A DNA stretch of 64,000 bases, taken from Thiospirochaeta perfilievii (lineage in GTDB: Bacteria > Spirochaetota > Spirochaetia > DSM-2461). Position 1 is the stretch's first letter; every line of letters starts with the position of its first letter. Below, piece by piece: positions 1 to 64,000 of the stretch. The notes beneath the pieces are model-generated. The model made no database searches and was not told the DNA's origin. It saw only the letters and a list, made by a program, of their open reading frames with translations. Where the stretch lies: NCBI RefSeq assembly GCF_008329945.1, contig NZ_CP035807.1, positions 124,001 to 188,000 of the forward strand, given 5' to 3'. The translations under genes were made by a program, and so were the position numbers.

Positions 1-476
1 TGAAACTCTACAGCCTCTTTAACTGATGTAGCAACTATAGAGTATGGGGAGTCTAAACCAACCTTCTCTACAACTTTTTTAAACTCACCACGATCTTCAG
101 CCTTTTGAATTGATTCTATTCCTGCTCCAATAATCTCTACACCATACTTTTTAAGGATTCCCTTATCATTTAAGTCTAAAGTTAGGTTTAAAGCAGTCTG
201 TCCACCCATAGTTGATAAAATTGCATCTGGCCTCTCTTTTTTAATAATTGCTTCTACATACTCTGCTCTTAGTGGCTCTACGTATATTGCGTCTGCAATT
301 CCTGGGGATGTCATAACTGTTGCAGGATTAGGGTTAACTAAAATTACATTATACCCCTCCTCCTTTAAAGCTGTAACAGCTTGAGTTCCTGAGTAGTCAA
401 ACTCACAAGCTTGACCTATAACAATTGGTCCTGATCCTATAACTAATATTTTCTTTATTTCTGTTCGTGCTGGCAT
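1..476 (-). CDS. carB: Carbamoyl-phosphate synthase large subunit, N-terminal part (runs off left edge)
   Basis: This is the first ~158 codons of the large subunit that makes carbamoyl phosphate from bicarbonate, ammonia (delivered by CarA) and two ATP, for pyrimidine and arginine synthesis. The translation starts [20 protein letters not shown] and continues with the family's [13 protein letters not shown] and [10 protein letters not shown] segments, the start of the first ATP-grasp half. The ATG at 474-476 overlaps the carA stop by one base (TAATG), so the two genes are translationally coupled in the usual carA-carB order. The rest of the gene lies outside the window. Confidence 0.96.
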
Positions 477-1627
477 TATTTTAACCCCTTAATAAACGCA
501 TCAAAAATCCACGCTGAGTCCTCTGGACCAGGTGCTGCTTCTGGGTGGAATTGACAAGACTGAATATTTAACTCTCTATTTACAATTCCTTCTATTGAAT
601 TATCATTTGCATTAACTAGCCATACATCTACACCACTTGGTAGAGTATCACCATCCACTGCAAAACCGTGATTTTGTGATGTTACAAAAACTTTTTTTGT
701 AAACTCATCCCTTACAGGATGGTTACATCCATGGTGTCCAAACTTCATTTTAAATGTTTTAGCACCTAGTGCTAAAGATACAATTTGATGACCTAAACAG
801 ATTCCTGTTAACTGCACTTTACCAATTAAATCCTTAACAGTTTCTATCTGGTTAGTTAACATTGCCGGGTCTCCAGGACCGTTTGATAACATTACTAAGT
901 CTGGATTAAATGATAAAATCTCTTTAGAAGTTGTAGAGGATGGTACAATTGTAACCTTACAGTCTCGTTTTACAAACTCTCTAACTATATTAGCTTTTAC
1001 ACCACAGTCATATAAGACTACATGTTTTTTACCCTTTGGATTCTCTATAACAACTTTATCTGTTCCTACCTCTTCAACTAAATTCCGACCAGCCATATCT
1101 GGAAACTGATCTAAGTAGGCTAAAATATTTTTAATCTCATTATCACTAAGTTTAGACCCATTTTCAGGTGTAACTATTACACCATTTAAACTACCTTCAT
1201 CCCTTAGTTTAAGTGTTAATGCCCTAGTATCTAAATCTGTGATACCAAACCTATTGTTGACCTTTAGAAAGTCAGAGAGAGACTCTCTTCCTGGACCTAT
1301 TGGGCCCTCATAATAGCTTCTTGCTATAAATCCACTAGGCTTAACCCCAGGTCTACAGCTGCTATCCTCTGGACCTATTTCTGACCACTCGTCTAAACAC
1401 CCATAATTACCTAGGTGTGGGTAGGTCATTAAAACTAACTGTCCAGTATATGAAGGGTCAGTTAATATTTCATGATACCCTGTCATCCCTGTATTAAATA
1501 CTACTTCACCAGCTGCTGAAGATATCTCACCTGGGATTAATTCTGTAGAAAGTGGTGTTTTGGCACCAAAACTCTTTCCTTTTAACACTGTACCGTCTTT
1601 TAGAACGAGAAAGCATATACTTAACAT
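476..1627 (-). CDS. carA: Carbamoyl-phosphate synthase small subunit (glutamine amidotransferase)
   Basis: CarA hydrolyses glutamine and channels ammonia to CarB. The 383-residue protein has the usual length. It has the N-terminal CPSase_sm_chain domain ([14 protein letters not shown], then [19 protein letters not shown]) and a C-terminal class I GATase domain. The nucleophile elbow is TGICLGHQI (Cys) and the catalytic histidine lies in [12 protein letters not shown]. An AAGGAGAC ribosome-binding site precedes the ATG. It is first in the carAB operon, with a short upstream region holding a palindrome that may include its promoter. Nothing in the protein is unusual. Confidence 0.97.
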
Positions 1628-1657
1628 TTAGTCTCCTTAATATTTATACAGTTATTT

Positions 1658-1671
1658 TGCATATATATGCA
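1658..1671. promoter_or_regulatory. 14-bp perfect palindrome upstream of carA
   Basis: TGCATATATATGCA is a perfect palindrome 31-44 bases upstream of the carA start. It could be an operator or part of the -10 region. It does not match the ArgR or PurR boxes I know, and in AT-rich DNA a palindrome this size can arise by chance, so the regulatory reading is weak. Confidence 0.25.
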
Positions 1672-1689
1672 TCATAACCTATTTTTATT

Positions 1690-1716
1690 TAAAAAAAAAC
1701 CACCTAAAGGTGGTTT
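1690..1716 (-). terminator. Rho-independent terminator of apt
   Basis: Read on the minus strand, a perfect stem of AACCACC and its complement around a 4-base loop is followed by a run of nine Ts (1691-1699). The stem overlaps the TAA stop codon of apt, so it ends the tsaD-apt transcript just before the carA promoter region. Confidence 0.85.
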
Positions 1717-2251
1717 AATTAATTTTTTCGTTATGATAATCGATCAAAGTGGTAACTTCAATCCCCTTAAATTTTTCTTTAAAATTTAGAAACGGTAAAC
1801 CTATTACAGAAAAAATATCCGTAACATCAGCACCGGCCTCATGGAACATATGGGCTGCGGCTTGCAGGGTTCCCCCCGTAGCTAACAAATCATCTACTAA
1901 TAAAACCTTATCACCCTTATTAATATCAGACTTCTGTACTTCTATAACAGCTTCCCCATACTCAAGCTTATAAGATCTATTATATAGATCTCCAGGAAGC
2001 TTCCCGGCTTTTCTTACTAAAACTATAGGTAAACCTAACTCCTTAGCTAGAGGAGCTCCAAAAATAAAACCTCTGGACTCTACACAGGCAACTGAAGAGA
2101 AGTTCTTATCCTTATAAAGCTCTACCATTTTTTCAATTACATAACTAAATGCTTCAGGGTTCATAAGAATCCCTGTTATATCGTAAAACAGTATACCTTC
2201 TTTAGGAAAGTTCGGAACTTTCTTGACTGCAGAATCTAAATCGTAACTCAT
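1715..2251 (-). CDS. apt: Adenine phosphoribosyltransferase
   Basis: Apt converts adenine plus PRPP to AMP (purine salvage). The 178-residue protein has the normal length, the early FPKEGILFYDITGIL segment, the CVESRGFIFGAPLA motif and the PRPP-binding loop VLLVDDLLATGGTL (about residues 116-129). It lies downstream of tsaD with a 61-base gap and ends in a strong hairpin terminator that overlaps its stop codon. It is probably cotranscribed with tsaD. Confidence 0.96.
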   Translation of the reverse strand: MSYDLDSAVKKVPNFPKEGILFYDITGILMNPEAFSYVIEKMVELYKDKNFSSVACVESRGFIFGAPLAKELGLPIVLVRKAGKLPGDLYNRSYKLEYGEAVIEVQKSDINKGDKVLLVDDLLATGGTLQAAAHMFHEAGADVTDIFSVIGLPFLNFKEKFKGIEVTTLIDYHNEKIN

Positions 2252-2312
2252 TATATCATCCTTTGTGATTTGCTTAAATCCTTAAAGATAATATAGATTA
2301 TTCTCTTTAAAA

Positions 2313-3326
2313 TCAAGGGTAACCCCGTCGAAAAGCCATAACTCTTGAAATTGCTGTTAAAGAGAGGTCATCACTAATACCTCTTTTTAAAAATTCACTT
2401 CCATAAGAAGCTATCATAGCACCGTTGTCTGTACAGAGGGATAGGGATGGAAAATATGAGTTCACACCTCTTAATTCTAAAAGCCTCTCCCTTAAGTAGC
2501 TATTTGCAGTAACTCCACCTCCAGCTACAACACGTTTAATACCTGTATCTTTAATCGCCTTTTGTACACGTTTAATTAAGACATCTATAGCTATATGCTG
2601 AAAACTAGCCGCAATATTCTCTGGTGACTTTTCGCTTACTCCATCCCAAAACTGATCTATTTGATTAATAACAGCAGTTTTTAAACCTGAATAGGATACA
2701 TCATATTTATGATCACCCTTGTGTAGACTTGATCTTGGGAAATTAAAAGCCTTTGGATCTCCTTTTTTTGCCAAGTCATCAATTATTTTTCCACCTGGAT
2801 ATCCAAAATTGTAAAATTTAGCGACTTTATCAAAGGCTTCCCCACAGGCATCATCGATAGTAGATCCCATTATCTCCATCTGATCAAAACCTGTAACTTT
2901 CGCAATAACTGTATGTCCACCTGAAACTAATAGACCTATATATGGATACTCAATATCATACTCTAAATGGGGGGCATAGAGGTGGGCTTTTACATGATCA
3001 ACCCCAATAATTGGAATACCAAGGGAGTAAGCTAACCCCTTTGCAAAGGAAACACCAACTAAAAGAGAGCCTGATAATCCTGGTCTATTTGCAACAGCAA
3101 TTCCATCTAACTCTGTAGCTTCTATTCCTGCAATTTCTAAAGACTCTTTAACTACTCCAGATATCCACTGTGTGTGGATTCTTGAAGCTATTTCAGGAAC
3201 AACTCCCATATATATTTTATGATCTTCGATTTGTGTTGCAATAACGTTGCTTAATATTATTTTTCCATCTTTAATTACAGATGCAGCACACTCATCACAG
3301 GAGCTCTCTATTCCTAAAACTAGCAC
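2313..3326 (-). CDS. tsaD: tRNA threonylcarbamoyladenosine synthase subunit TsaD
   Basis: TsaD transfers the threonylcarbamoyl group to A37 of ANN-decoding tRNAs, working with TsaB and TsaE. The 337-residue protein begins VLGIESSCDECAASV and has the ASKHA-fold signatures LLVSGGHT, the metal-site GVDHVKAHL (HxxxH-type) and GGGVTANSYLR. The start is GTG at 3324-3326, which overlaps the end of a small upstream gene by 7 bases, so coupled translation is likely. Length and motifs are normal. Confidence 0.96.
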   Translation of the reverse strand: MLVLGIESSCDECAASVIKDGKIILSNVIATQIEDHKIYMGVVPEIASRIHTQWISGVVKESLEIAGIEATELDGIAVANRPGLSGSLLVGVSFAKGLAYSLGIPIIGVDHVKAHLYAPHLEYDIEYPYIGLLVSGGHTVIAKVTGFDQMEIMGSTIDDACGEAFDKVAKFYNFGYPGGKIIDDLAKKGDPKAFNFPRSSLHKGDHKYDVSYSGLKTAVINQIDQFWDGVSEKSPENIAASFQHIAIDVLIKRVQKAIKDTGIKRVVAGGGVTANSYLRERLLELRGVNSYFPSLSLCTDNGAMIASYGSEFLKRGISDDLSLTAISRVMAFRRGYP

Positions 3327-3499
3327 TGTTTACCCCATAACATTGTTGATATTTGATTTAGAGAAGTTCCGTGTTCCAATAGAGATGGTAACATCTCTGC
3401 AATAGCTTCACCGAGTTCTCTACTAAGAATACCATCAACTCTTGTAGCTGGGACCCTTTTCTGTTTTTTTATATTTATTAATTCTACACGAATTGCCAC
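3320..3499 (-). CDS. Small unknown protein overlapping the tsaD start (59 aa)
   Basis: A GTG-initiated reading frame of 59 codons has a good ribosome-binding site (TAGGAG, 9 bases before the start) and ends inside the tsaD start (GTGCTAG overlap). The product begins VAIRVELINIKKQKRVPATR and has a helical, basic N-terminal third followed by an amphipathic segment (ILSRELGEAIAEMLPSLL). I do not recognise it. The ribosome-binding site, the exact overlap and the protein-like composition argue for a real gene translated ahead of tsaD. It is shorter than common gene-calling cut-offs and may be missing from related annotations. Confidence 0.62.
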   Translation of the reverse strand: MAIRVELINIKKQKRVPATRVDGILSRELGEAIAEMLPSLLEHGTSLNQISTMLWGKQC

Positions 3500-3561
3500 T
3501 TATAAACTCCTAGGTATATATAATACAAAGGTAATTTATTAATGACAAGGATTTGAAATGA

Positions 3562-3879
3562 TTATTGATATTTCTGAACAGCTAATTGTTTATACATCAT
3601 ATCAGCTATTCCAAAACTTGATGTTTGAGCCATGCTTTTTGAATACTCATCACTTAGCATGTCATCAAATATTTTTTCACCCATATTCTCTTTAATTAGC
3701 CCTGATTTGTTAACTGTTTTTTTCATAGAGCTTAACATCTGCTTAATAAACATAGCTTCAAACTCTTTACAACTCTCTTTTAACTTTTGGTCATCCTTAG
3801 AGTTAGTAATAGACTTTTGTAAGTTAACAGCCTTACTGTTTCCCACTATTTGGTTTGGATCTAAATTTAAATTATTCAT
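3562..3879 (-). CDS. flgJ: Flagellar rod-binding protein (FlgJ N-terminal-type)
   Basis: The 105-residue protein matches the rod-binding domain of FlgJ, which caps and guides assembly of the flagellar rod. The diagnostic segments are CKEFEAMFIKQMLSSMKK (about residues 37-54), a central gap, then ENMGEKIFDDMLSDEYSKSM and GIADMMYKQL at the C-terminus. The C-terminal muramidase domain found in enterobacterial FlgJ is absent, as in many spirochaetes and alphaproteobacteria where the rod-binding domain stands alone. It is separated from its neighbours by a terminator upstream and a 62-base gap downstream, so it is probably monocistronic. This is the only flagellar gene in the window. Confidence 0.85.
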   Translation of the reverse strand: MNNLNLDPNQIVGNSKAVNLQKSITNSKDDQKLKESCKEFEAMFIKQMLSSMKKTVNKSGLIKENMGEKIFDDMLSDEYSKSMAQTSSFGIADMMYKQLAVQKYQ

Positions 3880-3912
3880 ATATAATACCTCGGTATAAAT
3901 TTAAAATTGATT

Positions 3913-3946
3913 AAAAAAAAACCGAAATATTTATAATATTTCGGTT
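3913..3946 (-). terminator. Rho-independent terminator after the bamA/ompH operon
   Basis: ACCGAAATATT (3921-3931) pairs perfectly with AATATTTCGGT (3935-3945) around TAT. Read on the minus strand, the hairpin is followed by a run of eight Ts (3913-3920). It directly follows the stop of the unknown gene at 3953, so it closes the long outer-membrane operon. Confidence 0.88.
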
Positions 3947-3952
3947 TTATAC

Positions 3953-4324
3953 CTAGATTAGACCTAAATCTAGCATAACCTGCATCATATATTTAACTAG
4001 ATCAAGCCCAAATTCATCGGTACTATCATTTATTACTAATTTAATATATTCCCACTCTTCTTTAGTAAATGGATCATTTTCTACATCATAATTCTCTTCA
4101 AATAACTCAAGCAGATTAGTTAGATTATATAGAGCATCTTTAAACTCTCTATCTGAATATGTAACAAATCTAGCAAATATCTCACTGGAAATATCCGCAG
4201 GAAGAACCTTACAACACTCTATGAAAATAGGTTCAAACTCATTTTTAAATGAGGATAAGTCCTTATCATAATTTTTTTTATACACTTTACCAATATTTTT
4301 AGTGTAAACTCTAGATGTCTCCAT
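3953..4324 (-). CDS. Unknown protein, last gene of the outer-membrane biogenesis operon (123 aa)
   Basis: This is a soluble, acidic, helix-rich 123-residue protein with no signal peptide or membrane segment. It begins METSRVYTKNIGKVYKKNY and contains a long negatively charged central part (LLELFEENYDVENDPFTKEEW). I do not recognise the family. It starts 10 bases after the ompH stop and is followed immediately by the operon terminator, so it belongs to the same transcript as bamA and ompH. A role in envelope biogenesis is only a guess by association. Confidence 0.7.
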   Translation of the reverse strand: METSRVYTKNIGKVYKKNYDKDLSSFKNEFEPIFIECCKVLPADISSEIFARFVTYSDREFKDALYNLTNLLELFEENYDVENDPFTKEEWEYIKLVINDSTDEFGLDLVKYMMQVMLDLGLI

Positions 4325-4334
4325 TATAACTCTC

Positions 4335-4844
4335 CTAGTTCATCAGTTCCTGAATAACAAGCTCAGTAATTTCTACATCTGGTTGGAACCATAATAGATT
4401 TGGATCAGTCTTCTGAAAAATAACTGAGTAACCATTTTTAAGGCCTACTGATTGTATCGCCTCTTGTAACTTATCTGCAAAATCTGACTTAGTAGCATCA
4501 GAAGATATCCTAGCATTTAAATCCCGATTTTTATACTTAGTGTACTCTTGTAAGTTTATCTTTTTTATCTGTAGCTCACTCTCAAGTTCTACTACTAACT
4601 CTTGATTATCATCATCCCTTGCTTCAATTAACTCTTTATCTATTTGATCGATCTCAATTTTTCTTTTTGATATCTCTTCTTGAATAGATCTTTTAAGCTC
4701 ATCGAATTTTCTAACATCAGCGGACTCTTTTATAAATCTTGTATAAACCTCATTAACATTAACAATACCTACCTTTGTAATGTCATTTGCACTAATATTA
4801 AAAGAGATTAAAATTAAAATTGTAATAAAAACTCTATTTTTCAT
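4335..4844 (-). CDS. OmpH/Skp family periplasmic chaperone
   Basis: The 169-residue protein starts with a signal peptide (MKNRVFITILILISFNISAND) followed by KVGIVNVNEVYTRF, the typical OmpH/Skp opening strand. A long charged coiled-coil arm follows (about residues 45-105) and a return to GYSVIFQKTDPNLLWFQPDVEITEL near the C-terminus. Skp-type proteins hold unfolded outer-membrane proteins in the periplasm and hand them to BamA. It sits 8 bases downstream of bamA, the usual arrangement for this pair. Confidence 0.88.
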   Translation of the reverse strand: MKNRVFITILILISFNISANDITKVGIVNVNEVYTRFIKESADVRKFDELKRSIQEEISKRKIEIDQIDKELIEARDDDNQELVVELESELQIKKINLQEYTKYKNRDLNARISSDATKSDFADKLQEAIQSVGLKNGYSVIFQKTDPNLLWFQPDVEITELVIQELMN

Positions 4845-4852
4845 AACTCCCC

Positions 4853-7360
4853 CTATTGTAATAAGTAGTTCATATTAAACGAAATACCCCAGGTTGCAAA
4901 CCCACCAAATACTTTATTATAATCACTCTCAGGACTCCAAACAATACTACCACTATCTGTATAGAAAGTCTTTGCCATGTAGAATGAAATTGGCATTATC
5001 TGGTTTGTTATACCTAAACTACCACCAATGGAAAATTTAAAATCATCAATATTAAAATCTGACTCATTTTCATCTCCATTCCATAGGTTCGCACCTTCAA
5101 CAAAAAGTGATGCACCAAACATCCCAGGAACAATAGGAACATTAAGCTCCATTTTTAAATCCAATAGTGCAGTACCATCTCGCTCTTGCTGCCAACCACG
5201 ACCAACAAACATTCCATCTATCATCGCAGTTTTGTCTCCTTCTGGTAGGGCCATTCCAGGTTTATTAAAAATTCTTGTATAAGCTGCATGGAGGTTTAAA
5301 GATAGAACTAAGTTCCACGCTTCATTTACTGGTGTATCTAATAGTTTAAAATAGAAGTCAACGTTTGATATACTTTTAATATAGTCTGATTCCCGCTTAA
5401 AAGGAAGAATACCACCAATTGATATATTTTGAGAGAACCCGTAACCTGTTGTAGTACCAATAGGTGTATCCCTTGCATCTAAAATAAACCTTGTCCATAC
5501 TCTATCTGAGAATACCCACTCTCCTACTGTCCTATCCCTATAAATAGAATTAAAAGGGGTTATATTCTCATCATAAAATAGAGTATCCATGGAAGATGTA
5601 AAACCTGCAGAAGCTCTTAAACGACCTAGATCTGTGTACCAAAGATGTCCACCTGAGAGGGCAAGGGAGATATCATAAGTTGTTAAGTCAGGTTCACTAG
5701 AACTAATAGAAGAACCATCTGAAATCCATTTATCATAATCAGCATAGGAGTCAACTCCACTTAGAAGTGGATACTCTTTACCATCATTACCTTCACCGTC
5801 TAACCCATCATCAGTTCCACCTAGTTGTAGAATATCACTTTTTGAGTGGGAGAATGATAGAGAACCACCCCCAAAGAACTCTGAGTTTAGAATTCTTGGT
5901 TCACTATACTCTAGGGAGAAGGATTGAGTATCAACACCTAGATTTAAAGATCCACCAAATGTTCTTCCCATACCCATAAAATTAGTATCTTTTAAACTAA
6001 AGGATAGTGCTGGTTCAAAGTCGGCTCCAGAGACAGTAATCCCACCCATAAGGTTTAAGGTTCTAGCTTCTTCAACTTCAAAAACCAGATCCATATTTCC
6101 ACTCTCATTTTTATTAAGCTGGGGAATAGTATTTGTAAAAATTGCTGTACTCATAATATTACTCATGGCTTCCCAAACTTTTTGCCTACTAAAAACATCT
6201 CCAGACTCAATTTGAATCTCTCTTAGAATAACAATATCCTTTGTTTTTGTATTACCTGTAACAGAGATGGTACCAATGTGTGCAACACCCCTTTCTACAA
6301 TAGTAATAACATGGGAGATTATTTTATTCTCTTCATCTATCTCTACTTCATCATGAAAACTATTCTCAATATAACCGTTGTCATAATAGAGACTCTGTAT
6401 ATTAACAAACCTTCTCTCATGAAGACTCTTATTATAAACTTCTCCATACTTTAAAAATTCAAACTTATCAAACTGTGCATCTGTGTATATCTCATTACCC
6501 TTATACGTTATACCACCATATGTATAGACATCACCCTCTTCAATAAAAAAATCAATGGTCATATTTTTTACATTTTCTTTGCTCTCATCATCCTTTAGAG
6601 TTGTTTTTACATCTACAACCCTTGCCTTTATATAACCGTTATTATGATAAAGCCCTTCAATTTTAAGAATATCACTTTGAATAACATCCTCTTTATATAC
6701 ACCATCTTTAAACAGAGACTTTTTCTTTGTATCTATTAAAGATCTAAGTTTACTATCCGTTGTAAAAATATTATTACCATGAAAGTTTATCTCTTTAATA
6801 AGAGTTTGATCACCTTCATTTATATTAAAGGTTATTAATAATGAGTTATCTTCAGGGATACTCTCCTTTTCTACCTCAACACTTACATTAGGATAACCCT
6901 TTCCATTATAGAGTTTTATAATAGAGTCTTGGGCTCTTTTAACTTTAAAATCTGAGTATATATCCTTGGCTTTTATCATTATAGAACCAAACAGCTCTGT
7001 TTTCCCAAGGGAGTTTCCTGTAAAAGTAATTTTTGAGATAGATGGGGACTCTTGAACTTGAAACACGATAACCACACTATTATTATTTTCATCCCCTGGT
7101 TTTGCACTAGGAACAATAATTTCAAAATAGTCTAACTCATACATTAGAGTTTGTAGTTCTAAAAAGAGTTCATCTGAAAACTCTTGTCCTATATATTTAC
7201 TAACCACACCGTTTAGTTCATTTTTATCAATATTGTTTAAGCCCTCGAACTCAACATCTACTATAGTTTTGCCCTGGACCCAATTGTTATCTTCCTGTGA
7301 AAATAAAAACATTCCTGTTGAAATAAAAAACAGAGATACTATTAAACCTATTTTACTCAT
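4853..7360 (-). CDS. bamA: Outer-membrane protein assembly factor BamA (Omp85)
   Basis: BamA inserts beta-barrel proteins into the outer membrane. The 835-residue protein has a signal peptide (about residues 1-21, ending in SQE), about five POTRA repeats to roughly residue 430 (recognisable at VDVEFEGLNNI, SKITFTGNSLG, IKEINFHGNNI, GGITYKGNEIY and GTISVTGNTKT), and a C-terminal barrel of about 400 residues. The conserved lid-loop Arg motif appears as GRGW within FVGRGWQQERDGTALL. The protein ends NMNYLLQ rather than with the common terminal aromatic residue. It lies between tamB (19-base gap) and ompH (8-base gap) in one operon. Confidence 0.95.
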   Translation of the reverse strand: MSKIGLIVSLFFISTGMFLFSQEDNNWVQGKTIVDVEFEGLNNIDKNELNGVVSKYIGQEFSDELFLELQTLMYELDYFEIIVPSAKPGDENNNSVVIVFQVQESPSISKITFTGNSLGKTELFGSIMIKAKDIYSDFKVKRAQDSIIKLYNGKGYPNVSVEVEKESIPEDNSLLITFNINEGDQTLIKEINFHGNNIFTTDSKLRSLIDTKKKSLFKDGVYKEDVIQSDILKIEGLYHNNGYIKARVVDVKTTLKDDESKENVKNMTIDFFIEEGDVYTYGGITYKGNEIYTDAQFDKFEFLKYGEVYNKSLHERRFVNIQSLYYDNGYIENSFHDEVEIDEENKIISHVITIVERGVAHIGTISVTGNTKTKDIVILREIQIESGDVFSRQKVWEAMSNIMSTAIFTNTIPQLNKNESGNMDLVFEVEEARTLNLMGGITVSGADFEPALSFSLKDTNFMGMGRTFGGSLNLGVDTQSFSLEYSEPRILNSEFFGGGSLSFSHSKSDILQLGGTDDGLDGEGNDGKEYPLLSGVDSYADYDKWISDGSSISSSEPDLTTYDISLALSGGHLWYTDLGRLRASAGFTSSMDTLFYDENITPFNSIYRDRTVGEWVFSDRVWTRFILDARDTPIGTTTGYGFSQNISIGGILPFKRESDYIKSISNVDFYFKLLDTPVNEAWNLVLSLNLHAAYTRIFNKPGMALPEGDKTAMIDGMFVGRGWQQERDGTALLDLKMELNVPIVPGMFGASLFVEGANLWNGDENESDFNIDDFKFSIGGSLGITNQIMPISFYMAKTFYTDSGSIVWSPESDYNKVFGGFATWGISFNMNYLLQ

Positions 7361-7379
7361 TAATTCTCCTTAATTAACC

Positions 7380-10300
7380 CTATTGGGGATTATAAATCCA
7401 CTCTATAGATAAACCTAATTCTGGTTCAAATATGTAGTTATCAGACATTTTGGGCTCCATACTTAAACCTAATTGAAAATAGGGAGTATATAGTGTTAAA
7501 CCTAAATTTACTCCTAAGTTTAACTCCTCATTTTCATATATAGAACTTATAGAACCCTTTACAAATAAATCATCTGTAATAAAATTTCCAATTGTTAAAC
7601 TAGTATTATTTAACATTTGTGATAGATTATATACGGATTCACTACCTTCATCAAATGAATTATTTGTAATGTTGAAGATGTTTGGGAAGGTTGTTGTTAA
7701 TAGTGAGGATATAAAACCTGACTTTATTTTAACATCATCTACCCCAATTAGGTCTTTTATTCCCTCTTCCACTGAAGTAGTTATATATGATGTTAAAATT
7801 TCATCAACTACATCAGCTCCTAATAGAGATAGACTATCTCCTACAAATGCAAGTCCTACTAAACTGCTTATATCCTCTTCTGTTTTAGTTGGATCATTTG
7901 ATGAAAATGTTGGTTTAAAATCTGAGAAGAAACCACCTTCAAAGGTTAGAAGGACCTCAACCTGTCTCTCATTATCATCTAATACAGTTTTAGAACCAAT
8001 TATTTTTAAGTAGGGGTTAATCTGATCTTTTGATAAGTTCAAAATAACCTCTCCCTCTTTTAAAACAAAGGGTTTACCAGAGTAGTCAACTTCCCCATTA
8101 ATAATTGAAATTCGACCTAATACATTAAACTCCCCTGAAACTGAGTTATATTTTACACTCATTTTATCCCCAGGCTTTAATGTTGCATCTAATATAGGGA
8201 AGTTTTTATTTGGCCAATACAATTTATTATTTGCTCCAATTTCAACATTTAAGTCTAACTCAATACCTGAACTACTCTCTTTAACACTCTTAGAATCATC
8301 TTCTGTTACATTAATTATCTTTGTATAAAACTCACTATTTTGTATATAGGCATCGCCAGTTATTATAGAGCCTGAATTATCCCAGAAATAGGATATTTTT
8401 GGAGTATATAGCCCAACTTCTGTTACAATATTTCCGTAGGGATAGAGTATAGGAATGCTTCTATTTTTATCTATCTTCAGCTCAAAAAGCATGGATTCTG
8501 GTACTAACTCCCTTAAAACAACCTCACCGGAGAGAGAAATACCACCCCCACCTTCAAGCTCTACACTACTTGGCAACAGAGATATAACGTTATCTACGAA
8601 ACGTAGATTTATCCTTGTCTCCCTAATTTCATCAGGAATATAGGAGAGATTAAACTTAGTATCAGCCCATAATAGACCATTTATTACCGGGTCATTTACT
8701 GGGCCATGGAGGTTAAACTGTCCATATAGATATAGGGACTGTAAATCTACAATATTAGGAAGAAAGTTATTAATAAATCCCCCATCAAGAACAATATCCT
8801 TAAATGAAAGGTCTATATCTCCATCATTTACGTAACCGGACATGCTAAGATCTGCAAAATACGGATTACTAATTTTTAGGTTTGTTAAACCTGTTTTATG
8901 GGAGTGGATAAACTTTAGGTTTCGATCTATGGAGTAGATTTGAAGTGCGGAGATATTGTTAAAAATACGAAGGTTTTTATTACTAAAGAGAGTGCTATCA
9001 TTAACTACAAAATCAAGTAGTGTTATACTCCCATTAATATCCTCAATTATATTACTATCAAAGGAGAATATATCCTTAACAGGCTTTATAGAGAGGTCAA
9101 TAGCTATATCCGATGACAGGTTTAAATTACTACTCGTATTACTAAAATTAGCCTTTCCTAAAATATCCCCTGTAAAGAAGTTATACGTAATTAGAGGGAT
9201 ACTTAAATTATTATTATTAAATTTACCTGTTAAATTTAATAATGTAATTAACTCCTCGCTAAGTTTAAACTCTACACCTAAGCTAGATATACTTGAGTTA
9301 TAAAAAAACTCTTTTGCATTAATTGATCCATCACCACTAAATTTATTATCTTTTTTCTCCAAATTAACATTAAGATCACTTCTACCCTTTAAACCTTGAA
9401 TTCCTAATCTGTCTAATAAAAAGTTTTTAATATTTAAATCGATAAAGAGATCCTTAAGATCAGGGGTTATTAGGGAGTTAAGGTTGTATTCCTCACTATT
9501 TTCCCCTTTTAAGTTACCTAAAATGGAGATGTAACCACTCTCTGTAAAATCTATATTAAATCCACCTCTTAACGTGGAAATATTATCCGTTATAGAGAAG
9601 TTAGATATATTTAAGTTTTTATTTGAACCATCTAAGGAGAGATTAACAATTGGATTAAAGGGTAAAATATCACTTTTAAACTCTCCAGAGAAAGTTGGTA
9701 CCGATATTAAAAAACTATCATCCTCTAAAAGAGCTAATTTACCAGTTAAAGATGTTTCAAGATCATAGTTCCTATACTTAATAGGGAAATTATCAAGGCT
9801 TAAGTTTATAAATTTCGAATCCTCAAACCAGTACTCAAAATTAAGCCCATAGGAACCTGTTGCTTTTATATTATTAGGATTTATACTTACATCTACTTTA
9901 TACTTATTATCATTAATTAGGGAGTCAACTTTTAAAAAGAGAGTATCATCTATTTTTTTACCATCTATTCTTCCAACAAAACCGATATCATCTAATCGAA
10001 TATCTAAACTATCTAGACTAAAGTTACTATTATTCCCCCTTACTTCTCCAGATAGAATTGGTGAGTTATCATAGTCTTCTAATATAATATCTTTTACATT
10101 ATAACTAATATTATTATCCCTAATATTAAAATCACCGGTTAAGGATAATTTGTTATTTAAAAACTTATCAAATCCTTTAAGAATATCAATATTTTTAAAA
10201 AGATCTAGGTTTAGATCCTCTATGCTTAATGATGATGTAATACTCTTGTCCATTTTATTATAGTTTCCAGATATGTATAGTTTCTGCTTAGAATCTTCCT

Positions 10301-11630
10301 TGAGTGCCTGAAAACTAATATCAGTATCGTCAATATATATAACAGAAGAGATATTACTTATTTTAATACCTTCTGTAAGGATATAGTCAAACTGGGCATT
10401 TATAAAGTTATTATTAACAACATCTAACTTTATATTTGAGTCAAATAATACCCCTTGACCTAAATTAATACCCCTAAGATATACCCTACCATTAGGGAAC
10501 ATATTTGTTAAATTTAAACCACCATTAAACCCTAGGTAACCTAAATGGGTGTAGAGATTAAGGGTTTTAAATGTAACATAGCTTAGGTCTCCAATAAGAT
10601 TAACCTGGGCCCTAAGAGGTTTACCATCTACAATATCTGGTGTATTTAATTCACCCTTACCACTATAGATAAAAGTTTCATTTATAAGATCGTATGCACC
10701 CTTTACACTACCGGAGAAGTTACTATTCATTATTTGGGGAGGAATTAACTCTTTATCATAGGGTTTAAATACATCATTTATATTAAATTTATCAACATCA
10801 ACTTTAAAAAACATCTCAGACTTTGGATAGTCGTAGATAAAACTATTTTGTGATCCCTTTAAATCCTTAATATAGATGACTAAACTATCAATATTAATTC
10901 CAAGGTCTAAATCTTCAATTACACCTATATCAGAAGATGTGTTTCTAAGTTTTAATTTTGAGTCTAGATTAACTATACTATTCTCTAAAAAACCTGAAAT
11001 AGAGATATCACTATATATATACTTAAAAGGAGTATTTAAATCTGAATTAAAGGTACAGTTTGTTTTTAAATTGAGATAGTATCTTTTATCTCTAGCAGAT
11101 ATTGAGCCCTTAATATTTGAGAGATCTAAATTAAAATCTCCCCATGTTAATAATCCATCAATATTTTTTAAAAATAGTTTGGTTGTTATTATTGGATCAC
11201 TAATGTCACCACCTTTAAAAAGAGAATATATCCACTCATCCCCAAAATTTAACCCTACATTTCCATCCCTTAAATCAATAGAGGAGATAAAGTCACTATT
11301 TCTACTTTTTAAAAGAACACTTCGTAAAATAGTAAATAGATTAAGCTTAACTGTAAATTTTGAGACATTTACAAAGTTATCCCCTTTTATGTTATTTATT
11401 TTAACGTTATTAAGGACAATGGAGTCAAATATTAGGGGGGACATACTATCATACTTTATCTCTAACCCGCTATTATGTTCTAAACTCTCTATCAAACTAT
11501 CCTTTTGGGAGGAGATCTCATCCTGTATTTTATTTAAACCTGGTTTAAAAACAAACAGGGTAAAAAATATTACAAATAGTAGGGAAAAAATCTGTATTAT
11601 ATGATTTAAAAGACTATTTTTTATAGACAA
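7380..11630 (-). CDS. tamB: TamB-family inner-membrane translocation/assembly protein (DUF490)
   Basis: The 1416-residue protein has a single N-terminal membrane anchor (about residues 10-29) and a very long beta-rich periplasmic region of AsmA/TamB type. It ends in the conserved TamB C-terminal domain: GEFNVLGRISIINGEVDYSGKPFVLKEGEV, then YLKIIGSKTV, then the terminal LTLYTPYFQLGLSMEPKMSDNY region. TamB proteins form a hydrophobic groove spanning the periplasm, work with TamA/BamA and are implicated in outer-membrane protein assembly and phospholipid transport. No separate TamA is visible; the adjacent bamA may be the partner. Its start overlaps the end of tonB by 17 bases. Confidence 0.9.
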   Translation of the reverse strand: MSIKNSLLNHIIQIFSLLFVIFFTLFVFKPGLNKIQDEISSQKDSLIESLEHNSGLEIKYDSMSPLIFDSIVLNNVKINNIKGDNFVNVSKFTVKLNLFTILRSVLLKSRNSDFISSIDLRDGNVGLNFGDEWIYSLFKGGDISDPIITTKLFLKNIDGLLTWGDFNLDLSNIKGSISARDKRYYLNLKTNCTFNSDLNTPFKYIYSDISISGFLENSIVNLDSKLKLRNTSSDIGVIEDLDLGINIDSLVIYIKDLKGSQNSFIYDYPKSEMFFKVDVDKFNINDVFKPYDKELIPPQIMNSNFSGSVKGAYDLINETFIYSGKGELNTPDIVDGKPLRAQVNLIGDLSYVTFKTLNLYTHLGYLGFNGGLNLTNMFPNGRVYLRGINLGQGVLFDSNIKLDVVNNNFINAQFDYILTEGIKISNISSVIYIDDTDISFQALKEDSKQKLYISGNYNKMDKSITSSLSIEDLNLDLFKNIDILKGFDKFLNNKLSLTGDFNIRDNNISYNVKDIILEDYDNSPILSGEVRGNNSNFSLDSLDIRLDDIGFVGRIDGKKIDDTLFLKVDSLINDNKYKVDVSINPNNIKATGSYGLNFEYWFEDSKFINLSLDNFPIKYRNYDLETSLTGKLALLEDDSFLISVPTFSGEFKSDILPFNPIVNLSLDGSNKNLNISNFSITDNISTLRGGFNIDFTESGYISILGNLKGENSEEYNLNSLITPDLKDLFIDLNIKNFLLDRLGIQGLKGRSDLNVNLEKKDNKFSGDGSINAKEFFYNSSISSLGVEFKLSEELITLLNLTGKFNNNNLSIPLITYNFFTGDILGKANFSNTSSNLNLSSDIAIDLSIKPVKDIFSFDSNIIEDINGSITLLDFVVNDSTLFSNKNLRIFNNISALQIYSIDRNLKFIHSHKTGLTNLKISNPYFADLSMSGYVNDGDIDLSFKDIVLDGGFINNFLPNIVDLQSLYLYGQFNLHGPVNDPVINGLLWADTKFNLSYIPDEIRETRINLRFVDNVISLLPSSVELEGGGGISLSGEVVLRELVPESMLFELKIDKNRSIPILYPYGNIVTEVGLYTPKISYFWDNSGSIITGDAYIQNSEFYTKIINVTEDDSKSVKESSSGIELDLNVEIGANNKLYWPNKNFPILDATLKPGDKMSVKYNSVSGEFNVLGRISIINGEVDYSGKPFVLKEGEVILNLSKDQINPYLKIIGSKTVLDDNERQVEVLLTFEGGFFSDFKPTFSSNDPTKTEEDISSLVGLAFVGDSLSLLGADVVDEILTSYITTSVEEGIKDLIGVDDVKIKSGFISSLLTTTFPNIFNITNNSFDEGSESVYNLSQMLNNTSLTIGNFITDDLFVKGSISSIYENEELNLGVNLGLTLYTPYFQLGLSMEPKMSDNYIFEPELGLSIEWIYNPQ

Positions 11631-12294
11631 TAAATATTTCCCCTCTACTTATATCACTACTAGCACTAAATTTAAATTTTGTTACGTATTGAATAATTAG
11701 TATATCAAACTCTACAGAACCAGAACCAGGCGGTATGATATTTGGACTATAGACTTCGCCCTTACTATTTACCATAAATTCGACCTTTACTCCAACACCT
11801 GTAAATGATTCTTTAGGGAATTGTGTAAAATCAATTACTGCATTATTAACTATCTCCCTATTATCACCATCCCAGGTTATATTTAGATCTTCACTCTTTT
11901 CATCCTCAAAAAACAAATCTAAGGGTTTTAATTCCTCTAAGGAGTTCTCAAAGTTTTTTATATCAAAACCAAAGTTTTCACTATCTAAATTATCAGTTAT
12001 AGAGCTACTATTTATAACTAGATCTGGGCTAATATCTATGAATTCATCTAAATAGTCACTCTTCTTGGGTTTTGCAACAGTAGTTGTTATACTAGTATCA
12101 ACCTCTTTAATATCGACTGATTCTTTATTAAACTCACTACTATCCTCTATAATTTCTTCTTCTTTTTTAATAAGTTCTATTTTTATTCTACTATCTTCCT
12201 CAACCTTATTATCCTGAGGCAGATTAAGTAGTAGGGCAAACAATAGTATAAGATGTAAAGAGAGGGAAATTATTAGAGGATATTTTAAATTCAT
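11614..12294 (-). CDS. tonB: TonB-family energy transducer
   Basis: The 226-residue protein has an N-terminal membrane anchor (LIISLSLHLILLFALLLNLP), a long acidic and serine-rich spacer in place of the usual Pro-Glu/Pro-Lys region, and a C-terminal TonB-like domain (VGVKVEFMVNSKGEVYSPNI to FKFSASSDISRGEIFIVYKK). TonB couples the proton-motive force harvested by ExbB-ExbD to outer-membrane receptors. It overlaps exbD by 4 bases and tamB by 17, so the energy-coupling and barrel-assembly genes are one translationally coupled operon. The C-terminal YP motif of classical TonB is not evident. Confidence 0.8.
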   Translation of the reverse strand: MNLKYPLIISLSLHLILLFALLLNLPQDNKVEEDSRIKIELIKKEEEIIEDSSEFNKESVDIKEVDTSITTTVAKPKKSDYLDEFIDISPDLVINSSSITDNLDSENFGFDIKNFENSLEELKPLDLFFEDEKSEDLNITWDGDNREIVNNAVIDFTQFPKESFTGVGVKVEFMVNSKGEVYSPNIIPPGSGSVEFDILIIQYVTKFKFSASSDISRGEIFIVYKK

Positions 12295-12689
12295 AACTTA
12301 TTTACAATTAGTGAAATATTATCAAAACCTAGGACTTTAACTCTATCCATTATGCTCATTAAAAAGTCATAGGAGATCCCCTTGTCACCCTCTATTATAA
12401 TTATAGGGTTACTATTTGAACCTATACTTTGTAAAAGTGCTACGGAAAATTCAGACTTTGTTGTTTCAACTTCATTTATAAATATTCTATTCTCTATGGT
12501 CAACACTATATGGGACTCTATATCCCCTAGGGCTGAACCTGTAATTGTTTTAGGAATATCAACCTCAATAGCTCTGTTCTCTGTAAAACTACTATTAAGA
12601 ACAAAAAAGATAAGAATTAAGAACATAATATCTATTAGGGGTGTAATTAATAAAACACTCTCATCACTTAGGGTTGAGTTAAGTTTCAA
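12291..12689 (-). CDS. exbD: ExbD/TolR family protein
   Basis: The 132-residue protein has the family layout: a short cytoplasmic start, one membrane helix beginning LLITPLIDIMFLILIFFVLNSSF (with the conserved Asp of the proton path in PLIDI), and a small periplasmic domain ending VLGFDNISLIVNKL. It starts immediately after the exbB stop codon and overlaps tonB by 4 bases. With ExbB it forms the proton-driven motor of a TonB system. A TolR identity is possible, but the adjacent TonB-like gene favours ExbD. Confidence 0.87.
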   Translation of the reverse strand: MKLNSTLSDESVLLITPLIDIMFLILIFFVLNSSFTENRAIEVDIPKTITGSALGDIESHIVLTIENRIFINEVETTKSEFSVALLQSIGSNSNPIIIIEGDKGISYDFLMSIMDRVKVLGFDNISLIVNKL

Positions 12690-13292
12690 CTATGACTCCT
12701 TAGCTGCTAATATTTCAGATGAAGAACTCTCCATAGAGCTTATATGCCTTTTTATTATGGATATGTAGATTGAGTAAAATAGAATTGCAGGAACTGCTGT
12801 TATTAAACCTGCAGCTGTTGTTATTAGGGCTTGGGAGATACCGCCTGCCAGAGTATAGGGGTCTGAACTCTCTGATATCATCATATCGTAAAATGTAAAA
12901 ATCATCCCTATAACTGTTCCAAGAAGACCTAGTAGTGTAGCAACATTTGCAATAGATGATAGGTAGGGGACAAACTTCTCCATTTCAAATATTTTACGCT
13001 GACCAAAGGCTTCAACTTTATGGGAGAAAACTTCTCTATTGCCTTCACCAAGTAGTTTGCACTCATACCTAAGAATATCAGCAGTGGGGGATTTATCATC
13101 TTCTATGGTTTTTAAAGCTTTTATATAATCCCCTTTTAGTAGCTCATTTAGTGATTTATTTATCTTTTTTTGACTTTTAATTCGTATTGAGTAGAAGTAA
13201 ATAGCCTTATATATAATTAGGGATAATGATATAACAGAAAGAGTTATAATAGGTATTAATGCAATGATGTTTTTTAAAAGTAATTCTTTCAC
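12690..13292 (-). CDS. exbB: ExbB/TolQ/MotA family proton channel protein
   Basis: The 200-residue protein has three membrane segments (about residues 8-31, 110-135 and 150-178) and the family signature LSSIANVATLLGLLGTVIGMIFTF followed by GGISQALITTAAGLITAVPAILFY. It starts with GTG, which overlaps the TGA stop of the upstream barrel-like gene by 4 bases (GTGA). It pairs with ExbD and TonB encoded next. Confidence 0.9.
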   Translation of the reverse strand: MKELLLKNIIALIPIITLSVISLSLIIYKAIYFYSIRIKSQKKINKSLNELLKGDYIKALKTIEDDKSPTADILRYECKLLGEGNREVFSHKVEAFGQRKIFEMEKFVPYLSSIANVATLLGLLGTVIGMIFTFYDMMISESSDPYTLAGGISQALITTAAGLITAVPAILFYSIYISIIKRHISSMESSSSEILAAKES

Positions 13293-14365
13293 TTATTTCC
13301 AACCTTATATTTAATATAAACCTCAAGGGAGTCATCTGTATGGTCTAAAGTATATCTTATATAACTACCAATGGCTAAATCCTTAATAGATAATTCAAAA
13401 TTTAGATCGTACATATTTGGTTTATAGATGTTTAATGAAATTATAGATGTTAAATCATCTTTAATAAAGCTACAATTTAACCATATATAATCCAGGAGTA
13501 GATTATAACTTTTATTAACATTAATACTAATACCTGAACCAATAGAGAGTTCCCTATTAAAGTTAAAGTTAATAGATGGTTTATAGTTAAACTTTTTACT
13601 AATAATGTTAGTATTAAAAAGTAGTTGTAATTTATCAAGGTTATAATTTAAGTCTATATACAACATAGGATTAATGCCTATTAGGCTTAAACCTAATATT
13701 ATATTTTTATTCCCTACTCCTAGGGAACCATAAAAGTTATTGTTAAGTGAGTAGCTCAAATCAGTATAACTATATAATCCATATTTTTTTTCATACTGCA
13801 AATTAACTATAGAGTCACCTTCTAGGAATGTATAATCTAAGCTCCAGTTCTGGTTAAAGTTACTGTTTTTACCATAGATTGAAAAAAACTTATCCTCTGT
13901 ACTAAAATCAGCCCCAAGAGTAATTGGCAGCCTATAATCCACATAGTGACCTTTAGCATTAAAAAGAGGATCTATTATGGTATAATCTATATTTATATCT
14001 AAATAGTAGGGATTACTTAAATACTCTACTCCATAACCTATTTTGTAATCATCTATATTTATTGATAAAAGATAGGTTTGGTTTATTTTAAACTTATTAA
14101 AAAGATCAGTTCTAAGAAGCTCATTATAATAAACATAAGATATTTGTGATGGAGACTCATCCCTTATATATGGGGTTTCTAAAAGATTGGTATAATCTTT
14201 TACACTTAACTTATTTATAGCCTGTATAGGAAAAGGAGGTAGAGGGTAATCAAATGTATTAAATTCCTTAGGGATTGTTATTACTAACTCTTCCGTGTAT
14301 ATTTTTCCAATAGAGAATAGGTATATAATCAGTATTATAAAAATCTTGTTTCTAGCTATATTCAC
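13289..14365 (-). CDS. Putative secreted outer-membrane beta-barrel protein, first gene of the exbBD-tonB-tamB-bamA operon (358 aa)
   Basis: The protein starts with GTG and has an N-terminal signal peptide (IFIILIIYLFSIGKIYTEE). The rest is a run of alternating short amphipathic strands rich in Tyr, Asn and Ser (for example SLDYTFLEGDSIVNLQYEKK and DLSYSLNNNFYGSLGVGNKN) with no cytoplasmic-type domain. This composition suggests a small outer-membrane barrel. I do not recognise the family. It leads the operon and is coupled to exbB by a 4-base overlap, so it may be a client of the TonB or BamA machinery encoded behind it. That link is inference. Confidence 0.7.
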   Translation of the reverse strand: MNIARNKIFIILIIYLFSIGKIYTEELVITIPKEFNTFDYPLPPFPIQAINKLSVKDYTNLLETPYIRDESPSQISYVYYNELLRTDLFNKFKINQTYLLSINIDDYKIGYGVEYLSNPYYLDINIDYTIIDPLFNAKGHYVDYRLPITLGADFSTEDKFFSIYGKNSNFNQNWSLDYTFLEGDSIVNLQYEKKYGLYSYTDLSYSLNNNFYGSLGVGNKNIILGLSLIGINPMLYIDLNYNLDKLQLLFNTNIISKKFNYKPSINFNFNRELSIGSGISINVNKSYNLLLDYIWLNCSFIKDDLTSIISLNIYKPNMYDLNFELSIKDLAIGSYIRYTLDHTDDSLEVYIKYKVGNK

Positions 14366-14395
14366 TATTTTTTATTCTACTTAAAAGAGGTCATA

Positions 14396-15007
14396 ATGAA
14401 AACAGAAGTTCTTAAAAATTTTATAGTTCTAGAGGGTTTAGATGGAGCAGGGACAACAACTCAGCTTAACAGTCTAACAGCAAAGCTTATAGAGGATAAT
14501 TTAACAGTTTTTAAGACATTTGAACCAACTGATCAAAACATTGGTCGACTAATACGAAGTGTTCTACAAAAAAAAATCTCTTTAGAGGCTAAAACTATTA
14601 GTAAACTCTTTGTAGCTGATAGGTATGAACATATATATGGTAAAGATGGTATAATAGAGCATCTAGATAATGGTGAGTATGTAATTTGTGACAGATACCT
14701 ATTTAGCTCCCTAGCATACCAATCTCCAGATTGTGATTTTGACTTTGTATATAATATAAATAAGGATTACCCCCTACCTGAATATCTATTTTTTATATCA
14801 ACTCCTGTGGAAGTTTGCCAAGAAAGATTAGATAAGAGGGGGGATGAGAAGGAACTATTTGATGCTAAAGAGTTTCAAAAACAAGTAGTATCTTTTTACA
14901 ATAAAGCCTTAGAAATATATAAAGATTCTGGTATTAATATACAAATTATTGATGGAAACAAATCACCTAACGATATTACTAATGAGATCCTAAATATAAT
15001 ACGATAA
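14396..15007 (+). CDS. tmk: Thymidylate kinase with an altered P-loop
   Basis: Tmk phosphorylates dTMP to dTDP. The 203-residue protein shows LEGLDGAGTTTQ at residues 12-23, the substrate motif FEPTDQNIGRLIR, the DRY/H motif VADRYEH and ICDRYLFSSLAYQS, and a lid region RLDKRGDEKELFD. The P-loop normally reads GxxGxGK(T/S); here the lysine position (residue 20) is threonine. The remaining motifs are intact, so the enzyme is probably functional with an unusual nucleotide loop. It is divergent from the barrel-gene operon across a 30-base gap and is followed 7 bases later by a secreted unknown. Confidence 0.93.
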   Translation: MKTEVLKNFIVLEGLDGAGTTTQLNSLTAKLIEDNLTVFKTFEPTDQNIGRLIRSVLQKKISLEAKTISKLFVADRYEHIYGKDGIIEHLDNGEYVICDRYLFSSLAYQSPDCDFDFVYNINKDYPLPEYLFFISTPVEVCQERLDKRGDEKELFDAKEFQKQVVSFYNKALEIYKDSGINIQIIDGNKSPNDITNEILNIIR

Positions 15008-15014
15008 TAAATAG

Positions 15015-15617
15015 ATGAAGAAACTACTGCTTTTTATATCTCTACTCTCAATTTCCGTATCTACTTATTCATATAATATTAAGTATTTAGAAGGATTTTA
15101 CAACTTATATGTAGAGAGTTTCTATGGGTACCCCCATGATGTAAATAGAAATATATTCTACCTAAAGTCCGCACTTAGTGCTCCTTTTAGTAACCCTTTA
15201 TACGCTATAGCTAAGATTGAAGATGAAATTCATTGGGAAAAATATAGGTACTTAATGTATATGCATATAAACCTTAAATTAGTAGACTCATTTTTACAAC
15301 TAGCTAACAGTTTAGATAAACACAACGCCTATTTTTACAACGCTCCATGGAAAGAGTATAATATTAAAAGTCTAAATGAAGCCGAAAAGTACTATCTAGA
15401 GGCTAAAAAATATTGGGTAGATGCCCTAGAGTGGTCTAGTTTAGCCAATGCTGATAAGTTTATGTTTTTATATGTAGAGGATATTATAACCTTTGAAGAT
15501 GAGTCATTTATGATAGAGAATGGGGATTTAGATTATAATAAGATAATTGATAAACACTTAAAAAGATTAAATGAAGTTAGAACAAAATTTGAAAATATGG
15601 ATGAAAACACCTATTAA
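15015..15617 (+). CDS. Secreted unknown protein downstream of tmk (200 aa)
   Basis: The 200-residue protein begins with a signal peptide (MKKLLLFISLLSISVSTYSY), so it is exported. The mature part is helical, rich in Tyr, Lys and Glu, with a repeated aromatic pattern (YLEGFYNLYVESFYGYP, WEKYRYLMYMHINLKLVD, AEKYYLEAKKYWVDALEW) reminiscent of tetratricopeptide-like helices. I do not recognise a named family. It shares a transcript with tmk and ends at a strong hairpin terminator. Confidence 0.75.
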   Translation: MKKLLLFISLLSISVSTYSYNIKYLEGFYNLYVESFYGYPHDVNRNIFYLKSALSAPFSNPLYAIAKIEDEIHWEKYRYLMYMHINLKLVDSFLQLANSLDKHNAYFYNAPWKEYNIKSLNEAEKYYLEAKKYWVDALEWSSLANADKFMFLYVEDIITFEDESFMIENGDLDYNKIIDKHLKRLNEVRTKFENMDENTY

Positions 15618-15620
15618 AAA

Positions 15621-15643
15621 AGCAGGTACAAAGGGTACCTGCT
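15621..15643. terminator. Bidirectional terminator between convergent genes
   Basis: AGCAGGTAC and GTACCTGCT form a perfect 9-bp stem around AAAGG. An A-run precedes it (15615-15621) and a T-run follows it (15652-15657). It lies between the convergent tmk unit and the sugar-transporter operon and can serve both. Confidence 0.85.
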
Positions 15644-15649
15644 ATATAA

Positions 15650-16834
15650 TTATTTTTTAATATTTCTAGTAGCAACATCAAATATAACTGCACCAGCTAA
15701 AACAGCACCACGAACAATATATTGGGATGAGATATCAATTCCCATTAGATTCATACCACTAGTTAAAGATGTGTAAACAATAGCACCAATTAAAGAACCA
15801 ACAACACTACCTACTCCACCAGCAGCTGATACACCACCAATATAGGCTGCAGCAATTGCATCAAGCTCTAATAGGGTACCTGCTGTTGTAGTTGCAGATT
15901 GCAGTCTAGAAGCAAATAACATCCCTGATAAACCAGATAACATACCCATAGAACCAAAAACTAAAAATGTAATTTTTTCAACATTTATACCACTTAGTTC
16001 TGCAGCTTCTGGATTTCCACCTACAGCGTAGATATGCCTACCGATAACAGTTTTTTTAGTTATAAAATTGTAGATTGCTACAACAACTAAAACTATAACA
16101 AGTGTCCATGAAAGACCATTATATCCAGCTAAAATCCATGTAACAATACCTAATATAAGAACAATAAAAGCTTGTTTTAATATAAATACATCTGTATTTA
16201 CTACTTCAAAGTTATACTTAATTTTACTATTTCTTGCCTTAATTGAGCTATAAACTATAAAAACCATGGCTAATAGTCCTAAGAGAAGTGTAGTTTTATG
16301 CATTTCAGGGAGAAAAACATCCGATGCAAATAGATCTGGAATAAAACCATTACCAATAGCATTAAAAGCTTTATTAGGAATTATAATAGTACCTGTTTTT
16401 AGTGTTACTAATAGAAGAGCACCTCTATAAATTAACCAACCAGCTAGGGAAGCGACAAAGGCTGGTATTCCTAGCTTAGCCACAGGATAGGCTGTAAGTA
16501 GACCTGCAAGTAGACCCAAAATAAGAATGCTAGGTATTACTATAAATACAGGAATATTCCAAAATGCCATTGCTATAGCAGCAACTGCACCTAAGAATCC
16601 AGATAAAAACCCAACTGATAAATCTATATGCCTAATAACAATAACCAATGTCATACCTATTGCTATAATTGCTATATAACCTGTCTGATTTAGTAGATTA
16701 CTAATATTCCTAGGAGATATAAAAATACCATCTGTTAAAAACGTAAATAATACAATTATTACGAAAAGTGCTATAAACATACCATAATCTTTTATATGCT
16801 TTCTTAAATCTGCTCCAAGACCTTTAAATATCAT
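15650..16834 (-). CDS. gguB: Multiple-monosaccharide ABC transporter permease (GguB/XylH type)
   Basis: The 394-residue membrane protein has about ten hydrophobic segments and the BPD_transp_2 family features: IAIGMTLVIVIRHIDLSVG near residue 60, GIPAFVASLAGWLIYRGA, the cytoplasmic loop GRHIYAVGGNPEAAELSGI, and LDAIAAAYIGGVSAAGGVGSV. It forms the membrane channel for a ChvE-type periplasmic binding protein. It is last in the operon after the ATPase (11-base gap). XylH is the close alternative name; the ChvE-like binding protein upstream favours the multiple-sugar system. Confidence 0.9.
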   Translation of the reverse strand: MIFKGLGADLRKHIKDYGMFIALFVIIVLFTFLTDGIFISPRNISNLLNQTGYIAIIAIGMTLVIVIRHIDLSVGFLSGFLGAVAAIAMAFWNIPVFIVIPSILILGLLAGLLTAYPVAKLGIPAFVASLAGWLIYRGALLLVTLKTGTIIIPNKAFNAIGNGFIPDLFASDVFLPEMHKTTLLLGLLAMVFIVYSSIKARNSKIKYNFEVVNTDVFILKQAFIVLILGIVTWILAGYNGLSWTLVIVLVVVAIYNFITKKTVIGRHIYAVGGNPEAAELSGINVEKITFLVFGSMGMLSGLSGMLFASRLQSATTTAGTLLELDAIAAAYIGGVSAAGGVGSVVGSLIGAIVYTSLTSGMNLMGIDISSQYIVRGAVLAGAVIFDVATRNIKK

Positions 16835-16845
16835 AAAAATACTCC

Positions 16846-18366
16846 TTAATTTGTTGCTAATTGCATTATGTTTTCCTGGTTAGCCTCAGATATAGGCTTC
16901 TCACCAGTAATTCGACCTTCAGAAACAACATAGATTCTGTCACTCATTCCTAAAACCTCAGGTAGTTCAGAAGATATCATAATTATGGACATCCCTTTTT
17001 CTACCAAATCATTCATAAGTGTATATATTTCAAACTTAGCTCCAACATCGATACCCCTTGTTGGTTCATCTAAAATCAATACATTTGGCTTAACAAATAA
17101 CCACTTTCCTAATTGAACCTTTTGCTGATTACCACCACTTAAGTTATTAACCAGTTGCTCAATAGATGGAGTTTTAATTCTAAGAGACTCCTTATACTCT
17201 GTTGCGATCTTTATCTCTGCATTAGTATCAATAACTAGACTCTTTTCTAACTCTTTTAAGTTTGAAATAGATATATTTTCCATAACACTTTGCTGAAGTA
17301 TTAGTCCATTGCCTTTTCTATCTTCAGAGACATAAGCTAGACCAGCTTCTATAGCATCCTTTGGATGTTTAGCCACAAGCTTAGCACCCTTTAAGATTAA
17401 GTCTCCATTTAGTTCATATTTGTCTGGGTTTCCAAAAATGCTTCTTGCAAACTCAGTACGCCCTGCCCCCATTAAGCCCGCAAGACCAATAATTTCACCC
17501 TCTTTAACATTTAGGCTCATATTATCTAAAACTTTTCGTCCATTTTTATCTGTTGCTGTCCAATTCTTTACTTCTAATAGTACTTTATCTGATATTTTAT
17601 GGCTCCTAGGTGGATAGATATTATCAATTTCCCTTCCAACCATATTTTTGATTAATATATTTTCTGATATTTCTCCAGCCTTTGCATCTAGAGTACAGAT
17701 TGTTTGACCATCCCTTAAAACAGTCACTGTATCTGATATAGCAGTAACCTCTTTTAATTTATGTGTTATCATAATTGATGTTACACCCTGTTTTTGAAGA
17801 TCCTTTAATAACATTAATAGGTTATCACAATCATCTTCATTTAATGCAGCAGTTGGCTCATCTAAAATTAAGAGTTTAACATCACGACTTAGAGCCTTAG
17901 CAATCTCTACTAATTGCTGCTTTCCTACCCCTAACTCCTTTATTTGAGTCTCAGGGTTAATATCTAAGCCTACTTTTTTTAAAACATCTCCAGCCTGTTT
18001 AATTGTTTCATTCCAATTAAGCACACCATTATGATGTATTTCATGACCTAAAAAGATATTCTCATATACAGACAATTCAGGAATTAATGCCAACTCTTGG
18101 TAAATTATTGCAATTCCTGCCTCTTCACTATCATTAATATGTTTGAATTCCTGAACTTCACCATTAAATACAATATCTCCACTGTAATTTCCATGGGGAT
18201 AAACACCACTTAATACTTTCATTAAGGTTGATTTACCGGCTCCATTTTCTCCAACTAGACAGTGAATTTCACCCTCTTCTACACTAAATGTTACATCATC
18301 TAATGCTTTAACACCTGGAAACGATTTACATATACCCCTCATCTCAAGGATTATTTTCTTTGACAT
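16846..18366 (-). CDS. gguA: Sugar ABC transporter ATP-binding protein, two ABC domains (GguA/XylG type)
   Basis: The 506-residue protein carries two tandem ABC domains, as in RbsA/XylG/GguA. The first has Walker A GENGAGKSTLMK (about residue 38) and Walker B LLILDEPTAAL, with LGVGKQQLVEIAKAL as its signature. The second has a degenerate P-loop (GLMGAGRTEFARSIFG), the signature LSGGNQQKVQLGKWL and VLILDEPTRGID. It powers uptake through the adjacent permease. A hairpin with a T-run lies between it and the upstream binding-protein gene. Confidence 0.93.
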   Translation of the reverse strand: MSKKIILEMRGICKSFPGVKALDDVTFSVEEGEIHCLVGENGAGKSTLMKVLSGVYPHGNYSGDIVFNGEVQEFKHINDSEEAGIAIIYQELALIPELSVYENIFLGHEIHHNGVLNWNETIKQAGDVLKKVGLDINPETQIKELGVGKQQLVEIAKALSRDVKLLILDEPTAALNEDDCDNLLMLLKDLQKQGVTSIMITHKLKEVTAISDTVTVLRDGQTICTLDAKAGEISENILIKNMVGREIDNIYPPRSHKISDKVLLEVKNWTATDKNGRKVLDNMSLNVKEGEIIGLAGLMGAGRTEFARSIFGNPDKYELNGDLILKGAKLVAKHPKDAIEAGLAYVSEDRKGNGLILQQSVMENISISNLKELEKSLVIDTNAEIKIATEYKESLRIKTPSIEQLVNNLSGGNQQKVQLGKWLFVKPNVLILDEPTRGIDVGAKFEIYTLMNDLVEKGMSIIMISSELPEVLGMSDRIYVVSEGRITGEKPISEANQENIMQLATN

Positions 18367-18389
18367 ATTGGTTCCTTTATATCTGCTGT

Positions 18390-18419
18390 AAAAAAAAGGC
18401 AGTAGAAGAAGCTACCACC
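18390..18419 (-). terminator. Intra-operon attenuator between chvE-like and gguA-like genes
   Basis: On the minus strand GGTGGTAG pairs with CTACTGCC (8 pairs including two G-U) around a 6-base loop and is followed by eight Ts. It sits in the 84-base gap after the binding-protein gene. A partial terminator here would give more binding protein than transporter, a common arrangement in ABC operons. Confidence 0.65.
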
Positions 18420-18450
18420 CTTTTATTCAATTTAAATAATCGATAAAAAA

Positions 18451-19569
18451 TTATAGTCCAGTAAAATCACTTGCTGGGTAGTAACCACTATCAACTATAA
18501 CTGCTTTTACATTTTGTCGATCTACAGTAATAACCTCAGTTTGTATTGCAGGAACATCCTTAGCACCATTTGCATAAGAACCTGTAGCTGTTGGAGTATT
18601 ACCTTCTAGGAACTTAATTGCAGCTTTAATAGCATCAGCAACTAGGATTCTAACATCTTTTAAAACTGTCATTGATTGCTTACCATCGATAATATATTGA
18701 ACAGAAGCCTTCTCTGCATCTTGTCCAGTAATTAAGTACTCTGTAACATCACTATCTGCTGCAAATGCATCGGCAATTGATCTTGCAGTACCATCGTTTG
18801 GTGCAGCAATATAAACTTTTCCTTTAGCAGAAGCAGGAGCAACTGTTAAGTTCGCTTCAGCTAGGTTTTTAGCAACATTAAAGTCCCAGTTAGTTGTAAC
18901 TTGACCAATAATTTTACCTAATTCAGCTCTGCTTAATTTTGGTTTATTTTTAAGTGCTACAGCCTCTGTTGAGTTTTGAACTACAAAAGTACCGTCAGCA
19001 ATTTTTGGTTGTAATACTTGCCATGCACCGTCGAAGAAGATAAACGCATTGTTATCACTTGCAGCTCCAGCATATAAGTATAAGTTATTTCCAGTTCCAG
19101 TTGCGTTATCAACTAAGTACTGTCCAAAAGCCTTACCTACAGATAAACTATCAAAAGTTACATAAAAATCAACTGATTCAGTATTTGTAATTAGTCTATC
19201 GTATGAAATAACTTTAACACCTGCATTATGAGCTTCGTTTGCTGCTGCCGCTGCTGCTGCCCCGTCATGTGGTGTCATAATTAGAACTTCAACACCCTTT
19301 GCAACTAAAGCTTCAACATTTGCTCTCTCTCTTGCAGAGTCACCCTGGGAAAATAGGATCTCAACAGAGTATCCCGCTTTTTCTAAAGCATCTCTAAACC
19401 GCGCTTCATCTTGTAACCATCTAGGCTCATCTTTTGTTGGTAAAATAATACCTACTGATAACTTTTTAGCACCTGATTCCATTTTTGCTTCACCATTGTT
19501 AGATGCAAAAAGTCCAGTCATTGTCATGGATACAATTGCTAATAACGCAATTCTTAAAAATAACTTCAT
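18451..19569 (-). CDS. chvE: ChvE-type periplasmic multiple-sugar-binding protein
   Basis: The 372-residue protein has a signal peptide (about residues 1-22) and a type I periplasmic-binding fold. Segments match the ChvE/xylose-binding group: GIILPTKDEPRWLQDEARF, VISYDRLITNTESVDFYVTFD, SDNNAFIFFDGAWQVLQP, ITGQDAEKASVQYIIDGKQSMTVLKD and the C-terminal VIVDSGYYPASDF. It captures sugars such as xylose, arabinose, glucose or galactose for the GguAB-type transporter downstream. It is preceded by a 146-base non-coding stretch that should hold the promoter, probably controlled by the adjacent two-component system. Confidence 0.9.
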   Translation of the reverse strand: MKLFLRIALLAIVSMTMTGLFASNNGEAKMESGAKKLSVGIILPTKDEPRWLQDEARFRDALEKAGYSVEILFSQGDSARERANVEALVAKGVEVLIMTPHDGAAAAAAANEAHNAGVKVISYDRLITNTESVDFYVTFDSLSVGKAFGQYLVDNATGTGNNLYLYAGAASDNNAFIFFDGAWQVLQPKIADGTFVVQNSTEAVALKNKPKLSRAELGKIIGQVTTNWDFNVAKNLAEANLTVAPASAKGKVYIAAPNDGTARSIADAFAADSDVTEYLITGQDAEKASVQYIIDGKQSMTVLKDVRILVADAIKAAIKFLEGNTPTATGSYANGAKDVPAIQTEVITVDRQNVKAVIVDSGYYPASDFTGL

Positions 19570-19715
19570 AAAATCTCCTTTTGTTTTTTGTTATCTTAAT
19601 CATTGATCTCTTTCTACAATTTAGATATAGGAGTTTTTTGATAAAATCTGTTCAATTATGATAAATAAATAAAAAGTTTTAGCTAATATAGCAGTATTAT
19701 GACCACAAAAAAATG

Positions 19716-20738
19716 CTAAAGTCCTACATAGATGTCATTTTCACTATGGAAACTATCCTGAACTATAACTTCCATCATATTCTCTTTTGTTACTGGAATA
19801 GGGTTTTCTATATAGTATGGGATGCTTTTTTCACTCTGATTATTAATATACATATCAGGTTCTACCTCTTGGTTCTTTCCAAGGGATACAGCAACCTGGG
19901 CAGCTCTTTTTGCTAACTTTTGTATAGGTTTGTAAACTGTCATCATTTGGGTTCCCGAGATTATACTTTGACATGCAGCTAAATCTGCATCTTGCCCAAC
20001 AACAGTTATTTCACCGGCTAACCTTCTCTCGGATAAAACCTTGATTGCAGCCTGGGCCATCATGTCGTTAGCCCCAGAGATAGCATCAATATCAACCCGA
20101 TTTTCAAATATATTATTTAATAACATAAATGCCTCATCGTAACTCCACTCATTTAGCCAGATCTCTTCAACAATTTTAATTTTTCCAGATTCAACCTGAG
20201 GGTCTAGAATTTTATGTATACCTAGATTGACCTCAAAACTATTGTTATCATAGATAGATCCATTAACTATAATGTAGTTACCTGTAGGGGCACTAGAGAG
20301 TAGTGCTTTAGCCATATACTTACCTACTTCCTGATTATCAAATGAGACATAACCTGCCAATGGAACCCCATTTATTAACCTATCATAGGACAAAACAGGT
20401 ATCCCTTTATCATTGGCCTTTTTTATAACATCAACTAGATTATTTTTATCCCTGGGAATAACAACTAAAACATCAATATCTTGCTTAAGAAGGTATAATA
20501 TTTCTGAAATTTGATCATTTCGATTGTCTGTAGACTTAGAGAATATAACATCTGCATCTAACTCGTTGGCACTACTAGTAAATATTGAGATATCCCTCTT
20601 CCATCTCTCTTGTAGGAAAATTTCTGAAGATGTTGAGAAACCAATTTTAACCCTATCTTTTAACTTCTCCTCTTTTTCACTACAGGAGTTTATAACTATG
20701 GATATTAAAAAAATGTAGTATAGATACTTTTTACTCAT
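19716..20738 (-). CDS. Sugar-binding lipoprotein, second ChvE/XylF-like protein (340 aa)
   Basis: I chose the start at 20738 (MSKKYLYYIFLISIVINSC) because it gives a lipoprotein signal with the modified Cys about residue 19 and overlaps the response-regulator stop by 8 bases; a longer frame upstream would run inside that gene. The mature part is a periplasmic sugar-binding fold resembling the ChvE-like protein downstream (VKIGFSTSSEIFLQERWKRD, VLSYDRLINGVPLAGYVSFD, VVGQDADLAACQSIISGTQM). It may be a membrane-tethered sensor or a second receptor for the transporter. It ends just before the promoter region of the transporter operon. Confidence 0.86.
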   Translation of the reverse strand: MSKKYLYYIFLISIVINSCSEKEEKLKDRVKIGFSTSSEIFLQERWKRDISIFTSSANELDADVIFSKSTDNRNDQISEILYLLKQDIDVLVVIPRDKNNLVDVIKKANDKGIPVLSYDRLINGVPLAGYVSFDNQEVGKYMAKALLSSAPTGNYIIVNGSIYDNNSFEVNLGIHKILDPQVESGKIKIVEEIWLNEWSYDEAFMLLNNIFENRVDIDAISGANDMMAQAAIKVLSERRLAGEITVVGQDADLAACQSIISGTQMMTVYKPIQKLAKRAAQVAVSLGKNQEVEPDMYINNQSEKSIPYYIENPIPVTKENMMEVIVQDSFHSENDIYVGL

Positions 20739-22227
20739 TTCTAAACCTTCTCTCAATTGATGATGGGGATACACCCATATATTTTCTAAAAATTCTACTA
20801 AAGTAGTTTGGATCCTGATAACCAACCCTAAAAGAGGCCTCTTTAATAGTTACTTGTTCCTCTTTTAAAAGAGATATAGCCCGATCAATCCTATACTGAT
20901 TAACATAGTCAATAAATTTCTTATTCATATGCTCTGTAAATAGACGGCTAAGATAACTTGCAGATACATTACACTTCTTAGCTACAGTGGATAGCTGGAT
21001 TGGTTTATCAAACTGCTCTGTTATAAACTTAATGGCAAGTTTTAGTATTTTAGGATATGTGTTATTTTTAACAACTTCCATTAAGTCATAATACCGATCA
21101 ATTGCAAAGTTACTCCAGGATATCCAATCATCCATATTATTAAGGGGTATAATCTGCTCTGAAGGGTCTATATCAAAGTTGTTATCCCTTTGTATAGCAA
21201 TGTCTATTCTTTGTAACATTAGTGTATAAAGTGCTACTAATTTCCCCTTTGCTACAATAAAATCATAACTGTTAAAAATTGATGTCCAAAAGTCATTATA
21301 GATAATCTTACCATTTTCCCTCTCTGCAGTGGAGATCTCCCTATATATTAGTAATATTCTCTCATTATCATGGTCTTTTTTAATCTCCCCCATACTGTTT
21401 TTTGAAAGCTGGTTATACGCCTCGTTATAAGACTCAGATAGTTTTGAATATATCTTTAATGAACCTATACCCATCTCAATTTTAACATTGGTAATCTCAA
21501 AAAATATCTTTTGTAGATCCTCTGTTAACCTGTGTAGAAATCTATCCTCTGGGAATAGGGTTATAAGTTTATCTCCTATTTGAGTAGAGATTAGGTTATA
21601 TTTATACTCTACCTTCTTAACAATCTTCCCATAAATCTCTTTTTTTAATGATGAGTTTACATCATTATCTACTACAAATATGTAAATTTTTGCACTATCA
21701 CTTTTTATTAAGGAGAGATCAGCAAATATGGTCCACTCATCAATTGTTGGACTTTTCCACATTAGGGAAGTTAAAAACTCTTTTTGAAACTTTTCTCTTT
21801 TTTTAATCTTCTTGTTAAAACCTTCTAACTCATTATCCTTAGCCTCTACATCCCGGTCTAACTGTATTTTAACCTTTATTAGTTCATCTAATATTTTATT
21901 TTTTGAAACAGGTTTTACAAGGTAACTAAAGACTCCTAATCTAATGGCTTTTTGGGCTATATCAAATCGCTCATAGGCAGTAGATAGAATAAAAATAGTT
22001 TTAGGAAAAAGTGGTCTTAACTGTTTAATTACCTCAATACCATTTAGTCCAGGCATCTGAATATCCATAAATACAAGGTCAGGAGCCTGCGCCTTTATAA
22101 CATCTAAGGCTTCTGTCCCACTTCTGGCTTTTCCACATAGTTTAAAATCAGTAACATACTTATTAAAAATGAAAGTTAAACTCTCTAATACTGGTTCTTC
22201 GTCATCAACAATTACAACTCTATACAT
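20731..22227 (-). CDS. AraC-type response regulator (YesN-like)
   Basis: The 498-residue protein has an N-terminal receiver domain (VVIVDDEEPVLESL, phosphoacceptor Asp55 in DLVFMDIQMPG, conserved Lys in SYLVKPVSK), a long middle region, and a C-terminal AraC/XylS DNA-binding domain (about residues 395-498) with two helix-turn-helix units ending DPNYFSRIFRKYMGVSPSSI. It overlaps its kinase by 16 bases. By analogy with YesM/YesN and the XylFII-LytS/YesN sugar sensors of Firmicutes, it probably activates the downstream sugar-transport operon. Confidence 0.92.
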   Translation of the reverse strand: MYRVVIVDDEEPVLESLTFIFNKYVTDFKLCGKARSGTEALDVIKAQAPDLVFMDIQMPGLNGIEVIKQLRPLFPKTIFILSTAYERFDIAQKAIRLGVFSYLVKPVSKNKILDELIKVKIQLDRDVEAKDNELEGFNKKIKKREKFQKEFLTSLMWKSPTIDEWTIFADLSLIKSDSAKIYIFVVDNDVNSSLKKEIYGKIVKKVEYKYNLISTQIGDKLITLFPEDRFLHRLTEDLQKIFFEITNVKIEMGIGSLKIYSKLSESYNEAYNQLSKNSMGEIKKDHDNERILLIYREISTAERENGKIIYNDFWTSIFNSYDFIVAKGKLVALYTLMLQRIDIAIQRDNNFDIDPSEQIIPLNNMDDWISWSNFAIDRYYDLMEVVKNNTYPKILKLAIKFITEQFDKPIQLSTVAKKCNVSASYLSRLFTEHMNKKFIDYVNQYRIDRAISLLKEEQVTIKEASFRVGYQDPNYFSRIFRKYMGVSPSSIERRFRNE

Positions 22228-23717
22228 GGTTCTACCTCTGGATCTATTTTAATAATTATATTTGTCCCATTACCAGGATTACTAATAATCTCTACAATTT
22301 CCTCTCCTGGATAGAAAAAGAAACATCTTTGAATAACATTTTCTAGGCCCATTACCTTTGAGTTTGTTTTATACTCATGGGTATGGGGTATAAGTAGTTT
22401 ATCAATAACATCTGAAGACATACCAATACCATTATCCTTTACAGATATCTCTAAAATATGATCAACAACCCTTATTGATATTAAAACAGAGCCTACATTG
22501 TCACTATCCTTAAAGGCGTGGATAATAGTATTTTCTACTAGAGGTTGAAGTATCATAGCTGGACACTCAAAATCATCTAATATCTTTTCATCAATATTCA
22601 TCTTAATATCTAAGGTATGGGGAAATCTAATTTTTAGGATATTGATGTAGGATAACATCCCCTCATACTCCTTCCGCAGGGGAACAAAAAACCGCTTCTC
22701 TCTAATGTTATACCTAAAAAGATCTGCAAGATTCTCCATATAATCAGCAGTTCTCTCCGCCTCTTCTATAATTGCTAATTGGACCCCAGTATTAATTGTA
22801 TTAAATAAGAAGTGGGGATTCATCTGGGCCTGCATGGTATATAACTCCATTCTTTTTAAAACCTGCTCCATTTTTAAATTACTTAATCTTTGAGCCATTA
22901 TATCCTTCTCTAGATCTTTTTGATGGTTTAACTCATCAATATAGTGTCTAATTCCATTTTTCATCTTATTAAATGCGATAGAAACACTATTTATCTCATC
23001 CACAGAGTCTATATGAATATCATCAAGTCTAAAGTTACCCCCAGATATCTTATCAGCCATATCTGATAACCTATAAAGAGGATTAGATATAGAGTTTACG
23101 TTTGCCATTAAAACAGAGAATGCAAGGGTAACAACTAATAAAATTAAAATTAAACTATATATCTGGATCTTTTTAAAAAGGATTAAAAAGTTATTATACT
23201 CAGAGAGTTGATGTCTAAATCCTAATAGACTTAGAGAGTCTATCCTATCTAAAATATAGTTATATAGTGTGGTTAACTCTTCAAAACCCCTAGAGTACTC
23301 TTCAACCTTTCTCCCTCTTTTTTCCTCTACTATATTTTCAACAGAACCTAAATAGCTATCTATTAAAAAATAGATCTCCCTTTTAGTTAGCTCCAATTCA
23401 TTATTATAAATTGGTCGTTCTTGGGGAATCATAGAGCTTATATGTTCACTATTTTTTAGGATTTTAGATAGGGATTGGGTTGAAAATAGGCTTAAATATG
23501 ATATTAGAGGTGCCTGAATATCCTTTAGTACACCTTCAATCTCTATAAAATACTGTTCATCTGTAAATCTCTGATTCGCTATTGTCTGAAGCTTTAGAGT
23601 ATTAATTAGACTAAATCCAAAGGAGAATAGAGTTAAAATAATAGAGATAATAAATGTATAAAAAAGCCTACCCTTTAAAGAGTTTCTAATTTTATCTCTA
23701 ATCACTGTACTTTCCAT
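22212..23717 (-). CDS. Sensor histidine kinase, YesM/LytS-like
   Basis: The 501-residue protein has one membrane helix near residues 18-40, an extracytoplasmic sensor region to about 183, a second helix (about 184-206), and a HAMP domain (about 207-260). The kinase core has phosphoacceptor His302 in AQMNPHFLFNTINTG and an HATPase domain with the N-box LQPLVENTIIHAF and G-box VKDNGIGM. It is coupled to its response regulator (16-base overlap) and to the upstream binding protein (20-base overlap). This supports a three-part sensor in which the binding protein presents sugar to the kinase. Confidence 0.92.
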   Translation of the reverse strand: MESTVIRDKIRNSLKGRLFYTFIISIILTLFSFGFSLINTLKLQTIANQRFTDEQYFIEIEGVLKDIQAPLISYLSLFSTQSLSKILKNSEHISSMIPQERPIYNNELELTKREIYFLIDSYLGSVENIVEEKRGRKVEEYSRGFEELTTLYNYILDRIDSLSLLGFRHQLSEYNNFLILFKKIQIYSLILILLVVTLAFSVLMANVNSISNPLYRLSDMADKISGGNFRLDDIHIDSVDEINSVSIAFNKMKNGIRHYIDELNHQKDLEKDIMAQRLSNLKMEQVLKRMELYTMQAQMNPHFLFNTINTGVQLAIIEEAERTADYMENLADLFRYNIREKRFFVPLRKEYEGMLSYINILKIRFPHTLDIKMNIDEKILDDFECPAMILQPLVENTIIHAFKDSDNVGSVLISIRVVDHILEISVKDNGIGMSSDVIDKLLIPHTHEYKTNSKVMGLENVIQRCFFFYPGEEIVEIISNPGNGTNIIIKIDPEVEPCIEL

Positions 23718-24672
23718 TTAACAATGAGTTTTTAGATATTAAATTGATACCTGTATCAACATAGGCAGAGGTATAACCATTTTTTTCTATCTCATCTAAG
23801 GCTAATACAGCACTATAGCCAATACGATAGGGATTTCTTACAATAGTTCCTAATATAATATCCTTACTTATATACTCTAGGATTCTAGAGTCATCTCCAA
23901 AACCTATAATCTGAACTTTTCCCACAAGATTATTATCAATTATAGCTTGGACTGCAACTAGGGTATCATTAGGGTCGGATAAAACGATTAAATCTATCTC
24001 TGGTGAGTTTTTAACAATCTCATAAGCTAACCTCTCTGCATCTAGAGGGTTTAGGTCTGTCTTTCTTACATAGAGTTTATCAACCTTATCTTCTAATACG
24101 GATTTTAATCCCATCTCAACTAAGGATCGTCCTGATAAAAGACCTGGATTTTTATCACTATAGATTAAAACAATATTGTATAGGTCTTTATTTGCTAATT
24201 GGGCTATTTTCCCAATAGCCTTTCCTGAGTCAAAATTATTTGTACCAATAAAAAAAGTAGTCTCATTTCTTACAATCTCATTCTCTAATTGTATTAGGGG
24301 AATCCCATAATTTGAAATTTTGTTAATTGAATCTTTTACCTTATCATCCATTCCATAGGGATAAAGGCAGATACCGTCAAAACCTAAATAGGGAACCATA
24401 CCTAAACTTATTGGATCATCATCTATTGAAAAAAAGGAGATAGAACAGTCTAGGGTTTCACTTGCCCTAACAGCCCCCTCTTTAATCTGTTTAAAAAAAG
24501 AGTAGTCTTCTACCGGAAGGAAAAAAGCGTAGTGGGAGCTCTTTTCCTCCAAGGAAATTACACCACTATCTCTATAAAAGGGGCTTGATACCATAACTTT
24601 TATGGATAAAATTAACACTATTAAAAATAGTGATACAATAAATAGTGGAGCGTATTTTAAAAATAAATTCAC
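23698..24672 (-). CDS. Membrane-anchored periplasmic sugar-binding sensor protein (324 aa)
   Basis: An uncleaved-looking N-terminal membrane segment (about residues 8-28, no lipobox) is followed by a type I periplasmic-binding fold of the ribose/xylose group (HYAFFLPVEDYSFFKQIKEG, GIPLIQLENEIV, FIGTNNFDSGKAIGKIAQL, VQIIGFGDDSRILEYI). It leads the sensor cluster and overlaps the kinase gene by 20 bases. In Clostridium, XylFII (a similar anchored binding protein) binds xylose and activates the LytS kinase; the layout here suggests the same job. The ligand cannot be read from sequence. Confidence 0.85.
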   Translation of the reverse strand: MNLFLKYAPLFIVSLFLIVLILSIKVMVSSPFYRDSGVISLEEKSSHYAFFLPVEDYSFFKQIKEGAVRASETLDCSISFFSIDDDPISLGMVPYLGFDGICLYPYGMDDKVKDSINKISNYGIPLIQLENEIVRNETTFFIGTNNFDSGKAIGKIAQLANKDLYNIVLIYSDKNPGLLSGRSLVEMGLKSVLEDKVDKLYVRKTDLNPLDAERLAYEIVKNSPEIDLIVLSDPNDTLVAVQAIIDNNLVGKVQIIGFGDDSRILEYISKDIILGTIVRNPYRIGYSAVLALDEIEKNGYTSAYVDTGINLISKNSLLNGKYSD

Positions 24673-24703
24673 ATGTTATCTTAAATGCAGATTTTGTAAT
24701 TGT

Positions 24704-25726
24704 CTACATAATTAACATTGCATCACCATAGCTAAAAAACATATAGTCACTATCTACTGCCTCTTTATAAGCCTTATCAATTAGTGTTTTAGTTGCAAAA
24801 GTAGAGACTAAAACTAGTAGAGTTGATTCAGGGGTATGGAAATTAGTAAACATCCTATCTACAACCTTAAACTCATAACCTGGTTTAATAAATAGATTTG
24901 TACTCCTTGTTCCTCTTAATAGTTTACCATCAACCCATGAAGACTCTAGGGTTCTTACTGAAGTTGTTCCTACAGCTAATATTTTTTTACCAGCTTTTTT
25001 AGCATTTTCAATTATAGTAGCACTCTCATCTGAAATATAGAAATCTTCATAGTGCATATCATGATCATCTAAATACTCTGTTCTAACAGGGGCAAAAGTC
25101 CCAAGCCCAACATGAAGTGTAACAAAGGCTATATCTGCCCCCTTCTCTTTAATTTTATCTAAAATATCCTGGGTAAAATGTAGGGATGCAGTAGGAGCAG
25201 CACAGGATCCTATCTCCTTTGAGAAAACAGTTTGATAACGTTCCGAGTCCGCATTATCATCACCTCTTTTAATATATGGAGGCAGGGGGATATGGGCGTA
25301 TTGATCTAGATAGTCATCGTTAATATCAGTATCAAACTCAACAATACGATGATTTGTAGAGATAATCCTAGTTATTCTACCCTTAGCGCCACCTTCAAAG
25401 GTATAAGATCGCCCAACAACCTGTTTTTTAGCCTTGGAAACCATAACCTCCCACTGATTCTTTTCTGTTTTTGATAACATAAAGAATTCAACCTTACCAC
25501 CACTATCATCTGTTGTAGCAAAAAGCCTTGCTTTTCTTACCCTTGAATTATTAAATACAACAACTGTATTATCATCAATATAATCTGTAAAATTCTGCAT
25601 ATTTTTATGCTCTATAGAACCATCTAATCGATCTATAACCATTAAATTAGCAGTACCCCTCTCCTCTGGGGGATATTGTGCTATCTGTTCTTTTGGTAAA
25701 TCAAAAGAGTAATCGCTGATTTTCAT
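24704..25726 (-). CDS. queA: S-adenosylmethionine:tRNA ribosyltransferase-isomerase
   Basis: QueA transfers and isomerises the ribosyl moiety of SAM onto preQ1-modified tRNA to make epoxyqueuosine. The 340-residue protein has the normal length, the start [19 protein letters not shown], and motifs [40 protein letters not shown] and [11 protein letters not shown]. It overlaps ruvB by 26 bases at its start and ends the yebC-ruvCAB-queA operon. Confidence 0.97.
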
Positions 25727-26735
25727 GTAACTCCAATCCTAAATGTTTATATGCTAAAGGTGTTGCAACCCTGCCCCTTGCGGTACGTTTAATAAAGCCT
25801 TGCTGAATTAGGTAGGGCTCATAAAAGTCTTCTAATGAGTCTATTCCTTCTCCAACACTTATTGCCAATGTTTCAGCACCTACAGGTCCACCATTATATT
25901 TTGTAATTATAGTCTTTAAGATCTCCCTATCGTGTCTTTCTAGACCGTAGGAGTCTATCTCTAATCTCTTTAAACCCTGTTCTACAACCTTTGTTGTAAT
26001 TATTCCATCACCAACAACTTGGGCAAAATCCCTCATACGTCTTAGAAGTCTATTTGCAACCCTAGGGGTTCCCCTTGAACACTTAGCCAGTGAAAAAGAA
26101 GCGTCTTTATCAATTTTTATATCTAAAATTCCGGCACTTCTTACAATTATATCCCTTAACTCTTCCTGGGTATAAAAGTTCATTCTAACATTTATTCCAA
26201 AACGGGTAAAAAGTGGACTTGAAACCTTTCCAGGTTTAGTTGTTGCTCCAACTAGGGTAAATTTTGGAATAGGTATCCGTATAGTTCTAGCTGATGGCCC
26301 CTGACCAATTATCCAGTCAAGTTCGTAATCCTCCATTGCCACATACAACATCTCTTCCACTGTTGGTTTTAGTCTATGTATCTCATCAATAAAAAAAACA
26401 CTATTCTCACTTATTGTGGTTAAGAGCCCTGCTAAATCCTTAGGTTTATCCATAGCTGGAGCTGATGTAACCCTGGTTTCAACACCTAACTCATTGGCCA
26501 TAATATTTGCAAGAGTGGTTTTCCCGAGTCCAGGGGGGCCATTTAAAAATACATGGTCTAAGGCTTCGCCCCTCTCTCTAGCTGCAGTTATAAATATATT
26601 TAGGTTATCTTTTATATCTTCCTGTCCTTGAAAATCCTCTAATAATTTAGGTCTTATTGGATTATCAAGTCGTTCAGTATCCTCATTAAACATAGCCTCA
26701 CCAGAGAGTAAGTTTTCATCTGAAAATTCATCCAT
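25701..26735 (-). CDS. ruvB: Holliday junction branch-migration ATPase RuvB
   Basis: The 344-residue AAA+ motor drives branch migration of Holliday junctions with RuvA. It has the RuvB opening [11 protein letters not shown], Walker [16 protein letters not shown] (about residues 63-77), Walker [11 protein letters not shown], sensor [19 protein letters not shown] and the C-terminal winged helix ([32 protein letters not shown]). Length and motifs are normal. It lies 10 bases downstream of ruvA and overlaps queA. Confidence 0.98.
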
Positions 26736-26745
26736 TTTATTACTC

Positions 26746-27327
26746 CTAGGTACTTAATTTTATTATTGAAAGACGAAGGATCTCCCCCTCATCACTGGTT
26801 TTTGAGTTTGTTATTATATCAACTAAAACGGCTTTTGCCTTTTTCTTGTCAAAACCCATAGCAACTAGTGAGTCTAAAATCTCTTTATCAACACTATCCC
26901 TTGAGCTCTCTTTTACTACGTTGTCTTCTAATTTAAGTTTACCCTTAAGGGCTAAAACAATCTTCTGGGCAGTTTTTTTACCAAGCCCGGGAATTTTACA
27001 AAGTCTATCTACATCCTCATCATCTAAACACTGTATTAATTCCATTGGTTTAATTCCAGATAGTATTTTTTGGGCAGCCTTTGCACCAACACCGTTAACC
27101 TTTATTAGGTCTAAAAAAAGGAAGCGTTCATCTTTAGTTGCAAAACCAAAAAGGGTCATACTGTCCTCTTTATGTTGTAGATATGTAAAAAGTCGTTTCT
27201 CTTCACCTACATTGCAACTGTCTAGGGTATTTAATGAGGTTAATAAAATCCACTCGGTACCACCTACTTGCAAACATAACTGACTTAAACCTTTCTCTGT
27301 AATTTTACCTGTTAAACTATTATACAT
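26746..27327 (-). CDS. ruvA: Holliday junction-binding protein RuvA
   Basis: The 193-residue protein has the N-terminal OB-fold domain ([13 protein letters not shown]), the double helix-hairpin-helix region ([19 protein letters not shown] and [19 protein letters not shown]), and a C-terminal RuvB-contact domain ([18 protein letters not shown]). RuvA tetramers hold the junction for RuvB. It overlaps ruvC by 8 bases, in the conserved ruvC-ruvA-ruvB order. Confidence 0.96.
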
Positions 27328-27802
27328 TTCCCCTCACACTATGAACATGACATATTGCTGCTGCTAATGCATCTGCAGCATGATCCGGCTTTGGAACAGT
27401 TTTTAACTTTAAAAGCAGTTTTACCATATCTTGAACCTGTTTTTTTGTTGCTCTTCCATTCCCAACAACTGCTTGTTTTATTTGTATAGGTGTATATTCA
27501 CCTGTTTTTATACCCATATTACCTAGGGCTAAAAGCTGAACTCCCCTTGCCTGGGCAACTGGAAGTGCAGAGGATACATTCTTAGCAAAATAGAGGGTTT
27601 CAATCCCTGCATTACTAGGTTTATACTCTTTTATAACTTCTGATAACTTATTATATAAATCTTTTAGTCTTAAATTTGATGGTAATTCAGTTGTAGTTGT
27701 AATAGTTCCATGATTAATATACTTAAATCTTATACCATCGGTCTCTATAATACCCCAACCTGTATTTGCCAGGCCAGGGTCTATACCTATAACTCTTACC
27801 AC
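27320..27802 (-). CDS. ruvC: Holliday junction resolvase RuvC
   Basis: RuvC cuts Holliday junctions symmetrically. The 160-residue protein has the RNase H-like start VRVIGIDPGLANTGWGII with the first catalytic Asp (Asp7), the catalytic Glu in GIETLYFAKN, and the last acidic residues in KPDHAADALAAAICH. It directly follows yebC (the ruvC start adjoins the yebC stop). Confidence 0.96.
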   Translation of the reverse strand: MVRVIGIDPGLANTGWGIIETDGIRFKYINHGTITTTTELPSNLRLKDLYNKLSEVIKEYKPSNAGIETLYFAKNVSSALPVAQARGVQLLALGNMGIKTGEYTPIQIKQAVVGNGRATKKQVQDMVKLLLKLKTVPKPDHAADALAAAICHVHSVRGNV

Positions 27803-28516
27803 TTAGGCAAGGTTTGAAGAAACACTTTGAACATCTTCATGATCTTCTAACTTATCAATTAAATTTAAAAGTTTCTCTGTCTTCTCTTCATCCAGTTCAA
27901 TTGTATTATCAGGAACCATTGTAATTTCAGCACCTAAATGCTCATATCCAGCAGCCTCTAATGCATTTAAAACAGCTTCAAAATCAGAAGGCTCACAAAT
28001 AACTTCAATAACATTATCATTTGTTACATCCTCAGCTCCTGCTTCTAATGCAGTCTCAAAGATCGCTTCAAAATCATTACCTTCTAAATCGTATGTAATA
28101 ACACCCTTTCTATTGAATTGGTATGAAACAGCACCTGTAGCAGCTAATGAACCACCACCCTTATTTAAAATGGATTTTACATCGGCACTTGTTCTATTTT
28201 TATTATCTGTTAGGGCTTCAATTATTAAACCAACTCCCCCCTGGCCATAACCTTCATAAACAAGCTCCATAAAGATTGCACCATCTGTCTCTCCACAACC
28301 TTTTTTTATAGCTCTTGTAATATTATCTTTAGGCATATTTGCAGCTTTAGCTTTAAGTAAAGAAGTTCTTAACCTAGGGTTGGTCTCTTCATCTCCTCCC
28401 CCCATTCTAGCTGCAACTGTTATCTCTTTAATTATTTTACAAAATATTTTACCACGTTTTGCATCTAGAGCACCTTTTTTGTGTTTTATTGTTGCCCATT
28501 TACTATGACCTGACAT
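27803..28516 (-). CDS. yebC: YebC/PmpR family protein (TACO1-like)
   Basis: The 237-residue protein has the family opening MSGHSKWATIKHKKGALDAKRGK and conserved segments NPRLRTSLLKAKAANMPKDNI, YEGYGQGGVGLIIEALTDN and KGGGSLAATGAVSYQF. Members are linked to transcription control and, more recently, to relieving ribosome stalling on proline stretches. It leads the ruvCAB-queA operon and has a 67-base upstream gap that should contain the promoter. Confidence 0.95.
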   Translation of the reverse strand: MSGHSKWATIKHKKGALDAKRGKIFCKIIKEITVAARMGGGDEETNPRLRTSLLKAKAANMPKDNITRAIKKGCGETDGAIFMELVYEGYGQGGVGLIIEALTDNKNRTSADVKSILNKGGGSLAATGAVSYQFNRKGVITYDLEGNDFEAIFETALEAGAEDVTNDNVIEVICEPSDFEAVLNALEAAGYEHLGAEITMVPDNTIELDEEKTEKLLNLIDKLEDHEDVQSVSSNLA

Positions 28517-28583
28517 GAAGTCTCCTTTATATATAACAATTGTTTCAAAAGTTTACACAGTTCGATTTTATCTGTCAACATAA

Positions 28584-30563
28584 CTATACCTTTAGGTTGA
28601 ATGTTATACACCTTAATTTAAAAAATATTTCTAACTCTTTTAAGTAATATTTAGTTAAAATATGGCTGTTATTATAATTTGCTGCTAGAGAGAAATATCC
28701 ATAAGCCTTAGGGTAGTTTTTCAAGGCTATACTTTTAACACCATTTTCAAATGCTTCTTTAAATAGAGGATCTAAAATATAGGTCTTTGGAATAACCTGG
28801 TATAGAGTTATTGGCTCATCCTCCCCCTTTAATATAATATCTCCTAGGGTTAAAATATCTTCCTTTTTTAATGATGATAGTGCATATACAGATTTTGTAA
28901 TTAGTATCTCTATCCCCATCTTCGAATTAAAACTATCCATATAACCAAGGACTCTTGTAACTTCCGATACAGCAGTTGCCTGTACCCTATTTTTAGATCC
29001 AATAGTACCTAAAACAACTCTACCAAAGTGTAGAGACATTCCAATTCTTATACCTGTTGTAGAAGCTACCTTATCACTTATTTTTAGGGTTGCCTTTACT
29101 GCATAGTCTGGGGGACATTCAAATATGGCTCTTACTCCATCACCACCATAGGACTCAATATATCCACCAAAATTTACGACTTCATTTCCAACAATATCAT
29201 AAAAATCATTAATCATTGTAAAGTTCTCTTTTGGTGTTAAGCTCTCTGATAGTTTAGTAAAATCCCTAATATCTATATAAACCATAGTTACAGGTTCTAC
29301 AATAAATTCCCCGGCATCTCTATCCTCTAATTTCATATTTCCCAGTTTTTTTAGAATTGTTATTGGTACAAATTTTGAGAATAGAACCCTTGTATTTGCA
29401 TTAATTCTCTCCTTATCTTTAATAAAATTTGTTGACTCTACTCTTTTTTGACCAATCATAATAAACATTGTAATAACAACAATAAAAACAAACTGGGCAC
29501 TATAATAATCAAAAGCTATAAATAGTGTATTTGAAACTATGTCAAAAACTATGGATAAAAAGAACAAAACTATAGAGGTTAGAGCCAGTAGAGAGTATTT
29601 TCTCCTTTTTTTTACTGTTCTAACTAATTTTGAAATAATGTAAGTACCAGCAATAAGGACCTCTATATGCATAATTGTTAAAATATTAAACTTATTAAAT
29701 ATATTTAAAGGAAGAAATGCTAAAAATGATGAAGCAAGGGATATTATTGTAAAAAACAGAGAGAAACGGGTCTTAAACTCCAATGGGTAGAGGGATGTAA
29801 AAAAAAGAAGTATAAAAGTCAATGCCCATAACTCACTAGCCTTGTTAAATTGAAACTCCATAGCCCATGTTACCCATGGGATAATATCCTGTATTGTTGT
29901 ATTTTTTATTAAGTATGATCTTATTCCATAGGATAAGGTAAAGAGTGAAAAATATAGGTTATATTTGTTTTTTATATTAATTAAAAACATTAATATAAAT
30001 AGGACAGAACAGATTAAAAGTAGTCCTGTTGTAAAATAGTCCTTACTTTGACTTTTAATATAGATATCAATTACATCCTCGCTTTTTCCATATAACATCC
30101 ACTTAAATAACCATTTATTTTTAAAATGAAAGTTTGAGAACTCTATAACAATATGAGCCTTATCACTTTTGGGGACAAAGTTCATTAGAGCTCTTTTAAT
30201 AACAGGAGTACTATCTTTCATACTATCTGAGACTTCCCCAAACTGCCCAACTAAAACATCATCTATCCAGATCCTAGATGAGGAGAAAAACCCGGAGGTG
30301 TAAAGGGTGTAATTTTCCCCTACAGTAACATCTATTTCAGTTGAAACTGTTCCGTATAAATATTCGTAGTCCTGTAGTTTATCTATGCTACTTCCAGATA
30401 GATAAAGATTATAATCGGGTTTATTATTCTCAATTTTTTCAGTTTTTATAAACTTATTTTTATATAAGTCCCACTTACCATCTATCTCTATTAAATTATG
30501 GTTTAAATTACAAGAGGTTAAAAAAAGAGTTATAATTGGTAATAAGATTATATTTTTAATCAC
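28584..30563 (-). CDS. 7TMR-DISM class III cyclase, metal-binding (C1-like) half
   Basis: The 659-residue protein has a lipoprotein-like signal (LFLTSC), an extracytoplasmic sugar-binding-like 7TMR-DISMED region to about residue 170, seven membrane helices (about 175-372), and a cyclase homology domain (about 420-590). Both metal-binding aspartates are present: Asp431 in YIDIRDF and Asp475 in GGDGVR. The adenine-specifying Lys is Ser471, the adenine-specifying Asp is Gln528, and the transition-state Asn and Arg are Arg537 and Tyr541. By itself it should not form a standard active site. Its gene overlaps the partner cyclase gene by 4 bases. It may make cAMP or cGMP only as part of a heterodimer. 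Confidence 0.88.
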   Translation of the reverse strand: MIKNIILLPIITLFLTSCNLNHNLIEIDGKWDLYKNKFIKTEKIENNKPDYNLYLSGSSIDKLQDYEYLYGTVSTEIDVTVGENYTLYTSGFFSSSRIWIDDVLVGQFGEVSDSMKDSTPVIKRALMNFVPKSDKAHIVIEFSNFHFKNKWLFKWMLYGKSEDVIDIYIKSQSKDYFTTGLLLICSVLFILMFLINIKNKYNLYFSLFTLSYGIRSYLIKNTTIQDIIPWVTWAMEFQFNKASELWALTFILLFFTSLYPLEFKTRFSLFFTIISLASSFLAFLPLNIFNKFNILTIMHIEVLIAGTYIISKLVRTVKKRRKYSLLALTSIVLFFLSIVFDIVSNTLFIAFDYYSAQFVFIVVITMFIMIGQKRVESTNFIKDKERINANTRVLFSKFVPITILKKLGNMKLEDRDAGEFIVEPVTMVYIDIRDFTKLSESLTPKENFTMINDFYDIVGNEVVNFGGYIESYGGDGVRAIFECPPDYAVKATLKISDKVASTTGIRIGMSLHFGRVVLGTIGSKNRVQATAVSEVTRVLGYMDSFNSKMGIEILITKSVYALSSLKKEDILTLGDIILKGEDEPITLYQVIPKTYILDPLFKEAFENGVKSIALKNYPKAYGYFSLAANYNNSHILTKYYLKELEIFFKLRCITFNLKV

Positions 30564-32506
30564 TTATCTAAGTCCTCTAAACATTTATTTTTTTTAATTA
30601 GATTTAAAAAATATTTTGATGGTTTATGATTATGTTCAATCTTTAAGATATTCATTAAAACATGTTCTATTTTCTCTAATGGACTATCCTCAAGTTTTTT
30701 CATTGTTATACTAAAAAGACGATCACTCTCTTGGATACTTTTTGTATAAAGAGAGTATATACCAATAAAATTTTGTTTACCCTTTAGCTTAACTCTCCCC
30801 ATAAAGAGGGTACTGTAAAGTGATGGATTTTCCAATTTATTATAAACATCCTCACTTATTAAAATATCCCTTGATATTTTCTCGGTAAATGAGTTAATTC
30901 TACTAGCTGTATTAACAACCTTTGATATTACAGTTGCATCAACCCTTTTTTCATCCCCAACTAAACCTATTGTTTGTGAACCAATATGGATTCCTGTTCT
31001 CATCTTAAGTGGCTTTCCAAAGGAGTTTGAACTATTAAATTTCTCTAATCTCTTGTTTATCTCAATTACAGCTTTTATTGCATCCTCAGGTCTACCAGGG
31101 AAAAGAGCCATTACCGTCTCATCAATAAATTTATCAATAAAGCCACCGTTATCACTAATAATAGGGGCTATAAGTGAGTAACACCTATTTAGAAGACCTA
31201 TAGTCTCCTCCGCCTTATATAGTTTTAACTCTTTTTTGAAACCTATAATACTTGTAAATATTATAGTCATATCCTTATCTACACCATCACCCCGTTTAAT
31301 TGAAGAGATATTACCCATACCAACAGTTTTAACAAAGGCGTTAGGAACAAATTTACTTAAATACCTAATTACCTTAATATTTTCTAGGGTTAGATTTTCA
31401 ATTTTTTTAATTTTTCTAATCTCTCTTTGTGAAACAATATAGGACATAGATAAAATAAATACGATCATAGAACTTGGTAATATCTGAAAATCGAAGTAGT
31501 TAAAAAATAGATTAAAGGAGTCAAATACCGCTGCTATAAATAGGGTTATAATACTTACTAATATTCTTAAAGAGTCCTCTTTTTTTTGTTTAATACAGAA
31601 ACTTAGGTTAATAATTATAAATAGACTACTTAGCCCTATAAAAGAGTAAAACAGATAGAGGAAGGATATATAAATTTTAGGTGGAGTAAAAATTAATATT
31701 AAGGGGAAAAAAGTACTAATTCCTATCATAACCAGTGAGATTCTAGGGAGTACACTCTTTTTATAATAATGAAAAATAAAAAGCAGAGTTAACAATGGTA
31801 TAATATATATGGAAATATACTCTAATTTATTTAACCAGAAGTATGATAAGTTGGGAATAAAATTAAAAATAATTTTATCATTTGTAACTACACCTCTAAT
31901 TGCTAGAAACAGGCATATAAGGGCAAAAAAAAGTGTTGATTTATCGTTTCTAAAATTTAAAAAGAGAACTAAAAAGAATAAAAACATAATTATAGATGCT
32001 CCAGAAATTAGAGTATCTCGTAGTATATTTTTCTCGTATCTTTTAAGGACTTTATTAAAATCTCCTAAATACGGGGTACTTCTAAAACCTCCGAATTTTT
32101 CCGTGTTATTTGTTATATAAAACTCTAAAAGATTGTCCCCTTTTTTAAGAGTAAGTGGAATATACATGGATCTATTTTGTCTATCTGATGCTATTAATTC
32201 AGAGTTTAAATAGAAAGTGAATTGTGTGTTTATTTGGGATAGAGAAAATAAAAGATTACCCACCCCTGAGCTTTTTACAACTAAAGAGTATTTAACTGTT
32301 CCTAAATTCCCCCTCCAGCTACCTGGAACCTGGGAAAACTCGGTTAAGCCATTTTTATAACTAACCTTCCAATCCCCAGCAAGGGATATAGGATCATTAC
32401 CTTTAAAACTGTAATATCTAAGATCAATCTCTCCCTTATCCACATTTGAGAAGAGTGGAATCGAAATTGAGATAAATATTAGAATAAGAAGAGATTTATA
32501 CCCCAT
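30560..32506 (-). CDS. 7TMR-DISM class III cyclase, catalytic-residue (C2-like) half
   Basis: The 648-residue protein has a signal peptide, an extracytoplasmic 7TMR-DISMED domain (about residues 21-155), seven membrane helices (about 163-360) and a cyclase homology domain (about 410-580). It retains the base-specifying Lys459 (DKF) and Asp523 (RVDAT), and the transition-state Asn532 and Arg536 (VNTASR). Both metal aspartates are lost: Ser419 replaces the first (FTSIIGF) and Glu463 the second (FIDETV). This is the exact complement of the neighbouring cyclase. It overlaps that gene by 4 bases and the upstream phosphatase by one, so it should be made together with both. Confidence 0.88.
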   Translation of the reverse strand: MGYKSLLILIFISISIPLFSNVDKGEIDLRYYSFKGNDPISLAGDWKVSYKNGLTEFSQVPGSWRGNLGTVKYSLVVKSSGVGNLLFSLSQINTQFTFYLNSELIASDRQNRSMYIPLTLKKGDNLLEFYITNNTEKFGGFRSTPYLGDFNKVLKRYEKNILRDTLISGASIIMFLFFLVLFLNFRNDKSTLFFALICLFLAIRGVVTNDKIIFNFIPNLSYFWLNKLEYISIYIIPLLTLLFIFHYYKKSVLPRISLVMIGISTFFPLILIFTPPKIYISFLYLFYSFIGLSSLFIIINLSFCIKQKKEDSLRILVSIITLFIAAVFDSFNLFFNYFDFQILPSSMIVFILSMSYIVSQREIRKIKKIENLTLENIKVIRYLSKFVPNAFVKTVGMGNISSIKRGDGVDKDMTIIFTSIIGFKKELKLYKAEETIGLLNRCYSLIAPIISDNGGFIDKFIDETVMALFPGRPEDAIKAVIEINKRLEKFNSSNSFGKPLKMRTGIHIGSQTIGLVGDEKRVDATVISKVVNTASRINSFTEKISRDILISEDVYNKLENPSLYSTLFMGRVKLKGKQNFIGIYSLYTKSIQESDRLFSITMKKLEDSPLEKIEHVLMNILKIEHNHKPSKYFLNLIKKNKCLEDLDK

Positions 32507-33081
32507 TAGCAGCTAATTTTATTAATATCTAGAGCATGGGAGTTAATAAAATCTATCTCCCAATTTTGTGAGTATTTTAATCCTGTTAAAGAGCAGTTCT
32601 TTATTGGGGTATTTTCCCAATTTATTTTATTAGAGCTTAAGTGACTTAATAGTGAAATAATAACACCTCCATGGGTAAAAACAAGGTAACGACCACTCTC
32701 AAGTTTACTACAATCCCCTAAAAAGTCTAACAATTTATTTGTAAAGTCTTTAATGGTTTCTACACCATAATCCTTTGTTGACTCCCTCATTGTTTTTACA
32801 AAAGAAGCCTCTTGTCCTGCAAGTTCACCAAAATTTCGCTCCATTATCCTCTCTTCTAACTCTATAGGAATATTTAGATTGTTATTAACTATTTGGGCTG
32901 TTTTTAGTGCTCTATCAAGGGGTGAAGAGATGATCTTTTTAAACTCTTTATCAATTTTTGAGGATAGAAGAATTGCTTCTTCCACACCCCTATCATTAAG
33001 AGGAATATCTATTATACCCTGTAGTTTACCCTCTAGATTCCAGTTAGTCTGTCCATGTCTAATAAAAACAAGTTCTACCAC
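32506..33081 (-). CDS. Histidine phosphatase family protein (phosphoglycerate mutase-like)
   Basis: The 191-residue protein has the branch-1 histidine phosphatase start VFIRHGQTNWNLEGKLQG (phosphohistidine in RHG), IISSPLDRALKTAQIV, the catalytic ERNFGELAGQE segment and the second histidine motif VFTHGGVIISLL. The family includes cofactor-dependent phosphoglycerate mutases, alpha-ribazole phosphatase and broad phosphatases; the substrate is not evident. It overlaps the PHP gene by 7 bases and the cyclase gene by one, so the four genes 33797 to 28584 form one operon. Confidence 0.9.
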   Translation of the reverse strand: MVELVFIRHGQTNWNLEGKLQGIIDIPLNDRGVEEAILLSSKIDKEFKKIISSPLDRALKTAQIVNNNLNIPIELEERIMERNFGELAGQEASFVKTMRESTKDYGVETIKDFTNKLLDFLGDCSKLESGRYLVFTHGGVIISLLSHLSSNKINWENTPIKNCSLTGLKYSQNWEIDFINSHALDINKISC

Positions 33082-33797
33082 TTTATATCCCTTGAAATAT
33101 AATTTAGAAATTCATCTGAATCTTGATTAATTACAAGTTCCTTGGGAAATCCAATCTCATCTATAAGTTTTATAGCCATATCAAATCGGCCTACACTGGA
33201 AGTGTGATGGGAGTCGCTACCTAGAACAATTTTAGCACCTTCATTTCCACAGATCTCTAAAATTTTAATTAATCCCTCCCTACTGTTTTCCCTAAAGGTA
33301 GTTGGTAGAAGAGAACTGTTATTTAGCTCTAGAAGTGTTTTACTCTCTTTTGCTTTTTTTACAACATTGACATAATCAAACCTATACCTACTATCTTCAG
33401 GGTGGCCAATAATATCTACATTTTTATTTTCCATTAAATTAATAAGGGCTTCTGTAGTTTTAATAGGTGTGGAGGGCTCTATACAAGGGCCGTGGAAACT
33501 AGCTACAACTAACTCCATTTCTGACAAAATATCAGTTGGAATATCTAAACGACCAGTATAATCAATAATATTGGCCTCTACCCCACGGAGGATTCTAACA
33601 CCTGAAATTAACTTTGGAATTACACGTAAATTATGAAAATGATAAATATGGGCTCCACCAGGCATAGCCGGACCATGATCTGTTGTTGCCATAATTTTAA
33701 GTCCCTTTTGGGAAGCGGCCAATGCCATCTCATTTAATGATGAGTAGGCATGACCAGATGCTACTGTATGTGTGTGTGTATCTAATTCTAAATTCAT
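33075..33797 (-). CDS. PHP-domain phosphatase/hydrolase (YcdX-like)
   Basis: The 240-residue protein has the PHP metal-site motifs LDTHTHTVASGHAYSS near the N-terminus, ATTDHGPAMPGG, RGVEANIIDYTGRLD, ASFHGPC, DIIGHPED and GSDSHHTSSVG. These metal ligands and the overall length match YcdX-type phosphatases. It leads the operon containing the phosphatase and two cyclase genes. A role in dephosphorylating a small metabolite is likely, but the substrate is unknown. Confidence 0.88.
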   Translation of the reverse strand: MNLELDTHTHTVASGHAYSSLNEMALAASQKGLKIMATTDHGPAMPGGAHIYHFHNLRVIPKLISGVRILRGVEANIIDYTGRLDIPTDILSEMELVVASFHGPCIEPSTPIKTTEALINLMENKNVDIIGHPEDSRYRFDYVNVVKKAKESKTLLELNNSSLLPTTFRENSREGLIKILEICGNEGAKIVLGSDSHHTSSVGRFDMAIKLIDEIGFPKELVINQDSDEFLNYISRDIKW

Positions 33798-33814
33798 AAT
33801 TAAATAATATCAGA

Positions 33815-34000
33815 TTAAATATTTAATTGGAATGAGTATTCCCTACTCTTAAGGGTAAAAAGCCATCTAAAACCGGGGTTATAATTCTTGTTAAAAATCT
33901 CAGGGGATGTGGATACACCTAGTATTAATCCACGGTTATTAAAATATACAACTTGAGTAGTATTGACTATAATATTTCTATCTGTATAATTTAAATCAGA
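33815..34000 (-). pseudogene. Possible gene remnant next to ssrA
   Basis: A minus-strand frame with no start codon reads as protein-like sequence for about 60 codons (for example NTTQVVYFNNRGLILGVSTS, then NPGFRWLFTLKSREYSFQL) and ends in TAA at 33815-33817. It abuts the 5' end of the tmRNA gene, which cuts off anything upstream. It may be the tail of a gene truncated by rearrangement. It could also be a chance open frame; apart from this the 206-base gap between the PHP gene and ssrA shows nothing. Confidence 0.3.
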
Positions 34001-34003
34001 ACC

Positions 34004-34387
34004 GGGGGTGCCCTGGATTCGACTGGCGGACTGTAGTTTAATAGGCTGCAGGTAGAGCGTCTAACTCTTAAAACTGGTCAACAATTTAAATGCTAAAAAA
34101 GAAGACGAAGTTATTATCGCTTTAGGTGATAACGTGTCATTAGCACTAGCAGCATAGTTCTGCTAGCGGGAATATTGAGTCGCTGTTCCTAGGCTCCTTG
34201 GACCCGTAAGAAATAGGGACTTACCGGTTTTTTTGTTAAGAGTCTAACTGGGAAAATTATATCTTAACTGGATTAGGGAACGGTTGCCTCTTCTTGTACC
34301 CCTAATTGAGACTTAAACGAAGGGACTAAACCTGTAGAGGTTTATTAAACACCCGTTAGGACGAGGGTTCGATTCCCTCCACCTCCA
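34004..34387 (+). ncRNA. ssrA: Transfer-messenger RNA
   Basis: tmRNA rescues stalled ribosomes. The 5' acceptor strand GGGGGTG pairs with CACCTCC at 34380-34386, followed by discriminator A; no CCA is encoded. The 5' CCCTGGATTCGACTGG and the 3' T-arm GAGGGTTCGATTCCCTC are typical. The tag frame ends in ALGDNVSLALAA and TAG (34119-34157). I place the resume codon at GCT 34119 because it lies 11 bases after AGACG (34103-34107), which can pair with CGTCT (34058-34062) as stem 2 of pseudoknot 1; the same spacing is found in E. coli. This leaves an unusually long loop (34069-34102). The frame is open further upstream, so a longer tag cannot be excluded. Confidence 0.95.
34362..34387 (+). other. 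Probable integration site (attL core) in the 3' end of ssrA
   Basis: Tyrosine recombinases of genomic islands often target the T-arm and 3' end of ssrA and restore it on insertion. An integrase gene starts 158 bases downstream in the same orientation, and accessory genes follow. The matching direct repeat that would mark the other island end is not in the window, so the boundaries are inferred. Confidence 0.45.
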
Positions 34388-34395
34388 TTGAATTT

Positions 34396-34444
34396 GACTT
34401 CTGTAAATCGTTATAGTATAATGATTTATAGAAGTCTTTTTTTT
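34396..34444 (+). terminator. Rho-independent terminator of ssrA
   Basis: GACTTCTGTAAATCGTTATA and its near-complement ending GATTTATAGAAGTC form a long stem (34396-34436), followed by eight Ts. It lies 8 bases after the mature tmRNA 3' end. Confidence 0.9.
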
Positions 34445-34452
34445 GCTCAAAT

Positions 34453-34476
34453 GGTCAAAGTGACCAGAGTGTGACC
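34453..34476 (+). repeat. GGTCA/TGACC inverted and direct repeats ahead of the integrase
   Basis: GGTCAAAGTGACC (34453-34465) is an inverted repeat, and TGACC recurs at 34472-34476. It lies between the ssrA terminator and the integrase start. Such short repeats could be integrase arm-type binding sites or an operator for the integrase gene. The 34388-34545 gap holds nothing else recognisable. Confidence 0.4.
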
Positions 34477-34545
34477 AAAACGAATTTCAGTCCCTGGTCG
34501 TAATCTAAAGATTACTGCTCGGGTTTGCAGCCTAGGAGATATGAT

Positions 34546-35666
34546 ATGGGACGACCTAAAGAACAATTTACACTCTATAAAAGAGAAACCCAAAATGGTA
34601 AAGGTATCTGGTATTACAGAACATATGATGCTTTTGGTAAAAGAACCACAAAAAAATCTACTGGACAAACTAACAAAACAGCAGCACATAACTATTGTTT
34701 ACAACTATTTAAAGACAATTTATTAATATCAGATTCATCTATCAAAATAAATGATTATATAAAAAATAAAAAGTTTTATGTGTGGGGAGAGTGTACATAT
34801 TGTGCTGAAAATGAAGTTACACAATCCTATGCAAACCAATGCCTAGCTCGATATAAAAATCACATTAAACCATATATCGGTAAGATGTCATTTGATGATA
34901 TTACATATAATACAATAAACCAGTGGCAAGCAAAACTATTAACTGATAAAAAGCTTTCCCCTAAAACTGTAAGAGATACAAGAACTGTACTTTATACTGT
35001 TTTAGATTATGCTAAAGTTGATGGATTCTTAACTAAAGATCTCAAAATAGGGATCAAAAAACTCCCTAGAAACCACAAAAAGGTACGAGGGATATTAACA
35101 GAGACAGAAATTAGAAAACTTTTTGATAAAGAAAATTACACTGAATACTGGGGAGATAACTTCCTATACTATACAGCATCTTTAGTTGCGTGCTTTACAG
35201 GAATGAGACAGGGAGAAATTCTAGCTTTAACCCCTGATAAAATATTTGAGAACCATATCTATGTCTGTCATAGTTACAATAAGTTTGGACTTGGTCCAAC
35301 TAAAACAAAAGAAACCAGACAGGTCTATATGAATAAAATAGTAAAACAACAACTAATAGAAATAATGCCGGAATCAGGATTCATATTCTCAATTAATAAA
35401 AAGAAACCCCTAACCCTCAAAGATTAACAGAAGCATTCTACAGAGCAATTGAAAAGATGGGTATAAATACAGAACTCAGAGAACAAAGAAACTTAACATT
35501 CCACTCCTTCAGACACTTCCTAGTAACATACCTAAGAGGAAAAGGTGTTACTGATGCTGAAATAACATCAATAACAGGGCAAAAGACTATAAAGGTAATT
35601 GATGATTATACAAGGTTTGATAAATTATCTAATCATAATGTGGTTGCTGCTTTGGATTCTATATAA
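34546..35666 (+). pseudogene. Tyrosine recombinase/integrase split by a frameshift
   Basis: The first frame (34546-35427) encodes an N-terminal arm-binding region (MGRPKEQFTLYKRETQNGKG), a SAM-like core-binding domain and the catalytic Arg in CFTGMRQGEILAL. The second frame continues the same protein from about 35403 (NPQRLTEAFYRAIEKMG) and holds HSFRHFLVTYL (HxxR) and the Tyr nucleophile in IDDYTRFD. One base appears to be lost or gained near the A/C-rich tract at 35395-35410. I chose ATG 34546 because AGGAGA lies 6 bases upstream of it; an upstream in-frame ATG lacks this. The HxxR-following His/Trp position reads GQK. Inactivation, a sequencing error or programmed frameshifting are all possible. 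Confidence 0.85.
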
Positions 35667-35677
35667 CAATAAAAATC

Positions 35678-36607
35678 CTAATTAGATAAATCTAAAAGAA
35701 ATCCTATTAGTCCTCCATTTATACACAATTCCGAAAGTTTTGAATCGTCATAAATAATGATATCTTTTTCTAACTTGGAATCAATATAATTTCTTAAATC
35801 ATTTGCAGGTGAGTGAACAATAAAAAAATATTTATCATACTCATTCATATTCAAAAAATCTGTTTTATAATCATTAAATGTTTTTAAAGAGCTCTCAGAC
35901 TTTATCTGAACAATCGCCCTCTCATCTGTCACTGGAGCAAGAAGTTCAAGATCAATTGTTTTAGCTGTTTTACCTGCAATACCTACTCTGGACCAACCAG
36001 CTGACCGAAATATCAAGTCAATAAAAATTTCAAAGTCTTTCCAGTTTAATTTTTTTATTATGAGTTTTAAATTCTTTTTTAATTCAACCAAAGATTTTTC
36101 TACTGCAATTACTTCTTTACTTTGCTTACCATTGATTTTGTTTAGGAGATACTCTTTTTCTTTTACATCACATATTGTACCTCTAAAACCTTGAACTTTG
36201 GTTAATCTTCCACTTAATTCTTGTATAAATAGTTGTTTTCCATTTATATCTATATTTTTCCAACCACCAACAGTGTTCCTAACTTTACTACCGTCATCAT
36301 TAACTTGTATACCTGGTTGTGCAAAACAGTACCATAATGAATTATTATAAAATGTAACCCACATAGCCGATTCAGGTTCTTCATAGAATTTCTTTATTTG
36401 ATTTTTATGACTTGTTGTTGCGCTCTGGACAGTACTATATTCTTTTGTAATTAAATCAGATACTTTCTCCCATTGCCCAGACATGCATAATTGATGGTCT
36501 ATTTCGTTATACCCAAGTTTTATTGTTCCATTGGTCTCAATACATTCTTTCTCAAAATCCCCTTTGACTCCAAGTTTTATGAAATTAATTCTTTCTGGTG
36601 TATACAT
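35678..36607 (-). CDS. Mrr-like PD-(D/E)XK endonuclease, last gene of the addBA operon (309 aa)
   Basis: The C-terminal part has a restriction-endonuclease fold: WKDFEIFIDLIFRSAGW (about 189-205), then Asp219 in TIDLELL, and Gln234-Ile-Lys236 in AIVQIKSES. This matches the D-(X)n-QxK active site of the Mrr family. The N-terminal 150 residues (MYTPERINFIKLGVKGDFEK to FRGTICDVKEKEYLLNKI) form a separate domain that I do not recognise. It lies 10 bases after the 157-residue gene with its own AAGGAG ribosome-binding site. Its position at the end of an AddB/AddA-led operon suggests it acts with that machine. Confidence 0.8.
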   Translation of the reverse strand: MYTPERINFIKLGVKGDFEKECIETNGTIKLGYNEIDHQLCMSGQWEKVSDLITKEYSTVQSATTSHKNQIKKFYEEPESAMWVTFYNNSLWYCFAQPGIQVNDDGSKVRNTVGGWKNIDINGKQLFIQELSGRLTKVQGFRGTICDVKEKEYLLNKINGKQSKEVIAVEKSLVELKKNLKLIIKKLNWKDFEIFIDLIFRSAGWSRVGIAGKTAKTIDLELLAPVTDERAIVQIKSESSLKTFNDYKTDFLNMNEYDKYFFIVHSPANDLRNYIDSKLEKDIIIYDDSKLSELCINGGLIGFLLDLSN

Positions 36608-36617
36608 TCTTAACTCC

Positions 36618-37091
36618 TTATTGCTTAATTAATTCTTTATATTGTATTGGTTTCTCTAGAAATATATTTATAAATGGATCTAGGCTAATTTCCTCATATC
36701 TATATTGCATAAATTCCATTTTAACATTTTTAAATATACCCCTTAGAGGTTCAGTTATATCTATTTCATAATCCCACATAACGGAAATATCAGTTGGGTT
36801 AACTAACTGATAATGATAGTCTCCATTTAAATTTATATTTAATCCAATAATTTCTCCATTTTCTTCTCGACCGGGAATGACCCTTTGGCAAATAGGAAAA
36901 AAGTCCTCTAAAAAAAGACTGAAATTGTGATCTTCATGAAAAATTAGTTTAATATTCATAGTCTCTTCTAAAAAGTTAGACATATCTTCTAATGTTTCTC
37001 GTTTCTTCCGTAAAGTTTCAATAAAGTCATACAGGTCTGGTATCTCTATAGGAAAATAACTGTCTAAATCTTCTATATTAAATTTACTCAT
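36618..37091 (-). CDS. Unknown small protein, related to its upstream neighbour (157 aa)
   Basis: This is a soluble acidic 157-residue protein with no signal or membrane segment. I do not recognise it. It shares a faint pattern with the 161-residue protein encoded just upstream: NFLEETMNIKL here against KYLEENIGIRL there, FFPICQRVI against FYPFARRCY, and similar C-terminal LDPFINIFLEKPIQYKEL against LPLQKFFGDPIKSEEL. The two genes overlap by 4 bases (ATGA) and may be diverged duplicates. A regulatory or adaptor role for the neighbouring nucleases is a guess from context. Confidence 0.75.
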   Translation of the reverse strand: MSKFNIEDLDSYFPIEIPDLYDFIETLRKKRETLEDMSNFLEETMNIKLIFHEDHNFSLFLEDFFPICQRVIPGREENGEIIGLNINLNGDYHYQLVNPTDISVMWDYEIDITEPLRGIFKNVKMEFMQYRYEEISLDPFINIFLEKPIQYKELIKQ

Positions 37092-37573
37092 CTTACAATC
37101 TCCTCAATATTAGTTTTTGCAAAAGAAAATAGTTCTTCTGACTTAATTGGGTCACCAAAAAACTTTTGTAAAGGCAACCAACATTCCCAGTTATTTATTT
37201 TTTCTTCAACTGTATGCTGAAAGTGAAGTACTATTAAATCCCTTAACATTTCAGAAAAAGTTTTATATTTATTTGTAATAATTTCATCCCGATCGTTAAA
37301 AAGCGCATACTCAATATATATAGCTCCAAGACCATCTAAACGTTTCAGAAACCCTACCTGATGCATTTGAGATTTACAATAACATCTTCGTGCAAAGGGG
37401 TAAAAGTTATCTGGTAGTTTCTCATTTCTATAAGTATCCAGTCTTATACCAATATTTTCTTCTAGGTATTTATTTACATCGTATTCAGACTTTTCATCTA
37501 CAAGTTTTATTAAAAAAGTTTCTAACTCCCTTGGAACATAACCTAGTTCTTTTATTACATTATCTATCTCCAT
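37088..37573 (-). CDS. Unknown small protein coupled to AddA-like gene (161 aa)
   Basis: This 161-residue protein starts directly after the stop codon of the AddA-like gene (TAAATG) and overlaps the next gene by 4 bases. It has a conserved-looking core FYPFARRCYCKSQMHQVGF, with two nearby cysteines, followed by an aromatic-rich C-terminal half (NNWECWLPLQKFFGDP). It has no signal peptide or catalytic motif that I recognise. It resembles the 157-residue neighbour weakly. The tight coupling suggests a subunit or regulator of the same complex. Confidence 0.75.
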   Translation of the reverse strand: MEIDNVIKELGYVPRELETFLIKLVDEKSEYDVNKYLEENIGIRLDTYRNEKLPDNFYPFARRCYCKSQMHQVGFLKRLDGLGAIYIEYALFNDRDEIITNKYKTFSEMLRDLIVLHFQHTVEEKINNWECWLPLQKFFGDPIKSEELFSFAKTNIEEIVR

Positions 37574-40500
37574 TTATTTCTCCTCACTAAATAGGTATAT
37601 ACATTCTCCAGTAACTATTTTATCTACATAAGAATTTTTTACAGCATTTGTATAATAATCCATCTGCTTGTTGTAATGCTCTTTTATTTCAGCAGCATTG
37701 CCACCTAAGATATCAGACTTAAAGTCTACAATTTTTATGATGTTACCCTTCTCTAAAAATAAATCCATTATACCATGGTAGTTTTCAGCCCCACTAAACA
37801 TAAGTTCTGTCTGAATATTGTCAGCAGTGATAATTTCGGAAACAAGATCACTTTTTATGAACCTCTGCAACATCTCTTTTATTTCATCTATATAATTAGT
37901 AAATTTAAATTCATTAGTAGAGTGTAACTTCTCAAGAATAGTATCTATATCCATATCTTTAGACTTGTTGTGGAATATTAATGTACAGATATTCTCCATA
38001 ATTCGATGTACAAATGTACCAAATTCTAGGCCATTTTTACGCCCTGATACATTTGCAAAAATATCCTTGTCCTCTATTAGTGTTGTGACAGCAACTGAAC
38101 TACTATTTTCACCAATGAGTTCACCTATGGAGCTTAAATTTTCACCAAATGAATAATCATTGTTATCTGTTTGTTGGTACCTATCAATAGATTGGTATTC
38201 TTCATTATAATCACTAAAGTTTTTAGAAATGGCTTCATAACCAGTTCCATTTATTAGAGGATCTATAAAACTATAGTTTCCACTCTCCTTGCATAATAAA
38301 ACAAACCTACTCTTAGCTCTTGTCACAGCAACATAGAGAAGTCTTCTATCCTCTGCCTTTTTTATGGTTTCAGCTTTCTCATATAGAATGGTTAGATCAT
38401 TTAGGTTAAGGTTTTCACTTCCAGTTTTGGATATAAAAGGACTTGGTGGTAATATACTGTTATCCTTTCGATTAACATATTTATCTGCTTTAAAAGATTT
38501 TCCACTGTGGGCACATAAAAAAACAACTTTTGCTTCTAATCCTTTAGCGGAATGTATTGTCATTAGTCTAACAGAATTAGGTTTTACACTCTCTATGTAG
38601 AGTGATTCATCTGCAATCCCCTCTTCTCCCCAGGGCATATCGTTAAAAGCTTTTTCAAATAGTTTAGAAATCGTTAGGTTTAAGTTGTAATCACTAGCTG
38701 TTAGTTCACGACTTGTAATAACAATCAGATTCTCAATAAAATTAATGTAATCCGGTTTATTACTGTTAATAGCTAATGCAACTAAACCGGACTTCCCAGT
38801 TAAGCTCCGGAACTTAGATATAAATGAACAGTTCGATGATAAAACAGTATCTAGATCACTATTTTCGATATTATATAGGTAAGAATTTTTTACTGCGAAT
38901 CTAAAATATCGATCTGTAGGATAAGCACATAGAGCTAATATATTTAGCAGTTCTATAATCTCAGACTGGTTTAGGAATCCTTTACTTTTTGTATTTATTA
39001 CTGGGATATCTAATAAATTTAAAGCATCTTCATACTTAGCCATATGAGAACCTGATCTAAAAAGTATTAAAAAGTCACCTGGTTTGAATTCTCCGGAACT
39101 AATACTCTCTTCTATATCCTTTGCAACTATAAAAGCTTCTCTTTCATGGATTAGATCTGAACCACAACTATCCTCACCTTCTAATTTTGGATAAGTAATC
39201 CACTTTTCAATAGTAGATGATAAATCTCTGTTCTTAGCTGCTAAATTCATATTCTTATAGTCAAGGCCGGACAGAATAGTAGAGAAATTATTATTGATGA
39301 AATTAAGTAATCCCTCTGAACTTCTAAAGTTAGTTGTTAGATTAAGGATCTCGCCCCCTTGAATCTTTTCTACTCTTTTCATAACTTCTATATAGACAGA
39401 GATATCTGCTCTAGCAAAACTATATATACTCTGTTTTGGGTCACCAACAAAGAACAGTTTATTTGGGTTATCTCCAGCTAAGTGAAAGGCGATATCGGCC
39501 TGCATTGGATCACTATCCTGGAATTCATCAATAATAACAGTATCAAATCTTTTCTGAACCAAATCTCGTAGTAGATCATTTTCATCTAATGCTTTTTTGA
39601 CTAGATTGAGACAATCGAAGAAATCTATTACTCCACTAGCCTTTTTATACCTATCTACTACATCATTAAAATATTTAAAAAGATCGATAGATCTATTGTA
39701 ATTATGAATACTGGCTATTGCATCCCTTTCTATTTTTAAATCATGGGAAGCCTTTGTACACGTCTTAAAACTGGTAACAAGATCACCATCTTTAAAAGCT
39801 GGCTTACGTCCCATATTTCCTGCTCTTTGAACATGATCTCTTTCTAAAATTGTTGTTAAATATTCATCTTCTGATAGTACAGAAATCTCACTGTACATAT
39901 CATCCATAATAAACCTGTACAACTTATCATCTTCGTTTCCAGGTTTAATATTTTTTATAAGTTCATGGGCTAAATTGTAGTATTCTCTTATGTTGCTCTC
40001 TATATCTGTCTTAATATGCGATGAATCTCTTAGGCTACTGCAATTGATACGATACGGGGTTAGATCTCTATTCTGGTACAGAACAAGTAGTGTCTTTTTT
40101 AACTTATTCAGATCTTCTGGTTTAAGCTTCTCTAAGGTTTCTAGGTATAGCTCTTTTTCAGTAGAAAACAGATCAGCTGCTACAGCAGCATCTTCAACTA
40201 GTTGTGAATCCTCTTCCATAGTATGAAAGCAGTTCTCTAACATTATTTGGGTGGTCCCCTCATCTGCTAGCTCAAGATCAGGATCTAATCCAAACTCAAT
40301 TGGGTATTCTCTTAAAAGATCATAACAAAAGGAGTGGAAAGTTGAAATTTTAGCATGGGGTAGTTTTTCTAAAGCCTCTCTCTCCCCTTGTTTTTCTAAC
40401 TCTTCACGGATTCTAGTTAATAGTTCATTTGCAGCTTTAGTTGTATATGTAATTATAACCATTCGCTCAGGATCAATTTTTAGTTTTCTCACAAGGTTTA

Positions 40501-40639
40501 GTACCCTATGTTTTATAGAGTATGTTTTTCCAGCTCCTGCACCAGCTTTTACAAACTGTGCTCTTTTAAGATCTTGATCTGAGGTTTCCCCAGTAATTTT
40601 ATTACGAATATCCTGGTCTTTTAGCACTGTATTAGACAT
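37574..40639 (-). CDS. addA: AddA-like UvrD-family helicase-nuclease
   Basis: The 1021-residue protein has the SF1A helicase motifs: Walker A GAGAGKT at residues 33-39, VIITYTTKAANELLTRI, HAKISTFHSFCYDLL, Walker B VIIDEFQDSDPMQAD, FVGDPKQSIYSFARAD, VRLMTIHSAKGLEAKVVF and LLYVAVTRAKSRFVLL. The C-terminus is a PD-(D/E)XK nuclease with Asp959 (GIMDLF) and Asp972-x-Lys974 (VDFKSD). AddA with AddB unwinds and degrades double-stranded DNA ends for recombination and phage DNA degradation. It is slightly shorter than typical AddA (about 1200). It overlaps the AddB-like gene by 8 bases. It might be the cell's own AddAB, but the island setting and attached small genes suggest an accessory system. Confidence 0.88.
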   Translation of the reverse strand: MSNTVLKDQDIRNKITGETSDQDLKRAQFVKAGAGAGKTYSIKHRVLNLVRKLKIDPERMVIITYTTKAANELLTRIREELEKQGEREALEKLPHAKISTFHSFCYDLLREYPIEFGLDPDLELADEGTTQIMLENCFHTMEEDSQLVEDAAVAADLFSTEKELYLETLEKLKPEDLNKLKKTLLVLYQNRDLTPYRINCSSLRDSSHIKTDIESNIREYYNLAHELIKNIKPGNEDDKLYRFIMDDMYSEISVLSEDEYLTTILERDHVQRAGNMGRKPAFKDGDLVTSFKTCTKASHDLKIERDAIASIHNYNRSIDLFKYFNDVVDRYKKASGVIDFFDCLNLVKKALDENDLLRDLVQKRFDTVIIDEFQDSDPMQADIAFHLAGDNPNKLFFVGDPKQSIYSFARADISVYIEVMKRVEKIQGGEILNLTTNFRSSEGLLNFINNNFSTILSGLDYKNMNLAAKNRDLSSTIEKWITYPKLEGEDSCGSDLIHEREAFIVAKDIEESISSGEFKPGDFLILFRSGSHMAKYEDALNLLDIPVINTKSKGFLNQSEIIELLNILALCAYPTDRYFRFAVKNSYLYNIENSDLDTVLSSNCSFISKFRSLTGKSGLVALAINSNKPDYINFIENLIVITSRELTASDYNLNLTISKLFEKAFNDMPWGEEGIADESLYIESVKPNSVRLMTIHSAKGLEAKVVFLCAHSGKSFKADKYVNRKDNSILPPSPFISKTGSENLNLNDLTILYEKAETIKKAEDRRLLYVAVTRAKSRFVLLCKESGNYSFIDPLINGTGYEAISKNFSDYNEEYQSIDRYQQTDNNDYSFGENLSSIGELIGENSSSVAVTTLIEDKDIFANVSGRKNGLEFGTFVHRIMENICTLIFHNKSKDMDIDTILEKLHSTNEFKFTNYIDEIKEMLQRFIKSDLVSEIITADNIQTELMFSGAENYHGIMDLFLEKGNIIKIVDFKSDILGGNAAEIKEHYNKQMDYYTNAVKNSYVDKIVTGECIYLFSEEK

Positions 40640-43115
40640 TTTCTTCTCCTAAAACTGAGATAAGAGTATTAATTCTATCCTCTAGAATACCTTCTCTTTT
40701 TTTCTGATTATTAGAGCAGATAGATTTATAATCACAGAACTTACAACTCTTTGGATTTTTGTAGTAACGCCCACCGTTACACTCATATACATAGGTTTTT
40801 AATATCTCTATCTGTTTCTCTATAGGATCTGGACCTTGATAAGTAACCTTTGCCCAATTACCTCTATCTGAAGTGTAATAATACCCAGCTTCAACAGATA
40901 GAATATCACTAAATTCGTCCATATCTTTTAACGCTTTTAGGTAAAGTGCATGTTGAAGGTTAATTTTTGGACCATAGGGGGTATCAATACAAAAAAGATA
41001 ACCCTTTTTAAAGTCGAATGGGTTTCCACCGGTTTTAAAGTCCCAGATACGATAATTCCCATTACCATCAGTATCTATTCTATCAATTACTCCTTTTAAA
41101 GTGATAATTTCACAATCTATATTCCAGTCTGATATAAATTTTGACTCGGCTTTAATAGGATAAAAATCATCAATAATGTTTAATTCATTATCGATATATT
41201 TACTAAAGATTTCTTTAATCTCTTCTAACTCTTTTCGCTTAATATATTCTGGAACATCGTTATCCAATTTATTTTCTTGAATAAAAGCCTTAGAGGATTT
41301 TTCAAATTGAGTATTAAACTTATCTTCATTATTAAATTTCTGAAGAAATGCCCCATAATCATTTTCATCTTCTAAAATAAATAGATTGATAAAATCCTCG
41401 TATATTTTGTGGATAAATTGTCCTCTTAAACTAGAGTCTAACCACTGGGTTAAGTCTGTCATTCCTAAATCAGGAAAGTAGATTTTATTATTATACTGAA
41501 GGTTAAATTTGTAAGGACATTCAAAAAATGTTGTTAAAGAAGTTGCTGATAGTTCTCTATTTAGAGTTTCAAACAGCCCATAATCACTCTCGATCTCTTC
41601 TCTGCTGTATAAAGACTTTTTATAGCTTATTATTTTATCATTCTGGGTGCCAATAGACCTAATATCTAAGTAATCTTTCTGATCAAGTAAATCAGAAAGG
41701 TATCCCTCTTTTACTCCACAGAGTTTGTATATCTCTTCAACTTCTATTGGTTTCTTGTTCTCTGCTAATATGTGGTTAAAAAATATTGATGGAACAGTTA
41801 ACTTCCCTTCTTGATGACTGATGTAACTTAAAAAAGTGTTGTTTCTTACTGATGATAATAACTTCTCTAACATCTGATTATTTTTATTATCAATTAGATT
41901 AATTTCACCATTAGTTGTTTGGTTTATAGCTTCTCTTTCATCCTCTTTTAATATTGGATCTAGTTTGACTTTTTTAGGGTAGTTACCATGAACTAATCCC
42001 ATAACAGCGACATTATCAAATTCCAGGGTATATACATCTTCCAAGGTTGTTATATGCAGACCTTTTTTCTCTAGTCCTAACTCTTCCTGTGTTAGATATA
42101 TTCCCTCAATTTCAGAGAGTAGTTCCCCTAATATGTCTATTTTAATTCCATTTTCTATATAGTTACATAGAGACTTCTTAATTTTTATTACAATTGCTAA
42201 TACTTTCTCATAAAATATTTTTTTTACTTCAACAGACTCTTTTAGTTCATTACGTAACCGCCACTCAACTCTATCTAGGAAAGTAGTATCATCTTTAACT
42301 TTTGATCTAGTATGTGAAATTCCGGTCATTAACGGTTCAAACAGGGATAAGGCAGTACATTTAAATCCCCTGGTAAAGTAGATAGGTATACGATCGATCA
42401 TGTTATAAAACTCAGCTGCTGTAGAATCATAATCCAAAGCTACAACAATAGTATTATTAGTCTTTAATTTATTTTCCATCATCCACACAAACAGATGATT
42501 TATATTCCCACTTTTAGTAATACTGCTTTTGCATGTAGTATGACAAAAATTAAGATTAACCATTGAAGAATGTACATTAGAATCAACTCTATCAACAAGT
42601 AGATCGAACAGTATATTCTCTATACCTAGAAGTTCAGGTCTATCAAGAACAACTAATTCGATACTTCCAAAAAAAGAATCATACTCTCCAGATTCAATCC
42701 TACTAATAACCTTTTTAACAGCCATAGAGTAATCAAAAAAACCTGTATAAAAACTATTATAAATATCTTTTAAAGAGTCACTTTTACTTTTAATAGGGAG
42801 TTCTAAACTATCTACACAAGAACAACTTAACCTAATTTCATGAAGAGCATTACCAATTAACTTTCTACTCCCTAAATAGTCCCTAGAATCAAAAAAGTAG
42901 TTATTTAAACCAATAGAGTTATAGATTTTAATATCAGATTGATAAAAATCAGAATCAACCACAACCTCAGAATCAAACAAAAACAGAGGATTATTATACA
43001 GTTCCATAACCAACTGCCTAAAAGTAACAGGAGTAAACCCAACTCCCTTACAATTACTGGCATATCGTCTAGACATTAAAATACTAGAACTAATAACATA
43101 CTTTCTTTTAATCAA
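40632..43115 (-). CDS. addB: AddB-like nuclease with iron-sulfur site, no Walker A
   Basis: The 827-residue protein is much shorter than typical AddB (about 1150). The N-terminus (MIKRKYVISSSILMSRRYAS) has no P-loop where AddB normally has one. Its helicase-like middle (LHITTLEDVYTLEFDNVAVMGLVHGNYP) is still recognisable. The C-terminal nuclease has Asp678 (GVIDRID) and Asp692-x-Lys694 (WDFKTG), with four cysteines (533, 791, 794, 800; FFECPYKF and CKFCDYKSIC) placed as the 4Fe-4S ligands of AddB. The start is TTG at 43115, supported by TAGGAG 7 bases upstream. It leads a five-gene operon and is preceded by a shared 16-bp element. Confidence 0.85.
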   Translation of the reverse strand: MIKRKYVISSSILMSRRYASNCKGVGFTPVTFRQLVMELYNNPLFLFDSEVVVDSDFYQSDIKIYNSIGLNNYFFDSRDYLGSRKLIGNALHEIRLSCSCVDSLELPIKSKSDSLKDIYNSFYTGFFDYSMAVKKVISRIESGEYDSFFGSIELVVLDRPELLGIENILFDLLVDRVDSNVHSSMVNLNFCHTTCKSSITKSGNINHLFVWMMENKLKTNNTIVVALDYDSTAAEFYNMIDRIPIYFTRGFKCTALSLFEPLMTGISHTRSKVKDDTTFLDRVEWRLRNELKESVEVKKIFYEKVLAIVIKIKKSLCNYIENGIKIDILGELLSEIEGIYLTQEELGLEKKGLHITTLEDVYTLEFDNVAVMGLVHGNYPKKVKLDPILKEDEREAINQTTNGEINLIDNKNNQMLEKLLSSVRNNTFLSYISHQEGKLTVPSIFFNHILAENKKPIEVEEIYKLCGVKEGYLSDLLDQKDYLDIRSIGTQNDKIISYKKSLYSREEIESDYGLFETLNRELSATSLTTFFECPYKFNLQYNNKIYFPDLGMTDLTQWLDSSLRGQFIHKIYEDFINLFILEDENDYGAFLQKFNNEDKFNTQFEKSSKAFIQENKLDNDVPEYIKRKELEEIKEIFSKYIDNELNIIDDFYPIKAESKFISDWNIDCEIITLKGVIDRIDTDGNGNYRIWDFKTGGNPFDFKKGYLFCIDTPYGPKINLQHALYLKALKDMDEFSDILSVEAGYYYTSDRGNWAKVTYQGPDPIEKQIEILKTYVYECNGGRYYKNPKSCKFCDYKSICSNNQKKREGILEDRINTLISVLGEENV

Positions 43116-43152
43116 TTTAATCTCCTACTTTTTTAAATAATATCATTGCTAT

Positions 43153-43168
43153 GCGAAAGGTTGGTTCG
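43153..43168 (-). promoter_or_regulatory. Shared operator-like element, addB copy
   Basis: GCGAAAGGTTGGTTCG lies 38 bases upstream of the addB-like TTG start. The same 16 bases occur upstream of rmuC at 61782. The ends (CGAA/TTCG) are inverted, and a GATATTATTT sequence that could be the -10 box lies between the element and the start in both places. A second partial copy of its arm, in inverted orientation (GAACCAA), is at 43204-43210. This suggests a repressor or activator site controlling both island units. Apart from these elements the 137-base gap shows nothing. Confidence 0.55.
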
Positions 43169-43252
43169 TATGCAATCCAGTTTCTTATAAAAAACGAAGA
43201 CATGAACCAAACTCTCTTGTTAGTACCACATAAATATTAACATAAAACTTTT

Positions 43253-46200
43253 TCATTGTTCCTTAATTTTTTTAACATTTATATCTTTTAAAATTGGTGA
43301 TAATGTAATAGAAACACTATTAAGTATTATACGTAATTCATCCTCTGTTAAATCCATTTTATTTGTGAAAGTTGATAAAAACTGTTCCTGATTGGGTTGA
43401 CCAAAACTTAACCTATAAATTGCTAAAACTTTCAAGAAGTATTCATACTTATCATTATCTTTGCTAAAGTAATGGAGTGGTGTATACCTATTAATCTTAT
43501 ATTTATTTGCGCTATTTATATGCCACATAGGTTCTAAATCGCATAACTTACTGCCAAGAGTAATCTTTTTAACTTCTTCCAAAACATCATTCCAATTATC
43601 AAAAGATTTGTTACCAATCAATTCTTTAAAATTAAGTCTTATTGCATGGGATAAATATCTATTAACCCGTCCTTCTCGCTGTTCTATATCTATTGGGTTA
43701 TTAGGTAGATTCCAATGATATATATTTCTACAATAGTGATGAAAATCCAATCCTTCTTGACCTACCGACGTTGTTGTAAGAACAAATGGACGAAAAGGTG
43801 AGTTAAAAACATCTCTTATGGATATCATTCTATCCCGCCCCTTATCTGTTTCAATTTTTTGTGTTCCATATTCCATCGCAAAGTGGCATCTTACTTTAAC
43901 CTTTTCTTCTTTATCAAAGTCAACTTCTACAGTATTTGACCTTATTGTTAATGATGTGATAAATTGCTCACATATCTCATCAATAATTTTATCATCTTCA
44001 ATAGAACCACTATTACTTTTTAAAAGAAATAAATACTCATCAATCATTGCCTGTATATTATTCTCTGTGCAATAATATAAGCACTTCTTCCAATATGGTT
44101 CATTCTTTTCTTTGAATAACCTATCAATTACTAAAATAGATTCAGATTTATTGAATAGTGTAAAAAATCCTAAAGCAATCTTAGTTGCATAATCTTGTAA
44201 AACATACAAATCAAATTCAGGGAATAACTTAATAAGGGTTCTATAAACACATACAGCTGGTGAACCTAATGAAATTAAAGATAAAGTATCATAAATATCA
44301 GAAGGTGCATCAGTATTAAAATTATTAGTTTCTGATATATTGCTCTTAAGATGCTCTAAGAACTGCCTTTTACCTTTTTGCTTAGTAGATTCAATATCTT
44401 CAACTTCTTCATCAGAGATACTATCTAACCAGGCACCTTCTAACCATTGTTCAATACTAAAACTATGTTCTTCACATGAATCTAATTGAAAGAGAGAATC
44501 CCAATACCAATGCTTAGAGAGATTAGAGTATGATTTATTATTTAAGGGGAGCTCTTTTTTTATTTCATTCTTAATTTTACAAATGAAGTCTTTTAATTTT
44601 ACATTTCTAATATCATTAAAATTGAGAAGATAGACCAAATATTTACATGGATATAATAAAGTAGCATTACTAAATGAGTTAATACTATCATCAGAATTAT
44701 TTTTAACAGTCCTAAAAACTAATCTTGGACCAGGTTGCTTTTTATTATTCTCTTTTTTAAAATATTTATAATTACTATTGGTAGGAATAAATTTATGTTC
44801 AGCTTCATAAGACAATAAAGCAGAAATTGCTCTTGGTACCATTTTCCATGAAGAAAAAATTAGAGACTTACTATAACATTTAGTGTTTCTATTGATATAG
44901 TCTGTTTCATAATATGGTATTGAAGCTGGAATCCATAAAAGGTTATCACTATCTTCACTAAAAACATTATCACTTAAAAGATCGAATTTACTATTTTGTC
45001 CTGCAAATGAATAAGTATAGTTATTCCATTTTTTGTATCCTAAATAGAATGAATCGAGACCTCTTTTTGTATCTTTCAACTTGTAACCATGTAAGAAAGA
45101 AAAAGGAAATGGTACTGATTTACAAAACTCAATTAATTGATGAGAAAATTTACTAGTTTTATGTTCTTTATTTAACCATTTTGAAATTTCTATACTATTA
45201 AAAACTTCGTTATTAGTAGGAATCAACTTTTTACTACTATCTTCATTAATAAGAGGTGTATTTACCACTATAGATCTTTCTGTTCTAGTTAAACATTTTA
45301 AATATTCACCAATTAATAAGTTACGTACATTTTGAAAATCATCATTTTCTAATAAAGGATTCAAATCATCTCTATTTTTACTTAGATATTCAAAATACTT
45401 ATTCCTTAATTCAACTATTCTATAACCAATCTCTTTTTCTGAATTTTCTAATATAAAATCTAGAACTTTCTGAAAAGCTTCAAAATGATCATCTCCATTT
45501 TCTTTATCCAGTTGAGTACTAAAACTTTTAAATGGTGTAGCAGAAAGTAGTAAAATCTTTTTATCTGAACTGAAAACCTTCATTGCTGTCTGCTGAATCT
45601 CAGATATTCTAGAATTATCACCATCTTTACTGGTTATTAATTCATTAAACTTCTGAAACTCATCTAATATAAATATATCAGCATTTAGACATTCCTCAAT
45701 AGCCACATCAGTTACTACCTTTCTTAATTCAACAACATAATTTCTAGATAAACTATTATCATATTCATCTAGAAATTTTAAAATGGTTCTCATAAGTTTT
45801 GAATCAATGATTTTTTGTAAAATAATGTTTTTTAACCCTGGTTTTAAATGTATTTCAGTTTTTAAATGAATTTTCCAGTTTTTCTTATCACAATCACCTT
45901 GGAGTAATTTACAAAGATTTATCATTCTACTATTTGAATGTTTTATACAGCTGTATGTTGATAAAATCTTATATAACAGAACTCTCTCATTAGCAATACC
46001 AAATGATTTAGTCATTCTAAGAGAAGTATTAGGCGTCAATGTACTTATTTGTAGACCGCTAACCTTCTCTTGTTTACAAACCATTAACATCAGACGGTTA
46101 TACATGTTGGAAGTTTTGGAATTAGTAAAATCTAATTTCTTAATATTTTGCTGGGCTAAAACCTGATTAGAACAAATATATACAACATGTAAATTACCAT

Positions 46201-46351
46201 CAGCTTTTTTTTCATAAAGTTGTTGTAGGATACCCCTTGCAACTACAGTTTTACCTAGACCAACCTCATCGGCAATTAGATACCTTTTACTTCTTTCTAA
46301 ATGGATAAGGGCTTCTTTAACCGTTGAATTCTGGAAATCTGTTAAAGTCAT
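43253..46351 (-). CDS. SF2 helicase of the DUF6361/PLD triad
   Basis: The 1032-residue protein has SNF2/DEAD-like motifs: DEVGLGKTVVARG (28-40), Walker B DIFILDEFQKF (Asp230), LLLSATPFK (about 268-276), and in the last third VGQEGLDFHHYCRNIYHWNL and IEQREGRVNRYLSHAIR. A very long middle region (about 300-780) separates the two motor halves. The start overlaps the PLD gene by 4 bases (ATGA). It should translocate on DNA or RNA for the partner nuclease. The three-gene set resembles the Azaca-type defence layout as I remember it, which I could not verify. Confidence 0.82.
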   Translation of the reverse strand: MTLTDFQNSTVKEALIHLERSKRYLIADEVGLGKTVVARGILQQLYEKKADGNLHVVYICSNQVLAQQNIKKLDFTNSKTSNMYNRLMLMVCKQEKVSGLQISTLTPNTSLRMTKSFGIANERVLLYKILSTYSCIKHSNSRMINLCKLLQGDCDKKNWKIHLKTEIHLKPGLKNIILQKIIDSKLMRTILKFLDEYDNSLSRNYVVELRKVVTDVAIEECLNADIFILDEFQKFNELITSKDGDNSRISEIQQTAMKVFSSDKKILLLSATPFKSFSTQLDKENGDDHFEAFQKVLDFILENSEKEIGYRIVELRNKYFEYLSKNRDDLNPLLENDDFQNVRNLLIGEYLKCLTRTERSIVVNTPLINEDSSKKLIPTNNEVFNSIEISKWLNKEHKTSKFSHQLIEFCKSVPFPFSFLHGYKLKDTKRGLDSFYLGYKKWNNYTYSFAGQNSKFDLLSDNVFSEDSDNLLWIPASIPYYETDYINRNTKCYSKSLIFSSWKMVPRAISALLSYEAEHKFIPTNSNYKYFKKENNKKQPGPRLVFRTVKNNSDDSINSFSNATLLYPCKYLVYLLNFNDIRNVKLKDFICKIKNEIKKELPLNNKSYSNLSKHWYWDSLFQLDSCEEHSFSIEQWLEGAWLDSISDEEVEDIESTKQKGKRQFLEHLKSNISETNNFNTDAPSDIYDTLSLISLGSPAVCVYRTLIKLFPEFDLYVLQDYATKIALGFFTLFNKSESILVIDRLFKEKNEPYWKKCLYYCTENNIQAMIDEYLFLLKSNSGSIEDDKIIDEICEQFITSLTIRSNTVEVDFDKEEKVKVRCHFAMEYGTQKIETDKGRDRMISIRDVFNSPFRPFVLTTTSVGQEGLDFHHYCRNIYHWNLPNNPIDIEQREGRVNRYLSHAIRLNFKELIGNKSFDNWNDVLEEVKKITLGSKLCDLEPMWHINSANKYKINRYTPLHYFSKDNDKYEYFLKVLAIYRLSFGQPNQEQFLSTFTNKMDLTEDELRIILNSVSITLSPILKDINVKKIKEQ

Positions 46352-48156
46352 TTTATTCCTTTTATATATTTTTTAAATGGTTTCCAAAATTGTTCAATTA
46401 TTTTAAGTTCGTCTTCTGGAATATTATTATTCGACTCTAAAATAGAAATAACATGATCTATTTTCTGTAATTTCTTAGGTTCTTTGGCAGCAACTAATAT
46501 CAAACTTTCATAAAGTGGAATATTAAACTCAACACCATTCTTAGAACCGAATCCTTCTGATGTTTCAACAAAAATTGGTAAGTCATTTGAAGATTCAGGA
46601 TCACACTGAAGTAACCATGTTATATAGTTTATTAATTTATTTGTACTGTTAAATATTTCTGAAACTATTCGATTTTCCATTTTAGAGAAATAATCTGAAT
46701 AATTTTTATATTCAACCTTTACAAGATATCTATATTTATTATAATCTTTATTTTTAATTGATATAATTATGAAGGATGTTAGAGAATCAAGCTCTAAGTT
46801 ATCAAACAACACTTGTTTATCTAAAATCTTCTTTACAGACTTATTAGTAACCAAAGCAACTTCTACACACCAATTAGAGTATTTATCAGGAATTGATAAA
46901 TTACTAGTAAATTCAATAGTATAAGAATCACTTTCCTTATCTTTTGTTATTATACCGGATAAAGGAGATACTTCTAGTAACCTACGAATCTGATCTGCCT
47001 GCTTAATATTCTCACTATCATCTTTAATGATTTCATCACTTCTAATATACGGTGAAAATAGTTTTATTTCTTCTTCTTTATCCTTATAATCATTAATTTT
47101 ATAAACTGTATTGTCTATTAGTGTTTCTAGTATGTTTTCAATTTTAATTTTGTCTCTATGAGCAACCATTTCTATTGCTGCTTCCTGATTTTGACTAAAA
47201 GCAGAATTAGTACAGTTATTTGATCCGAGAATAATGTGAGTATGACTTCCTTTTTCCCACAGGTAACACTTTGCATGTAAATCCATTTTTATAAGATTGT
47301 TTATATCATTATTTGTAATTTCATCTAGCAATGATAGACCATCAATAATTTCATCTTTCAATGTATAACATTTAAATTTATCTAGAGTATTTGTATTTAT
47401 TTTATTTAATGCGTCATCTTTTGAAAGTAAGTAAATAACACCATCTGAACAGTTTTTTATTTCTGTTAGTTTTTCTTCAGATAAGAAAGGAGATATTATT
47501 ACAGTATTTTGCATTTTATTTGGAAAAGAGAAGTTATCATTAGGAAAGCCATGAAACAATACTTTTGATATATCATCAGGATTTTTAAATTGAACTTGTT
47601 CTAGCTCTTTAACTATATTACTTATAAATTTTTTATCTTTACTATCATGTGTGAAAGAGTTTAAAAAAGTTATTAAAGATTCATTATAATTTCCTGTTTT
47701 AATCTTACCATCTGCATGATAAGTTACATCCCAATTATTAGTATCTGTGATATTTTTACTCATGACAATAAGTCTATATATTTTTTCATTTGAGTTCTTA
47801 CAATTAAATTTTATTAACCAGACCTTTGGATGAAAGCTACCTTTTTTATTACGAACGGACTTAATACAAGGCTCTAAAAGTGTAAAAACTGGGCTAAAAG
47901 TTTCTGGAACTTTTATTCTTCCATAATGTCCATAAATACGTAATTTCTCCTTAGCCTCGCTTAAAGCTGTAATAACATCATAACGTTCACCTTTAATATC
48001 TTCTAATATTTCCTTACTTAAAAAGAGTGAAACTGCGCATGCTAAAACCATTGTAAGATCCATACTGAATGTTAAACCCAATGCTTGTTCAGTTTCATAT
48101 CCTTCAGGGGGAGTTAAAATATCTGTATATGTTGTAATATTACTACTTCTTAGCAT
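46348..48156 (-). CDS. PLD-superfamily nuclease-like protein of the DUF6361 triad
   Basis: The 602-residue protein has two HxK-type half-sites of the phospholipase D fold: His109-x-Lys111 in GSFHPKVWLIKF, with SKNITDTNNWD about 22 residues later, and His294-x-Lys296 in DLHAKCYLWEKG, followed by LGSNNCTNSAF. Both copies have the SxN element, so a complete two-part active site is likely, although the classic Asp is not in the standard position. Members of this superfamily include nucleases in restriction systems. The C-terminal 250 residues are of unknown fold. It overlaps the upstream gene by 7 bases and the downstream helicase by 4. Confidence 0.8.
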   Translation of the reverse strand: MLRSSNITTYTDILTPPEGYETEQALGLTFSMDLTMVLACAVSLFLSKEILEDIKGERYDVITALSEAKEKLRIYGHYGRIKVPETFSPVFTLLEPCIKSVRNKKGSFHPKVWLIKFNCKNSNEKIYRLIVMSKNITDTNNWDVTYHADGKIKTGNYNESLITFLNSFTHDSKDKKFISNIVKELEQVQFKNPDDISKVLFHGFPNDNFSFPNKMQNTVIISPFLSEEKLTEIKNCSDGVIYLLSKDDALNKINTNTLDKFKCYTLKDEIIDGLSLLDEITNNDINNLIKMDLHAKCYLWEKGSHTHIILGSNNCTNSAFSQNQEAAIEMVAHRDKIKIENILETLIDNTVYKINDYKDKEEEIKLFSPYIRSDEIIKDDSENIKQADQIRRLLEVSPLSGIITKDKESDSYTIEFTSNLSIPDKYSNWCVEVALVTNKSVKKILDKQVLFDNLELDSLTSFIIISIKNKDYNKYRYLVKVEYKNYSDYFSKMENRIVSEIFNSTNKLINYITWLLQCDPESSNDLPIFVETSEGFGSKNGVEFNIPLYESLILVAAKEPKKLQKIDHVISILESNNNIPEDELKIIEQFWKPFKKYIKGIK

Positions 48157-49358
48157 AGGTCCAACCCCTTATAGATATCTGTTAGAATATTTTTTACTTG
48201 GTTAAATCTATAATCTTGATATTTCATTCCATACCAAACTCTATTAAAAACTTCAGGAGGAAGTTTACTTTTCTTTAGTCTTGCTCTTCCTGTTTTACTT
48301 TTGAATTCTTGCTCTTCAATAAGTTTCTTTAAAATATCCATAGATTTACCACTTTTAATTGATGAAACCCAATCTTCTACAAACTTATTTGCCTTACTTT
48401 TAACTTCTTGTAAACTTTCTAAATGATTTATATGGTCATATTTAACATTCTTAATATCAAGTAACCACAACCTAAACTTTTCTGTATACTCTTCAAGTAT
48501 CTGTGAATCTTCAATTTTTTCTTGTAGTAAAAGATTATATAATAGATGTGCTCCATACATATAATATGAGAAGTTGTATGCATTTATAACTCTTTTCTTA
48601 AGATTTTCATTAGAAATATCATCTATATATTCTTTATAAAATTCATAAAATGAGTCACAGCTTAAGAATTTCCTTCCTAACTCATAATCCACTAGTAAGT
48701 TAAGAAATAGACAATCTTTATTATCATCTACTAACTTCAATTTCATAGTTTCTATCAAGTATTTTGCTTCACTATCCGTTAAGTTAATATTTTTAGGGTC
48801 AAAACTAACTATTATCTTTTCTTCTAGTGATATTCCAGATTTATCTGTAGATGAATCTGGTACATCTTCTTCAGAATAATGGTCTGGATTCACTTTATTA
48901 CGATTTTGCTCAAAATAGTGTCTCAAGCTTCTATTATGTAAATTATTTCTAATAATTCCTAATACTTGCTGACCATTCCAATATATAGAAGAAGGTTTTC
49001 TTTGAAGTGATTTAGCATTATCTAGAGTAATTCCGAAAATACCGTTTTCATCCTTTCCTCTATAAGTTGATGCCATACATTCAAGATATTCAGATTCCTT
49101 CTCTTGAAAATATTTAACTAAAGTAATATTAGGTTTATCTTTTCTATACCTTGCTACAATAATAGGAGTAAATAAAAAATACTTAGCTCTAGTTTGGATT
49201 GTTGATAGACCAGGAAATAGAGAGTCAGATATAACATCCCTACTAACACCAATTCCTAGTTCATCGACTACCCCTTTACCTTTTAAAACACTTATAATAG
49301 CTAAACTTCTATCTCTATCTTTACTTGAAAAGTTTATCCAACCCCAACCTGATTCCAT
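48150..49358 (-). CDS. DUF6361 family protein, first gene of the triad
   Basis: The 402-residue protein opens with the family hallmark: GWGWINFSSKDRDRSLAII, then GVVDELGIGVSRDVISDSLF and PGLSTIQTRAKYFLF. The middle is acidic and the C-terminal part helical and basic (KTGRARLKKSKLPPEVFNRV). No catalytic motif is evident, and the biochemical role is unknown. DUF6361 genes tend to sit beside PLD-like and helicase genes, as here. It starts 49 bases after the Res-like gene, so it may be cotranscribed with it or have its own promoter in that short gap. Confidence 0.82.
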   Translation of the reverse strand: MESGWGWINFSSKDRDRSLAIISVLKGKGVVDELGIGVSRDVISDSLFPGLSTIQTRAKYFLFTPIIVARYRKDKPNITLVKYFQEKESEYLECMASTYRGKDENGIFGITLDNAKSLQRKPSSIYWNGQQVLGIIRNNLHNRSLRHYFEQNRNKVNPDHYSEEDVPDSSTDKSGISLEEKIIVSFDPKNINLTDSEAKYLIETMKLKLVDDNKDCLFLNLLVDYELGRKFLSCDSFYEFYKEYIDDISNENLKKRVINAYNFSYYMYGAHLLYNLLLQEKIEDSQILEEYTEKFRLWLLDIKNVKYDHINHLESLQEVKSKANKFVEDWVSSIKSGKSMDILKKLIEEQEFKSKTGRARLKKSKLPPEVFNRVWYGMKYQDYRFNQVKNILTDIYKGLDLC

Positions 49359-49407
49359 ATTTTTTATTTCCTATTTATAGATTTAACTTAAAAAGTATCA
49401 AAATAGC

Positions 49408-52400
49408 TTATTTTATTAGCAATTTTAACATTTTATCTATATAAGAGTTTTTGTCGTCTGTCATAAATAGAACATGATTGTCTTCAAGTTTTTTCTGATC
49501 AACACCCCAACGTAGTTGTGGGAATTGGGTCCATGAAATGATAAAACTATTAAGAATAATATCCGGTTTATTGAAACGTAATTCCAGGTCTTTTATCTTT
49601 TTATGGAATTGGATTTTTGGATCTCCAAGGCCACTTCCTGTTAAAATACCATGTGGTTCTATAAATGTTATATATTGCTTATCACCTACTATCATCCAAA
49701 GGATAAAATCGGGATAAAAGCCACCAGCCTCAAAGAAGCCAACACCTTTTCCACGGCTTAAATTACGTAATAAAAAGAGTTCAACTCCATCATTAGTTAG
49801 TTCTTTTTCATTAACTTCAGACCACTCTTTAAGGTCAGTTACAAACTGGAACTCACTTTCATTTAGTGAAACTGGCAATATTGTAATCTTACCCCCTTTT
49901 CGTACATGGAATAGGGGTTGGAAAAGATGCATTCCAAATCTACAAGCTTGTAAATCTCTTGCTTTTAATAGTGAATCTTTATTCTCTTCAAGATCTTTTT
50001 GCATTTTTTCTATTCCGAGAATAACTTGATCTTCATTTCCGTCTACAATTAGCTGATAATACTCTTCCTGGGGAATATTATCATCATCGGGACTAAGTTC
50101 TCGAAGTTCTAGACGTGGCTCTATAAAAGCTCGTTTACAATAATTATAATAATGATCTGCAAATCTTTTAAGTAGTTCAGTACATACTTGTTGTAAAAGT
50201 AATACTCCCTCAAAATTTACTGGATTTAATCTAGCTGTGGGTAGGAATAATGTGTACCAGTTTTTATTTAACAATAGTTGTTTTATTGCTGCTTTACTTA
50301 TATTTAAATTGTACCAACTTCTTTCTCTTTTAAATCGCTCAAGCTCAAAGTAAATTGAATCAATATTTATTAAGGTTAGATGTTTTTCATCAATTTTCAC
50401 TTCATCTTTGATTGACGAATCAGCTGTTTTATTCGATTGGATACTTTGAATTCTTGGATACCAATCTGAAATAATAGGATGAATCTTTAAATAGTCATCT
50501 AATGTTCCTAATGTTGGAACAGGTGCATCCTTTTTAAAATCATATTCGTTTCCATCGTCTGTTTTTCTTTTTGGTCTAATAATTTGTAATTTTTTACCAA
50601 AATCGTATGTTACATTTAAAGGAATATTAAAAACCCGGCGTTTTTCGTTTCCTGGTAGACCTTCATCTATGAGAAATTGGCGAAATTTTTCCATAAAATC
50701 TGCTTCTATTCCAAAAACATTTAGAGTTTCCAGTTCAGAGATGTGTAATGGTATTGTTGGTGCATTAGCATGACCACTACGTTTTAAACTCCAGTCGTAA
50801 CCTTTTAGACGAACACCACGTCCAAATAGCTGGATTATTTGTGCTCCTTCACTTTTACCTACATGCATTAGTCCTAAAGTACTTACTCGCCAACAGTCCC
50901 AACCTTCTACAAATTTCTTTGAACCTATTAATAAATTAACAGGAGATGTAGAATCTTTTACAGTTTCAAATGTAGCCTCTGAGAAGTCGCTATCATGAAC
51001 AGTAAGGGATAGGCCATTTTGTCTTGAAACTGTTTCTATATGGTCTATAAGAGCTTTAGCATCACCAACATTAATTAATCCAAATGGTGTCTCTGAAGTT
51101 CCAACTCGTAGTTCTATCTCACCGGATTCACCTTTAACCCTATAAAGAGCTAAATGGCCCCCTGAATTTGAATTAAAAAGTTTGGTTAAAATTCCATGGT
51201 AAAGATCTTCATAAGTTTTGCCACTTTGGTTTTTAGCCAACCAGTTAAAACTGCCTTCAAAGATATCAACTCCATTAGTATCCAATAACCCTGTATCCTG
51301 TCCACTTCCTGTTAAAATTTCTTCCATACGTCTTAATGCATTTGTTTTATTTGATAAAAAATCTGCAAAAAAAGTTATAATTTGAGCGACATCTGTAGCA
51401 ACAATCTCGTCATCTTTACCTAATTTTCCACTGGATACTGTACTTCCAACAAATACCCATAAGGGTTTTTCTATATTAAATGATACAAATAATTTTGATT
51501 TTTCATGATATATATCTAATTGCTGATAAAATTTTAAAAGACATGCTGTAAGGTAAATTGATTTTGTCTCATCAAAGGATTTTGGTAAGTTTAAAATTTG
51601 ATAATCTTTTCCAAATCCATCTTCATAAAACCATCTATAGGAATAATCGAAGATAACTGTTTTGGCATAGTCATCTTCATGGCTTGTTCCAGAAACTGCC
51701 TGATCAAAGGTGGCTGAATATTCGAAGGTAAATCCCTTTTCACATAGTGATTCCCTATTTCTAAACCAAGTATTATCTACACTTCCACCTGATAGTCCTC
51801 TATGGCCTTCATCTACTAAAAGTAGGTTTTGATCCCCTAAACTTCTAGTTGCTATAGTATTAGGGCCTTCTTTATCTGCTAATTTTGTTATTTCAATAAC
51901 ATCTACTCGCATTGTACCGTTAGCATTTGTAAATAGATTATGACCCTCTTTTGAAAAGTGTGAAGCATCTATATTACTTTCTGAAAACTCAACTATATGC
52001 TGTTCACTTAATCTTTCATTTGGAGATATTAAAATAGCACGGGAAAGTTCTCGTCCTTTTCCATAATGCTTAGAAAAATGCCTATATTGTAGTACATTTA
52101 CATGCATTAACAGTGTTTTTCCAGATCCTGTTGCGTTCTGTAATGATAATTTATTTAAATCATCGTAGGTAAAATATGAAATATTACTATAATCCAGCCA
52201 TTTACTATTAAACTGATCGACATAGGTGTTTAGGGATTTTAATAAGAAATCCCTGTCTCCAAAGTATTTATCTAAATATATTTCTACAAAGAGTAATGAT
52301 AGCCACTGGTAATATTTCCAGACAATTTTTCTATTTCTTCTCTCATTAATGGCCATAGTATGCCTTACGATGTTCTCTTCATATACTAATAACTGAGCTC

Positions 52401-52647
52401 TGGTTATTGGGTTTACTTCATCGAAAAAGAGTTCACTTTCTGTAAGTACATGGAAAAAATGATGTAGATTATCATGATCCAAACCTTCCATTTTAGAACC
52501 TTTTAACGATGTAGCCAGTTTATGAAATGGACGTGTTTTATCTTCTGATAGAGGATTTATGCCAAATTGAGTAAGTAACCACTGGTTTAATATTAGTTTA
52601 TCCCTAAATTTATGTTGCTTAGGTCCTTTTGCTTTACTTTTTGCCAT
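49408..52647 (-). CDS. Res-like DEAD/DEAH helicase-nuclease
   Basis: The 1079-residue protein has SF2 helicase motifs: ATGSGKT (172-178), LLLVDEGHRGLSG (Asp279-Glu-Gly-His), FEYSATFDQ, LLIGSKKFVEGWDCWRVST and the arginine-finger region IIQLFGRGVRLKGYDW. The C-terminus has a PD-(D/E)XK-like site: YPDF at about 978-981 (Asp980), then ITFIEPHG (Glu997, with His999 where Lys is usual). It works as the restriction/translocation subunit with the methyltransferase gene upstream, from which it is separated by rhuM. It begins at a TAATG overlap with rhuM. Confidence 0.86.
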   Translation of the reverse strand: MAKSKAKGPKQHKFRDKLILNQWLLTQFGINPLSEDKTRPFHKLATSLKGSKMEGLDHDNLHHFFHVLTESELFFDEVNPITRAQLLVYEENIVRHTMAINERRNRKIVWKYYQWLSLLFVEIYLDKYFGDRDFLLKSLNTYVDQFNSKWLDYSNISYFTYDDLNKLSLQNATGSGKTLLMHVNVLQYRHFSKHYGKGRELSRAILISPNERLSEQHIVEFSESNIDASHFSKEGHNLFTNANGTMRVDVIEITKLADKEGPNTIATRSLGDQNLLLVDEGHRGLSGGSVDNTWFRNRESLCEKGFTFEYSATFDQAVSGTSHEDDYAKTVIFDYSYRWFYEDGFGKDYQILNLPKSFDETKSIYLTACLLKFYQQLDIYHEKSKLFVSFNIEKPLWVFVGSTVSSGKLGKDDEIVATDVAQIITFFADFLSNKTNALRRMEEILTGSGQDTGLLDTNGVDIFEGSFNWLAKNQSGKTYEDLYHGILTKLFNSNSGGHLALYRVKGESGEIELRVGTSETPFGLINVGDAKALIDHIETVSRQNGLSLTVHDSDFSEATFETVKDSTSPVNLLIGSKKFVEGWDCWRVSTLGLMHVGKSEGAQIIQLFGRGVRLKGYDWSLKRSGHANAPTIPLHISELETLNVFGIEADFMEKFRQFLIDEGLPGNEKRRVFNIPLNVTYDFGKKLQIIRPKRKTDDGNEYDFKKDAPVPTLGTLDDYLKIHPIISDWYPRIQSIQSNKTADSSIKDEVKIDEKHLTLINIDSIYFELERFKRERSWYNLNISKAAIKQLLLNKNWYTLFLPTARLNPVNFEGVLLLQQVCTELLKRFADHYYNYCKRAFIEPRLELRELSPDDDNIPQEEYYQLIVDGNEDQVILGIEKMQKDLEENKDSLLKARDLQACRFGMHLFQPLFHVRKGGKITILPVSLNESEFQFVTDLKEWSEVNEKELTNDGVELFLLRNLSRGKGVGFFEAGGFYPDFILWMIVGDKQYITFIEPHGILTGSGLGDPKIQFHKKIKDLELRFNKPDIILNSFIISWTQFPQLRWGVDQKKLEDNHVLFMTDDKNSYIDKMLKLLIK

Positions 52648-53690
52648 TATTTATGTTCCTTTTTACTGGAGGATTCTATCTTTTTCATCTCTCTATCTAG
52701 ATCGCTCTCGAATAGTCTATCTTGAACTATTCTATATTTCTCAAATTCACTATGTGCAAACTCTTTTGCTATTTGTGCTGATATGGTTCCTGCATCCTGG
52801 AGTATTTCTCTATCATCAAACTCTAGGAACTGATCCAGTCTTTTTGACCAATCTTCCATGGTCATGGTAATTTTTCTAAGAGCTCTACCTTCTGCAAGCT
52901 CAAGGTATGCATTAACAATTCTACTAAGTCCATCTATCTCTTGTTTAGTTAGATAATTTTTGGCAACAGATACATCTGTTTTTACAATCTTTCCATCTGG
53001 GGAGTTTTTCCATGAAGTAAGCCCCATATTAGATTTGTCACTATCTGCCCTTTCTTTTATTAATTCTGAAGCAGTATGTCCATGTATAGCAAAATGTAGT
53101 TTGTTTTGAACCTTAGAGAAAAATTCTTTGGTTAGTGGTGCATTTTTATTGTAATCTACACTTGTTGCATAAATATCAGCAATTTTTTGGTAAAACCTTC
53201 TTTCTGAAAGTCTTATCTCTCTAATTTCTGCTAAAAGATGTTCAAAATAATCTTCACCAAGGAAAGAACCATTTTCCATTCGCTCTTTATCTATAACAAA
53301 ACCTTTAATTGCAAACTCTCTTAGTATCTGGGTAGCCCACTGTCTAAACTGTGTTGCACGGACAGAATTCACCCTATATCCAACAGATATAATTGCATCG
53401 AGATTATAATGTTTTGTGTTATAATTTTTTCCATCAGAGGCAGTTATCCGGAAATCCCGGATAACTGAATCGATGTTTAATTCCTCTGATTTAAATATGT
53501 TTTTAAGGTGCTCGTTAATAGTTCTAACATCTACATTAAATAGTTGTGCCATTAGTTTTTGAGTTAACCAAATAGTATTATCTTCATACCTAGATTCGAT
53601 ACTCTTTTCACCTGATTGTGCAGTAAATATTAGAAATTCAGCTGTAGAGTTACGAATTAATTTCTGTTTAGAATCATCACTTTCTGGCAT
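52647..53690 (-). CDS. RhuM-family protein embedded in the restriction operon
   Basis: The 347-residue protein matches the virulence RhuM family: FLIFTAQSGEKSIESRYEDN, TIWLTQKLMAQLFNVDVRTI with a helix-turn-helix-like region, NEHLKNIF, YNLDAIISVGYRVNSVRATQFR, and an alpha-helical C-terminal region with HFAIHGHTASELIKERAD. The function is unknown despite the name; members are often found inserted in restriction-modification operons. It is joined to mod and res by one-base TAATG overlaps on both sides, which is tight for an insertion and suggests a settled place in the operon. Confidence 0.85.
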   Translation of the reverse strand: MPESDDSKQKLIRNSTAEFLIFTAQSGEKSIESRYEDNTIWLTQKLMAQLFNVDVRTINEHLKNIFKSEELNIDSVIRDFRITASDGKNYNTKHYNLDAIISVGYRVNSVRATQFRQWATQILREFAIKGFVIDKERMENGSFLGEDYFEHLLAEIREIRLSERRFYQKIADIYATSVDYNKNAPLTKEFFSKVQNKLHFAIHGHTASELIKERADSDKSNMGLTSWKNSPDGKIVKTDVSVAKNYLTKQEIDGLSRIVNAYLELAEGRALRKITMTMEDWSKRLDQFLEFDDREILQDAGTISAQIAKEFAHSEFEKYRIVQDRLFESDLDREMKKIESSSKKEHK

Positions 53691-56600
53691 TAGGAGTTAT
53701 CCCCTGTATCCCACATTTTTTTATGAAACTCTTCTTCTATTAACCGAACTTTCCAGTTCTCATCATCCTGTTTTAAATTAGGTAGATTATTAGAACCGTT
53801 AATATATATAGTATCAAATTCAAAATCTGTAGTAGATAGTCTATATTTCTTAAACCATTCATCTAACATTAAATTATCTTCTTCTAAATTACCTGTAAGG
53901 TTTCTCCAAACTATTAATACCTTCTCTTTTAGTCCATTATTAGGACTATTAGAGTTAGCAGGAACCCAACCTTCTATTTTTCTAAATAACCACTTACCTG
54001 TTTCAGATAGAGTAATTTTCCCATCTAATACAAGTTTTGTATGTTGATCTTCAGGTAGTTCAGGATCTGGATTTCGAATAAAACTAGCACTAAATGATTG
54101 TGTTCGTGCCATATTCTCCAAACGTAGCCCAATTAAATAGTTAAATGTCTCAATTATATCTATATTTTTTGTTACTTGTTCATCACTCCCTGGCTTTTTA
54201 ACTTTAAGAGAATATCCAAATGGATTAGAAAAATTATCAATATTTAATAATGACTGACTTCCCCTAGTCTCTACATCTAACATATAACGAAGCATATAAT
54301 CTTCCCGTAAAGAGTTATTCTTCTCCATTAATCTATTACGATTAGTATCTTCATCAAAGGATAGATTATTAAGTGTATCTTCATAGGATTCTAAACGTAG
54401 ATATTTAAAACACTGTGATATTCCACTATCCCGAGAAACTGGTTTACCATCTTTCCAATCTGTAGAGTAAATAACCTTAACTATTCGTGGTTTAGTGACT
54501 GTATCAAAATAGTCACCCATCTCAACAAGGATAAACTTACGGTTACCACCATCTTCACGATTAAGATTGATAACAGCATGACCTGTAGTTCCTGAACCAG
54601 CGAAGTAGTCTAAATATAGGGAAGAATCTCCTATTTTTAATAAATAGCCAATTAAATCCTTTGGTTTAGGATAACTAAAATATATTTTCATGTGTTCTAG
54701 TTCATATTTCATCTTTTCTGTTGTAGTAAAATTTCTTAATACAGAAACAATATTTCTTGAAGCTTCTTTTTCCTTTATATAATAAACCGTACCTTTTTCT
54801 GATAAATAAAATGCTATAACTCCATCCTCGTCATAGTAAGAAACACAATCATTTTCTATAAACTTCTGAAGTTTATTTAAATTTGCCCAGCCAGCTGAAA
54901 CCTTTAAAGGAGCTAATAATTTACCACCAGAGAAATAAGCATCATTGAATTTTATAGGAAAATTTACATTATATTTTTTGTTTAAATTACGTGGATAATA
55001 TGACAAACTTCCTAATTCATCAAAATACCCAACAGATGGAACATCTTTATTAATAATACCTTCATTACCTTTAACAGGAAAACCAATAGGTAAAGTTACC
55101 TCTGAATAAGGATTTGCAACACCATTTTTTGTGATAGAATTTTCTGCTATATTCTTCCAAAGATTACTTTCTTTCCTTGTGTTCGGGTCTATAACATTCC
55201 CATATGTAGATTTAGGTGTTTTCTGGGCCAGAGTAATGTATTCATGGTTAACTTTAACTTCAAACTGATTATCTGTACGGCCATCAGTATTCCAAATAAG
55301 ATTTGTTTTGAAATAAAATGTGTTTTGAAATAAAAGATTTTTTAGGTGATCATTTTCATTATCATCGTTGCTAATAAACAATAAAGAATCCGTAGACAAT
55401 ATTGTCTTAACCTTTGATAAAGAAGAATTCATTAGTGAACTCCAGGTAGAACTTCTATACCCATCTTTATATATAAAACCATCTTTCCCTGTATTATACG
55501 GAGGATCAATATAAACACACTTAACCTGTTCTCTATATCTGTCTTGTAATAAATTTAATGCCTGAAAGTTTTCTGAATGTATTAATAACCCATCACATTG
55601 TTCATCAAAATCATTTATAGATTCAATAAGTTTTGCTTTGAAATCTTCTGAGAAGAAGGCTGTATCTAAGACTAACTTATCATTAGTTTTTAGGAAATCT
55701 ATAGTTAATGGATTTGTATATGATGGAGTTGTATTAGTTAATAGATCACCATTTGTACCTTGTATATCATCTATAGCAAATAGTTTTATCCACTCTTCTC
55801 TTTGTTCGTTGTTATCTGCTATTTCCTGATATAACTCTTTAGGAACTCTATCAAGGGTTATACAGTAGTTTGTTTCTGTTACAAACTTCTTTTTAAGCCA
55901 CAGTTTTTTCTGGAAGTCCTCTAGTTGAGCAAGGAACTCTATAAGTTTTGTTGATATTTTTCTAATTACTTTTATTTTTGCTAAGTAACTCTCTACAGTT
56001 GGTGCTTCTGCATTTTCTATGTCATCAAGATTCATAACTTCATTTTTAATATAAAAATCTAACTCTCTTTTAAGGAAGCCACTTAAATCTTTATGTATAA
56101 AATAATCGCAGGTATTTCTTGCCGTATATTGGTTTATATATTTTACAAGTATAGGACGATTAGGGGATTTATCTGTTGGTGCTTTTAATGAAAGTAAGTC
56201 TTTGTATTGTTTCGATCCTTCTAGGTTTTCAAGGGTATCTAAGACTATTTTACCAATATTTAGATTAGGTAAATCGCCTTTATTAATACCTTTACCATAA
56301 ATTTCTTTTAATTCTTTTTCAGTTTTTGCATCAACATCGTTCTTTCCACCTGGGAGAGTTTTATATTCAAAGTTTATTACAAGTTCTTGTTTCTCATTAA
56401 ATTCTACAGGACTTCCATCGTATAAAACAAAGAATCTTTTTTTATCTTCAGTTGCTTTAACATTACCATGTTCACCCTCTGCGGCATCTACAATTCTAAA
56501 GTGAACCTTTAGGGATTCAGGAATAGAGAGAGAACTTCTCTCTAATTCACTCATTTTTTTAATATCTGCAGATTGAGTTATATCAAAAGTAAAGTTAGAG

Positions 56601-57121
56601 AAATATTCTGCTGTTTTAATATAATACTGGTCAGCATTTGCCCAGTGAAGTTTAACTTCCTCTCCATTATAAGGAATAGAAAATGGTGCAGCTTTTCCGC
56701 TGTTCTCTTTACTATAATAACGTCTTGAGATAAAGTCACCCTCATCGTAATAACGTTCAAAAAAACGATATAAATGATCGTAAACATCGGCTTCTGCACC
56801 AGCAGAACTTAAAATAGCATCATATTTTTTTCTAGCCTCTTTTACCCCATCTGTTAATTCTGGGTCTGGAGCACCATATTTTATTGCTTGCTCAATTGCT
56901 TTATGAATCTCATCGGAGACTTCTGTTTTTCTATTTTCATCAACCTGCCCAAATGCATCCTCAATAATTTGAAGTAAATCCTTATCTATAAAAGTAGATA
57001 TTTGTTCTGCTTTTGCATGCATTATTCTATAAAAACCAAAATCTAGGTCAGGTTGATCTAATTGAAATAGTTCTGTTAGCTTATTTAAAAGTTTTTTCTT
57101 GTATTTTTCTGTAGTAACCAT
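53690..57121 (-). CDS. Type III-like adenine-specific DNA methyltransferase (Mod)
   Basis: The 1143-residue protein has the beta-class N6-adenine methyltransferase order: catalytic motif IV DPPYNTGKDGF (539-549) before SAM motif I DYFAGSGTTGHAV (838-850). About 500 residues precede the catalytic core, far longer than typical Mod, and about 270 follow it, including a target-recognition-like part. It should methylate and protect host DNA in the system with the Res-like protein. It lies 15 bases after the SNF2 helicase gene and overlaps rhuM by one base. Confidence 0.88.
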   Translation of the reverse strand: MVTTEKYKKKLLNKLTELFQLDQPDLDFGFYRIMHAKAEQISTFIDKDLLQIIEDAFGQVDENRKTEVSDEIHKAIEQAIKYGAPDPELTDGVKEARKKYDAILSSAGAEADVYDHLYRFFERYYDEGDFISRRYYSKENSGKAAPFSIPYNGEEVKLHWANADQYYIKTAEYFSNFTFDITQSADIKKMSELERSSLSIPESLKVHFRIVDAAEGEHGNVKATEDKKRFFVLYDGSPVEFNEKQELVINFEYKTLPGGKNDVDAKTEKELKEIYGKGINKGDLPNLNIGKIVLDTLENLEGSKQYKDLLSLKAPTDKSPNRPILVKYINQYTARNTCDYFIHKDLSGFLKRELDFYIKNEVMNLDDIENAEAPTVESYLAKIKVIRKISTKLIEFLAQLEDFQKKLWLKKKFVTETNYCITLDRVPKELYQEIADNNEQREEWIKLFAIDDIQGTNGDLLTNTTPSYTNPLTIDFLKTNDKLVLDTAFFSEDFKAKLIESINDFDEQCDGLLIHSENFQALNLLQDRYREQVKCVYIDPPYNTGKDGFIYKDGYRSSTWSSLMNSSLSKVKTILSTDSLLFISNDDNENDHLKNLLFQNTFYFKTNLIWNTDGRTDNQFEVKVNHEYITLAQKTPKSTYGNVIDPNTRKESNLWKNIAENSITKNGVANPYSEVTLPIGFPVKGNEGIINKDVPSVGYFDELGSLSYYPRNLNKKYNVNFPIKFNDAYFSGGKLLAPLKVSAGWANLNKLQKFIENDCVSYYDEDGVIAFYLSEKGTVYYIKEKEASRNIVSVLRNFTTTEKMKYELEHMKIYFSYPKPKDLIGYLLKIGDSSLYLDYFAGSGTTGHAVINLNREDGGNRKFILVEMGDYFDTVTKPRIVKVIYSTDWKDGKPVSRDSGISQCFKYLRLESYEDTLNNLSFDEDTNRNRLMEKNNSLREDYMLRYMLDVETRGSQSLLNIDNFSNPFGYSLKVKKPGSDEQVTKNIDIIETFNYLIGLRLENMARTQSFSASFIRNPDPELPEDQHTKLVLDGKITLSETGKWLFRKIEGWVPANSNSPNNGLKEKVLIVWRNLTGNLEEDNLMLDEWFKKYRLSTTDFEFDTIYINGSNNLPNLKQDDENWKVRLIEEEFHKKMWDTGDNS

Positions 57122-57136
57122 GTTATATCTCCTAAA

Positions 57137-60037
57137 TTAAACAACAACCCAACGGATTGTAAATAAATCGTCTATTTTTGTTTTTTGTACCATTCTTTTT
57201 GTCAATTGAAGAACTAAAGAGTCTCGCTTTTCTGATATTTCATCTTCAACTTCAAATATCTTTTGCTGTTGAGTTCTACGTATTTTTTCAAGGGATTTTA
57301 ACTCATTTTGTAATTCTGCCTGATCCTGTATGTTCTCAGCTAATCTCACATTTCTTCTTATCTCAGCTATTTGCCGTTTAGTATCATCCATCTCTTTAGA
57401 CGCTGCTTTTTCCATGTCTTCTGCCCATTTATCCAACTGGATACAAGCTTCTGACAAGTGCTTATTATTTTCTTCAAGATTTTTAGCAATTGTAGATTGA
57501 ATATGACATTCACTATCCTGCTTTAATCTTTTAATAATATCATCTGGAATTGTTATATCATCTTTTTCGTAACCTATACAATTGAAAATCTTTTCACAAG
57601 TCTCCTGGGATAAGTTTTTACCAAAATTATCAAATCCGCTAAAAAGCAGATATTCTTCAACTTCGAAGGATAAAACTTCTAATTTTTGCAATATTAACCA
57701 ACCAGATTTACCCTTTAAATTTTCAACAAGACTAATTTTAGTGGGATTATTTGTTATGTCAAAATAGACAACCTTAGAATCTCCACTGTATTTAGATGCA
57801 ATAGAGAGTACATTTTCACCAAGAGGGTGACTTAATCTGTAAAGAAATTCGTTATTTTGTATATCCCTATTTTTTGTAACAAGATTATATGTTCCAACTC
57901 TAATATTATTTTTTTGTGGTTCATGTAAATTAAAGCTATAATTTATATCATTAAAGTCTGCTTCTTTATTTAAAACATATTTTGTAACATCCCAGAATAG
58001 TTTTCCTATTTTATCTAGTTTATCTTTAGCTCCTGCAAGGTTTACTTTTAAACGTTCATGGACATCTTCATCGAAGTTTTCAAGGAGAGTCTTCCTTGTA
58101 TCTGTCATTCTAGCCTGTATTGTTTGATCTAATTCATCTTGTAATTTTTTAAAGGCCGATTTAATCTCTTTTTCACTTCTGCATTCCTGATAAATTTCCA
58201 ACACTCTTCTTTCAAAGTCAACACCGGATTCTATACTTCCTAAAACATCATCAGATGCGCCAAAAACTCCACTAAATAGATTGAACTTTTGATCTAGTAG
58301 TTCGTAAACTCTTATATCAGCTTGGTTTTTCTCATTTAAAAAATTAATTACTACAACATCAAATTTCTGCCCATAACGGTGACAACGACCAATTCTCTGC
58401 TCAATTCGTTGGGGATTCCATGGTAAATCATAATTTACAAGTAAGGAACAAAATTGCATATTTAAGCCTTCAGCTCCTGCTTCAGTTGCAATAAGAATCT
58501 TTGCATCATTTTTAAAAAAATCAAGAATTGCAGCACGCATATCTATTTGCCTTGAACCTGTTATTCTCCCTGTATCTTTATTATCATTAACCCAATTAGC
58601 ATAAATTGTTTTATTTAATTCACTTTTGTTAGTTCCATTAAATGTAACTACTTTATTGGCATAACCATTATTTTCAAGATATGTATATAACCAGTCCTGA
58701 CTACGTCTTGATTCGGTAAAGATAACAGCTTTTTCAGCTGCACCCATTTCTAACATTTGTTCAAAACCAATATCTAAGGCTGTTAAAAGAGCTTTAGTTT
58801 TTGTATCTACCCCAATATCTTCAGCCCAGTGGATATAACTCTCTATTTCTTTTATCTCTTCTTTTAGTTTTTTTATCTCAATAATTTTCTTAGTATTTAA
58901 ATCATCAGTTGGAGCAATATCTTGTTTTTCAGAATATTCATCATCATCTTCTAAGATTTCATCTAATAGATCAGAATCAATATCGTCTTCTGCAATTAGG
59001 ATTTCTGTAAAGTTTGCACTTTCTTTGGTATTGTCGTAAAGTTTTACAAGCCTATCTTTTATTATATTTAGGGTTCCAATGAGAGCTATTGGAGATGATG
59101 AGAGTACTTTTCTAATAAGCATTATTAACAAGTGCTTTTGTCTAATTGGGAAAGCATAGGTATCGTCACGCATTAGATAATCTGAAATTTCAACATACAA
59201 TTTATGTTCTTGTTCTGTTGGCTTAAATGGTCTGGTGATTAAATTTCTTTTTGTATAAGGGACATATTCAACAACTTGACTTCTTAGGGTTCTACTACAA
59301 AAACTTTGTAGACGGTCCCGTAGAGTGCTAAGATCCCCGCCATTATTTATAAACTGTGACCTGAATGAGGATAAATCTCCAAAAATATTTTCGTCAATAA
59401 TAGTAGATAACCCATACAGCTCTAAAAGGGAGTTTTGTAAAGGTGTAGCTGTTAATAGTATTTTTTTTCTACCTAAAGTAGCAAGTTTTACTGCTTGCCC
59501 TATTCTATTGCTTTCACGGTATGCATTTCTTAATTTATGTGCTTCATCAATTACAACTAGATCCCAGGGTATTGAAGTTACTTCTATAGATTTGCTTGCT
59601 ATAAAATTCATGGAACAAATAATAATTTTTTTTTCATGGAATGGATTTGGGTTTCCTCTCTTTTGGATATCTTTAAATGTTTTAGAATCCAATATTTGGG
59701 AAGGTAGATTAAATTTCTCTTCCATTTCCACAGCCCACTGTTTTCTTAAAGAGGCTGGGCAAATTACTATAATGCATCTTTTATTCTCGGACCAACTTTG
59801 ACATAGGACTAAACCGGCTTCTATAGTTTTACCTAGCCCTACTTCATCTGCTAATAGTACACCTTTAGATAGTGGTGATCTTAGGGCAAACATTGCAGCT
59901 TCGATTTGGTGTGGATTTAAATCAACACAAGCATCAAAAAGTGCTTTACCTAGTCGGTCTACGCCGTTACCACCAACTCTATTCAGTTCATGGGCATAAT
60001 ATTTTACATGATATTTTGTTAGTTTGGAATCATTCAT
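57137..60037 (-). CDS. SNF2-family helicase leading the methyltransferase/Res operon
   Basis: The 966-residue protein has the SNF2 motor: GVLLADEVGLGKTIEAGLVL (Walker A in 64-71), VICPASLRKQW, VVIDEAHKLRN (Asp164-Glu-Ala-His167), KILLTATPLQNSLLELYGL, and in the helicase C half ILIATEAGAEGLNMQ and WNPQRIEQRIGRCHRYGQ. The last 250 residues are coiled-coil-like (LEENNKHLSEACIQLDKWAE). SNF2 genes of this sort precede type III-like mod/res pairs or DISARM genes. It is the first gene of its operon; rmuC ends 256 bases upstream. Confidence 0.9.
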   Translation of the reverse strand: MNDSKLTKYHVKYYAHELNRVGGNGVDRLGKALFDACVDLNPHQIEAAMFALRSPLSKGVLLADEVGLGKTIEAGLVLCQSWSENKRCIIVICPASLRKQWAVEMEEKFNLPSQILDSKTFKDIQKRGNPNPFHEKKIIICSMNFIASKSIEVTSIPWDLVVIDEAHKLRNAYRESNRIGQAVKLATLGRKKILLTATPLQNSLLELYGLSTIIDENIFGDLSSFRSQFINNGGDLSTLRDRLQSFCSRTLRSQVVEYVPYTKRNLITRPFKPTEQEHKLYVEISDYLMRDDTYAFPIRQKHLLIMLIRKVLSSSPIALIGTLNIIKDRLVKLYDNTKESANFTEILIAEDDIDSDLLDEILEDDDEYSEKQDIAPTDDLNTKKIIEIKKLKEEIKEIESYIHWAEDIGVDTKTKALLTALDIGFEQMLEMGAAEKAVIFTESRRSQDWLYTYLENNGYANKVVTFNGTNKSELNKTIYANWVNDNKDTGRITGSRQIDMRAAILDFFKNDAKILIATEAGAEGLNMQFCSLLVNYDLPWNPQRIEQRIGRCHRYGQKFDVVVINFLNEKNQADIRVYELLDQKFNLFSGVFGASDDVLGSIESGVDFERRVLEIYQECRSEKEIKSAFKKLQDELDQTIQARMTDTRKTLLENFDEDVHERLKVNLAGAKDKLDKIGKLFWDVTKYVLNKEADFNDINYSFNLHEPQKNNIRVGTYNLVTKNRDIQNNEFLYRLSHPLGENVLSIASKYSGDSKVVYFDITNNPTKISLVENLKGKSGWLILQKLEVLSFEVEEYLLFSGFDNFGKNLSQETCEKIFNCIGYEKDDITIPDDIIKRLKQDSECHIQSTIAKNLEENNKHLSEACIQLDKWAEDMEKAASKEMDDTKRQIAEIRRNVRLAENIQDQAELQNELKSLEKIRRTQQQKIFEVEDEISEKRDSLVLQLTKRMVQKTKIDDLFTIRWVVV

Positions 60038-60293
60038 TTTTAATTATTACCCCTTGAACTATGTTTTTTAAATTTGTATTAGTAAAATCCTTACATTAAA
60101 ATAGTAAGCTGCATGTTTTAATAGTTTACAATAATTATTAAATTCAGTGAACCATATTTTTTGGCTATGATTTAATACAAATTGTCTTTTTTAATCCTAT
60201 TTACTAAAATCTAAATATGTTAGATAGTAACTCTTGTTATGTTGGTATAGACACATTGTTGTCCATTTTAAATATATTTTTATTTATTAATCC
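60038..60293. other. Non-coding gap between rmuC and the SNF2 gene
   Basis: This 256-base AT-rich gap should hold the SNF2 operon promoter. An inverted repeat AATTTGTATTA (60071-60081) and TAATACAAATT (60173-60183) flanks its middle. AAGGGG before the SNF2 start may serve as ribosome-binding site. The 16-bp element found upstream of addB and rmuC is absent. I see no small gene or convincing terminator. Confidence 0.35.
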
Positions 60294-61733
60294 CTAGCTT
60301 AATACTTCCTCCAAATTTAAAGTACTTTCCTCTATTTCAAGAGTACCAACATCTTTAAGCTTTCTAATTATTGCATTTGTTCTAGTATTTTTAAGATGAT
60401 CAATAGAATTTGCAGCTGAACTTATTTGCTTATGAACTTTTTCTAAGTGATCTTCGAATTTAACAAACTCTGTTTTTACCTCTTCTAAAACCTTCCAAAC
60501 TTCGCTACTTTTCTTTTGTACTGCCAAAGTTCTGAAACCCATATTAAGGCTACTTAATAACGCAGAAAGTGTCGTAGGACCTGTTACAGAGATTTTATAT
60601 TTTTTTTGTAACGTTTCTACAATACCTGGTTCCCTTAATACTTCTGCAAAAAGACCTTCTACTGGTAAAAACATAATTGCAAAATCTGTGGTGTGTGGAG
60701 GATCAAGATATTTAGTTGAAATATCTTTTGCAAAACTCTCAATAGATTTAATTAGATTTTTTCTTGAAAGTTCTATCCCTACAGTATCACCTTCATCATA
60801 AGCTGTTACAAGCCTTTCATAATTTTCAATTGGAAATTTAGAATCAATTGGTAACCACACCTCTTTTTCATCTGACTTCCCAGGTAATACTACCGCATAC
60901 TCAACATTAGCCTGACTACCTTTTTTTGTAGCAACATTATGCGAATACTGCTGAGGTGATAAAATCTCTTCTAAAATATTCCCTAATTGATATTCACCTA
61001 GAATACCTCGCGTTTTAACATTAGATAAGACCTTCTTTAAATCTCCAACACCTGTTGCTATTGTTTGCATTTCTCCTAGACCTTTATGAACAAGTTCAAG
61101 TCTTTCGCTTACCTGCTTAAAAGATTCCCCTATTCTTTTTTCTAAAGTGGATTGAAGTTTCTCGTCTACTGTATTTCTCATTTCGTTAATCTGTTTAGTA
61201 TTCTCTTCTCGCAAATGATTAAGATGTTTTTCAATTGATTCTTTTATCTCTTTTAATCTAATTTCAGAATCTTTATTCGCATCTGTGTTTTGTTTATTAA
61301 ACTCTGTAAATCGAGTCTGTAATAGATCTTTAATTTCTTTAATATTTTCTGTAGTATTTTTGTTTAGATCTTGTTGGTTCATTGAAAACTTAGTGAAGTT
61401 CTTTTCTAAAAGTTCTCCTAAATCCTTAGTATTAGTTTTAAACTCTTCTTTAAAAGAGTTAATTGTTATTATCTGAGATTCTTTGAAGGAATTTAACGTA
61501 GTAGATTGTTCTTCTCTATTATTCTTAGCCTGTTCATTTATCTCTGTTCTATTAGTTTTAAAGTCTTCTTTAATATCTTTATTTGATTTTTCTAATAAAA
61601 TATCAAATTTTAATATTTGATCTTCCAATTCTTTTAACTGGGGTTTAATGTCTATATTAACTTTTCGCTTTATAGTCAGAATTATATTAACTATAACTAC
61701 AAGAATTAATACACCTAATAAAATATTTGTCAT
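60294..61733 (-). CDS. rmuC: RmuC family DNA recombination protein
   Basis: The protein has an N-terminal membrane anchor (NILLGVLILVVIVNIILTI), a long coiled coil (about residues 30-230), and the RmuC domain (about 235-440) with TRGILGEYQLGNILEEILSP, VWLPIDSKFPIENYERL and FAIMFLPVEGLFAEVLREPG. RmuC is a predicted nuclease-fold protein that limits DNA inversions and may act at the membrane. I prefer ATG 61733 because AAGGTGG lies 6 bases upstream of it; a GTG at 61742 would add three residues. The promoter region carries the element shared with the addB operon. Inside this island it may act on foreign DNA. Confidence 0.88.
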   Translation of the reverse strand: MTNILLGVLILVVIVNIILTIKRKVNIDIKPQLKELEDQILKFDILLEKSNKDIKEDFKTNRTEINEQAKNNREEQSTTLNSFKESQIITINSFKEEFKTNTKDLGELLEKNFTKFSMNQQDLNKNTTENIKEIKDLLQTRFTEFNKQNTDANKDSEIRLKEIKESIEKHLNHLREENTKQINEMRNTVDEKLQSTLEKRIGESFKQVSERLELVHKGLGEMQTIATGVGDLKKVLSNVKTRGILGEYQLGNILEEILSPQQYSHNVATKKGSQANVEYAVVLPGKSDEKEVWLPIDSKFPIENYERLVTAYDEGDTVGIELSRKNLIKSIESFAKDISTKYLDPPHTTDFAIMFLPVEGLFAEVLREPGIVETLQKKYKISVTGPTTLSALLSSLNMGFRTLAVQKKSSEVWKVLEEVKTEFVKFEDHLEKVHKQISSAANSIDHLKNTRTNAIIRKLKDVGTLEIEESTLNLEEVLS

Positions 61734-61781
61734 AACTACCACCTTTTTATATATATTTTAAAATAATTATCTAATCTTAAA

Positions 61782-61798
61782 GCGAAAGGTTGGTTCGC
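61782..61798 (-). promoter_or_regulatory. Shared operator-like element, rmuC copy
   Basis: GCGAAAGGTTGGTTCGC lies 49 bases upstream of the preferred rmuC start. It is identical over 16 bases to 43153-43168 upstream of addB, here with perfect GCGAA/TTCGC inverted ends. A GATAATTATTT sequence follows 10 bases downstream on the transcribed strand, comparable to the GATATTATTT at the other copy. The surrounding 130-base gap contains nothing else I recognise. Confidence 0.55.
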
Positions 61799-61872
61799 AT
61801 TATAAGTGTTCTAACTCGATTTTCAATTTTTTGTGTAACTACTACATAACAGATGTATTGTAAAACGCAATT

Positions 61873-64000
61873 TCATTTAACTGTTATATAAGTTGGCCAC
61901 TCTTCATATCGTCTTAAGTATACTTTTTTATCCCTCTCTTTTAATTCTATTATCTGTTTTTGTATATCAGAATGAAATGGAAAGTATTTTAATTCTCTAT
62001 CGGTATAACTAGGTTTCCAGGCACCCACACCCTGATCAAAAATGATCTCAGTTTTTGTATTATTATCCCATGTAATTGTTAAAACTCGACCATGGGGTAA
62101 ATTTCTCTGATCGATTACAGTAAAATGCACATTTGTATCTAATTTTTCAAACAACCAGTTGTTGGCTACTTTTTCTAAGTAACTCTGATTACTCCAATCA
62201 TTATCTAAGAAATTGCATTCACCAGCGCCTCTGTAATTCATCGATGTCTCAATATGTATTTTAGGTTTATTTTTTCCAATTATTGCTTCAAGAAGGTTAC
62301 CAAGTAATAATATTGACCAAGGAGACCTTAAATACCTATCACTATAGCTAACTTCAATAATGTTATTAGTTGTCATTTTATTATAAAAAGTTGAAGCATG
62401 TTCTTTGAATAAATTGTGTAGCTTATTCTTCATATTATAAGTGGGACCATCTAGCTCTCTAATAACATTAATAATGTTTGCATTTGCTTCATTTTTTATT
62501 TCAGGTATATCTATTTCTACTAGATCTGCAGAGACACTGATAGTTGTACTAACCCATGTAGCAGGTTCATTAGAGTTTAACCAGAACTCTCCTGGAATGT
62601 TAGAATTTTCATTATTTGAATATAAATTATAGCTATTTAATTCAGATTCTATTGATACTGAAATAAAACAATTATGAGCGTTGCTCGTGTGTGTATAAAA
62701 TGTCACTTCATTGTCTATAAACCTTCTAATAATATTTGATTCTATTTTTTTAAAATTGTAATTTTCCGAAAAAACAAGATTCAAGTTAAGACTATACTCT
62801 AATTTCCATAACAATAATTTGTTAATAAAATTAGGGTTCATAAGATCAAATTCATCACTATCTGAATTTAGATATACATAGATATCTTTAATTTTGTCAT
62901 TAGAGTTATTCCTTAATGAATTTTCTATATAAGGAATGGGGCCATAGGAGCAATACCTTGGATTCTCTAGTGTATCGAAATCATTTGAAGTTGTTAAGTA
63001 ATTAAGTATTTTTGTTCTTTCTACCCACTCGAGAGTTAGTTTCCTGTCTAATTCACTTCTTTCTATTCTACTATCACCAGCAGCTAAACAATGTGAACAT
63101 ACATTTTCGCAATTTGCCGGGCAATTTAATTTATTAAAAGCATTTCTAAGAATATTATTGATATCTTCAAGTGCAGTTGTACAAAAACCAGCTCCACCAC
63201 TTGCATTATCATAAATCTGAATTACAGTTCGTGTTACTCCTGTATCAATATCCTTTTCAGCCCTTGTATTAAATCCCATTTCTGTACTTAAAACTCCTAG
63301 ATAGTCAGCAATTGAATCTCTAATAGCAACAGACAAAGTAGTTGTTATTATTTTATCTTCAGGACTGTCAGAAAGCCATGAATTTTCGATTAATGGATTT
63401 CGTAGAATTATTTCAATAACATCTGTATTTATATGAAATCCTAAATTTAAATCTTTAATAACATGCTCTGCACTACATTTTATATCTTTACCAGAAGGAG
63501 CTATTCCACCTAAAGGTCTATGTTCTGTTCCTAATTTCAAAGATGAAGGTAATTCTCCATTTTTTGTCATAGATTCTGCTTTTCCACATTGAAAACAGAT
63601 AGCAAACCCTTTATTAAACTCTCCTGAAGATTGATATAAAACTTTTCCACCATCTCCATAACGAATAAAACCACATCTGTAATCAGGTAATGCTAATTGG
63701 ATTCCATCTAACTGAACCTTTGGTTTATCCATTTTAATAAATTTCTGACTACTTACATCGTTTGTTGTAGGTGTAAAAAAATCTGTTCTAAAACCTAGTG
63801 GTCTTAAATATTTTTTTATTTTTTCGTTAGGAATCTCTTTATTACAATTTGAGCAATATACTTCATTATTACTATAGAATTTTTCAACTATTCCGGTCTG
63901 ACCACAATTAGGACAACTCCATGAAATATTTATTTTTTGTGATTTCCAGTTTAAATTTACACCATGGGATGTATAAACCCTTCCATCAATAACAATCTGA
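61873..64000 (-). CDS. DUF1998 helicase-associated protein, C-terminal part (runs off right edge)
   Basis: The frame is open from the stop at 61873 to the window edge (at least 708 codons); the Met at 63732 is internal, not a start. The visible N-terminal part has two zinc-ribbon pairs (CPNC at 63904-63915 and CSNC at 63844-63855) and a further CFQC. The DUF1998 signature follows: [17 protein letters not shown] and [17 protein letters not shown]. About 390 residues continue beyond it, including [15 protein letters not shown] and [13 protein letters not shown], faintly like a PLD/MIT_C-type domain. DUF1998 occurs in DrmB, DpdJ, DruE and Lhr/MrfA-like helicases, all linked to defence or repair. 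Which it is depends on the part outside the window. Confidence 0.85.

Follow-up and report, generated by a model that had tools for sequence, protein, structure and literature searches.

Two overlapping 7TMR-DISM cyclase genes of Thiospirochaeta perfilievii divide the class III catalytic residues between them: a probable C1/C2-type heterodimer with relatives across the spirochaetes

Two overlapping genes of the spirochaete Thiospirochaeta perfilievii very probably encode an obligate heterodimeric class III cyclase, in which two membrane receptors of the 7TMR-DISM type would share one catalytic site. The proposal is based on the partition of catalytic residues between the two proteins, the linkage of their genes, the recurrence of the pair in other genomes, natural gene fusions, the match of each protein to a eukaryotic half and the class III fold predicted for one of them. 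The reciprocal split extends well beyond the window (the whole 64,000-nucleotide stretch of DNA analysed here), across spirochaetes, and the two halves are sometimes fused. Bacterial class III cyclases have been reviewed as monomeric proteins that homodimerise, and the duplication and fusion behind pseudoheterodimers have been placed in an early eukaryote (PMC9552081). Searches of the non-subscription literature brought up no earlier description of a class III cyclase heterodimer in bacteria.

Gene pair and catalytic residues

The pair is encoded on the minus strand, with the gene for P0002 upstream and that for P0001 downstream. The features of the locus are as follows, the families of the two genes upstream of the pair having been assigned by eye from their motifs.

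30560..32506, minus strand: C2-like gene, P0002, 648 aa; signal peptide and ectodomain, then 7TMR-DISM and a class III cyclase domain that lacks the metal aspartates
28584..30563, minus strand: C1-like gene, P0001, 659 aa; ectodomain and 7TMR-DISM, then a class III cyclase domain that has the metal aspartates and lacks Lys/Asn/Arg
N-terminus of P0001: lipobox-like signal peptide (LTSC)
30560..30563, minus strand: 4-nt overlap GTGA, containing the GTG start of P0001 and the TGA stop of P0002
31424..32014, minus strand: 7TMR-DISM_7TM of P0002, residues 165-361, E=3.7e-16
29463..30035, minus strand: 7TMR-DISM_7TM of P0001, residues 177-367, E=1.8e-10
30767..31273, minus strand: cyclase domain of P0002, residues 412-580; K459, T525, N532 and R536 kept, S419/E463 at the metal positions
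28806..29297, minus strand: cyclase domain of P0001, residues 423-586; D431 and D475 kept, S471/R537/Y541 replacing Lys/Asn/Arg
32506..33081, minus strand: gene with RHGQTNWN motif, histidine-phosphatase-like; upstream, abuts P0002
33075..33797, minus strand: gene with DTHTHT motif, PHP-like; overlaps the phosphatase-like gene

The first-pass annotation of this DNA had described two adjacent cyclase genes that overlap by four bases and carry 7TMR-DISM regions, and the open reading frames, the shared stop and start codons and a Pfam search bear this out: PF07695 (7TMR-DISM_7TM) and PF00211 both score above their curated cut-offs in each protein. PF07695 lies N-terminal to the cyclase domain in both, the arrangement that defines a 7TMR-DISM receptor, and is preceded by a signal sequence and an ectodomain of about 130 residues, with limits set by eye. 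The phosphatase-like gene is likely part of the same transcript. Lipobox-like N-termini occur in the C1-like proteins of this genus (LTSC, window 30510-30563; LFSC, L086; FLSC, L015) and appear to be missing from their C2-like partners; the C1-like protein is possibly a lipoprotein subunit in this genus.

In class III dimers, the aspartates are supplied by one subunit and the remaining catalytic residues by the other (PMC4886424). Alignment with structurally solved cyclases and with relatives agrees with the earlier reading that P0001 retains D431 and D475, the two metal aspartates, with S471, R537 and Y541 standing instead of Lys, Asn and Arg, and that in P0002 K459, N532 and R536 are retained while S419 and E463 occupy the metal positions. 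One half has the aspartates without Asn/Arg and the other the reverse, which is what distinguishes a C1/C2-type pair, and neither chain alone has all the residues of a homodimeric member (two Asp, Lys, Asp/Thr, Asn, Arg), a set that is whole only across P0001 and P0002. Glu463 of P0002, together with the adjoining Asp462, could in principle keep contact with a metal.

The claim of complementary losses stands for the metal aspartates, Lys, Asn and Arg; it fails for the second base residue. The first-pass annotation had assigned base specificity to Asp523 of P0002 and Gln528 of P0001. These lie nine residues before the transition-state Asn, in a column that is variable (D, E, Q, N, S) among intact single cyclases, several of which also have Gln there, and the alignment rules them out as the base site. 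The true base position is seven residues before this Asn and is occupied by Thr in both proteins (T525 in P0002, T530 in P0001), so that P0001 has lost the base-binding Lys and kept the second base residue. Read from the aligned residues, the C1/C2-type arrangement survives this correction.

Recurrence across spirochaetes

The first-pass annotation had proposed looking for the same residue split in related genomes. We searched 393 genomes of the phylum together with named genomes and tallied residues in 153 non-redundant cyclase domains; genomes and matches were picked by similarity, and the figures are counts rather than frequencies. Both metal aspartates and both Asn and Arg are present in 94 of the 153. 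Another 28 lack one or both metal aspartates and keep Asn and Arg (C2-like), and 25, all members of pairs, keep both aspartates and lack Asn and/or Arg (C1-like). The C2-like domains have T/N/R in 28 of 28 and the Lys in 27, and the C1-like pair members have D/D in 25 of 25. Every one of the 28 metal-less domains has a metal-keeping, C1-like domain encoded directly downstream, and the reverse order was found in none (24 pairs are whole within one locus, the paralogue in the window's own genome is the 25th, and three have a partner cut by the end of the locus or contig). Among the 153 domains, metal-less domains with Asn/Arg were found solely beside Asn/Arg-less ones, and with 94 of the domains intact this is more than chance would give.

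Pairs are present in Treponema bryantii B25 and XBD1002 (L185, L186), in Treponema metagenome-assembled genomes (L178-L184), in other genera of Treponema's family (L113, L158-L165, L167, L171) and, in the window's own family, in G013 (L088). The congener G002 has a syntenic pair with reciprocal loss, flanked by PHP-like and phosphatase-like genes and by yebC-ruvC-ruvA-ruvB-queA (names by eye); both genes upstream of the window pair (32506..33081 and 33075..33797) are syntenic there. The window's genome itself holds a paralogous pair at 3.626-3.630 Mb with the same reciprocal split, a 4 nt overlap and the C2-like gene first, which is 39% (C1-like) and 47% (C2-like) identical to the window pair.

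Lone homologues with the same losses had been named in advance as evidence against a heterodimer. None was found among the metal-less domains that keep Asn/Arg, all 28 of which are linked to a partner, and two gene fusions join the halves; the sole exception is one lone C1-like gene (L103), on a different branch of the tree. This gene (L103 5563-7608, G022) encodes a 7TMR-DISM cyclase with both metal aspartates in which the base, Asn and Arg positions are occupied by Gly/Lys/Thr, has no cyclase neighbour, and is either a lone C1-like gene or a decaying one.

The losses were also located relative to reference columns, defined by conservation of 85% or more across 75 intact 7TMR cyclases. The C2-like set has lost D-I-R-x-F-T...E, which makes up the first metal loop, and, from the second loop, G-D; the C1-like set has lost the T, V, D, V, N and R columns and, within the KGK loop, GK. 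Both sets retain glycines and fold positions, and the predicted structure of P0002 has the class III fold (compared with CyaB, OaPAC and CyaC, Z is 21-25 and rmsd about 2 A). In the alignment, the pattern is one of reciprocal loss of half-sites and not of general decay.

These observations bear on the possibility that both proteins are catalytically dead and dock on an intact cyclase or other signalling proteins to regulate them, their adjacency reflecting only tandem duplication. Such receptors would have company, since the family includes pseudo-cyclases without metal residues and Asn/Arg (L172/L116) and the lone C1-like L103, and the genome has other cyclases, among them the intact 7TMR-DISM cyclase L024. 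Drift, however, would not keep a complete half-site in every member, as is seen for D/D in 25 of 25 C1-like and T/N/R in 28 of 28 C2-like domains, and this argues against dead receptors; nor do metal-less members that keep Asn/Arg ever occur without a C1-like neighbour, and the halves are fused in two genomes. We consider this explanation highly improbable and favour an active heterodimer.

Several loci depart from the common pattern. In G032 and G057 (L116 3752-7234 and L172 2778-6260), a 1161-aa open reading frame combines 7TMR-DISM with a cyclase-like domain from which the metal residues, both of them, and Asn/Arg have been lost; some 650 residues that match no Pfam family come first. At L167 714-2132 and L246 2726-3646 (G324 and G386, Treponemataceae), the C1-like frame is apparently open in its C-terminal part only, downstream of an intact C2-like gene; a frameshift, an assembly error or a pair being lost are the alternatives.

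Fused forms and the origins of the pairs

The C2-like and C1-like proteins are joined in one open reading frame in two genomes of Treponema's family, as L156 (G338, 1314 aa) and as L157, which is identical to L177 (1272 aa; Treponema MAG G301 = JAAYNH010000029.1). Each fused frame has two 7TMR-DISM and two cyclase domains, and the corresponding pair is unfused in L162, from the genus of G338. The fusions are the strongest genomic evidence that the C1-like and C2-like products act together. An AlphaFold model of a fused protein, built from C1 rows only, reached pLDDT 64 and pTM 0.47, values too low to judge domain packing; alignments of the fused protein do not place both halves correctly, since each half is a homologue of the other.

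In a tree built on the 7TM plus cyclase regions, the pairs fall into separate groups. In one group from Treponema, C1 and C2 form sister clades (support 100/99 and 99/96 in two trees), and another group of pairs is nested with intact single genes in the 7TM plus cyclase tree. A single clade was rejected on these regions both for all C2-like (p=1.5e-4) and for all C1-like proteins (p=2e-5), but a test restricted to the cyclase domain did not reject a single origin (p=0.098 and 0.21). This conflict between trees could stem from separate origins, from gene conversion in the sensor halves or from convergent active sites. The intact single 7TMR-DISM cyclases of spirochaetes have the same architecture as the split pairs and are their closest relatives, differing in that they carry the full catalytic set and stand alone; as judged from sequence, they are likely the ancestors of the split pairs. 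With somewhat less than even confidence, we suggest that homodimeric receptor cyclases became obligate C1/C2 heterodimers more than once through tandem duplication and reciprocal loss, that Treponema relatives fused the halves, independently repeating the path of animal adenylyl cyclases, and that the two sensors form a two-input gate at a single site. Split pairs and fused chains occur side by side with single relatives that are intact, and together these could represent living intermediates of a transition of the homodimer-to-pseudoheterodimer kind.

Relation to known cyclases

Profiles built from the two sets favour the eukaryotic halves that correspond to them. With the C1-like profile, mammalian VC1 reaches 44.7 bits and IIC2 is absent from the 60 matches listed, and soluble guanylyl cyclase alpha is preferred over beta (43 vs 19 bits). 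The C2-like profile scores IIC2 at 33.4 vs 30.2 bits for VC1 and prefers the beta over the alpha subunit (43 vs 19 bits). Within single-chain AC5, AC9 and sAC, the best-scoring stretch is the corresponding half for each profile; AC8 is an exception for the C2-like profile. Together with the recurrence in relatives and the natural C2-C1 fusions, these matches support the C1/C2-type assignment that had been made from the window alone.

As in the mammalian membrane adenylyl cyclases AC1-9, which are C1/C2 pseudoheterodimers, the catalytic residues are split between two membrane-anchored halves and there would be two membrane domains per active enzyme, with L156 and L157 providing a one-chain fusion. 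Unlike them, the window has 7TMR-DISM receptors with ectodomains where mammals have 6TM bundles, and two genes, C2-like then C1-like, where mammals have C1 then C2. The hallmark of that family, TM1-C1-TM2-C2 with 6TM bundles in one polypeptide, is not found here: by its residues, the window pair would work like a mammalian adenylyl cyclase and is not a member of the family. Soluble guanylyl cyclase forms one composite site from two gene products, the C1-like protein resembling alpha and the C2-like protein beta, but it is soluble, haem/NO-regulated, GTP-specific and eukaryotic. The homodimeric bacterial class III enzymes (Rv1625c, Pseudomonas CyaB, CyaC, OaPAC) share the domain and fold, and CyaB and OaPAC also the Lys/Thr base residues; in contrast to the window proteins, they carry all catalytic residues in each chain and homodimerise with two sites.

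Proposed mechanism and product

We propose that P0001 provides the two metal-binding aspartates and that P0002 provides Lys459/Thr525 for base binding, Asn532/Arg536 for the transition state and also the KGK loop, so that a complete site would form in the mixed dimer only. The mixed dimer would have exactly one site, because the second interface lacks both residue sets. Each subunit would connect its own periplasmic ectodomain and 7TMR-DISM bundle to the cyclase domain through a helical linker, and with this separate equipment the pair could read two sensors through one site. The fixed gene order and the overlap would favour equal synthesis and assembly.

Alternatively, the subunits might exchange partners and form sites not only with each other but also with the paralogous pair or an intact 7TMR-DISM cyclase, which would make the window pair one combination among several. 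Either half could be complemented by any intact subunit, and the genome offers a further complete pair as well as an intact paralogue; a dedicated partner is favoured instead by the gene overlap, by the constant order of the two genes and by the fusions seen in relatives, and we regard exchange as unlikely. Under the preferred reading of a dedicated heterodimer, the Lys/Thr base residues suggest that the product would be cAMP, made from ATP. Mammalian adenylyl cyclases have Lys/Asp at the base site, a difference that would fit another product, such as cGMP, or use of another nucleotide. Set against this, the adenylyl cyclases CyaB and OaPAC have Lys/Thr in the same alignment, whereas the guanylyl cyclase Cya2 has Glu/Gly at the base positions, which makes a product other than cAMP very unlikely. 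With 13 matches to cNMP-binding domains, the genome could respond to cAMP. An orthogonal two-gene cyclase would offer a way to test how one site reads two membrane sensors, and the idea is testable since pairs occur in cultured Treponema bryantii.

Other cyclases near and beside the pairs

In two Treponema loci, the split pair has as its neighbour a complete cyclase that differs in type, with Asp at the base position (L164 6438-8501 and L183 10850-13921). A separate cyclase family (L025, L111 8827-10620, L122 3-794), found in several spirochaete families and marked by the motifs GSIIGDALLAV and RMTNTVIGDNVNSSSRLE, has Ser in place of the base-binding Lys and keeps the other catalytic residues; its substrate may differ.
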